In this document: positions 1 to 35,231 of the stretch, in pieces
Numbering within the stretch: the first letter of the stretch is position 1
Layout of the letters: every line of letters begins with the position of its first letter
Assembly (NCBI GenBank): GCA_023701285.1
Contig: JAMPXH010000034.1
Span: 1 to 35,231 of the forward strand
Source: Candidatus Didemnitutus sp.
Lineage (GTDB): Bacteria; Verrucomicrobiota; Verrucomicrobiia; Opitutales; Opitutaceae
DNA length: 35,231 nt
Direction of reading: 5' to 3'
The notes under the pieces: model-generated
What the model saw: only the letters and a program-made list of their open reading frames with translations
Told to the model about the DNA's origin: nothing
Database searches by the model: none
Translations under genes and position numbers: made by a program

Positions 1-418
1 CGCCGCGACCGAGCAAGTCGTAGACGGAGGATGGCGCGGTCTTTTCCGGCGTGACTTGGAGCACCTTGAGGCGGCGCGTGCCGCCCGGCGTCGGCCAGGC
101 GATCTCGTCGCCTTCGTGATAGCCGAGCAGCGCCGTGCCCACAGGAGCGAGCACGGAGAGCCGCCGGCGATCGGCATCGGCGCCGGCGGGCAACGTGAGG
201 ACGTATTCCTCCACTTCGCCACCATCGAGGTCCTGCAGTTGGACGCGGCTGTTGATGCCGATGGTGCCGCGCGGCAGTGTGGCGTTGTCGCACACGATGG
301 CGCGCGCGATCTCTGCGCGGAGGTGGTCGGTCGAGACCGGTTGGCGCGCGAGGGATTGGAGAAGGAGCACGAGCATCTCGTGATCGTTCTTGGAAAGATG
401 AATGGCGATGGCGGACAT
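1..418 (-). CDS. Rnk/GreA-C-type transcription regulator, 3' end cut off by the window
   Basis: The reading frame opens at the ATG whose complement is 416-418 and stays open to the window edge, giving 139 residues starting MSAIAIHLSKNDHEML. The second half (about residues 50-130) has the pattern of the GreA/GreB C-terminal domain as found in Rnk proteins: IGINSRVQLQDLDGGEVEEY, then a stretch ending SVLAPVGTALLGYHEGDEI, then WPTPGGTRRLKVLQV. Rnk-family proteins bind RNA polymerase near the secondary channel and are annotated as regulators of nucleoside diphosphate kinase. The N-terminal part is short and helical, as in Rnk. The mRNA leader is a C-rich pyrimidine tract with no Shine-Dalgarno sequence. 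Family assignment is by motif; the exact subfamily is unsure. Confidence 0.8.
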   Translation of the reverse strand, partial: MSAIAIHLSKNDHEMLVLLLQSLARQPVSTDHLRAEIARAIVCDNATLPRGTIGINSRVQLQDLDGGEVEEYVLTLPAGADADRRRLSVLAPVGTALLGYHEGDEIAWPTPGGTRRLKVLQVTPEKTAPSSVYDLLGRG

Positions 419-444
419 GGGGGACGGAGGGATGGGGGTGGGGG
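419..444 (+). other. G-quadruplex-capable G tract directly upstream of the rnk-like start
   Basis: On the plus strand four G runs follow closely: 419-423, 429-431, 434-438 and 440-444, separated by 5, 2 and 1 bases. This fits the usual G3+N1-7 quadruplex pattern. It abuts the start codon of the minus-strand rnk-like gene, so the G-rich strand is the template and the mRNA leader is C-rich. A regulatory role is only a possibility. Confidence 0.45.
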
Positions 445-765
445 AAATGTCGCCAAAACGCCGGGCGACGGCGGGTGCGCATGGAGCGCGGTGGAACAAA
501 GGCAACGTCACCGGGCAACAGCCTGTGACGGAGTGTGGAGCAGCCCGCGATCAGGGTGCGCGGGAAGGTTGACCCGGTGTCAGTGGGCCCGCGCCGCGGG
601 CCTCAGCCTCAAGCGCAAACACCGACCGCACCGGGGACGATCGGAAAGATCCCCGGAGCACCATGGCTCGGTCGAATGGCGGTTGGGCGTGAATGACGCA
701 TCGCCCTCACCGTGCACCCGGTCTCCGTCCGCGTCAAGTCGCCCGCCTCCGCTATGCCGCGAACG
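445..765. other. Non-coding stretch between the rnk-like gene and the gnd terminator
   Basis: I see no convincing gene here. Short open frames exist on both strands, but they show no recognisable domain and have the arginine-rich composition typical of GC-rich antisense frames. The stretch should contain the promoter of the leftward rnk-like gene. The only structured element is the hairpin at 583-602. Confidence 0.5.
583..602 (+). repeat. Possible single REP-like hairpin (GTGG plus palindrome)
   Basis: GTGG at 583-586 is followed by GCCCGC (587-592), a GCC loop and GCGGGC (596-601). The layout, a GTRG tetranucleotide then a short palindrome, matches the REPs elsewhere in this window, but the sequence is not repeated here. 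It may be a chance GC-rich hairpin. Confidence 0.25.
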
Positions 766-792
766 AAAAAGCCGGCCCACGCGGGGCCGGCT
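766..792 (-). terminator. Intrinsic terminator of gnd
   Basis: Read on the minus strand, a perfect 9-bp stem (AGCCGGCCC at 784-792, pairing with 770-778) with a 5-base loop is followed by a run of T (complement of the A run at 766-770). It starts about 24 bases past the gnd stop codon, the expected place for a rho-independent terminator. Confidence 0.85.
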
Positions 793-816
793 GGGAAGAA
801 AGACGCATGCTCGCGC

Positions 817-2325
817 TTACGCCTCGAGCTGCGGGCGCGTGGGCTCGGGCCAGTCGACGTGGAAGAACTTGCCGCGCGGTTGGTCGACGCGCTCGTAGGT
901 GTGCGCGCCGAAGTAGTCGCGCTGCGCCTGGAGCAGGTTGGCCGGGAGGCGGGCCGAGCGGTAGCCGTCGTAGTAAGCCAGCGCGGAGGCGAAGGTCGGC
1001 ACCGGGATGCCGTTCTCGGCCGCGAGGCTGACGACCTTGCGCCAGTTCTTCTGCGCCTTCTGAATCGTGGCGTTGAAATACGGATCGAGGAGCAGGTTCG
1101 CGAGCTTCGGGTTCTTCGCGTAGGCTTCGGTGATCTTCTGGAGGAAGGCCGCACGGATGATGCAGCCACCCCGCCAGATCTGGGCGATCTGGCCGAAGTT
1201 GAGCTTCCACTGGTATTCGGCCTGCGCGGTGCGCATGAGCTGGAAGCCCTGCGCGTAGGAGCAGATCTTCGAGCAGTAGAGGGCGTCGTGGATGGCTTGG
1301 ATGAGCGCCTTGCGCGCGGCCGGGGAAACCTTCTTCGCCTTCGGGCCCTTGAGGACCTTCGCGGCGGCGACGCGCTCTTCCTTGATGGCGGAGAGGCAGC
1401 GCGAGAAGACGGACTCGGCGATGGTCGGGGCGGCGACGCCCATGTCGAGGGCATTGACGGAGGTCCACTTGCCCGTGCCCTTCTGGCCGGCGGTGTCGAG
1501 GACGATGTCGACGAAGGGTTTCTTCGTGACCGGGTCGGCCTGCTTGAGGATGTCGGCCGTGATCTCGATGAGGAAGGAGTCGAGCGCGCCCTGGTTCCAC
1601 TTGGAGAAGATGGCGCCCATCTCGGCGGGCTTGAGGCCGAGGAGGCCCTGCATCAGGTCGTAGGCTTCGCAGATCATCTGCATGTCGCCGTATTCGATGC
1701 CGTTGTGAACCATCTTCACGTAGTGGCCGGCGCCGTTCTCGCCGATATAGGCGGTGCAGGGGACGCCGCCCTTGACGGGCTTGCCCGGCTTGGCGCCGAG
1801 GATCGGCTTGCCGGTCTTGCGGTCGACCTTGGCGGCGACGGCTTTCCAGATGGGTTCGAGTTCCTTGAAGGCGGCCTTGTCGCCACCGGGCATGAGGGAC
1901 GGGCCGAAGCGCGCGCCTTCCTCGCCGCCGGAGACGCCGGAGCCGATGAAGCGGAGGCCCTTTTCCTTCAGCGCCTTCTCGCGGCGGATGGTGTCGGTCC
2001 AGAGGGCGTTGCCGCCGTCGATGATGATGTCGCCCGGCTCGAAGACGGCGGTGAGGCCGTCGATCACGGCGTCGGTGGCCTTGCCGGCCTGGACGAGGAT
2101 GATGGCCTTGCGGGGCTTGGCGAGCGACGCGGCGAATTCCTCGAGGGTCTTCGTGGCAACGAGGCCGCCGGGCGTGGCCGGGTTTTCCGCGACGAACTTG
2201 TCGGTCTTCTCGACGGTCCGGTTGTAGACCGAGATCTGGAAGCCGTGGTCGGCGATGTTGAGGGCGAGATTCTGACCCATGACGGCGAGGCCGATGAGTC
2301 CGATGTCAGAGTGGGGCTTGGCCAT
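817..2325 (-). CDS. gnd: 6-phosphogluconate dehydrogenase, decarboxylating
   Basis: This 502-residue protein catalyses oxidative decarboxylation of 6-phosphogluconate to ribulose 5-phosphate with NADP+ in the oxidative pentose phosphate pathway, in the cytosol. Visible family signatures are the nucleotide-binding [18 protein letters not shown] near the N terminus with NRT about 15 residues later, the substrate loop [20 protein letters not shown], the catalytic [15 protein letters not shown] with its lysine and asparagine, and [11 protein letters not shown] close to the C terminus. An in-frame ATG 14 codons upstream exists, but the start used here ([12 protein letters not shown]) places the Rossmann fold at the usual distance from the N terminus. 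Length is slightly above the common 470-485. The gene stands alone and ends in a clear terminator. Confidence 0.97.
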
Positions 2326-2442
2326 AAGCGGAGGCGGACGGTAGTGGTTTCCAGAGGGAAAAACCAAACTAATTGCCGCGCATGACGCTGGTATAAGCCT
2401 CCGGCGGCAGTCTCACCGTTGCGCAAAATCCGCGGCGGCGGG

Positions 2443-2733
2443 TCAGCCGCGCTGCTTGTTCGCGTAGGAACTGGCGCTGGGGAAGAAGGGGGCGATCTTC
2501 TCGATCACCGGCGTCATCCACTTCGGCTCGTTGCGGTTGTAGACCCACGAGAAGAAGAACACCGAGAACACCACGAAGACGAGGACGCCGAGGAGGATCT
2601 TGTTCATCTTCGCCACCGTGCGCAGCACGACGACCGCCACGACGAGAGCCGCGATCCCGATGCCGAGCTTCAGCCAGGTGGCGGGCGGGATATTCTGGGC
2701 GGATTCCAGCGCGGAGGTGGCGAGGAAGAGCAT
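2443..2733 (-). CDS. Small membrane protein of unknown function
   Basis: A 96-residue protein with two hydrophobic segments: about residues 20-41 (LKLGIGIAALVVAVVVL) and about 46-65 (ILLGVLVFVVFSVFFFSWVY), joined by a short basic hinge (RTVAKMNK). A short polar tail follows, rich in Pro, Lys and Ser. This looks like a two-span inner-membrane protein with a short loop. I do not recognise a family. It lies in the same direction as the membrane protein at 2872-3753, with a 138-bp gap that contains no obvious terminator, so co-transcription is possible. Confidence 0.7.
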   Translation of the reverse strand: MLFLATSALESAQNIPPATWLKLGIGIAALVVAVVVLRTVAKMNKILLGVLVFVVFSVFFFSWVYNRNEPKWMTPVIEKIAPFFPSASSYANKQRG

Positions 2734-2871
2734 GGCCCCACGGCTAGCCGGAAAGGCCGGGCTGACGAGACGATTTTGGGCGGCACGCGGCTTTGACGAG
2801 TGTTTGGCAAACCGCGCGCGCAGGCCCGGCAGCGCTTTCTGTCGACGCCTTTACCCGCACCCGCCACGCGC

Positions 2872-3753
2872 TCAATACTCGCCGGCGCGACCGAGGTAGG
2901 CGAGCAGCCAGGCTTCCTTCCACACGCGGAAGCGGCCCTCGGGCGTGATCTTGCCGTGCTCCTCGCGTTCGACGTGGGGCAACAGGAAACCGAGCTCGGT
3001 GTTCACCTGTTCCATCAGCTGTTGCTGGCGGTTCAGGTCATCGAGTGGCTCCGCCTCCCAAGCCATCGGAATTTCGCCGGCCTTGGCCATGCGCGCGAGG
3101 TGATGCGCGACGAGGCGGGGCAGGGCGCGCCGCCAGGGCGTGCGCTCGACGCGCCAGTCCTCCGGATAGAAGCCGCCGAAGGGCAGGAAGAAATTGTCGG
3201 TCACGTAACGCCGGCCGCTCTGCGTCTCGCTCGAGAGGCTGAAACACACGGTGATCGCGCCGCTGTCCTGCGGCAGGAAGGCCACCTGCACGCGCACGGT
3301 GCGTTCGTGGTTCTGGTAAACGGAGACCCGCAGCCACACGCCGCCTCCCACCTCGGCCTTCAGCGCCTGCACGGCGGTGTAGCGGTTGTCGCGCAGCCAG
3401 TCGCGCACCTTGAGCAACCGTTGCTGCACGGGCCACTCGTCGCCGCTGGTGTTGGCGGCGAACTTCGGGAACAGCGGCAACGGGCTCAGGCTGATGGCCG
3501 AGACGCGCAGCCAGTTGAAGGCCGACTCAAGCAGGAACCAGAGGAGGAACGCGCCCGTCGCCATCACCCAGAACGAGCGGTCGATCCACCCGAAGCGCGC
3601 ATTCGTCTCCGCGACGAAAAGCGAGAACAGCACCCAGCGCAGCCAGCGGATGGGAATGGCGAGCAACGGCGACGCCACGCGCAGGTTGATGTAGAACAGC
3701 AGCAGCAACAGCGCGGCGGCCGGCGCGAGGAGCATGGAGAGCGTCTCGTTCAT
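2872..3753 (-). CDS. Hypothetical membrane protein with C-terminal soluble domain
   Basis: A 293-residue protein. The N-terminal third has about three membrane segments: residues 5-24, 31-49 and 62-85 (FWVMATGAFLLWFLLESAFN). The remaining about 200 residues are soluble and rich in aromatic residues and arginine. They include VGGGVWLRVSVYQNHERTV and NFFLPFGGFYPEDWRVER, which suggest a beta-rich domain followed by helices. I do not recognise the family. The stop lies on the same strand as, and 75 bp downstream of, dnaN, so the gene could be transcribed with dnaN. The coding sequence is intact and its codon use matches its neighbours. Confidence 0.75.
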   Translation of the reverse strand: MNETLSMLLAPAAALLLLLFYINLRVASPLLAIPIRWLRWVLFSLFVAETNARFGWIDRSFWVMATGAFLLWFLLESAFNWLRVSAISLSPLPLFPKFAANTSGDEWPVQQRLLKVRDWLRDNRYTAVQALKAEVGGGVWLRVSVYQNHERTVRVQVAFLPQDSGAITVCFSLSSETQSGRRYVTDNFFLPFGGFYPEDWRVERTPWRRALPRLVAHHLARMAKAGEIPMAWEAEPLDDLNRQQQLMEQVNTELGFLLPHVEREEHGKITPEGRFRVWKEAWLLAYLGRAGEY

Positions 3754-3828
3754 GGCACGCGGTGCGGCTGGTCTGGACGGTGGGCAGCCGGCCGACAGGA
3801 CCGGGCGGGCGGATGAATGCCGGATGCC

Positions 3829-4953
3829 TCAGCTGAGGCGCACCGGCATGATCACGCACACGAAGCTCTCCAGCGTCTTGAACACGCCGGGGCTGACCTC
3901 GTCCTTCAGCTCGAAGAACACCTCGTCCTTCGTCAGGGCGCGGAGCGGGTCCATGATGAACTGCGGATTGAAGGCCACTTGGAGGTCCGGGCCGCTGTAG
4001 GCGATCGCCATCGATTCGTGCGACTCGCCGAAGTCCGGCGAAGAGGCGGTGATCTCGAGCAGGTTGGCCGAGAGCTTGATCTTGACCGAGTTGGACTTCT
4101 CCGAGGTCACCAGCGCGGCGCGGTGCACGCATTGGAGGAAGAACTCGCGCTCGAGCTTGATGCGCTGATGCGTCTCCTTGGGAATAACCTGTTGGTAATT
4201 GGGATAATTCCCCTCCACGACCTTGGAGAAGAGGTAGATCGAGTCGGTGAGGCCCGACTTGTCGTTGTCGGTGTCGATCTGGAAGGCGGCGCGGCGGTCG
4301 TTGAAGGCGACCTTGAGCTTGTTGCCCTTGCCGAGGAGGCGGAGCAGCTCGGCGACGGTCTTGGCGGGAAGGATGATCGCACCGGCGCTGGCCGCGGGGA
4401 CTTCGAGTTCCTTGCTGACGAGCGCGAGGCGGCGGCCGTCGGTGGCGACGAGGGCGAGTTTGCCGTCCTTGAAGTTGAAATAGACGCCGTTGAGGATGTA
4501 GCGGGTCTCGTCGGTCGACTGGGCGTAGGCGACGTTGCCGAGCATCGTGGCGAGCTCGCCCTGCTCGAGGGCGTAGGTCTTGTCCTCGCCAGTGTCCGGG
4601 AGCTTCGGGAACTCCTCGGCGCTGATGCCCATGATTTTGAAGTTGGAGCCACCGGAGGCGATCTTGACCTGATGGTTGGCCGCGGCGTCGACGGAGACAT
4701 CCACGCTGGGGAGGTCGCGGACGATGGTGGCGAGGCGTTTGACGGGGAGGGTGACGCTGCCGCCTTCCTTGACCTCGGCCTTGATCTTGCAGCGGATGCC
4801 GAGGTCGAGATTGGTCGTCGAAAGGGAAATCGTGTCCTTGTCCGCCTCGATGAGCACGTTGCTCAGGATGGGCATGGCCGCCTTGGACCCCACGACATTG
4901 AGGACCTGGGCCAGGCCGTTGCTGAAGTGGTCGCGGTTGATTTTGAATTTCAT
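3829..4953 (-). CDS. dnaN: DNA polymerase III subunit beta (sliding clamp)
   Basis: This 374-residue protein is the ring-forming processivity factor of DNA polymerase III. Typical features are the N-terminal [20 protein letters not shown], the [13 protein letters not shown] segment, the second-domain signature [13 protein letters not shown], and the C-terminal [10 protein letters not shown], equivalent to the VMPMRL ending that forms the partner-binding pocket. Length fits three clamp domains of about 120 residues. Unusually, neither dnaA nor recF is adjacent; the neighbours are a hypothetical membrane protein downstream and pssA upstream, all on the minus strand. The 190 bp upstream are clearly more AT-rich than the rest of the window and probably hold the promoter. 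Confidence 0.97.
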
Positions 4954-5144
4954 CGGCTAAGGCAGTTTTGGGTTCCCCACAGAAGGGATAGAGTAAGAGG
5001 GATTCAATAAGGAAGTATCCGTATTATTATGGGCCAAGAATATCGCAGCAACTCCGCGCCGCCAGAGGGAAAACCGGCCGCTGGCGCGTTGCGATTAACC
5101 GCCCAACAACCGCGAACAACCGGGCGCTTGTTCACACGCGAAAG

Positions 5145-6050
5145 TTATTCAGGCGATTCCTCACGCTTTTTCACCACGCGCTTGCGAAGAAGTCGCATGC
5201 GCGCGTGCCGGGCGGCGCGCTGATAGTGCGTGAAGAGTCCGTAGGCGATGTAGCCGAGGAAAAGGAAGAAGAACGCGATCTCCTGCAGCTTCCAGACTGC
5301 CCCCGCGATGATGAAGAGCAGCACGAAGGTCTGGAACCGCGTCTTCGTCTCCCAGTTCACCTGCTTGAAGCTCGGGTAACGCACGGTGCTCACCATCAGG
5401 AAGGCGACGAGGATGAGCAGCAGCGGCAGGCCGAGCGTGAGCTGGCGCAGCTCGCGGGCGTTCTGCGCGAGATTCAGCAACAGCAGCACAAGCGAGGCGA
5501 CCGTGCCGGCCGCCGCCGGGATGGGCAGGCCGACGAAATCCTTGTGCGACTCCGTCTCCGCGCGGTGGAGCAGGGGATTCGTGATGACGTTGAACCGTGC
5601 CAGCCGCACCGCGCCGCAAAGCAGGTAGATGAACGCGATGAACCAACCCAGCTCGCGGAACCACTGGTAATCGCCGCGGGGCGCGAGGATGAGGAAGAAC
5701 ACCATCAGCGCCGGCGCGATGCCGAACGACACCACGTCCGCCAGCGAATCGAACTCCGCGCCGAAGAGCGACGTCCGGCCCCCCATGCGCGCCAGCCGGC
5801 CGTCGAGCGAGTCGAACACCACCGCGGCGAGGATGAACCACACGGCCTGCGTGTAGAGCTCGATCGACGAGAGCGTCGGGTGCAGCGCGGCGTATTCACC
5901 GCCATCGGTCATCAGGCGCGCCTGGATGCACTTGATCACCGCGATGAAGCCGCAGAACAGGTTGCCCGCCGTCATCAGGTTCGGCAGGAAATAGATCCGG
6001 CTCGCCTGCGTGACGTTGTAGGGATTGTCGCGTTGCTCGAGGTCGGGCAT
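5145..6050 (-). CDS. pssA: CDP-diacylglycerol-serine O-phosphatidyltransferase
   Basis: A 301-residue integral membrane enzyme that joins serine to CDP-diacylglycerol, making phosphatidylserine, the precursor of phosphatidylethanolamine. The CDP-alcohol phosphotransferase signature is complete: D80, D83-G84, A87-R88, then G and two aspartates ending at D105 (DSLDGRLARMGG followed by FGAEFDSLAD). These aspartates bind metal and substrate. The N-terminal YFLPNLMTAGNLFCGF is also typical. Several hydrophobic helices follow, and the C terminus is very basic. The RelE-like gene ends 9 bp upstream on the same strand, so the two are probably co-transcribed. A phosphatidylserine decarboxylase gene, often adjacent in other bacteria, is not seen. 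Confidence 0.93.
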   Translation of the reverse strand: MPDLEQRDNPYNVTQASRIYFLPNLMTAGNLFCGFIAVIKCIQARLMTDGGEYAALHPTLSSIELYTQAVWFILAAVVFDSLDGRLARMGGRTSLFGAEFDSLADVVSFGIAPALMVFFLILAPRGDYQWFRELGWFIAFIYLLCGAVRLARFNVITNPLLHRAETESHKDFVGLPIPAAAGTVASLVLLLLNLAQNARELRQLTLGLPLLLILVAFLMVSTVRYPSFKQVNWETKTRFQTFVLLFIIAGAVWKLQEIAFFFLFLGYIAYGLFTHYQRAARHARMRLLRKRVVKKREESPE

Positions 6051-6059
6051 CGGGGGAGG

Positions 6060-6410
6060 TTACTTGGTGAGGCTCTCGAGATACTTCCAGAACTTGGAGT
6101 GCTGCTCGAACAGCTGCTGCTCGGAGACCGGCAGCTTCATGCGGAACAGCGCATCCTCCAGCGACGCCTTGTGCAGGATGTAGTGTGTGTGGAGCTTGTC
6201 GCCCTCGACCGTGAAGTAGAAACGGAAATCCCCCGCGCGCAGGCGGTAGAAGTCCACGCCGCCGCGGTTGAACTTGCCCAGCGGCTCGCGCGGGTGCGCG
6301 AGGTCGGCGGGCGAGACCTTGCTGATCGGCTCGATCGCCTCGAGTTGGGCGAGTTTGTCGAGGCGGTTGAGCTCCCGCATGCTCTGCTCGGAAAACGTGA
6401 CTTGATACAT
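6060..6410 (-). CDS. Orphan RelE/ParE-superfamily protein upstream of pssA
   Basis: A 116-residue protein. The ATG at 6408-6410 is chosen because the frame upstream of it overlaps the divergent threonine dehydratase gene and has no family character. Residues 1-92 follow the RelE fold pattern: MYQVTFSEQSMRELNRL (strand plus helix), then VDFYRLRAGDFRFYFTV and a further strand with HYILHK. About 24 extra residues form a charged C-terminal helix. RelE-type toxins normally cleave mRNA on the ribosome, but no antitoxin gene lies on either side; instead the partner is pssA, 9 bp downstream. It may be a domesticated RelE fold rather than a toxin. The fold call is reasonable; function is unknown. Confidence 0.7.
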   Translation of the reverse strand: MYQVTFSEQSMRELNRLDKLAQLEAIEPISKVSPADLAHPREPLGKFNRGGVDFYRLRAGDFRFYFTVEGDKLHTHYILHKASLEDALFRMKLPVSEQQLFEQHSKFWKYLESLTK

Positions 6411-6428
6411 GGGTCTTGGATGGCGCGC

Positions 6429-6461
6429 GGCACCGGCGGGCGTGCCGGACAGGCCGGTGCC
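6429..6461. repeat. Inverted repeat between divergent RelE-like and threonine dehydratase genes
   Basis: GGCACCGGC (6429-6437) and GCCGGTGCC (6453-6461) form a perfect 9-bp inverted repeat with a 15-base spacer. It lies in the 181-bp divergent region, 19 bp from the RelE-like start, without a T run. It could be an operator or a repeat of unknown type. Confidence 0.35.
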
Positions 6462-6591
6462 CGCGGCGACACACGGGACTAGCTGACTAGCGCGCCGCCC
6501 CGATGCAGCAACGCTAATCACCGTCACGCCACGGTGCCGTTGTTGCGTTGCACGGCCCTCCCCGTCCGCTAGAAACGCGGCAAAAATCCCC

Positions 6592-7806
6592 ATGCCCGTC
6601 ACCCTTTCCGACCTCCGTGCCGCGCGCCGGCGCATTGCCAGCGGCGTCATGGTCACGCCCTGTCCCGAATCGATCCCGCTTTCCGAGATCACCGGCGCGC
6701 ACCTCTACTGCAAGTTGGACAACATGCAGCGCACCGGCTCCTTCAAGGAGCGCGGTGCCCGCAACGCCCTGCTCCAGCTCACGCCCGCTCGCCGCCGCCG
6801 TGGTGTCGTCGCCGCCTCCGCTGGCAACCACGCCGCCGCGCTCGCCTACCACGGCCAGCTGCTCGGCATCCCCGTCACGGTCGTGATGCCCGACTACGCG
6901 CCGCTCATCAAGGTCACCACCTGCAAGAAACTCGGTGCGCGCGTGCTCGTGCAGGGCCGCGATTTCGCCGAGGCCCGCGCTCGGGCCGATGAACTCGTCG
7001 CCACCGAGGGCCTCACCTACATTCACGGTTTCGATGCGCCCGCCATCATCGCCGGTCAGGGCACGCTCGGCCTCGAGATCCTCGAGCAGGTGAAGGACGT
7101 CGACGCCATCGTCTGCCCCGTGGGCGGCGGCGGCCTGCTCGCCGGCGTCGCGCTGGCCGTGAAATCCGTGCGCCCACGCGTGAAGGTCATCGGCGTCGAG
7201 AGCGTCGCCACCGGCAACCTCACCGCCGCGCGCGAAGCCGGCCATCCCGTGGTGGTCGCGCGTAAGCCCACGCTCGCCGACGGCCTCGCCACGCTCATCG
7301 TTGGCACGAATTCTTTCTCCCTCATTCAGGGCCGCGTCGACCGCGTCGTGCGCGTGACCGAGGACCAGATTTCCCTCGCCATCCTGCGCATGCTCGAGAT
7401 GGAGAAGATCGTCGTCGAGGGCGCCGCGGCCACGCCGCTCGCCGCGATGATGGCGGGCCTGCTGCCCGAGTTGCAGGGCCGGAAGGTCGTGCTCGTCGCC
7501 TGCGGCGGCAACATCGATCCCGCCATCCTCAGCCGCGTGATCGAGCGCGGCCTCGTCAGCGACGGCCGCATGACGCGTTTCACCGTCACGATCAGCGACC
7601 GCCCCGGCGGCCTCGCGGCGCTCGCCCGGGTCATCGCCGAGTCCGGCGCCAGCGTGAAGGACATCGAGCACGACCGCGCCTTCAGCGGCCCCGACGTGCA
7701 CGCCGTCAACGCCGTCTGCACGATCGAGACGCGCGACCACGCGCACATCCGCGCGTTGCACCGCGCGCTGAAGAAAGCCGGCTTCCCGCTCGTCGTGGCG
7801 AAGTAG
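6592..7806 (+). CDS. ilvA: Threonine dehydratase (threonine ammonia-lyase) with ACT domain
   Basis: A 404-residue PLP enzyme that deaminates threonine to 2-oxobutanoate, the first step towards isoleucine or of threonine breakdown. Visible signatures: RTGSFKERGA with K52 as the PLP lysine, the substrate loop SAGNHAAALAYH, the phosphate-binding VGGGGLLAG, and ACGGNIDP near the end of the catalytic domain. Residues about 327-404 form one ACT-like domain (RFTVTISDRPGGLAALARVI). A single ACT domain at this length resembles the short threonine dehydratases (TdcB/short IlvA type) rather than the 500-residue two-ACT E. coli IlvA, so the symbol is used in the broad sense. The gene stands alone and is followed by a REP and the RAYT gene. 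Confidence 0.92.
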   Translation: MPVTLSDLRAARRRIASGVMVTPCPESIPLSEITGAHLYCKLDNMQRTGSFKERGARNALLQLTPARRRRGVVAASAGNHAAALAYHGQLLGIPVTVVMPDYAPLIKVTTCKKLGARVLVQGRDFAEARARADELVATEGLTYIHGFDAPAIIAGQGTLGLEILEQVKDVDAIVCPVGGGGLLAGVALAVKSVRPRVKVIGVESVATGNLTAAREAGHPVVVARKPTLADGLATLIVGTNSFSLIQGRVDRVVRVTEDQISLAILRMLEMEKIVVEGAAATPLAAMMAGLLPELQGRKVVLVACGGNIDPAILSRVIERGLVSDGRMTRFTVTISDRPGGLAALARVIAESGASVKDIEHDRAFSGPDVHAVNAVCTIETRDHAHIRALHRALKKAGFPLVVAK

Positions 7807-7817
7807 GGGGATCAGCT

Positions 7818-7845
7818 GGTGGGGGCGGTTGTCCACAACCGCCCT
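7818..7845 (+). repeat. REP family A, left copy flanking the RAYT gene
   Basis: GTGG at 7819-7822 is followed by GGGCGGTTGT (7823-7832), CC, and ACAACCGCCC (7835-7844), a perfect 10-bp stem. It lies 11 bp after the threonine dehydratase stop and ends 2 bp before the RAYT start. The copy at 8306-8333 is its reverse complement with one mismatch over 28 bases, and a third copy is at 17450-17477. Confidence 0.9.
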
Positions 7846-7847
7846 CG

Positions 7848-8300
7848 TTGCACTCCCGATGCGTTTCATCCCACGAAAAAGCCTCCCCCCACGAAATTCC
7901 TCTGTGGGTGAAATCCGGGGAGATTTATTTTTTCACGCTCGGCACGCGGACTCGCGGGACCGAAACGTTAACACGCCCGACCGCGGCTACGGCGCTGCTC
8001 GCAGCCGTGTCGCATTACCACACCACCGGGCGCTGGCACGCCCGTCTGTTTCTTCTGATGCCCGACCATCTGCACGCCCTGCTGGCCTTCCCACCGCACG
8101 CAACCATGCGCGAGGTCTGGCGCGATTGGAAACGCTACACGGCCCGGACCGTCGGCGTGGAATGGGAACGCGATGTCTTCGAGCACCGCTTGCGCGATCA
8201 TGAGAGTCTTGAACGCAAGGCGCGCTACATCCGTGAAAATCCGGTTCGCCAAGGCTGGGTGGCGACCGCAGAAGAATGGCCGTGGTATTTCGAGGCCTGA
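7848..8300 (+). CDS. REP-associated tyrosine transposase (RAYT, TnpA_REP type)
   Basis: A 150-residue Y1 HUH-type single-strand nuclease of the IS200-related RAYT group. The metal-binding HUH motif is MPDHLHALL, and the downstream helix carries ARYIRENPVRQGWV, whose tyrosine is the candidate nucleophile. It ends with the usual Trp/Tyr-rich EEWPWYF. There is no good ATG at the N terminus: the frame starts at TTG 7848, and GTG 7908 is an alternative. The gene is bracketed at 2 bp and 5 bp by inverted copies of REP family A, the arrangement called a REPtron, which implies those REPs are its substrate. RAYTs are usually single-copy, domesticated genes rather than self-mobile elements. Confidence 0.88.
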   Translation: MHSRCVSSHEKASPHEIPLWVKSGEIYFFTLGTRTRGTETLTRPTAATALLAAVSHYHTTGRWHARLFLLMPDHLHALLAFPPHATMREVWRDWKRYTARTVGVEWERDVFEHRLRDHESLERKARYIRENPVRQGWVATAEEWPWYFEA

Positions 8301-8305
8301 AATCC

Positions 8306-8333
8306 AGGGCGGTTGAGGACAACCGCCCCCACC
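8306..8333 (-). repeat. REP family A, right copy flanking the RAYT gene
   Basis: Read on the minus strand, GTGG (8329-8332) precedes a palindrome with 9-bp arms GGGCGGTTG and CAACCGCCC around a 4-base centre (8307-8328). It starts 5 bp after the RAYT stop and is inverted relative to the left copy, differing at one of 28 positions. The transporter gene start follows within 10-20 bases. Confidence 0.9.
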
Positions 8334-8341
8334 TGCGTCGC

Positions 8342-10852
8342 TTGATCTGCGTGGCGCCCTTTTCGCTCGGCGCTTTGGCCGGTCTCGTCTTCTCCTTTCT
8401 CCTTCCGCTTCTTTCCCGCGCCGCCGATCCGACGTCGGCCGCCGCGCCGCGCGTCACGCTCGACATCCCGATCTTCGCTGGCGGCTACGGCACCGCGTTC
8501 TATGAGGAGACCGCGCGCGAGTTCGAGCGGCTCCGCCCCGAGGTGCGCGTCAACATTTACGGCGACCCGCGCATCTCCGACAAACTCCGCGTGCGCATCA
8601 TCGATGGCCAGCTGCCGGATGCGATGCTGCCCTTCAACGTCCTCATCCCCGCCCTCGTCGATTCCGGCCGCCTGCGCGATCTCGCGCCGCACCTCGCCGC
8701 GCCCAACTGGGAAAACGACGCCGCGTGGGGCGACTCGTTCCTGCCCGGCGCGCTCGATGCCTGGCGGATTTGCGGCGGCACCTACGGCGTGCCGCTCAGC
8801 TACGCGTGCTGGACCATCTACTACAACCGCGCGCTCTTCCGCGCGCACGGCTGGACCGAGCCGCGCACGTGGGACGAGTTCTTCGTCCTCTGCGAAAAAA
8901 TCCGCGCCACCGGGCTCGCACCGGTCAGCCTCACCGGCATCTACGGCAACTACCCCGACGCGTTCCTCCGCGCCGCCTACTACAACCTCGCCGGGGCCGA
9001 CGCGTGGCGCGCGCTCAATGCGCTCGCGCCCGGGGCCCGCACCGATCCGCGCTACGTGCGCGCCGCCGCCGTGCTCCAGCGCATCACGCAACACCACACG
9101 CTCGCCGGCTGGGAGGGCGCCACGCACACCGCCGCGCAGACCGCGTTCCTCGAGGGCCGCGCCGCCATGTGTGTTTCCGGCTCGTGGATGATCTACGAGA
9201 TGGGCGCGCGCATCCCGGCGGATTTCGAGATCGGCGTGATGAATTTTCCCGTCTTCCCCGACGGTGTCGCCGATCCGCGCACGATCCAGACCGGCGCGGA
9301 TTACTTCTTCGCCTTCGCGACCGGCGACGCGGAGCGCGAGGCGCTCACGGTCGAATTCCTGCGCTTCCTCACCTCGCGGTCGCGCGCCGCCGCGTGGGTG
9401 CGGCGCGTGGATGCGCCGGTCGCCGTGCGCGGCGTGCCGCTGGAAGCCTTCTCGCCGCGCATGCGGCCCATCGCGGAGATGATCGCGCAGGCACCGGAGT
9501 CGTTCAACATGCCGCAAGTGATGCTGCAGACGCCCGGCGTGCGGCAGGCGCTGGTCGATCACCGGCTCGCGCTCATGGGCGGACGGATCACGCCGGAGGA
9601 ATTCGGCGCGCGCATCGAGGCCGCGGCCGCGCACGACCGGGCCCGCGCGGAAAATCCTGACGCGATCGACATCAAGCATCCCTTCGCCGGCACGGCCTTG
9701 CTCACCGCTCTCGCGGCGATCGCCGTCTGGCTGATTCTCCAGCGCACGAAGAAAAAATTCCGCGCGAACGAAGCCTGGAGGACGGAGTCATCCAAACCCG
9801 CCATGGAAGAAAGTGCGGATGGCACGCCGGCGGGGTTCGGCGACCCCGCCCTCCAACCATCGCAGCGCGCCGCTCTGCCGTCCGCCTCCGGCATGGGCGA
9901 TGCGACGGCTTTGCCGGATGCGTTGGAGAAAATCCCGGCGCCCGCCGCCACGCGGCCGCGCTTGCGCCCGGTCGCGGCGCTCGGCTTCGTCGGCCCGGCG
10001 TTCTTCCTCTACGTGGCGCTGGTGCTCGTGCCCGGCGTGGTGGCGCTGGGGTGGGCGTTCACGCAGTGGGACGGCATGGGCGCACGCGAGTGGGTGGGGT
10101 GGCTGAACTTCAAGGCGCTGCTCTTCGAGAGCGATGTGTTCTGGGCCGCGCTGCGCAACAACGCCTTCCTCATGCTCGTGCCGGCGGTGGTCGTGCTGCC
10201 GCTGGCGCTGGCGCTGGCCTACGTGCTGCACCGCGGCATCTGGGGCGCGGGGGTGTTCCGCGCGGTGCTGCTCTTCCCCAATCTGCTCGGCGGCATCGCG
10301 GCGGCGCTGCTGTGGATGACGGCCTACGAACCGCACGGCGGCCTCGTGAACGCCGGCCTCGTCGCGCTCGGCGATGCGCTCGGCTCGGACTGGCTGCGCT
10401 CGTTCGCCGGGTATCCGTGGCTCGCGCCGCGGCAGCTCTACTGGGCCATTGTCCCGATCTACGTGTGGATGGCCTGCGGCTTCAACCTCGTGCTCTATCT
10501 CGCCGCGATGGAAGGCATCAACCCCGAGCTCTACGAGGCCGCAGAGCTCGAGGGCGCCTCGCGCGCGCGGCAGTTCTTCTCCATCACGCTGCCGCTCATC
10601 TGGGAGGTCGTGGTGGTGAGCGCGGTCTTCATCGTCATCGCCGGGCTCAACGCCTTCGAACTCGTGTGGCTGCTCACGCAGCAGGACCCCGACACCTCCA
10701 CGCACACGCTCGGCACGATGATGGTGACGTCGATGTTCAAGGAATTCCAAATCGGCCGCGCCACGGCGATCGCGGTGTTGTTGTTCGTGCTCGTGCTCGC
10801 CGGCAGCGCGGCGCTCATGCGCGGGCTCCGGCGCGAGGAGGTGGAGTCGTGA
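8342..10852 (+). CDS. Sugar ABC transporter: solute-binding protein fused to permease (MalE-MalF-type)
   Basis: An about 836-residue fusion of two CUT1 carbohydrate-uptake subunits. After a signal sequence (SLGALAGLVFSFLLPLLSRA) comes a periplasmic solute-binding domain of about 440 residues, with GTYGVPLSYACWTIYYNRAL and a C-terminal segment typical of extracellular binding proteins. A membrane span (TALLTALAAIAVWLILQ) with a positive flank (RTKKK) returns the chain to the cytosol. A linker of about 55 residues follows, then a six-span permease with the EAA loop (YEAAELEGASRARQFFSITL). Start choice: an in-frame ATG at 8276 overlaps the RAYT gene and reads through the REP; TTG 8342 or GTG 8351 gives a proper signal peptide. 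The linker DNA contains a family B REP. The second permease overlaps by 4 bp; no ATPase gene is nearby. Confidence 0.88.
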   Translation: MICVAPFSLGALAGLVFSFLLPLLSRAADPTSAAAPRVTLDIPIFAGGYGTAFYEETAREFERLRPEVRVNIYGDPRISDKLRVRIIDGQLPDAMLPFNVLIPALVDSGRLRDLAPHLAAPNWENDAAWGDSFLPGALDAWRICGGTYGVPLSYACWTIYYNRALFRAHGWTEPRTWDEFFVLCEKIRATGLAPVSLTGIYGNYPDAFLRAAYYNLAGADAWRALNALAPGARTDPRYVRAAAVLQRITQHHTLAGWEGATHTAAQTAFLEGRAAMCVSGSWMIYEMGARIPADFEIGVMNFPVFPDGVADPRTIQTGADYFFAFATGDAEREALTVEFLRFLTSRSRAAAWVRRVDAPVAVRGVPLEAFSPRMRPIAEMIAQAPESFNMPQVMLQTPGVRQALVDHRLALMGGRITPEEFGARIEAAAAHDRARAENPDAIDIKHPFAGTALLTALAAIAVWLILQRTKKKFRANEAWRTESSKPAMEESADGTPAGFGDPALQPSQRAALPSASGMGDATALPDALEKIPAPAATRPRLRPVAALGFVGPAFFLYVALVLVPGVVALGWAFTQWDGMGAREWVGWLNFKALLFESDVFWAALRNNAFLMLVPAVVVLPLALALAYVLHRGIWGAGVFRAVLLFPNLLGGIAAALLWMTAYEPHGGLVNAGLVALGDALGSDWLRSFAGYPWLAPRQLYWAIVPIYVWMACGFNLVLYLAAMEGINPELYEAAELEGASRARQFFSITLPLIWEVVVVSAVFIVIAGLNAFELVWLLTQQDPDTSTHTLGTMMVTSMFKEFQIGRATAIAVLLFVLVLAGSAALMRGLRREEVES
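9829..9854 (-). repeat. REP family B copy inside the transporter linker coding sequence
   Basis: GGCGGGGTTCGG (9829-9840) and CGACCCCGCC (9841-9850) make a 22-base imperfect palindrome identical to the intergenic copy at 32637-32658 and reverse-complementary to the one near 17522-17545. On its own strand the leading tetranucleotide is GGAG (complement of 9851-9854). It is translated as AGFGDPA within the cytoplasmic linker of the binding-protein/permease fusion, without breaking the frame. Confidence 0.88.
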
Positions 10853-11751
10853 GCGCGCCGGATGGCGGCGGTCCCGCCGCGCGAGGCGGCCCGGGAAATC
10901 CGGCGCCGCGCGTCCGCGTCTCGCGGACGCTGTTGTTCGTCGCGCTGCTCGGCTACGCGCTGTGGGTGGTCGGGCCGATGCTGTGGGTCGTGGCGTCGTC
11001 GTTGAAGGACAACGCCGACATCTTCCGCCACACCTTTGCGCTGCCCGAGTGGGGCGATCTCCGCACGGAGAACTACGTGCAGGCGTGGCGCGAGGCGAGT
11101 TTCGGCGACTACTTCCTCAACAGCGTGCTGGTGACGGGCAGTTCGGTCGTGCTCATCACGGCGCTCGGTGCGATGGCGGCGTATGCGCTGGCGCGCTTCG
11201 CGCTGCCGGGCGGGCGGGCGGTGTTCTGGTTGTTCCTCGCCGGACTCATGATCCCGGCGCAGCTGGCGGTGGTGCCGCTGTTCTTCGAGCTGCGGGCTCT
11301 CGGGCTGCTCAATTCGCGGCTCGGGCTCGTGCTGGTCTACACGGCCAACGGGCTGCCGTTCGCGATCTTCATCCTCGCCGGGTTCTTCCGCGCGCTGCCG
11401 CGCACGCTGCACGAGGCGGCGGTGATCGACGGGGCGGACGAGTGGACGGCTTTCTGGCGCGTGATGCTGCCGCTGGCGCGGCCGGGGCTGGTGACGGTGG
11501 CGATCTTCCAGTTCATCGGCGTGTGGAAGGAGTATTTTTTCGCCTTCATGCTCACGAGCGGCGATGTCACCGGCAGTGCGCGCACGTTGCCGCTCGGCTT
11601 GGCCAACCTCGCCATCACGGCGCAATACCGCAGCGATTACGGTTCGCTCTTCGCCGGCATCGTGCTCGTTGCGTTGCCGCTGTTGATCGTGTTCGTGCTG
11701 CTCCAGCGGCACATCGTGAAGGGCGTCACTGCCGGCGCGGTGAAGGGTTGA
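10849..11751 (+). CDS. Carbohydrate ABC transporter permease (MalG type)
   Basis: A 300-residue inner-membrane permease, partner of the upstream fusion. The GTG start at 10849 overlaps the upstream TGA (GTGA), indicating translational coupling. About six membrane spans are visible, beginning with SRTLLFVALLGYALWVVGPM. The ATPase-docking EAA loop is HEAAVIDGADEWTAFWRVML, followed by LPLARPG. The conserved segment NSVLVTGSSVVLITALGAMA is typical of the BPD_transp_1 domain of MalG/UgpE-like proteins. The first about 20 residues are Gly/Pro-rich and cytosolic. With the fused MalE-MalF-type protein it would form a heterodimeric pore needing an MsmK/MalK-type ATPase encoded elsewhere. The substrate cannot be read from sequence. 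Confidence 0.92.
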   Translation: MSAPDGGGPAARGGPGNPAPRVRVSRTLLFVALLGYALWVVGPMLWVVASSLKDNADIFRHTFALPEWGDLRTENYVQAWREASFGDYFLNSVLVTGSSVVLITALGAMAAYALARFALPGGRAVFWLFLAGLMIPAQLAVVPLFFELRALGLLNSRLGLVLVYTANGLPFAIFILAGFFRALPRTLHEAAVIDGADEWTAFWRVMLPLARPGLVTVAIFQFIGVWKEYFFAFMLTSGDVTGSARTLPLGLANLAITAQYRSDYGSLFAGIVLVALPLLIVFVLLQRHIVKGVTAGAVKG

Positions 11752-11780
11752 GCGCCGGGCGAAAACGGCCGGCTCCCACC

Positions 11781-12347
11781 ATGCCCGACCTGCTCGAACA
11801 ACTCGCCGGCGGCGACCGCCGCACCCTCGGTCGCTCGGCGGAGGTCGCGGCGCAGGTCCTGGCGCAACCCGCGTGGATCGACCGGCTCTTCGACGGCTTG
11901 GCCGAGGACGACACGGTGATCCGCGGCCGCGCCGCCGATGCCTTGGAAAAGGTCGCCGCCGCCCGCCCCGACCTGATCCAGCCGTATAAGGACGAATTGC
12001 TCACGCAGGTGGTGGCGATCGACGACTGGGTCGTGCGCGCGCACCTTTGCCAGATCTTGCCGCGGCTGGGCGGTCTCACCCCCGCGGAGCGGCGCCGCGC
12101 CCTCGCCACCGTGCATGGCTACCTGGCCGACCGGAGCAGCATCGTCCGCGCCCTCGCACTCGAATGCCTCGTGCACCTGAGCCGGACGGCGGGGTTTTCC
12201 CGGGAGAGAAAAACCGTCGACGCCCTCGTCCTCCGCCTCACGACCGCGGGCGGCACGCCGGCCCTCCGGGCGCGGGCCCGCAAGATGCAGCGATTCATCC
12301 AGCGCGCCGCGGCGGACCGTGGCCGCGGCCGGCAGCCAGCGTCATAA
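11781..12347 (+). CDS. HEAT-like repeat protein
   Basis: A 188-residue, all-helical protein starting MPDLLEQLAGGDRRTLG. It has at least three HEAT-type helix pairs, seen in ALEKVAAARPDLIQPYKDEL, IDDWVVRAHLCQILPRLG and DRSSIVRALALECLVHLSR, with the conserved Asp/Arg positions of this repeat class. Such proteins serve as protein-binding scaffolds. There is no signal peptide or membrane span, so it is cytosolic. It begins 29 bp after the second permease and may share that transcript, although a link to sugar transport is not obvious. The very basic C terminus (RKMQRFIQRAAADRGRGR) could bind nucleic acid or an acidic partner. Confidence 0.75.
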   Translation: MPDLLEQLAGGDRRTLGRSAEVAAQVLAQPAWIDRLFDGLAEDDTVIRGRAADALEKVAAARPDLIQPYKDELLTQVVAIDDWVVRAHLCQILPRLGGLTPAERRRALATVHGYLADRSSIVRALALECLVHLSRTAGFSRERKTVDALVLRLTTAGGTPALRARARKMQRFIQRAAADRGRGRQPAS

Positions 12348-12398
12348 AAAAGCTGCGGGTGGCGGCGAATCCCTCCTCTGGGTCGGCGCGGCAATTTC

Positions 12399-12430
12399 AG
12401 GGAATTCCCTACGCATGTCTGCGCAGATGC
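12399..12430. promoter_or_regulatory. Two adjacent palindromes upstream of the envelope operon
   Basis: AGGGAATTCCCT (12399-12410) is a perfect 12-bp palindrome. Two bases later, 12413-12430 (GCATGTCTGCGCAGATGC) is palindromic around a perfect core TCTGCGCAGA. They lie 114-145 bp upstream of the first gene of the five-gene operon, in a 196-bp intergenic region. They look like binding sites for dimeric regulators, but no regulator can be assigned. Confidence 0.4.
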
Positions 12431-12543
12431 CTGATGTGCTCTTGCTTCCACAAGCGCGGCATCCAAACTCCCGCCCCATAACCCCACGCAAGCCCGGGTG
12501 GGGCATGACTTCATTAACCCGGGCGACCTGAGCCACCTCCGCC

Positions 12544-13659
12544 ATGCAAAGAATAATTCCCGCCCTCCTCCGGGCCCTCACGGTGAGCGCCCTCTGCCTC
12601 GCTTCCTCCCTCTCCGCCCAGACCCCGGCTCCGGCCGAGAAGACTTACAAGGTCGCCATCGTCACCGCCAACCGCGCCGGCACCGTCGGGGATGCCGAAC
12701 TCGGCGCCCTCGAGGATTACATCACCGGCAAGGTGACCAACCTCGGCGTCCAAGTCATCAGCGCCGAGACGATGATGAACGCCGTCGGCAACATGGAGCC
12801 GCAGGCCCAGAAGGCCAAACTCGACGTCGAGATGGCCCAGGCCACCTCCGCCGTGCGCCTCGCGCAGACGCTCGGAGCCGATTACCTCATGCAGGTCACC
12901 CTCACGGGCTTCGACTCCAACAAGCGCGACCTCAACGCCTATGGCGTCAAGAGCACCACCGAGGACCGCGTCGCCCGCGTCACTTACAAGATCCTCGACG
13001 GCCAGTCCGGCGCCAGCCTCGCCTCCGACACCGTCAGCGTCACCAAGTCCGTGCAACAGACCAGCGAGTCCACGACCGGCCTCTCGGGCGTTGTCAACAG
13101 CCTCCTCGAGGAAGCCGCCGGCAAGGTCGCCACCAGCCTCCAGCGCGCCATCGCCCGCGGCCGCATCACCGCCCCGGCCGCCGCCGCCTCGCTCGTCACC
13201 ATCGAGCTCAGCACCGAGGTCGCCGACCTCTATGTGCCCGATGTGCGCATCGGACCCGAGAACACCCTCAGCATCTCCGAGAGCAAATTCAAGGTCTCCG
13301 CCCTTTCCGCCACCGTCGAGGTCGACGGCATTGCCGTCGGCACCGCCCCCGGCAAGCTCACCGTCAAGCCCGGCCTGAGCAAACTCCGCGTCGTCCGCGA
13401 AGGCTTCAAACCCTGGGAGCGCACCGTCAACTTCATGAACGGCCAGAAACTCGCCGTCACCCTCGAGATGAGCGAAGCCGCCTACGCCCGCTGGAAGGAC
13501 GCCACCGCCTTCATGAACGACCTCAAGAACGGCGCCAAACTCACCGACGCCGAGGTCAAGCGCCTCGAAGGCGAAGCCAAGATGCTCGAACAAAGCGGCT
13601 TCAAGGTGAACACCACCGACGCCCCCACGATCATCAACCGCTCCATCTTCGGCCTCTGA
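12544..13659 (+). CDS. Exported PEGA-domain protein, first gene of envelope operon
   Basis: A 371-residue protein with a signal peptide (LTVSALCLASSLSAQ, cut before TPAP). Residues about 35-175 (YKVAIVTANRAG, LGADYLMQVTLTGFDSN) resemble the N-terminal fold shared by CsgG and LpoB-type lipoproteins; this is a pattern-level call. Residues about 249-312 form a PEGA domain: SATVEVDGIAVGTAPGKL, then LSKLRVVREGFKPWERTV. PEGA domains are small surface beta domains thought to bind the cell wall or other envelope parts. The last about 55 residues are helical. Four further envelope genes follow in the same direction with short gaps. Codons are almost all C- or G-ending, suggesting good expression. Confidence 0.82.
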   Translation: MQRIIPALLRALTVSALCLASSLSAQTPAPAEKTYKVAIVTANRAGTVGDAELGALEDYITGKVTNLGVQVISAETMMNAVGNMEPQAQKAKLDVEMAQATSAVRLAQTLGADYLMQVTLTGFDSNKRDLNAYGVKSTTEDRVARVTYKILDGQSGASLASDTVSVTKSVQQTSESTTGLSGVVNSLLEEAAGKVATSLQRAIARGRITAPAAAASLVTIELSTEVADLYVPDVRIGPENTLSISESKFKVSALSATVEVDGIAVGTAPGKLTVKPGLSKLRVVREGFKPWERTVNFMNGQKLAVTLEMSEAAYARWKDATAFMNDLKNGAKLTDAEVKRLEGEAKMLEQSGFKVNTTDAPTIINRSIFGL

Positions 13660-13690
13660 GCGCCCACCACCCTCAACCCTGTTTTTCACC

Positions 13691-14584
13691 ATGAAACTTG
13701 GACGCCTTTTCCTCGCGCTTCTCGCCGCCACGCTCCTCGTCGCCCCCGCCGCGACCGCCCAGGACTCCGCCCCGGGCAAGAAGAAGCTCGCCGTGACGAA
13801 GATCACCGCCAACCCCGCCGTCGCCCAGCGCATGTCCGCGCAGGGCGTCACCCTCTCGCTCGACTCCATCCTCCAGGGCCTCGACGCGCAGGTGCACGAC
13901 CGCCTCCTCAACACCCGCCGCTTCGAGATGCTTGAGCGCGCCGATGCCGACGCCCTCGCCACCGAGGCCGCCGCCTCCGGCCAGGCCTTCTCCTTCAACG
14001 GCGCCGACTACCTCCTCACCATCCGCGTCGACGGCTTCAACGACCGCACCGAGACCCGCAAGCTCGCCTCCCTCGGCAAGACCATCATGGCCCGCGCCAT
14101 CGAGATCTCCGCCGTCGCCAAGATCACCGAGGTCGCCACCCAACGCTCCATCGCCAGCGCCAACTTCACCGTCACCCAGCGCGACTCCGAGAACCGCTCC
14201 GAGAACACCACCCAGCGCGTCGGCGAAGCCTCCGATGAACTCATGATGATGGCCGTCCGCGAGCTCGCCCAGAAGATCGCCGGCCGCACCACCGACGTCA
14301 TCTACCCCGCCCGCGTCATCGGCAAACGCGACCGCATCGTCACCATCAACCGCAACGATCAGTCCGGCATCGCCGTCGGTCAGATGTGGGAAGTTTACGC
14401 TCTCGGCGAGGAACTCGTCGACCCCGACACCGGAGAGAAGACCCGCGAGGAAGTCCTCGTCGGCAAGGTCAAGGTCACCCGCGTCACGCCGCAGAACTCC
14501 CAAGCCGAGATCCTCGAGGACAACGGCATCGACCGCAACGCCATCGTCCGCCGCGTCGGCGGGGACGAAGACACCGCCAACTGA
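13691..14584 (+). CDS. Exported CsgG-like protein with FlgT-C-like C-terminal domain
   Basis: A 297-residue protein with a signal peptide (FLALLAATLLVAPAATAQ). Residues about 28-205 have the CsgG-type layout: KKLAVTKITANPAV, RRFEMLERADADALATEA, GADYLLTIRVDGF, then a strand-rich AVAKITEVATQRSIASANF. Residues about 210-290 match the C-terminal domain of the flagellar protein FlgT: VIGKRDRIVTINRNDQSGIA, VGQMWEVYALGEELVDPDTG, VGKVKVTRVTPQNSQAEIL. There is no lipobox, unlike true CsgG, so it is probably periplasmic or loosely outer-membrane-bound. No curli or flagellar genes are nearby, so a role in those systems is not implied. It lies 31 bp after the PEGA gene. Confidence 0.8.
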   Translation: MKLGRLFLALLAATLLVAPAATAQDSAPGKKKLAVTKITANPAVAQRMSAQGVTLSLDSILQGLDAQVHDRLLNTRRFEMLERADADALATEAAASGQAFSFNGADYLLTIRVDGFNDRTETRKLASLGKTIMARAIEISAVAKITEVATQRSIASANFTVTQRDSENRSENTTQRVGEASDELMMMAVRELAQKIAGRTTDVIYPARVIGKRDRIVTINRNDQSGIAVGQMWEVYALGEELVDPDTGEKTREEVLVGKVKVTRVTPQNSQAEILEDNGIDRNAIVRRVGGDEDTAN

Positions 14585-14648
14585 GCCGCTTCCACCGCCC
14601 GCCATTTCTGTCACCCGCACACCGCACACACACACATCATACCCCTGC

Positions 14649-16235
14649 ATGAACCACCGCACTGAACTCTCCGCCGCCCGCCGCCTCGGACAGGCCGCGG
14701 GTCTCCTCGCGCTCCTGCTCCTGGCCTCCGGCTGCGCCACTTACCAGCAAGACACCCAGGCCTTCACCCAAGCCACCCGCGGTGGCGCCGGCGGCCTCAT
14801 GGCCGCCATCCCGCAGATCGAGCAGAAGGCCGCCAAGAGCGCCGGCTCCAAGGACGAGCTCATCTACCGCCTCGAACACGGCACCACCCTCCGCACCGCC
14901 GCGCTCGCCGATCCCTCCCTTGTTCCCAGCATCGTTCCCCCCGCTCCGCCCGTGAAGGCCGGTGAGGTCGCCCCGCCGCCTCCGCCCCTGCCCACGGCCG
15001 AGGAAGTCAGCGCCGAGTATGCCCGCCGATCCAACGCCGCCTTCGACCTCGCCGAGGAAAAGGTCAACGCATGGGAGGAACAGGCCAAGACCAAGGTCGG
15101 CGCCGAGCTCGGAGCCGCCCTCACCAACCAGGCTTCGCTCCCCTACCGCGGCCGCGCCTACGACAAGGTGATGATGAACACCTACAAGGCGCTCAACTAC
15201 CTCAGCCTCCGCGACAAGGACAAGGCCCGCGTCGAACTCAACCGCTCCCTCCAACGCCAGCGCGACGCCGTCACCGAGAACGAGAAACGCATCGCCAAGG
15301 CCAGCGAGGAAGCGGCCGCCGCTGCCCGCGGCGAACTCAAGGACGAGCAGGGCAAGTCCGCCGCCTACGACGCCAACCGCGCCGTCGACGACCCCAAGAC
15401 CGGCCCCGCCCTCCAAGCCGCCCTCGACGCCTCCATCGCGCCGATGAAGCCCTACGGCGATTACGTGAACCCCTTCGCCGTGTTCCTCGACGGCCTCTTC
15501 TTCACCACCCTCGGCGAAGTCGGCGACGACTGGGAGCGCGGCCGCAAGTCCTTCGAGCGCGTCGCCTCCATGGTCCCGGACAACGCCTTCCTCCAGGCCG
15601 ATCTCGCCGCCGCGGCCGCCGCCGCCGAAGGCAAGAGCCCCGAGGGCGTCACCTACGTCATCTTCGAGACCGGCACCGCTCCCTCGCGCGACCAGGTCCG
15701 CGTCGACATCCCGACCTTCCTCGTCACCAGCCGCCTCGCCTACGTCGGCGCCTCGTTCCCCAAGCTCGTGTTCAACCAGGATTATGTCCCCGCCCTCAGC
15801 GTCACCGCCGGCGACCAAACGGTGAACACCGCCATCGTCGCGAGCATGGACAGCGTCATCGCCAACGACTTCAAGAACGAGTGGCCCACCGTCGTCACCA
15901 AGACCCTCATCACCACCGCCACCAAGGCCATCGTCCAGGCCGCCGTCCAGAAGGCCGCCGAGGACCGCGGCGGCATGTGGGCCGGCCTCGCCGCCAGCGT
16001 CATCATGAGCGGCATCAACGCCGCCACCAACATCGCCGACACCCGCACCTGGACCTCCCTCCCCAAGGAGTTCCAATACGCCCGCGTCGCCACCCCCGCC
16101 AGCCGCGAGCTGACGATCTCCGCCGGCACCGAACAAAAGACCGTCAAGCTTGTCGACGGCTCCGTGAATGTGGTTTACGTCAAATCCAGCTCGAGCAGCA
16201 GCCCGCTGTTCGTCTCCCAGTTCGCGCTCAAATGA
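14649..16235 (+). CDS. COG3014-type outer-membrane lipoprotein
   Basis: A 528-residue lipoprotein: the signal ends in LLLASGC with cysteine as the lipid site, followed by Ala, which favours outer-membrane sorting. The body is helical and TPR-like (RAYDKVMMNTYKALNYLSL, KARVELNRSLQRQRDAV, GRKSFERVASMVPDNAFLQA). A C-terminal part follows with DQVRVDIPTFLVTSRLAYVG and a Gly/Ala-rich helical stretch (GGMWAGLAASVIMSGINAAT). This is the pattern of the uncharacterised COG3014 family, which in other bacteria sits next to YcfL and LpoB genes, as here. Its function is unknown; the conserved context suggests it works with LpoB. The stop overlaps the next start by 4 bp. Confidence 0.83.
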   Translation: MNHRTELSAARRLGQAAGLLALLLLASGCATYQQDTQAFTQATRGGAGGLMAAIPQIEQKAAKSAGSKDELIYRLEHGTTLRTAALADPSLVPSIVPPAPPVKAGEVAPPPPPLPTAEEVSAEYARRSNAAFDLAEEKVNAWEEQAKTKVGAELGAALTNQASLPYRGRAYDKVMMNTYKALNYLSLRDKDKARVELNRSLQRQRDAVTENEKRIAKASEEAAAAARGELKDEQGKSAAYDANRAVDDPKTGPALQAALDASIAPMKPYGDYVNPFAVFLDGLFFTTLGEVGDDWERGRKSFERVASMVPDNAFLQADLAAAAAAAEGKSPEGVTYVIFETGTAPSRDQVRVDIPTFLVTSRLAYVGASFPKLVFNQDYVPALSVTAGDQTVNTAIVASMDSVIANDFKNEWPTVVTKTLITTATKAIVQAAVQKAAEDRGGMWAGLAASVIMSGINAATNIADTRTWTSLPKEFQYARVATPASRELTISAGTEQKTVKLVDGSVNVVYVKSSSSSSPLFVSQFALK

Positions 16236-16654
16236 AAACAACCCTCCGTCTCACCGCCGCCGCGCTCCTGATCGCGGGTGCCCTGCTGGCCACCGGCTGC
16301 GCCTCCAACGTCAACACGTATGAACGCGCCGAGTCCCAAGCCGCGCCCAACTACGTCAACGACAAGCGCGTCATCACCGACAACACCCTCGCCGGCACCT
16401 TCCGCGTCGTCTCCCTCAACCAGGCCACCGTCTCCGGCAACCTGCTGAAGATCCAAGCCACCGTGGAGAACCTGAAGAACAGCCAGCGCCGCCTGAACTA
16501 CAAGTTCGAGTGGATCGACGTCGACGGCATGGCCATCGATTCCCCCAACGAAGTCTGGAAATCACAGCTCTTCCAAGGCCGCGAGACCCTCACCATCTCC
16601 ACGGTCTCCATCAACCCCCGCGCCGTCGACTTCCGGCTCAAATTCCGCGAATAA
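16232..16654 (+). CDS. YcfL-like (DUF1425) lipoprotein
   Basis: A 140-residue lipoprotein whose ATG overlaps the upstream stop (ATGA at 16232-16235), so the two are translationally coupled. The signal ends LLATGCAS, with Ala after the cysteine. The mature part is a single beta-sandwich-like domain: ITDNTLAGTFRVVSLNQATV, LLKIQATVENLKNSQRRLNY, KFEWIDVDGMAID, ending ISTVSINPRAVDFRLKFRE. This matches YcfL/DUF1425, which in E. coli is encoded beside lpoB. Its biochemical role is not established. It lies 12 bp upstream of the LpoB-like gene. Confidence 0.85.
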   Translation: MKTTLRLTAAALLIAGALLATGCASNVNTYERAESQAAPNYVNDKRVITDNTLAGTFRVVSLNQATVSGNLLKIQATVENLKNSQRRLNYKFEWIDVDGMAIDSPNEVWKSQLFQGRETLTISTVSINPRAVDFRLKFRE

Positions 16655-16666
16655 CCCGCACCCTTC

Positions 16667-17269
16667 ATGAAACAGCACGCCCATAAACTCTTCGGCGCCT
16701 CCGTCCTCTCGACGGCGCTCCTCCTCACCGGCTGCGTCACCACCTCGGAGACGCGCACCGTCGACGCCCGCGGGCCCGACGTCATCAACACCGCCTCCAT
16801 CAACTCGCAGGACTGGTCCAACGCCGCCGACCAGCTCACCGCCTCGCTCATCAGCTCCGGCGCCCTTGAGCGCGCCCCGCGCCAGCCCGCCATCATGGCC
16901 GTCGACCGCGTGATCAACAACACGCAGCTCATGGTCGACACCGACATGCTGATCAAAAAGATCCGCGTCGCCCTCACCCAGACGGGCAAGGTCGCCATCA
17001 GCAACACGCTCGGCCTCGGCGAGCGCGCCGTCGTCGCCAGCGAGGCCGCCGAACTCGAGGAGATGCAGACCGGCAAGAAGCAGAAGACCCTCGTGCCCGA
17101 CTACACGCTCTACGCGAAGCTCATCCAGCAGACCGACCGCGACGGCCGCATGACCCAGAACACCTACGCCTTCCAGATGTCGCTCGTCGACGTGAAGAAC
17201 GGCCTCACCGTCTGGGAGGAAGAGCGCCAGATCGCCAAGCAGACGAAGAAACCCGGCGTCGGCTGGTAA
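16667..17269 (+). CDS. lpoB: LpoB-like penicillin-binding protein activator lipoprotein
   Basis: A 200-residue lipoprotein: signal ending LLLTGC, then VTTSETRTVDARG. The globular domain (about residues 45-195) matches LpoB/YcfM: DWSNAADQLTASLISSG, QPAIMAVDRVINNTQLMVDT, IRVALTQTGKVAISN, DYTLYAKLIQQTDRDG and YAFQMSLVDVKNGLTVWEEE. In E. coli, LpoB reaches through the peptidoglycan from the outer membrane to stimulate PBP1b. The long unstructured tether of the E. coli protein is nearly absent here: about 25 residues separate the lipid site from the domain. Either the periplasm is narrower or the partner differs. It is the last gene of the operon and is followed by a strong terminator. Confidence 0.87.
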   Translation: MKQHAHKLFGASVLSTALLLTGCVTTSETRTVDARGPDVINTASINSQDWSNAADQLTASLISSGALERAPRQPAIMAVDRVINNTQLMVDTDMLIKKIRVALTQTGKVAISNTLGLGERAVVASEAAELEEMQTGKKQKTLVPDYTLYAKLIQQTDRDGRMTQNTYAFQMSLVDVKNGLTVWEEERQIAKQTKKPGVGW

Positions 17270-17293
17270 GCCCGATACTCTTGTTCAACTTCC

Positions 17294-17324
17294 ACGGCGC
17301 ACCCGCAAGGTGCGCCGTTTTTTT
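17294..17324 (+). terminator. Intrinsic terminator of the five-gene envelope operon
   Basis: A perfect 10-bp stem, ACGGCGCACC (17294-17303) and GGTGCGCCGT (17309-17318), with loop CGCAA, runs into seven T residues (17318-17324). It starts 25 bp after the lpoB stop. Confidence 0.95.
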
Positions 17325-17449
17325 GTCCGTCCGCAGCGACCTTGGGCGCGCCACACCCCGCGGCCGCGTCTCCGGCGCAAGTAGACAGCGAGCTCGCTCG
17401 CGCCGCTTCAACGCCGACCTCGCGCGTTTCCGTCAAATCGCCCCCGTCC

Positions 17450-17477
17450 GGTGGGGGCGGTTGTCCCCACCCGCCCT
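17450..17477 (+). repeat. REP family A, third copy
   Basis: This 28-base copy begins GGTGGGGGCGGTTGTCC and ends CGCCCT. It differs from the copy at 7818-7845 at two positions, both in the right arm, which weakens the stem to one mismatch in nine. GTGG is at 17451-17454. Confidence 0.85.
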
Positions 17478-17519
17478 GGGTTCCCGTCTCCGCCCACGCG
17501 CCCGTTCGCGCTTGAGCTT

Positions 17520-17545
17520 GTAGGGCGGGGTCGCCGAACCCCGCC
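17520..17545 (+). repeat. REP family B with canonical GTAG tetranucleotide
   Basis: GTAG (17520-17523) leads into GGCGGGGTCGCC and GAACCCCGCC. Positions 17524-17545 are the exact reverse complement of the palindromes at 9829-9850 and 32637-32658. GTAG in front of a palindrome is the layout described for REPs processed by RAYT enzymes. Confidence 0.88.
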
Positions 17546-17576
17546 TCATCTCCCTGGACCGTATCCGACTTCGCAG

Positions 17577-17602
17577 GTGGTCGCCGCCGTCCCGACGGCG
17601 AC
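17577..17602 (+). repeat. Candidate REP family C
   Basis: GTGG (17577-17580) is followed by an imperfect palindrome whose core is GCCGTC, CC, GACGGC (17586-17599), with a further GTCGCCG/CGGCGAC outer match. It occurs once in this window but lies in line with families A and B and has the same GTRG-plus-hairpin layout. Confidence 0.6.
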
Positions 17603-17684
17603 GAATGCGCGCACCATGGCCGTAGAAGGCGTCGTCAGGACAAGCCCGCCCGCCACCAAGTCCAGAAGCCAGGGACGCCGAGGA

Positions 17685-18032
17685 TCAATTCTTCGCCGGC
17701 TCGATCACGCGACCCTGCGCGTCGACCTCGACTTCGTAAGGCACCTGGATGGTGCGACCATCCGGCGTGGTCTCCGTGCGCCAGCGCCGCACGACGCGAC
17801 GCTCGTTGTTGAAGGGCGCCTTCATCGCATCGGACGCGCCCTCGGCGCCTCCGGCGACCGCGCCCACCACGGTGCCCGTCACCGCGCCAACCGCCGTGCC
17901 CACCGCGTGGCCCACCGCCGGTCCCGGATGGGAAGGATTGGTGCCCCGCGCTTCGGCAGGCCGCGTGGCGCAGCCGGAAACGAGACCGAGGGTGAGGACG
18001 ACGAGCGAGCAGGAGAGGAATTTGGTCTTCAC
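17685..18032 (-). CDS. Small glycine-zipper lipoprotein
   Basis: A 115-residue lipoprotein: the signal MKTKFLSCSLVVLTLGLVSG ends at a lipobox cysteine followed by Ala, so outer-membrane sorting is likely. Residues about 38-66 carry glycines at every fourth position (GHAVGTAVGAVTGTVVGAVA), the glycine-zipper pattern of helices that pack in or against membranes. The C-terminal 45 residues are charged and contain TTPDGRTIQVPYEVEVDAQG. Glycine-zipper lipoproteins such as SlyB and OsmB act in envelope integrity or stress; the exact family here is not recognised. It is transcribed divergently from the padR-permease pair, with 142 bp between the starts. Confidence 0.78.
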   Translation of the reverse strand: MKTKFLSCSLVVLTLGLVSGCATRPAEARGTNPSHPGPAVGHAVGTAVGAVTGTVVGAVAGGAEGASDAMKAPFNNERRVVRRWRTETTPDGRTIQVPYEVEVDAQGRVIEPAKN

Positions 18033-18138
18033 GGGAAGGAGATATTTCGACCGCCAATAAACCCCCGAACCGCCCGTCCCGCAACCCCGGAAAGCCCCGC
18101 CTTGGCCGGTTGGCCAGGCCGGCGACCCCGTCCGTCCT

Positions 18139-18174
18139 GTTGACTTTCAACAGGAGCTTCTGTTGAAAGCCAAC
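18139..18174. promoter_or_regulatory. 15-bp inverted repeat covering the presumed padR promoter
   Basis: GTTGACTTTCAACAG (18139-18153) and CTGTTGAAAGCCAAC (18160-18174) are inverted repeats with one mismatch and a 6-base centre. The left arm contains TTGACT (18140-18145), a good -35; 17 bases later TTGAAA (18163-18168) sits at the -10 position; the padR ATG begins directly after the repeat. This is probably the autoregulatory operator of the PadR protein. Confidence 0.65.
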
Positions 18175-18516
18175 ATGAGCGAGCCCGACCGCACCGAACT
18201 TCTCCAAGGCACCCTCGATCTGCTGGTCCTCAAGACGCTGGCCGCGCTCGGCCCGCTGCACGGCTTCGGCATCGCCCGTCGCATCGAGCAGGTCTCGGGC
18301 GACTCCGTGCTGCTCAACCAAGGCACGATCTACCCCGCGCTCGTGCGGCTCGAGCAACAAGGCTGGATCGGCTCGGAGTGGGGCCTCAGCGAGAACAACC
18401 GCCGCGCCCGCTTCTACACCCTCACGCCCGCCGGCCGCCGGCAGCTCAAGGAAGAGGTCGCCAACTGGCAGCGCGTCACCGCGCTCGTCAACGCCGTGCT
18501 CGCCGCCGATTCCTGA
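18175..18516 (+). CDS. PadR-family transcriptional regulator
   Basis: A 113-residue winged-helix repressor. The ATG at 18175 is preferred; a TTG 12 bases upstream lies inside the palindrome. The PadR pattern is complete: LLQGTLDLLVLKTLAALGPL, HGFGIARRIEQVSGD, LNQGTIYPALVRLEQQGWIG, ARFYTLTPAGRRQLKEE. It belongs to the short PadR class that typically precedes ADOP-type permease genes, as here (26 bp gap). It should bind the inverted repeat directly upstream of its own start and so control both genes. The inducing ligand is unknown. Confidence 0.93.
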   Translation: MSEPDRTELLQGTLDLLVLKTLAALGPLHGFGIARRIEQVSGDSVLLNQGTIYPALVRLEQQGWIGSEWGLSENNRRARFYTLTPAGRRQLKEEVANWQRVTALVNAVLAADS

Positions 18517-18542
18517 GCCCGCCGCCCTTCTCCCTCCACGCG

Positions 18543-21242
18543 ATGAAATTCTGGACCAAGCTCAAGCACCTCCTCGGCCGCCGCGCCCGGCTCGCCCGCT
18601 TGGAGGAGGAAATGCGCCACCACCTCGACCTGCTCACCGAGGAGCAGGTCGCCCGCGGGCTCGACCGCACCGAGGCGCGCCGCCGCGCGCACCTCGCCTT
18701 CGGCAACGTGCTCGCCACGCGCGAGGAGTCCGAGGACTCGCTCGGCTGGCCGCGGCTCGAATCCTGGGTGCAGGACGTCCGCCAGGCCCTGCGCAGCCTC
18801 GCCCGCCGGCCCGGTTTCACCGCCGCCCTCGTCGCCGTGCTGGCGCTCGGCCTCGGCGCCACGACCGCGGTCTTCACGCTCGTGCGCGGCGTGCTGCTCG
18901 AGCCCTTGCCCGTGCCGCGCCCGCACGAACTGCGTCTGGTGCTGGCGCCCGATGCGGAGCCGTTCCAAATCAGCGCCCCGGCGCTGCGCCGCCTCGAAGC
19001 CGATCCTGCGCTCCGCGGCCGCGTCTTCGGTTACTCGTCCAACGCCCGCGTGGCGCTCCGCCTCGCCGACACCCCCGCGCAGCCCGGCTCCGTCCAGTTT
19101 GTGAGCGGCAATTTCTTCGGCGCCCTCGGCGTAGCGCCGGCCTACGGCCACCTGCTGGGGCCGGCCGATGACGACTCCGGCGTGCCGCGTGCGGTGGCCG
19201 TCGCGACGCACGCCTTCTGGCGCCAGAAACTCGGCTCCGACCCCGAAGCCGTGGGCCGCAGCGTGCGCCTGAACGGGCAGGACGTGACCATCATCGGCAT
19301 CGCGCCGCCCGCCTTCACGGGCGTGAGCTTGGGCGACAGCCCCGACCTGTGGCTCCCGCTCGCGATGCACGCACCGTTGCAACTGAGTCCATCTGCCTGG
19401 ACCGTTTCCGGCGGCCCCATCGCGCTCGCGGAATGGGTGCGGCTCGACAACGTCATGTGGCTCTCCGCCATGGCGCGCTCCACCGGCGACGCCACCGCGC
19501 TCGCGCAGGCGCTGGCTGCGACGTGGCAGCCGCAGCTCGATGCGATCTTCGCCATCGTCACCGATCCGGCCACCCGGAACATCTTTCGCGATCGCGTGCC
19601 GCGTTGGAGCGAGAGCCCGCAGGGCCATTCGAGCACGCGCACGGAGTTTCGCCGCATCGGCCTCACGCTCACCCTGCTGGTGGCTGCAGTCATCCTCGTC
19701 ACCGCGGCCAATTCCGCGACGCTCCTCCTCTTGCGCATGCTCGGCCGCGGCCGCGAACTCGGCGTGCGGCTTGCGCTCGGCGCCGGCCGCTGGCGCCTGG
19801 CCCGCGGGGCGTTGATGGAGGGCCTCCTGCTCGCGCTCGCGGGCGCGGCCGGCGGTGCGTTCATCGGCCTGTGGTTGTCGCCGGTGCTCGCCACCTGGCT
19901 CGTGCCGGGAGCGGCCGGGGATTTGCCGGGCTTGGACTGGACTCTGCTCGGCGCGCTGGCGTTGCTCGCGGTGGTGCTCGGCGTCGCGCTCGGCCTCGCC
20001 CCGGCGTGGCTGGCGGCGCGGGTCTCGCCGCAAGCCATCCTGCAACAGCGCGCGCTCGGCGCGGGCGGCACGCTGCGGCTCGGCCGGGCGTTGATCGCCG
20101 CCCAACTCGCCCTCTCCGTGCTGCTGATCTCCATCGCCGGCGCCTTGGCGCTCGATCTGCGGCGCGTGCTCGCGACGCATCCGGGTTACGCGCGCGAGTC
20201 CGTCGTGCAGGCATTCTTCGATCTGCGCGCCGCGGGCATCCCGCCGGAGCGGCAGGCCGCGGTGCTCGGACACCTGCGCGCCGCGGCGGCGGAACTGCCC
20301 GGCGTGCGCGCGACGGGCTTTGCCGCCAGCGGCGTGCTCAGCGGCAGCCGCTCTGCCAGTGGGTTGTATTTCCGCGGCGACGGGGTGAACCAGCCGAAGC
20401 AGAACATCCAGCACGAGAGCATCGATGCCGGCTATTTCGCGGCCATGGGCATGCCGATCCTGCGCGGACGGGGCATCGTGGAGCAGGACACCGCGCAATC
20501 CCCGCGCGTCGCAGTGATCAGCGAGCGTCTGGCCCGCCAGGTCTTCGGCGACGCGGACCCGATCGGCCGGCGCCTCGGTTTCGGCGAGAACGCGGACGAG
20601 GAGGATCGCGAGATCGTGGGCATCGTGGCCGACGCCCGGGTGAACGGCGTGCGCGAGGAGCCGCCGCCGATGTTCTACACTGCTCTCGACCAGTGGCTCG
20701 CGCGTCCGGGATGTCTGGTCGTGCGCCTGGACGGCGATGCCGCATCCGGGCGCGAAGCCGTGCAGCGGAAAATCTCCGCGGCGGAGCCCGGCATCATGTT
20801 CACGCGGTGGATGACTTTGGAGGAACGTGCGCGCCGCTGGCTGCGCAACGACCTCGCGACCGTCCGCCTCACTGCGGGCTTCGGTGTGCTCGCGACCCTG
20901 CTCGCCGTGATCGGTGTCGTGGGTGCGCTCGGTTATCTGGTGGCCAGCCGTTCCCGCGAGATCGCGGTGCGGCTCGCCATCGGTGCGGAGCCGGAGCGCA
21001 TCTGGCGCGGCATCCTCCGCGAGGCGGTGTGGCTGGGCGCCGGCGGTGCGGCGCTCGGGGCCGGGCTCGCGGCGTTGCTGCCGCGCGTGCTCGGCTCGTG
21101 GATGATGACCGGGCTGCAAGCCGACGGACTGGCCATCGCGCTGGCCGCGCTTGCCGGCCTGCTCGCCGCCGCCTTGGGCGGCCTGCTCCCCGCCCGCCGC
21201 GCCGCCAAGATCGACCCGCTCACGCTGCTGCGGGCGGAGTAG
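18543..21242 (+). CDS. ADOP-type (MacB/FtsX-like) ABC permease
   Basis: An 899-residue membrane protein of the duplicated orphan permease type. Residues about 15-75 form the N-terminal prefix domain (LEEEMRHHLDLLTEEQVARG, RRAHLAFGN). Then come a first span (FTAALVAVLALGLGATTAVF), a large MacB-like periplasmic domain, and an FtsX unit around residues 375-450 containing RGRELGVRLALGAGRWRLAR. A second periplasmic domain is followed by a final FtsX unit near residues 775-895 with SREIAVRLAIGAEPERIW and a closing RRAAKIDPLTLLRAE. No ATPase gene is adjacent, which is usual for this class. The substrate is unknown; relatives are treated as lipoprotein- or drug-related exporters. Confidence 0.9.
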   Translation: MKFWTKLKHLLGRRARLARLEEEMRHHLDLLTEEQVARGLDRTEARRRAHLAFGNVLATREESEDSLGWPRLESWVQDVRQALRSLARRPGFTAALVAVLALGLGATTAVFTLVRGVLLEPLPVPRPHELRLVLAPDAEPFQISAPALRRLEADPALRGRVFGYSSNARVALRLADTPAQPGSVQFVSGNFFGALGVAPAYGHLLGPADDDSGVPRAVAVATHAFWRQKLGSDPEAVGRSVRLNGQDVTIIGIAPPAFTGVSLGDSPDLWLPLAMHAPLQLSPSAWTVSGGPIALAEWVRLDNVMWLSAMARSTGDATALAQALAATWQPQLDAIFAIVTDPATRNIFRDRVPRWSESPQGHSSTRTEFRRIGLTLTLLVAAVILVTAANSATLLLLRMLGRGRELGVRLALGAGRWRLARGALMEGLLLALAGAAGGAFIGLWLSPVLATWLVPGAAGDLPGLDWTLLGALALLAVVLGVALGLAPAWLAARVSPQAILQQRALGAGGTLRLGRALIAAQLALSVLLISIAGALALDLRRVLATHPGYARESVVQAFFDLRAAGIPPERQAAVLGHLRAAAAELPGVRATGFAASGVLSGSRSASGLYFRGDGVNQPKQNIQHESIDAGYFAAMGMPILRGRGIVEQDTAQSPRVAVISERLARQVFGDADPIGRRLGFGENADEEDREIVGIVADARVNGVREEPPPMFYTALDQWLARPGCLVVRLDGDAASGREAVQRKISAAEPGIMFTRWMTLEERARRWLRNDLATVRLTAGFGVLATLLAVIGVVGALGYLVASRSREIAVRLAIGAEPERIWRGILREAVWLGAGGAALGAGLAALLPRVLGSWMMTGLQADGLAIALAALAGLLAAALGGLLPARRAAKIDPLTLLRAE

Positions 21243-21248
21243 GCGCGC

Positions 21249-21608
21249 TCAGATCCAGCCCGGCTGCGCGACGGTGCGGGTGCCGCCGGCGGTGCCGGTG
21301 TTCACGGTGCTCGCGGGCTCGAAGAGCAAGATGCTGCACTCCTCCGCGGCCACCGGGCGGTGCTCGACGCCGCGGGGCACGACGACCAGATCGCCTTCGC
21401 GCAGCGTCACGGTGCGGTCGCGGTAGTGCATGTCGAACGTGCCGCGCACGACGAGGAACAGTTCGTCCTCGTGCGCGTGGCTGTGCCACACGAATTCGCC
21501 CCGGATCTTCGCAAGCTTCACGTGCTGGCCGTTCAACTCCGCGACGATCTTCGGGTCCCAGTGCGTGGAGATCAGGGCGAGTTTTTCGGCGAGGGTGATG
21601 CGGTGCAT
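21249..21608 (-). CDS. Single-domain cupin protein
   Basis: A 119-residue protein, nearly all of it one cupin domain. Motif 1 is FVWHSHAHEDELFLVVRG, with two histidines and a glutamate for metal binding; motif 2 is GDLVVVPRGVEHRPVA with the further histidine. Such cupins resemble the C-terminal domain of mannose-6-phosphate isomerase but occur with many activities, so no reaction is assigned. The stop faces the ADOP permease stop only 6 bp away. The start is 14 bp after the stop of the acetyltransferase gene on the same strand, so the two are probably an operon. Confidence 0.88.
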   Translation of the reverse strand: MHRITLAEKLALISTHWDPKIVAELNGQHVKLAKIRGEFVWHSHAHEDELFLVVRGTFDMHYRDRTVTLREGDLVVVPRGVEHRPVAAEECSILLFEPASTVNTGTAGGTRTVAQPGWI

Positions 21609-21622
21609 GGCGGGAAATGGTT

Positions 21623-22093
21623 TCAGAGATCGCGCGCGTAGCCGGTGTCGCAGCGGCAGGAGTGGAGGCTGGAGCAATCGGGACGGAAGCCGTTGCGCTC
21701 GTAGAGGGCGACGGCCTCCTTCAGCACGGCGGCGGTCTCGAGCGTGATGCGCCGGAAACCGAGTTCGCGGGCGCGGGTGAGCGCCCAGTCGAGAAGGCGG
21801 CGGCCCTGACCTTGGCCGCGCAGCGGGGGGAGGAGATACATCTTGCGGAGTTCCACCACGCCAGCGTCGAGCGGGAAGAGCCCGCAGGTTCCGACGAGGC
21901 GGTCGGAATCGTCGACCAACACAACGAAATCTCCGCCGCGCGTGAAGTAATGAGCCTCCAGGTCGGCGAGATCGGCGTCGGTCGCGATGGGGTCGATGCC
22001 GAGGCCGTATTCCGCGAGCACGGAGCGAACGAGTGCGAACGCGGCGGCGGAATCGGCGGGTGTGGCGCGGCGGAGCTGCGGGACGGAGGTCAT
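21623..22093 (-). CDS. GNAT-family N-acetyltransferase
   Basis: A 156-residue GNAT protein beginning MTSVPQLRRATPADSAAAFA. The acetyl-CoA loop (motif A) is MYLLPPLRGQGQGRRLLDWA, with R/Q-G-x-G. It is preceded by the strand FVVLVDDSDRLVGTCGLFPL and followed by RRITLETAAVLKEAVALYER and NGFRP, the standard motif B. The substrate cannot be inferred. The start at 22093 is chosen because the open frame further upstream has no family resemblance. The likely operon partner is the cupin gene, 14 bp downstream. Confidence 0.9.
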   Translation of the reverse strand: MTSVPQLRRATPADSAAAFALVRSVLAEYGLGIDPIATDADLADLEAHYFTRGGDFVVLVDDSDRLVGTCGLFPLDAGVVELRKMYLLPPLRGQGQGRRLLDWALTRARELGFRRITLETAAVLKEAVALYERNGFRPDCSSLHSCRCDTGYARDL

Positions 22094-22256
22094 GCCGCGA
22101 GGGTGAGGCCTGTGGCGCGCGTGTCCATCCGGCAGCGACGACGGGCGCGCGCGCACGGCTGTCGACACACACACGGCGTGGGATTGGCGTTGCCCGGCTG
22201 GAGTGGAAGCGGGAGGATGGAAAAACGCCGGGAGGGGCCGTCCGGCGCTTGCTGCC

Positions 22257-23585
22257 ATGAAACGTCTGTTGCTGTGCTGTGTCCTGTGGGGTGTGTCGTT
22301 CGCTGGCGCCGTCTTCGGCGAGGCGACCCAAATTTACCGTTGGCCCGATGCGCCGCCGGTCATCCTGCGCGAAGATCTCTTTGGCATCCGCTTCCGGCTG
22401 GTGTTGCAGGACAAGGGGGCGGTCGCCGCGGAGAAGTTCCTGCGCGCCGCGTGGGAAAAAGATCGCGCGCCCGAGGTGAAGGCCTATGTGGCGTGGGTGA
22501 GCCTGTGGCCGGCGGCGTGGGGCGTGAATGCGCTGATCCCGCCCGCGGAGTGCGAACGCGTGCTGCTGGAGGCGATCGAGGAGGGCAGCGCCGTGGCGGC
22601 GGATGTGCTCGCGCGTGCCCGGCTCTACGGGCAAGCCGGGCTGGCGCGCGACGAGGCGGCTGGCGTGAAGCTGCTCGATCTCGCGGTGGAGCGCGGGTTG
22701 CCGCGGGCGCTGGCGCGCCGGGGCTCCTATCGTATCCGCGGGCAGCACGGTTTGCCCGATGCCCAACTCGGCTACGCGGAGGTGCGGCGCGCGGCCGCGC
22801 TCGGATCGGCGATCGGGTTGGTGGAGGTGGCCGAATCCTTCGAGCGGGACAGTCGCTTCGGCGTGCCGATGCCGGGTGTCGCACTGGAATATTACTACCT
22901 GCTCGCGCTCGAGAACGACGGGCTCGGTTGGAAGAAATTGCAGGAGCTGGCGGAGAAAAAGGTGCCGCGCGCGGCGCTGTTGCACGCGCTCGCCAAGGTG
23001 CGCTTCGCCAACGAGGGCGGGTTCATCGTGCCCTCGGTCGTCCGGCGGCATCTCGCCTTCCTGGAGAAGGAGGGTCAGGACGAGCCGCGCGCGCAGGTGG
23101 AGCTGGGCGTGGCGAAGCTGCGGGGCGGCGACTTCAGCCGGCGCGACGTCGAGGCGGCGAAACGGCATTTCGAGCGGGCGCTGGCTCACGGCAACGACGA
23201 GGCGCGGTTCTTCCTCGCCTACATGCGGGTGCGCGGCCTGGCCGGGCCGCAGGATCTGGCGGGCGGGCTGCAGGAGATGACCGCGCTGGCCGATGCGGGT
23301 AATGTCCGCGCGGCCTCGCGGCTCGGTTACTTTTATTACTGGGGCACCGCCGATGCGGGGAAGATCCCGAAGGATCCGGCCAAGGCGTTCCACTATGCCC
23401 GGATGGCGGCGGAAGCGGGCTCGAAGCCGGCGGCGATGAACCTCGCGCACTGCTACAAGCACGGCATCGGCACGAAGGAAAACTACGTGCTCGCCGCCAA
23501 GCTCTACTGGATCGCGACCGATTACGGCTACTACGGCGCCAAGGAGGACCTCGTGCGCCAGCTGCCCTTCGCCAAGGTGCCGTGA
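22257..23585 (+). CDS. Exported Sel1-like repeat protein
   Basis: A 442-residue protein with a signal peptide (LLLCCVLWGVSFAGAVFGE). The rest is built of Sel1/TPR-like helix pairs. Clear units are VLARARLYGQAGLARDEAAG, ARFFLAYMRVRGLAGPQDLA, AASRLGYFYYWGTADAGKIP, AFHYARMAAEAGSKPAAMNL and AHCYKHGIGTKENYVLAAKL. Sel1 repeats act as protein-protein scaffolds, in bacteria often in the periplasm. There is no lipobox and no other domain. It starts 163 bp from the divergent acetyltransferase gene and converges on the DUF2959 gene with a 37-bp gap. Confidence 0.85.
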   Translation: MKRLLLCCVLWGVSFAGAVFGEATQIYRWPDAPPVILREDLFGIRFRLVLQDKGAVAAEKFLRAAWEKDRAPEVKAYVAWVSLWPAAWGVNALIPPAECERVLLEAIEEGSAVAADVLARARLYGQAGLARDEAAGVKLLDLAVERGLPRALARRGSYRIRGQHGLPDAQLGYAEVRRAAALGSAIGLVEVAESFERDSRFGVPMPGVALEYYYLLALENDGLGWKKLQELAEKKVPRAALLHALAKVRFANEGGFIVPSVVRRHLAFLEKEGQDEPRAQVELGVAKLRGGDFSRRDVEAAKRHFERALAHGNDEARFFLAYMRVRGLAGPQDLAGGLQEMTALADAGNVRAASRLGYFYYWGTADAGKIPKDPAKAFHYARMAAEAGSKPAAMNLAHCYKHGIGTKENYVLAAKLYWIATDYGYYGAKEDLVRQLPFAKVP

Positions 23586-23614
23586 CGCCCGCGAGGGGCG
23601 CAGGCGCGCGGGCG
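23586..23614. terminator. Possible hairpin between convergent Sel1 and DUF2959 genes
   Basis: CGCCCGCG (23586-23593) and CGCGGGCG (23607-23614) can form an 8-bp stem with a 13-base loop between two converging stop codons. There is no T run, so termination is only a suggestion. Confidence 0.3.
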
Positions 23615-23622
23615 AAGCGCGC

Positions 23623-24273
23623 TCAGTTCGCCGGTGCCTGCTGCATCGTGGCGATGAAGGCGTCGGCCTCGCGGATCGAGCGGTCCATGTCGGCGATCAG
23701 GCGCGTGATGTCCTGCTGCAGGTCGCGCGAGGTGGAGTCGAGCGAGGCGATGGCCTGGGCGTTGAGGTTGTGTTTCAAGAAGAGGACCTGGTCGCGGAAG
23801 GTGGCGAGCACGGGGTCCATGCGCGCCGCGGCGTTCTCCATCAGGCGCATGAGCTCTGCGTAGCGGCGTTTGGTGGCGGAGAGCTGGCGCTCGCTCTGCG
23901 CGCGCAGCGAGGGGTTGGAATACTGGGCGAGCTCGACGGTCCACTCCTCGAACAGCGCGCGCGCGACGCTGTCGATCGCCGCGATGCGGTCGCGCACGTC
24001 CTTGGCGCGGGATTCGCAGCTCTTGAACTCGTCGTTCAGCCGGTCGTAGGTCGCCTTCAGCTCGGGCGGCGCGACCTTGGCGACGGAGAGGAATTGCTCG
24101 AGCGCGCTGGCGAAGGTCTCCTTGGCCTTCTCCTGCGAGCCGCGCGCGGCCTCGACCCGGTCGACGAGGATCTGCCGCTTCGGGATGCCGATCTTTTCCA
24201 TCGCGCTGTAATAGGTGCCGGCGCAACCGGCCAGCAGCAGGGAGAGCAGGGGAACGACGAGGAGGCGGCGCAT
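23623..24273 (-). CDS. DUF2959-type lipoprotein
   Basis: A 216-residue lipoprotein: signal MRRLLVVPLLSLLLAGC with Ala after the cysteine, then a fully helical, charged body. The family pattern is strong: YYSAMEKIGIPKRQILVDRV, EKAKETFASALEQFLSVAKV, YDRLNDEFKSCESRAKDVRD, DPVLATFRDQVLFLKHNLNA and MDRSIREADAFIATM. This is DUF2959, an uncharacterised envelope family with long coiled-coil-like helices. The ATG at 24273 is used because the upstream frame lacks signal-peptide character. It is divergent from the MarR-type gene, with an operator-like palindrome between them, so the regulator may control it. Confidence 0.88.
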   Translation of the reverse strand: MRRLLVVPLLSLLLAGCAGTYYSAMEKIGIPKRQILVDRVEAARGSQEKAKETFASALEQFLSVAKVAPPELKATYDRLNDEFKSCESRAKDVRDRIAAIDSVARALFEEWTVELAQYSNPSLRAQSERQLSATKRRYAELMRLMENAAARMDPVLATFRDQVLFLKHNLNAQAIASLDSTSRDLQQDITRLIADMDRSIREADAFIATMQQAPAN

Positions 24274-24343
24274 GGCCCCAGCAAACGCGAAAGCCCCGCC
24301 GGTGCAAGCCGGGCCCCGCCGCCGCGGGCTGGCCGCCGGGAAA

Positions 24344-24359
24344 AGTTGCAGGCGCAACT
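24344..24359. promoter_or_regulatory. MarR-type operator palindrome
   Basis: AGTTGC (24344-24349), spacer AGGC, GCAACT (24354-24359) is a perfect 6+6 palindrome in the 95-bp divergent region between the DUF2959 lipoprotein and the MarR-type gene, 9 bp before the regulator's start. TTGC-GCAA half-sites are typical of MarR operators. It could serve both promoters. Confidence 0.6.
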
Positions 24360-24368
24360 AAAAGCGTC

Positions 24369-24872
24369 ATGGTGTTTCCCATGAAGCCGAACCTGCCCGA
24401 AACGCACCTCGAAGCCTGGCGGCGCTACTACGTCTCCTTCTGGCGCATCTTCGCGGCGATCGAGGCCGATTTGCAGGCCGCGGGGCTGCCCTCGCTGAGC
24501 TGGTATGATGCGCTCTACGAACTCTACCTCGCCCCGGGCCGGCACCTGCGCATGAGCGAGCTGGCGCGCAGCGCGCTGCTCAGCCGCAGCGGCCTCACGC
24601 GCCTCGTGGACAAGCTGGAGAAGGAGAAGCTGATCGAGCGCAAATCCTGCCCGAAGGACGGCCGCGTGCAGCACGCGGTGCTCACGGAGCAGGGCGTGGA
24701 GATGCTGCGCAAAATCTGGCCGGTCTACCGTGCGGGCATCGCGAAGTATTTCGCCGCCCACCTCAACGAGAAGGAGGCGCGGGAATTCGCGCGCACGATC
24801 GGCAAGGTCGCCACGGCGATGGAGCCCGTCTGCCAGAAAGCCGTCGAGGCCGAGGCGGCGAAACAGGCGTAG
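24369..24872 (+). CDS. MarR-family transcriptional regulator
   Basis: A 167-residue winged-helix regulator. The N-terminal dimer helix includes EAWRRYYVSFWRIFAAIEAD. The DNA-binding part is LRMSELARSALLSRSGLTRL, VDKLEKEKLIERKSCPKDGR and the wing VQHAVLTEQGVEMLRKIWP, all standard for MarR. Start: ATG 24369; an ATG four codons later (24381) is equally possible and neither has a Shine-Dalgarno sequence. The palindrome at 24344-24359 is the likely self-operator. It is divergent from the DUF2959 lipoprotein, and the downstream esterase gene begins 86 bp later, so either may be a target. The ligand is unknown. Confidence 0.92.
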   Translation: MVFPMKPNLPETHLEAWRRYYVSFWRIFAAIEADLQAAGLPSLSWYDALYELYLAPGRHLRMSELARSALLSRSGLTRLVDKLEKEKLIERKSCPKDGRVQHAVLTEQGVEMLRKIWPVYRAGIAKYFAAHLNEKEAREFARTIGKVATAMEPVCQKAVEAEAAKQA

Positions 24873-24958
24873 GTGCGACCCGGGCGCAACGGATGGCCCG
24901 CCACTGCCGCCGGCTTTCCGGTTTGGCGTGAGCAGCCGGTGCGCGCACACTCGCGCGC

Positions 24959-25756
24959 ATGAATTTCCGCTCGTTCCGCCAGCTCCCGGTTGTTCTGCTG
25001 CTGTTGGCTGTCAGTGTCCCGCTGGCCGCCGCACCGCGCCTGCACCTCGCGGGCGATTCCACGATGGCGACGAAGGAGCGCCAGACGCCCAACCCGGAAT
25101 ACGGCTGGGGCGAGATGCTGCCGCGCCATTTCGCCGACCCCGCGACGGTCGTGAATCACGCGGCCAACGGGCGCAGCACGAAGTCGTTCCGCGACCTCGG
25201 ACACTGGGAAAAACTCCGTGCGGCGCTGCAGCCCGGCGACTGGGTGATCCTCCAGTTCGGCCACAACGACGGGAAAAAGGACGACCCCGCGCGCTACGCC
25301 GAGCCGCGCGGCGACTATGAGCGCAACCTCCGCCGGTTCATCGCCGAGATCCGTGCCGCCGGCGCCCACCCGATCCTCGCCACCTCCGTCGCGCGCCGCG
25401 CCTGGGATCGCGAGAGCGGACGCATCCGCGACACGCACGGCGATTACCTCGTCGTCACGCGCGAAGTCGCCGCGAGCGAAGGCGTGCCGCTGTTGGAACT
25501 CTTCGCGCTCACCCGCGCGCTCGAGGAGGCCCATGGCCTCGAGGGCTCCAAGCGGTTGCACCTGTGGATCGAGCCCGGGCTCTACGCGCGCAAAACCGAA
25601 GGCTGGCGCGACAACACGCACTACTCCGCCTACGGCGCCGATCGCGTCGCGGCCCTCGTCGTGCAGGAAATCATCCGGCTCGGACTGCCGCTCGGGGATT
25701 CCCTGAGCGGACACACGCGTCCCGATCTGCCGGCGCGCCCCGCGGGGGGAAGTTAG
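24959..25756 (+). CDS. Exported SGNH esterase, rhamnogalacturonan acetylesterase type (CE12)
   Basis: A 265-residue exported hydrolase. After the signal (LPVVLLLLAVSVPLAAA), the SGNH blocks are visible: block I LHLAGDSTMA with the nucleophile S34, block II with Gly in VVNHAANGRSTKSFRD, block III LQFGHNDGKKDDP (Asn near residue 102), and block V DNTHYSAYGA with the Asp-His pair near residue 218. This set fits carbohydrate esterase family 12, whose members remove acetyl groups from pectin rhamnogalacturonan or related sugars. No other pectin-degradation gene is nearby, so the natural substrate is a guess. It lies 86 bp after the MarR-type gene on the same strand. Confidence 0.9.
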   Translation: MNFRSFRQLPVVLLLLAVSVPLAAAPRLHLAGDSTMATKERQTPNPEYGWGEMLPRHFADPATVVNHAANGRSTKSFRDLGHWEKLRAALQPGDWVILQFGHNDGKKDDPARYAEPRGDYERNLRRFIAEIRAAGAHPILATSVARRAWDRESGRIRDTHGDYLVVTREVAASEGVPLLELFALTRALEEAHGLEGSKRLHLWIEPGLYARKTEGWRDNTHYSAYGADRVAALVVQEIIRLGLPLGDSLSGHTRPDLPARPAGGS

Positions 25757-25795
25757 TCACTTGCCTGCGCCGCGCTCATCCGGCAGTGTGGCCCG

Positions 25796-26212
25796 GTGAA
25801 TCGCCGCCGCTTCATCGGCCTGCTGGGAGCTTGGTTGGCCGTGCTCCTCCCGGCGTCGGCGCGGGCCGCGGCGACCGGGGCGCAACTCAACGAGATCCTG
25901 CGCGAAGGCATCCGGCGGCAGCGGGTGATCCGGCTGAGTTACCGCGGCTTCACCCGCCTCGTCGAACCGCATGCGCTCGGCATGACCGCCGGCGGACACC
26001 GCGCGCTGCTGGCCTGGCAGATCGAGGGCGGCAGCAAATCCGATCCGCCCACCGGGTGGCGGACGTTCTTCGTCGACGAACTGCGCTCGGCCACGCTCAC
26101 CGTGCGCGGCTTCACGCCGCGGCCCGGCTACCGCGCCGACCGCTCGGGCCTGCGCGCGATCGAGATCGAAGTCGACCGCTCCGCGCACTCCGCCGCGCAA
26201 GACGACGATTGA
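25796..26212 (+). CDS. Exported small protein with WYL-like domain
   Basis: A 138-residue protein starting at GTG 25796. The N terminus NRRRFIGLLGAWLAVLLPA is a signal sequence with a Tat-like twin arginine, cut near ARA-AATG. The rest resembles one WYL domain: LREGIRRQRVIRLSYRGFTR, LVEPHALGMTAGGHRALLAW and GWRTFFVDELRSATLTVRGF, with the characteristic basic, ligand-binding strand pattern. WYL domains usually sit inside cytosolic transcription regulators where they sense nucleotides or nucleic acid; here there is no DNA-binding domain and the protein should be exported. It follows the CE12 esterase by 39 bp and converges with DUF4202 (19 bp between stops). The domain call is moderately strong; function is unknown. 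Confidence 0.72.
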   Translation: MNRRRFIGLLGAWLAVLLPASARAAATGAQLNEILREGIRRQRVIRLSYRGFTRLVEPHALGMTAGGHRALLAWQIEGGSKSDPPTGWRTFFVDELRSATLTVRGFTPRPGYRADRSGLRAIEIEVDRSAHSAAQDDD

Positions 26213-26231
26213 GCGTGCCGCGGCCCGCCGC

Positions 26232-26810
26232 TCACGCCAGCGCCTCGTGCACGAGCGCGGCGATCCCTGGCGACAGCGGCAACGCCAGGGCCAGCTCGTG
26301 CGCGCGCGGGCTCATTTTCTTCCACGTCTTGCGCAGGATCTCGACGAACTTCTCGCGCGGGTAGTCGGCGTGTTGCGCCGCGAAGTCCGCGATCTCGTTC
26401 TCGAGGAACACGAGGCACGCGGCGTCCTCGAGCGCCTGCGTGCCGGGGTTGGTCTTCAGCGCGGTCTTGGAAACCCAGGTGCGCACCTCGTCGGCCTCGG
26501 ACGCCGCGACGCCAGCGGCGAGGAGCAACTCCTGCGCGCGGGCGGCCTGGCGCACGTAGAGCGATTGGCGCCACTTGAGGTAGCCGGCCTTGCCCTCGGG
26601 GAACGTCGCGCGCGGCACCTGCCAGCGCTCGAGGTGCTGGCAACGCGCGGCGAGACGCAGCAGCGGGGACGCCCCGGGCACCACGCGTGCGACCCACGCC
26701 TCCATGCGCTCGGCATAGACGAGCTCCGCGGCGCGCCCATCGGCGGTCGTCTTGGGATCGGCGGTGTGGGCCGCGTCGATGAGCGCGCGGGCGGCGGCGT
26801 AGGCATCCAT
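26232..26810 (-). CDS. DUF4202 protein
   Basis: A 192-residue cytosolic, helical protein of the uncharacterised DUF4202 family. Typical segments are ARALIDAAHTADPKT, ELVYAERMEAWVARVVPGAS, LLRLAARCQHLERWQVPRAT, YLKWRQSLYVRQA and ALEDAACLVFLENEIADFA. The conserved His/Glu/Asp positions (RCQHLERW, LEDAACLVFLE) suggest an HD-like metal site, which is an inference. Length fits the family. The gene stands alone on the minus strand, facing the WYL-like gene and preceded by a hairpin at 26879-26894 that separates it from the methyltransferase operon. Confidence 0.88.
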   Translation of the reverse strand: MDAYAAARALIDAAHTADPKTTADGRAAELVYAERMEAWVARVVPGASPLLRLAARCQHLERWQVPRATFPEGKAGYLKWRQSLYVRQAARAQELLLAAGVAASEADEVRTWVSKTALKTNPGTQALEDAACLVFLENEIADFAAQHADYPREKFVEILRKTWKKMSPRAHELALALPLSPGIAALVHEALA

Positions 26811-26878
26811 TGGGCAAGACAGAGGCGCAGCGCAGCCGCGGCGGCAAGCAGGCGCTGAGTCACGGGGTGCTCCCGCCA

Positions 26879-26894
26879 GCAGGCCTTCGCCTGC
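26879..26894 (-). terminator. Hairpin downstream of the methyltransferase operon
   Basis: GCAGGC (26879-26884), a 4-base loop, and GCCTGC (26889-26894) form a perfect hairpin, with a further imperfect outer match between the C-rich 26869-26878 and the G-rich 26905-26916. It lies 25 bp past the methyltransferase stop on the minus strand. It has no T run, so it may be a weak terminator or an RNA-stabilising stem. Confidence 0.4.
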
Positions 26895-26918
26895 GCGCGC
26901 ATCCGGCGGGGGGAGCGT

Positions 26919-27611
26919 TCAGGCTTGCCCGGCAACGACGGACGGCGGCGCCTCCTGCGCGCTTCGCCGCCACCAATCCGCCTGCACCAGGCCGTGATTC
27001 CACCGCCGGCGGCCGCGGCACCGGAAACCCGCGGCCGCCAAGAACGCATCCGGCGGCACCACGTGGCGGGCGCGCAATCCGGTGGCCGGGCGGAAAAAAG
27101 CATACATCAGCGCATGCACCGCCCGCGCCCGCTGGCGCCGCCAGCCCGTCGCCGGCACGCTGAAATCCGTCACCAGCCAATCCGCATCCCGTGCCGCGGC
27201 CCGCGCCAGGTGTGCGACTACCGCGCGCAGTTCGTCCGCCGGGAAGCAATCGAGGAAAAAGTGCGTCGCCACGGCGTCGAACTCCCCGGCCGGTGCATTC
27301 CATTCCGCCAGCGGGGCGTGCACGAATTCCAGCCGGCCCGGCGCGATGCCGGCGCGCCCGGCCCGTGCCCGCGCCGCCTCCAGCATGCGTCCGCTCGCAT
27401 CGACGGCCACGGCGGTCAGGGCCGGATATTGCCGGAGCAACGCCACGAGTCCGGGGCCGTGTCCCACGCCCGCGACGAGCAACCGCCGGCGTCCCGCCAG
27501 TTGCCCGGCCCAATGGGTGCGCGCCCGCTGCAACAACGGTCCGGCCAGCACCCGCTCCAAGCCGGCATACCAAGGAGCGAGGGAGTCGAAGCTCACGCGA
27601 GATTCCACCAT
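26919..27611 (-). CDS. Class I SAM-dependent methyltransferase
   Basis: A 230-residue Rossmann-fold methyltransferase. Motif I is LLVAGVGHGPGLVALLRQYP; the next strand ends in the acidic ribose-binding residue, AVAVDASGRMLEAARAR; motif II/III is LEFVHAPLAEW and EFDAVATHFFLDCFP. The start MVESRVSFDSLAPWYAGLER is typical of small-molecule or lipid methyltransferases of the UbiE-like kind; the substrate is unknown. It overlaps the 3' end of the upstream membrane-protein gene by 19 bp, so the two are coupled. The C terminus contains an extra segment rich in Arg and Trp (RRRWNHGLVQADWWRR). Confidence 0.88.
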   Translation of the reverse strand: MVESRVSFDSLAPWYAGLERVLAGPLLQRARTHWAGQLAGRRRLLVAGVGHGPGLVALLRQYPALTAVAVDASGRMLEAARARAGRAGIAPGRLEFVHAPLAEWNAPAGEFDAVATHFFLDCFPADELRAVVAHLARAAARDADWLVTDFSVPATGWRRQRARAVHALMYAFFRPATGLRARHVVPPDAFLAAAGFRCRGRRRWNHGLVQADWWRRSAQEAPPSVVAGQA

Positions 27612-27952
27612 CCGCCCGCGAGCGCCGCGCCGGCCGCATAGGCCGCCACGTCGCGCCAGTCTCCGGTGCAGTGCGCGAAGAAGTGCGGCGCGAGCCACTC
27701 CGCCGCTACGGACCAGACCGCCAGATGCAGACCGATTTCCCGCCAGGTGGGCGGGGCATCATGCGGGCGCAATCCCGCGATCCGTTGCACGCCAAGCAGG
27801 AGCGGCAGCGCCGCCGGGATCAGCCACAGATCCGTGAACTGGTCGTGCCAGAATCCCGCCGGCACCCATTCGCGCAGACCGAAACGGCCCAGCAGATACG
27901 CCGCGATCGCCAGCACGCAGACGGGATCGAGCAGGTAGCGGTGCCGCTTCAC
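27593..27952 (-). CDS. Small membrane protein, possibly VanZ-like
   Basis: A 119-residue protein with about four hydrophobic segments: LDPVCVLAIAAYLLGRFGL, LWLIPAALPLLLGVQRIAGL, IGLHLAVWSVAAEWLAPHFF and DVAAYAAGAALAGGWW. The final segment, an Asp followed by small residues and Gly-Ala, recalls VanZ-like proteins, but the match is weak. The start is GTG at 27952, overlapping the stop of the 29-codon micro-ORF upstream (GTGA), and its 3' end overlaps the methyltransferase gene by 19 bp. The three form a tightly coupled unit. No reaction can be assigned. Confidence 0.7.
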   Translation of the reverse strand: MKRHRYLLDPVCVLAIAAYLLGRFGLREWVPAGFWHDQFTDLWLIPAALPLLLGVQRIAGLRPHDAPPTWREIGLHLAVWSVAAEWLAPHFFAHCTGDWRDVAAYAAGAALAGGWWNLA

Positions 27953-28038
27953 AGCAACGCGGCGATCAACAATCCGGAACCGAGCGCCAGCGCGAGGCGC
28001 AGCAGGAAATTCGTGCGGGGAGAGAACGGCGGGATCAT
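27949..28038 (-). CDS. Coupled micro-ORF, single-span membrane peptide
   Basis: A 29-residue frame starting with ATG at 28038: MIPPFSPRTNFLLRLALALG, then a short hydrophobic end (SGLLIAALL). It is a basic start followed by one membrane helix. Its TGA overlaps the GTG of the downstream membrane-protein gene by 4 bp, which argues that it is translated. It may be a genuine small membrane protein or a leader peptide that feeds ribosomes to the next gene. Confidence 0.45.
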   Translation of the reverse strand: MIPPFSPRTNFLLRLALALGSGLLIAALL

Positions 28039-28106
28039 GACTCGCAACAAACGCACCGAAGGGGCCCGGCGCAAACCGCGAATGAGTCCGTGCTGCGCGG
28101 CAATGC

Positions 28107-28613
28107 TCAGACCGCCGCAGCGTCCGCCGGGGCCGGCGGAGTCCAGCGCACGAGCGGCTGTTTCGCGGCGACGTAGAGCGGGTGGCGCGGGTGACCGTCC
28201 TGCGTCGTGCCGAGGCACCACAACTCGCGCCCGGCGAAGAGGCGCACGACGGCGTCGGCGCGCGCTTGGAATTCCCCGCACACGCCCCACGCGGCGACGA
28301 TTTTCTCGCAGCGGTTGGCGGCGTCGAGCAGCGCGGCATCGTTCTCCGGGCCGACCGGATCGAGGTCGGCCATCATCTCCTTCGGGTAAGGCGTGCGCAG
28401 CGCGAAGAGGTTGGCCATCCAGAAGCCGTCGAAATTCTCGCGCTGCGAGAAGGCGCGGATGCGCGTGAGCGTCGGGTCGAGCTGCGCTTCGTCGGCCGTC
28501 GAGGGATTGAGCCCGATCCACAGGATCAACCGGTCGCCGAAGAGCGGATTCCAGCGGTGCACGAGCGAGTAGCGGTGCCGGCGGTCAGGCGAGAAGTGGC
28601 AGGGGTTTTCCAA
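28107..28613 (-). CDS. DUF1643 protein
   Basis: A 168-residue cytosolic protein with the full DUF1643 pattern: RRHRYSLVHRWNP, the core LILWIGLNPSTADEAQLDPT, RIRAFSQRENFDGFWMANLF, LDPVGPENDAALLDAA, IVAAWGVCGEF, and the C-terminal CLGTTQDGHPRHPLYVA. The LNPSTAD and GxPRHPLY blocks are diagnostic of this family, whose function is unknown. No ATG lies near the conserved start; TTG 28613 (then ENPCHFSPDRR) is the best choice, and the next upstream ATG would overlap the divergent sigma-factor gene. It is divergent from that gene by 105 bp. Confidence 0.88.
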   Translation of the reverse strand: MENPCHFSPDRRHRYSLVHRWNPLFGDRLILWIGLNPSTADEAQLDPTLTRIRAFSQRENFDGFWMANLFALRTPYPKEMMADLDPVGPENDAALLDAANRCEKIVAAWGVCGEFQARADAVVRLFAGRELWCLGTTQDGHPRHPLYVAAKQPLVRWTPPAPADAAAV

Positions 28614-28718
28614 GGGACGAAGCGAAGCGATGCGTGCAGGGCGCGGCAAGCGCGGGCGTGACGTGAGCCCACTCGGTCCTTGCGAAGGGGCGCGTTCCGC
28701 GTTTCCCCTGCGGGGCGC

Positions 28719-29966
28719 ATGACCGATCCTTCCGCGGACGAATTCCACGCCCGGCTCGCGGCCGTCTATCGCGAGGAGTCCGGTCGCATCTTGGGAACGC
28801 TGGTCCGCCTGCTGGGTGGGTTCGAGACGGCGGAGGATGCGATGCACGACGCCTTCACGGCCGCCGCGCAGCGTTGGCCGGTGGAAGGCATCCCGGCGAA
28901 CCCGCGTGCGTGGCTGATCTCAACCGCGCGCTTCAAGGCCATCGATGCTTTCCGTCGGCGCGCCCGGCTCGCGGCGGCGCAACCGCAGGTGGCCGACACT
29001 CTGCATGGCGCGGAGCCGGTCGCGACCGACACCGACGAACTACCCGATGACCGGCTGGGGCTCATCTTCATCTGTTGCCACCCGCTGCTGGCGCCCGAGG
29101 CGCGCGCGGCGCTCACGCTGCGCGAAGTGTGCGGCCTCACCACCGAGGAGATCGCCCGCGCGTTCCTCACCACGGCTCCGACCATCGCCCAGCGCATCGT
29201 GCGCGCGAAGGCCCGCATCCGCGACGAGCGCATCCCCTATCGGGTGCCCGGGCCGGCGGAATTGCCGGAGCGCTTGGGCGCCGTGCTCGCGGTGGTGTAT
29301 CTGTTGTTCAACGAGGGCTACGCGGCGTCGGCGGGGCCGGCGTTGCTGCGGGCGGAACTTTCCGCCGAGGCGATTCGTCTCGGGCGCGTGCTGTTCGAGC
29401 TGTTGCCCGGGGAGCCCGAGGTCGCGGGTTTGCTCGCGCTCATGCTGCTTCAGGAATCGCGTCAGGGGGCACGCGTCGGGCCGGAGGGCGAACTGGTGTT
29501 GCTCGCGGAGCAGGATCGCGCGCGGTGGAATCGAGACCTGATCCGCGAAGGCGTGACGCTGGTCGAGCGGGCGCTCGCGACGCGGCGCTTCGGCCCTTAC
29601 ACGCTTCAAGCCGCGATCGCGGCCGTTCACGCCGAGGCGAGCACCGCCGCCGCGACGGATTGGCGGCAGATTTGTGCGCTCTATGCGGCATTGTTGGAAC
29701 TACAACCCTCGCCCGTGATCGCGCTCAATCACGCCGTCGCCGTCGCGATGCACCGCGGCCCCGCCGCCGGACTGGCCCTCATCGACGCGCTCCTCGTGCG
29801 CGGTGAGTTGCAGGATTACTCGCTCGCGCACGCCGCGCGGGCCGACCTGTGTCGGCGGCTCGGTCGCACCGAGGATGCGCGGGCGGCCTATGTGCAGGCT
29901 GCGGTCCGGGCGAAATCCGAGCCCGAGCGGGTGTTTTTGGAAAAACAGCGCCGCTCACTCGGATAA
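28719..29966 (+). CDS. ECF42-type RNA polymerase sigma factor with C-terminal helical extension
   Basis: A 415-residue sigma factor. Residues about 10-75 form sigma region 2 ([40 protein letters not shown]); residues about 110-165 form region 4 ([40 protein letters not shown]). The long extension is the DUF6596/TPR-like part typical of ECF42: [62 protein letters not shown]42 sigma factors have no membrane anti-sigma factor and are linked to DGPF/YCII proteins, one of which is encoded 89 bp downstream. The start [13 protein letters not shown] is chosen over an ATG 13 codons upstream that has no family resemblance. Confidence 0.95.
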
Positions 29967-30055
29967 ATTTCCCCGCCCATGTCGAAAACCGCCCCTCCAG
30001 ATCGACTCACTCACGTCACGTCGCCCAATCCCGGGCGCGTGCATCCTTCCTCCCT

Positions 30056-30454
30056 ATGAAATACATCTGCCTCGGCTTTGCCGATCCCAAGGTCTTCGCC
30101 GCACTCTCCGAAACGGAACTGCAAGCGGCGACGGACCGCTGCTTCATCTACGACGACGAGTTGCGCGCCAAGGGTCACTTCACCGGCGGACATGCGCTGC
30201 AGCCGCCCCACACCGCCATGACGCTTCGTTCCGTCAACGGGCGCGTTGTGGTGACGGACGGGCCGTTCACCGAGACGAAGGAATATCTCGGCGGTATCCT
30301 CATCCTCGAGGCGCGCGACCTGAACCATGCGGTCGAACTCATCTCGAAGCACCCCGGCGTCGGGTTCGGCCCGTGGGAAATCCGCCCCGCCGCCGATCTC
30401 GACGAGATGATGCGCCAAAGCGAGGCGCGCCGCGCGGGGAAGCCGTCGGCTTAG
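30056..30454 (+). CDS. YCII/DGPF-domain protein, partner of the ECF42 sigma factor
   Basis: A 132-residue single-domain protein starting MKYICLGFADPKVFAALSE. The DGPF signature is present in full: VVVTDGPFTETKEYLGGILI, followed by EARDLNHAVELISKHPG and the conserved GPWEIRPA. YCII-like domains form dimeric ferredoxin-like folds with a conserved His-Asp pair. DGPF proteins are the standard genomic partners of ECF42 sigma factors, as here, and are probably targets or cofactors in that stress response; their reaction is not established. The gene lies 89 bp downstream on the same strand. Confidence 0.92.
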   Translation: MKYICLGFADPKVFAALSETELQAATDRCFIYDDELRAKGHFTGGHALQPPHTAMTLRSVNGRVVVTDGPFTETKEYLGGILILEARDLNHAVELISKHPGVGFGPWEIRPAADLDEMMRQSEARRAGKPSA

Positions 30455-30582
30455 ACCGTTTAGATTTTGCTGGCCGCGCTACTGCGCGGCGTGGCTCGCG
30501 TCACTTTCTCGAGCTGCACATCACCGCGAAAGTTCTCCTGCCGATGCCGCGAGACGAGCTAAAAACGGAACAGGGTCGGGAC

Positions 30583-30617
30583 TTGACGTCTACATTTTCG
30601 GAAATTACTGAAATTAC
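30583..30617 (+). promoter_or_regulatory. Promoter and operator-like repeats abutting the GbsR-type start
   Basis: TTGACG (30583-30588) is followed, after 17 bases, by TACTGA (30606-30611) and, 6 bases later, by the ATG. Such spacing would start transcription at the ATG itself, making the mRNA leaderless. TTTCGGAAA (30596-30604) and GAAA (30610-30613), with TTTC/GAAA half-sites, overlap the -10 region and may be the operator. Confidence 0.45.
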
Positions 30618-31136
30618 ATGAAACTCACACCGGCGACGCAAAAATTCATCCTGCACTGGGGCGAAATGGGCTGGCGCTGGGGCATCAACCGTTCGGTGGC
30701 GCAAGTGCATGCGCTCCTGATGCTCAGCCCCGTGGCGCTGCCGGCGGACGAAATCTCCGAGACGCTCGAAGTTGCGCGCTCAAATGTCAGTGTGAGCCTG
30801 CGCGAGCTGCAGGGCTGGGGCGTAATCCGGGTGGTGCACGTCTTCGGCGACCGCCGGGAGCACTTCGAAAGCCTCAAGGACGTGTGGGAGATGTTCCTGA
30901 TCATCTTGCGCGAACGCAAAAAGCGGGAGATCGATCCGACGCTGCTTGCGCTGCGCGAGTGCGCCGAGACTGCGGCGAGCGGCAAGATGGACAGCGACCA
31001 CACGCAAAAGCGACTGAAGGAGCTGATCGATTTCATGGAGCTGACCTCCGCTTGGGCCGACAAAGGCGCGGCGCTTTCGCCGACCGCGGCAAAGAAGCTG
31101 TTTCAGCTCGGCGACAAAGTTTTTCGGCTCGTGTGA
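30618..31136 (+). CDS. GbsR/MarR-like transcriptional regulator
   Basis: A 172-residue winged-helix regulator of the GbsR (COG1510) type. The N terminus KFILHWGEMGWRWGINRSVA is typical, followed by QVHALLMLSPVALPADEISE, TLEVARSNVSVSLRELQGWG and the wing VIRVVHVFGDRREHFES. The long C-terminal helices (WEMFLIILRERKKREIDPTL) mediate dimerisation. GbsR-type proteins regulate osmoprotectant and membrane-protein genes. The next gene, a DUF805-SRPBCC membrane protein 44 bp downstream, is the likely target and probably shares its transcript. A promoter and TTTC/GAAA repeats directly abut the start codon. Confidence 0.9.
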   Translation: MKLTPATQKFILHWGEMGWRWGINRSVAQVHALLMLSPVALPADEISETLEVARSNVSVSLRELQGWGVIRVVHVFGDRREHFESLKDVWEMFLIILRERKKREIDPTLLALRECAETAASGKMDSDHTQKRLKELIDFMELTSAWADKGAALSPTAAKKLFQLGDKVFRLV

Positions 31137-31168
31137 GCGCGCCGAGATTAAATTCAACCTAGATCAAC

Positions 31169-31173
31169 GAGGA
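31169..31173 (+). promoter_or_regulatory. Shine-Dalgarno sequence, unusual in this window
   Basis: GAGGA ends 7 bases before the ATG at 31181. It is the only canonical ribosome-binding site I found among about twenty starts examined here, and it fixes the start of the DUF805-SRPBCC gene. Confidence 0.7.
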
Positions 31174-31180
31174 TTTCACT

Positions 31181-32572
31181 ATGCATCTCTCGACGCTTTG
31201 GGCTCGCTTGGACCCTCGCGGGGTCACGACCCGCCGCGATTACGCGGTGACGGGCATCGTGCTGCTCGCCGTGAAACTTGTCCTCGATCGCGTGCTGGTG
31301 GCGACATTGGGCGGCCCGGATATCTGGAGTGCGCTGGCTTACTGGATGCCGAGCGCGGTGGGTCGTCCCGATCAAGCCGCGATACCCGGGTATGCGGTGG
31401 CGCTGCTGATATCGGCGCTGCCTTTCATCGGCGTTGGCGTGCTGCTCACACTGCGCCGGCTGCGAGCTGCAGGCTGGCCGTTGTGGCTAGTGGGGTTGTT
31501 CTTCGTGCCGGCGATCAACATTGTCCTGTTCGCGCTGCTGAGCGTGATGCCGTCGCGCGAAACGCCACGATCGGAGCCAAGTCACGGACTGCTCGGCTGG
31601 CTGGCGGGGAAATTGGCGCTGCGAAGCCGGGCGCTCAGTGCGGCGGTGGCGATCTTGCTGACGGTGTTGCTGGCCGTGCCGGTAACGTGGGTGGCGACGG
31701 AATTTTTTTCGAGCTACGGGTGGGGGGTGTTTGTCGGGCTGCCGTTCACGCTCGGCCTGATGGCGGCGGTGATCCATGGCGCTCCCGAGCCGCGCACATG
31801 GGCGAGTTGTGCGGGCGTGGCGCTGCTCGCGCTCACATTCAGTGCGGCGGCCATCCTCGCGCTGGCGTTGGAGGGAGCGATTTGCCTGCTGATGGCTGCG
31901 CCGCTGGCGACGCCGTTGGTTCTGATGGGTGCGACGGTCGGATACTTTCTGCAGCTGATGCGTTGGGGTTCGACCAACCAGGTGCGGATGTATGCGGCGA
32001 GCTGGGTGGCCTTGCCGCTGGCGCTGGCGTCGGAACGCTGGACCCAGCCGGAACCGCGCCTGATGTCGGTCACGACGACAGTCGAAATCGCGGCGCCGTG
32101 CGAAACGGTTTGGCGTCACGTCGTGACATTTTCGGAGTTGCCGCCTCCGGCGGAGGCGGTGTTTCGCACCGGCATCGCGTATCCGATCCGCGCCTCGATC
32201 GACGGTCAAGGGGTGGGCGCAGTGAGACGGTGCGAGTTTTCTACGGGACCGTTCGTGGAGCCGATCACGGTGTGGGATGAGCCGCGGCGGCTCGCGTTCG
32301 ATGTCGTCGAGCAGCCGCATCCGATGCGCGAGTGGTCACCCTACCGTGCGCTGCACACGCCGCATCTCGAGGGATTTTTCCGTTCGGAACATGGCGAGTT
32401 TAGACTCGTGCCCACCGGAAGCGGCACCCGGCTCGAGGGCACCACTTGGTATAGCCAGCGGTTCTGGCCGGCCAGCTATTGGCAGCAGTGGTCTGATGCG
32501 CTCGTGCACACAATCCACAGGCGCGTGTTGGAGCATATCCGCCGCGAAGCGGAGGCGGACAAGGGAACCTAA
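31181..32572 (+). CDS. DUF805-like membrane protein fused to SRPBCC domain
   Basis: A 463-residue fusion. Residues about 1-125 resemble DUF805 (RGVTTRRDYAVTGIVLLAV, then IGVGVLLTLRRLRAAGWPLW and LVGLFFVPAINIVLFALL). A middle part of about 160 residues adds four to five membrane spans, with spans around TWASCAGVALLALTFSAAAI. Residues about 295-455 form a SRPBCC/polyketide-cyclase-like domain: VTTTVEIAAPCETVWRHVVT, CEFSTGPFVEPITVWDEPRR, EFRLVPTGSGTRLEGTTWYS, ending with ALVHTIHRRVLEHIRREAE. SRPBCC domains bind hydrophobic ligands, so a membrane-tethered lipid- or small-molecule-binding role is possible. It follows a GbsR-type regulator gene. Confidence 0.85.
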   Translation: MHLSTLWARLDPRGVTTRRDYAVTGIVLLAVKLVLDRVLVATLGGPDIWSALAYWMPSAVGRPDQAAIPGYAVALLISALPFIGVGVLLTLRRLRAAGWPLWLVGLFFVPAINIVLFALLSVMPSRETPRSEPSHGLLGWLAGKLALRSRALSAAVAILLTVLLAVPVTWVATEFFSSYGWGVFVGLPFTLGLMAAVIHGAPEPRTWASCAGVALLALTFSAAAILALALEGAICLLMAAPLATPLVLMGATVGYFLQLMRWGSTNQVRMYAASWVALPLALASERWTQPEPRLMSVTTTVEIAAPCETVWRHVVTFSELPPPAEAVFRTGIAYPIRASIDGQGVGAVRRCEFSTGPFVEPITVWDEPRRLAFDVVEQPHPMREWSPYRALHTPHLEGFFRSEHGEFRLVPTGSGTRLEGTTWYSQRFWPASYWQQWSDALVHTIHRRVLEHIRREAEADKGT

Positions 32573-32599
32573 GTAAAGCGAAGGGAGCTTCGCTTTACT
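32572..32599. repeat. Perfect 12-bp hairpin after the DUF805-SRPBCC gene
   Basis: AGTAAAGCGAAG (32572-32583), loop GGAG, and CTTCGCTTTACT (32588-32599) form an uninterrupted 12-bp stem that starts on the last base of the stop codon. There is no T run on either side. It may stop transcription, protect mRNA ends, or belong to a dispersed repeat family not otherwise present here. Confidence 0.6.
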
Positions 32600-32636
32600 C
32601 GCGGATTTCTTAGTAAGCCCAGCTATCCCCCTAAAA

Positions 32637-32662
32637 GGCGGGGTTCGGCGACCCCGCCCTGC
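32637..32662 (-). repeat. REP family B, intergenic copy
   Basis: Its 22-base palindrome (32637-32658), GGCGGGGTTCGG plus CGACCCCGCC, is identical to the copy inside the transporter gene. On its own strand the leading tetranucleotide is GCAG rather than GTAG. It lies between the converging DUF805-SRPBCC and glycyl-tRNA synthetase genes. Confidence 0.88.
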
Positions 32663-32730
32663 AACAAGGCGAATTCAAGCGGCGACCCGAGCGGTCGAGG
32701 CTTGTGCCCCCGGCCCGGCCCCGCTCGACC

Positions 32731-34329
32731 TTAGTAAACCTGCTCCTCGAGCAAGGCGAAGAGCTCCGCTTCGGTGATGCGCTTCTGGCTCATGCTGTCG
32801 CGCTCGCGGAGGGTGAAGGTGTCGCCTTCCTTCTCGATCGTGTCGAAGTCGATCGTCACGCACCACGGCGTGCCGGCTTCGTCCTGCCGGCGGTAGCGTT
32901 TACCGATCGCGCCGCCGTCGTCGTATTGCACGGCGTAGCGCCGCTTGAGCTTCGCGTAGAGCGCCTTGGCCCGGTTCGTGAGGGCTTCCTTGTTTTTCAG
33001 GAGCGGGAGCACGGCGACCTTCACCGGCGCGATGCGCGGGGAGAGGCGGAGCACGGTGCGTTGCTCGACGTTGCCCTTCTCGTCCTTCACGTCCTCGACG
33101 GCGTAGGCGGAGGCGAGCACGGCGAGGAAGATGCGGTCGGTGCCGACGGCGGGCTCGATGACGTGCGGGACGACCTTGGCCTTGGTGGCTTCGTCGAACA
33201 TCACGTGCGGCACGCCGGAGAATTTCTGGTGCTGCTGGAGGTCGTAGTCGGAGCGCGCGGCGATGCCCCAGAGCTCCTGCACGCCGAACGGATACTTGAA
33301 CATGATGTCGACCGTGCGGCGCGAGTAGAACGAGAGCTTCTCCTTCGGGTGCTCGTGCAGCGAGAGGTGCGACTCGGGCAGGCCGATCGAGATGAGCCAG
33401 GCTTGGCACCATTTCAGCCACTCCTCATGGCAGGCGAACCAGTCGGCGTCGGGGTGAATGAAATATTCCATCTCCATCTGCTCGAACTCGCGCGAGCGGA
33501 AGATGAAGTTGCGCGGCGTGATCTCGTTGCGGAACGACTTGCCGACTTGCGCGATGCCGAAGGGCAGCTTCACGCGCGTGGTGTCGACGACGTTCTTGAA
33601 GTCGACGAACATGCCCTGCGCGGTCTCGGGGCGGAGGTAGGCGACCGACGAGGCGTCCTTGAGCGCGCCGACGTTCGTCTCGAACATCATGTTGAAGGCG
33701 CGCGGCGGCGTGAGGCTGCCGGGCTCGCCGGTGGCGGGCGAGGGTATGAGCGGAATTTGGGATTCGGAGGCTTCTGTGAATTCCTGCGGTTGCACCGGGA
33801 CCAGTTTTCCTTGCACGCCCTTTTTCCGCTTTAGCTTCTCTGCGGCCTCCTGAAGTTCCTCGGTCGTGCGTTCACTCTCGAGCGCGGAAACGTAGCCGAT
33901 TGTCGTGCCATACGTGTGAGGAGCCTGACCTAGGGCGAAGCTTTCGTGGCCAGGTAACGGGGGCAGGGGTTTCTCGGTTTCAACCGTGACCGCGGCGAAA
34001 AACAGCTGATCCGCGCGGTAGCGCTGCTTGCTCACCTTGCAATCGACGAGCGGGTCGGTGAAGCCGGCGACGTGGCCGGAGGCTTCCCAGACCTTCGGGT
34101 GCATGATGATCGAGGTCTCGATGCCGACGATGTCGTCGCGGCGGTGCACCATGTCGCGCCACCAGCAATCGCGGATGTTGCGCTTCAGCTCCACGCCGAG
34201 CGGACCGTAGTCGAAGAATCCGTTGAGGCCGCCGTAGATTTCGGACGACTGGTAGATGAAGCCGCGGCGCTTCGCGAGCGACACGAGGGCTTCCATGAGA
34301 TTCGGATTTTCGGTGGAGCTGTTGGACAT
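32731..34329 (-). CDS. glyS: Glycyl-tRNA synthetase, alpha2 (eukaryotic/archaeal-like) type
   Basis: A 532-residue class II synthetase that charges tRNA-Gly in the cytosol. The N terminus [20 protein letters not shown] and [20 protein letters not shown] is diagnostic of the single-subunit alpha2 type, in contrast to the GlyQ/GlyS type of many bacteria. Motif 2 is [20 protein letters not shown]; motif 3 is [14 protein letters not shown]; the anticodon-binding domain ([20 protein letters not shown]) closes the protein. Between YRADQLFFA and PPRAFNMMF lies an extra segment of about 80 residues, helical and Lys/Glu-rich, followed by [12 protein letters not shown]. The ATG at 34329 is preferred; an in-frame ATG 24 codons upstream adds only low-complexity residues. 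Confidence 0.96.
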
Positions 34330-34444
34330 GGTTGGATTTCCGCCCCTCACTGGATGTGACGAGCGGTCGGGCAGTGAAGGCGGCGCGCCGAGGGCGGTCA
34401 ATGCCGCCGTTGGTCACGCGAGGCGCGCGGGTGCGTCGTCGTGC

Positions 34445-34472
34445 TTGTCAACCGCGAGCGAAATCCGATACT
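34445..34472 (+). promoter_or_regulatory. Candidate sigma-70-type promoter
   Basis: TTGTCA (34445-34450) and GATACT (34467-34472) are spaced by 16 bases and lie just upstream of the TonB-C-like gene at 34488. Both hexamers differ from consensus at one or two positions. The implied leader is about 10 bases. Confidence 0.45.
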
Positions 34473-34487
34473 GCGCACCGCTCAACC

Positions 34488-35189
34488 ATGCAACATCACC
34501 TCATTCGGACCGTGGTTGCCGTGGCGCTTGCGCTGTTAGCCTACGGCAAAGCCTGTAGCGCTCAGTCCACGGAGGCGGCGGCAGAAACCGAAGCGCACCA
34601 AAGTGGGGGCTACGCGATGATTTTTGACCTCCACGTTGACGCGACGGGTAACGTGGAGCGGATCGAAACGGTCGCCACAGAATCGAATAGGTTGAGCGAA
34701 CTCGCAATGGCGCTGCTGCTGCGGAAGAAATTTCCCGAGAAGCTGGTTGATGGGCAGGTGGTGGCGCAGGTGATTAGGTATCCCCTGTTTTTTCCGGTCG
34801 AAGATGATCTCGGTGCCGAGGCGAATGCCGCCCCCATGCCGCAGCCGATTCTGCAGATGATGCCGACGGTGCCTTTAAAATTGCGCAAAGCACTTTTGCC
34901 TGGCGGGGCCTTGCTCAAGGTTTGGGTCGACCACAAGGGCCGCACGACCAAAGTGGATCTTGTTCGGGCTTCCCATGAGGATTACGGCCGCGCGGCGGCA
35001 GAAGCGGTGAAGCAGTGGAAATTTCGTCCTGCCGTCAAAGACGGCAACCCGGTGGACAGCTGGTTCCACGCGGGAATTACCTTCAGTTTCGAGCTGAATG
35101 ATCAGAGGAGAATTGATCCCTCATGGGAATGGTATGCGCCGCCAAGACCAGCGGTGGAACTGTATGAAGTGACCCTATCCGGTCGCTAG
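34488..35189 (+). CDS. Exported protein with two TonB-C-like modules
   Basis: A 233-residue protein with a signal peptide (TVVAVALALLAYGKACSAQS). Residues about 130-205 are a TonB C-terminal-like domain: LLPGGALLKVWVDHKGRTTK, VDLVRASHEDYGRAAAEAVK, QWKFRPAVKDGNPVDSWFHA. An earlier stretch, about residues 42-105 (GGYAMIFDLHVDATGNVERI, LAMALLLRKKFPEKLVDGQV), has the same order of elements and looks like a diverged second copy. There is no membrane anchor or Pro-rich spacer, and no exbB or exbD gene is nearby, so it is not an ordinary energy-transducing TonB. Its GC content is visibly lower than its neighbours, hinting at transfer. Confidence 0.75.
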   Translation: MQHHLIRTVVAVALALLAYGKACSAQSTEAAAETEAHQSGGYAMIFDLHVDATGNVERIETVATESNRLSELAMALLLRKKFPEKLVDGQVVAQVIRYPLFFPVEDDLGAEANAAPMPQPILQMMPTVPLKLRKALLPGGALLKVWVDHKGRTTKVDLVRASHEDYGRAAAEAVKQWKFRPAVKDGNPVDSWFHAGITFSFELNDQRRIDPSWEWYAPPRPAVELYEVTLSGR

Positions 35190-35231
35190 CTGGGGCGCCG
35201 CCCCGCCGCAGTCGATGACATTACGCGTTCC

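Follow-up and report, generated by a model that had tools for sequence, protein, structure and literature searches.

A 22-base palindrome within a transporter gene of this Didemnitutus genome is very probably (we estimate about 90%) part of a REPIN of 78 nt that inserted, as a non-autonomous element of a RAYT/REP system, into a gene that was already a fusion of a binding protein and a permease; of the two halves of the REPIN, the palindrome is the better preserved. Table 1 lists the features that bear on this proposal. By "the window" we mean the entire stretch of 35,231 nucleotides that was analysed.

Table 1. Features of the window, and a second in-frame REPIN elsewhere in the same genome (G000).
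Feature	Position	Strand	Basis or details
RAYT left-flank palindrome, other family	7815..7845	+	inverted pair, 94% complementary
RAYT (REP-associated tyrosine transposase)	7848..8300	+	NCBIfam NF047646, 93.4 bits (cut-off 80)
RAYT right-flank palindrome, other family	8306..8336	-	inverted pair with 7815..7845; in 5' part of listed transporter ORF
Fused binding protein and permease ORF, 858 aa	8276..10852	+	Pfam domains
Linker from membrane anchor helix to permease	9746..9958	+	linker comparison; disorder in model
Whole REPIN, GGAG...CTCC ends	9777..9854	-	pair geometry and hairpin fold; 78 nt = 26 codons
Degenerate partner REP core	9781..9802	+	head GGAG 9777-9780; 6/22 mismatches
Spacer between REPs, 26 nt	9803..9828	.	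spacer range of 13 pairs, 22-28 nt
Intact REP core, AGFGDPA	9829..9850	-	15 exact copies in genome; head CTCC 9851-9854 (GGAG on minus strand)
REP copy, head GTAG	17524..17545	+	no coding-like ORF across it (codon score)
Intergenic REP copy, head GCAG	32637..32658	-	no ORF of at least 100 aa across it
PrmB REPIN	L047 1453-1522 (G000:C162:13966-14035)		in frame

The palindrome at 9829-9850, GGCGGGGTTCGGCGACCCCGCC, is a genuine REP (the minus strand reads GGCGGGGTCGCCGAACCCCGCC). The 4.02 Mb genome contains 15 exact copies of this 22-mer, 24 copies with up to 2 mismatches, and 30 with up to 3, while the reversed control has none. Within the window, there are 3 matches with up to 3 mismatches, versus 0.03 in shuffled sequences. 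The transporter copy is an exact duplicate of the one at 32637-32658, and 17524-17545 is another exact copy. The first-pass annotation had noticed the palindrome, its match at 32637, and its in-frame reading as AGFGDPA, and all of this is correct (the codons are 9830-9850 of the transporter ORF). The REP is an imperfect palindrome with arms of 8 bp around a centre of 6 nt. Many copies have a GTAG or GCAG head, and the transporter copy has GGAG; heads on most of the copies, often GTAG or GCAG, are as expected for GTAG-tagged REPs. Across the genus, 9 of 13 genomes have the REP with up to 2 mismatches. The only match of the reversed control was in G008, where the true pattern likewise occurs just once.

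REPs are normally intergenic, as the first-pass annotation stated, yet in-frame intragenic REPs were published in 2013 (PMC3733652). This REP is mostly extragenic as well: we counted about 20 places of insertion at up to 2 mismatches (two halves at contig ends were merged by eye, and whether the copies at contig ends are coding is uncertain), and two of them are inside genes that look coding by their codon score. At a third place (L042), the REP is five codons away from where a coding-like ORF begins, and it is probably upstream of that ORF's true start. The codon score was trained on genes from the window, including the transporter gene, so it is not independent proof of coding for that gene. 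Three other matches in coding-like ORFs, each with 3 mismatches (L063, L066, and L068), have no REP head, and we regard them as chance matches. At one copy (L002, G000:C184:6868-6918), the similarity to the window extends about 28 bases past the REP (88% over 50), which may mean that the unit is longer or may be a coincidence of GC-rich sequence. Also, two contigs begin with REPs (G000:C2:43-64 and G000:C133:37-58) whose spacers are complementary. They resemble a single REPIN split in two, which suggests that contigs of this assembly break at REPs.

REPINs, which were introduced in 2011, are two inverted REPs and a spacer that form a hairpin, and REPs are tied to RAYTs (PMC3116915). Several copies of our REP are in inverted pairs, 46-49 bp apart, and the first-pass annotation saw only half of such a pair in the transporter gene. 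GGAG-GACGGAGTCATCCAAACCCGCC (9777-9802), 48 bp upstream of the transporter REP, matches the headed REP at 20 of 26 bases: the GGAG head is perfect and the core has 6 mismatches. The REP and this degenerate inverted partner form a REPIN of 78 nt, or 26 codons. Just 4 of the 70,412 26-mers in the window match the headed REP as well as the partner does, which is the number expected from the partner and the three exact copies. The transporter pair has the geometry of other REP pairs: the 13 pairs found across this genome and its sisters have spacers of 22-28 nt. (Pairs in sister genomes were counted irrespective of their coding status.) Both intragenic pairs are 78 nt long, a multiple of three, as against 3 multiples of three among the other 11 pairs. 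The minus strand of the REPIN, as DNA, folds over its full length into a single hairpin (z = -2.8; 2 of 200 shuffles were as good). When arm symmetry alone is scored, 8 of 60 codon shuffles equal the transporter REPIN, which is therefore not significant by this measure.

The transporter ORF matches Pfam families SBP_bac_1 and BPD_transp_1, so it is a fusion of binding protein and permease. It also has below-cut-off similarity to NCBIfam models of NgcE- and UgpA-type components of sugar transporters. The true start of the protein is likely the GTG at 8351, ahead of a probable signal peptide. ABC importers with fused binding domains, such as GlnPQ and OpuA, have binding protein and permease in one chain; in contrast to that type, here an N-terminal, sugar-type, membrane-anchored binding protein precedes the permease. 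In a structure model of 831 amino acids (built with 40 sequences; mean pLDDT 86.7), the linker corresponds roughly to residues 464-534, and residues 483-533 mostly have pLDDT below 50. This bears out the earlier view that the REP lies in an insertion-tolerant linker between domains. The REPIN encodes residues 474-500, where, in the model, the anchor helix ends and the disordered stretch begins, so the REPIN is predicted to sit in a largely disordered segment. Given the anchor helix and the topology, the linker is probably cytoplasmic.

The fusion is much more widespread than the REP. Of 252 genomes from the family, 83 have the protein at E ≤ 1e-80. We compared 82 of these (all but G190) and G049, from another family of the same order, for 83 genomes in total. 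(L092, L095, and L142 were dropped from the counts as they are from the same genomes as L075, L017, and L078.) In 80 of the 83, one open frame covers the binding protein and the permease or at least its first part; in three of the 80 (L079, L135, and L139), the frame holds the first part of the permease only. In the other three genomes, the gene is cut: in G034, a contig ends within the linker and the permease is on another contig; in G207, there is a TAG in the binding-protein part and the permease is on another contig; and in G201, there is an NN gap in the anchor helix. With a contig end, a stop, or a gap in each, these three are no evidence for separate genes. The other 79 linkers match the REP with 5 mismatches at best. 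We also built a tree from 40 of the 80 orthologues, leaving out the linker, in which the nearest relatives are G113 and G035; both lack this REP. (A search for related loci among genome contigs found one relative only, with figures identical to those of the G113 protein.) Because the orthologues, including the nearest relatives, are fused without the REP, we infer that the REPIN entered a gene that was already fused. The first-pass annotation had suggested comparing orthologues, with separate genes or with fusions with and without the palindrome in mind: the outcome was 79 fusions without it, with only cut genes otherwise.

The annotation had also suggested looking for steps in linker length. 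Anchored linkers in the 80 fused orthologues range from 45 to 102 amino acids, with a median of 52, and the linker of our transporter has 101. By eye, it is about 48 amino acids longer than that of G035, so the step is there, but the REPIN accounts for only 26 of the extra residues. Identity to the nearest relatives is only about 70%, too low to read exactly where in the linker the insertion begins and ends.

We found a second clear intragenic REPIN in the same genome, in the gene for PrmB (50S L3 glutamine methyltransferase; 308.8 bits to TIGR03533, cut-off 229.7). It too is 78 nt and encodes AGFGDPA. We aligned PrmB from 9 of the 13 genomes of the genus. (Of the other four, G009 did not pass a motif filter, the gene of G010 is split over contigs, and G011 and G012 had no match.) The site is empty in six species (G001, G002, G003, G004, G005, and G007). 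G006 has a REPIN at the same site, with GTAG...CTAC ends and a different centre in both arm halves, and G008 has a shorter, intermediate insert that has perhaps decayed. The PrmB frame of G009 (298 amino acids; a split match) resembles the genomes with empty sites. The REPINs of G000 and G006 could be due to shared descent or to two insertions at one site. Thus, for the transporter and for PrmB alike, there are homologues without the insert (79 linkers and six empty sites, respectively), and the frame is kept.

As for the mobile system, exact copies of the REP, in opposite orientation, flank a RAYT-like ORF in a sister genome (G002, contig C3). Its protein is 36% identical to the RAYT of the window; it is RAYT-like by sequence. 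It has relatives in 11 of the 13 genomes of the genus. In our own assembly of 220 contigs, no RAYT is flanked by this REP, and the G002 protein, at a cut-off of E = 1e-6, matches a single gene there, the RAYT gene of the window, which is flanked by another family of palindromes. (This protein is below the cut-off for Pfam Y1_Tnp, with 20.7 bits versus 23.) The unit of RAYT and flanking palindromes (7815-8336) lies between a gene that, by eye, resembles threonine dehydratase and the transporter gene. Searching the genome with Y1_Tnp found one further, different transposase. L091 (G000:C144:20890-21216) is a Y1 transposase with a long C-terminal part and inverted flanking ends like AAGGGGTCATGGCTTGACTCTTGACA. 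A RAYT may well have moved the REPIN, and the link is circumstantial, through the RAYT-like gene that the same REP flanks in G002.

We propose that the 78-nt REPIN landed in the flexible linker of an existing fusion. Three features would have let it persist: a length divisible by three, one open frame through it (AGFGDPA...), and the flexibility of the linker. Afterwards, one REP arm would have decayed while the protein's frame stayed open. The linker would tolerate inserts, and the proposal does not require that the protein benefits. The REPIN is probably translated, and the insert is probably neutral.

Other genomes have other repeats in the same linker. Inverted repeats scoring at least 19 are present in 4 of the 80 linkers, as compared to 1 of 632 equal segments from the same genes; for scores of at least 13, the counts are 8 of 80 and 7 of 632. 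The sole control segment scoring at least 19 is a second palindrome in the transporter gene of G134. There, the 57-bp linker palindrome occurs again some 600 bp away, within the part for the binding protein (G134:C146:1572-1628). Also, in L011 (G017), the binding-protein part is interrupted by more repeat-like peptides (GSEFGVQGSGSG..., AGGTPAP...).

We searched for joined pieces of the linkers in their own genomes, with 40 candidates scored per genome. Among the matches listed, four of five linkers with strong inverted repeats have dispersed copies (G017, G134, G251, and G069), with at least 20 other places for each; for L072 (G232), no second copy of its strong inverted repeat was among the matches listed. 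Four of ten further long linkers (G144, G080, G036, and G077) also have dispersed copies among the matches listed, with about 4 other places for G036. For the other six (G145, G013, G071, G074, G236, and G243), none was among the matches listed. The repeats of G144, G080 (by eye), and G036 are palindromic, and G077 has a non-palindromic AATCCGC repeat. By eye, the elements of G251 and G069 have GTAG...CTAC ends and the element of G017 has GGAG...CTCC ends, and we interpret these ends as REP heads. Together with G000, dispersed repeats are found, among the matches listed, in 9 of 16 linkers that were chosen for their length or their palindromes, so this is not the rate for the family as a whole. 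In contrast, among ten random draws from the 54 linkers of at most 55 amino acids, none had a dispersed repeat among the 40 candidates scored per genome. (These searches covered 26 of the 80 linkers; the other 54 include L116, with 63 amino acids, and L078 and L108, with inverted-repeat z above 3.) The tree of 40 orthologues includes seven of the nine repeat-bearing linkers (G134 and G251 were left out), and these seven require seven changes, with absence checked for part of the other rows.

On balance, we lean slightly towards the view that the linker of one ancient transporter fusion has been a recurrent landing pad, within this family, for unrelated, lineage-specific, REP-like elements, so that REP turnover would be a main source of the linker's length and sequence. 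Inter-domain linkers in REP-rich Verrucomicrobia may be alike in general. The annotation's suggestion that REPs create linkers thus holds in part: REPs supply linker sequence, but this fusion predates its REP.

We considered several other explanations. The first-pass annotation had read the linker as a former intergenic region, REP included, that became coding when two genes fused. This would account for a linker that is exactly at the domain junction, and most copies of the REP are indeed outside of coding-like ORFs. However, with fused genes across the family and even in another family of the order, all but one of them lacking this REP, and with different repeats in the linker of other lineages, we rejected this explanation as very improbable. 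The annotation also raised the concern of a sequencing error, and an assembly artefact could in principle be a frameshift, or two genes wrongly joined because of a REP. The genome is in many contigs, some of which end at REPs. But both halves of the transporter match the same collinear orthologous gene, which is why we rejected a misjoin, and the fusion is present in 80 genomes, so an artefact of any kind is hardly credible.

Alternatively, the REPIN might act in the mRNA, with a hairpin that pauses ribosomes, or that protects or cuts the transcript, and so tunes folding between the binding protein and the permease. The plus strand of the REPIN, as RNA, folds with -35.9 kcal/mol, compared to -29.4 ± 3.1 kcal/mol for shuffles (z = -2.1; 7 of 200 were as good). 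However, this z is modest, one arm has decayed, no other linker has this REP at fewer than 5 mismatches, and the sampled short linkers have no dispersed repeat among the candidates scored (10 of 10). A role in the mRNA therefore seems unlikely. We also doubt that the linker, or its sequence, is an actively preferred target, beyond mere tolerance. A preference would explain why one linker has several kinds of dispersed repeats and why very strong inverted repeats are so concentrated there. But a rough estimate, which assumes about 100 copies per genome, 400 kb of intergenic sequence, a 90-bp target, 80 genomes, and one third of insertions in frame, gives of order 1 per repeat family, so tolerance and selection against other sites may suffice without any targeting.

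In-frame insertion of a REPIN into a gene, as we propose, has known parallels. The main text of PMC3733652 (2013) describes in-frame intragenic REP dimers that encode 20-30 amino acids, as here. There, most intragenic GTAG REPs were in Opitutus terrae, which is also a verrucomicrobium, some REP families have degenerate heads, flexible linkers or loops were suggested as neutral places, and the recB genes of X. campestris and X. oryzae carry different REPs at roughly one position. The words transporter and permease are absent from that main text, and its section 15 does not compare one linker over many orthologues. Among the titles and beginnings of abstracts that we searched, which did not extend to the supplementary list of PMC3733652, we found nothing on this transporter linker; similarly, nothing on this transporter gene came up in literature searches for verrucomicrobial fusions of binding proteins or for surface loops with palindromic elements. 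In-frame intragenic REP dimers are already known, then, and what is new is this transporter case, with its unusually full comparative record. Unlike the REPINs described in PMC3116915, which are extragenic, the transporter REPIN is coding and one of its arms has decayed. Palindromic elements are also found in frame within genes of Rickettsia and other bacteria (reviewed in PMC2229807). These resemble the transporter REPIN in being palindromic mobile elements that are translated in frame in conserved proteins, but they are longer (105-146 bp) and belong to another family of elements. Our results correct the reading of the REP as a mark of the fusion event. They also develop the general suggestion that linkers or loops tolerate REPs into a case for comparison: a single gene with 80 orthologues, dispersed repeats in the same linker in at least 9 genomes, and PrmB as a second example whose site is empty in sister species. 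This allows one to measure how often mobile palindromes supply linkers and how fast the coding ones decay.
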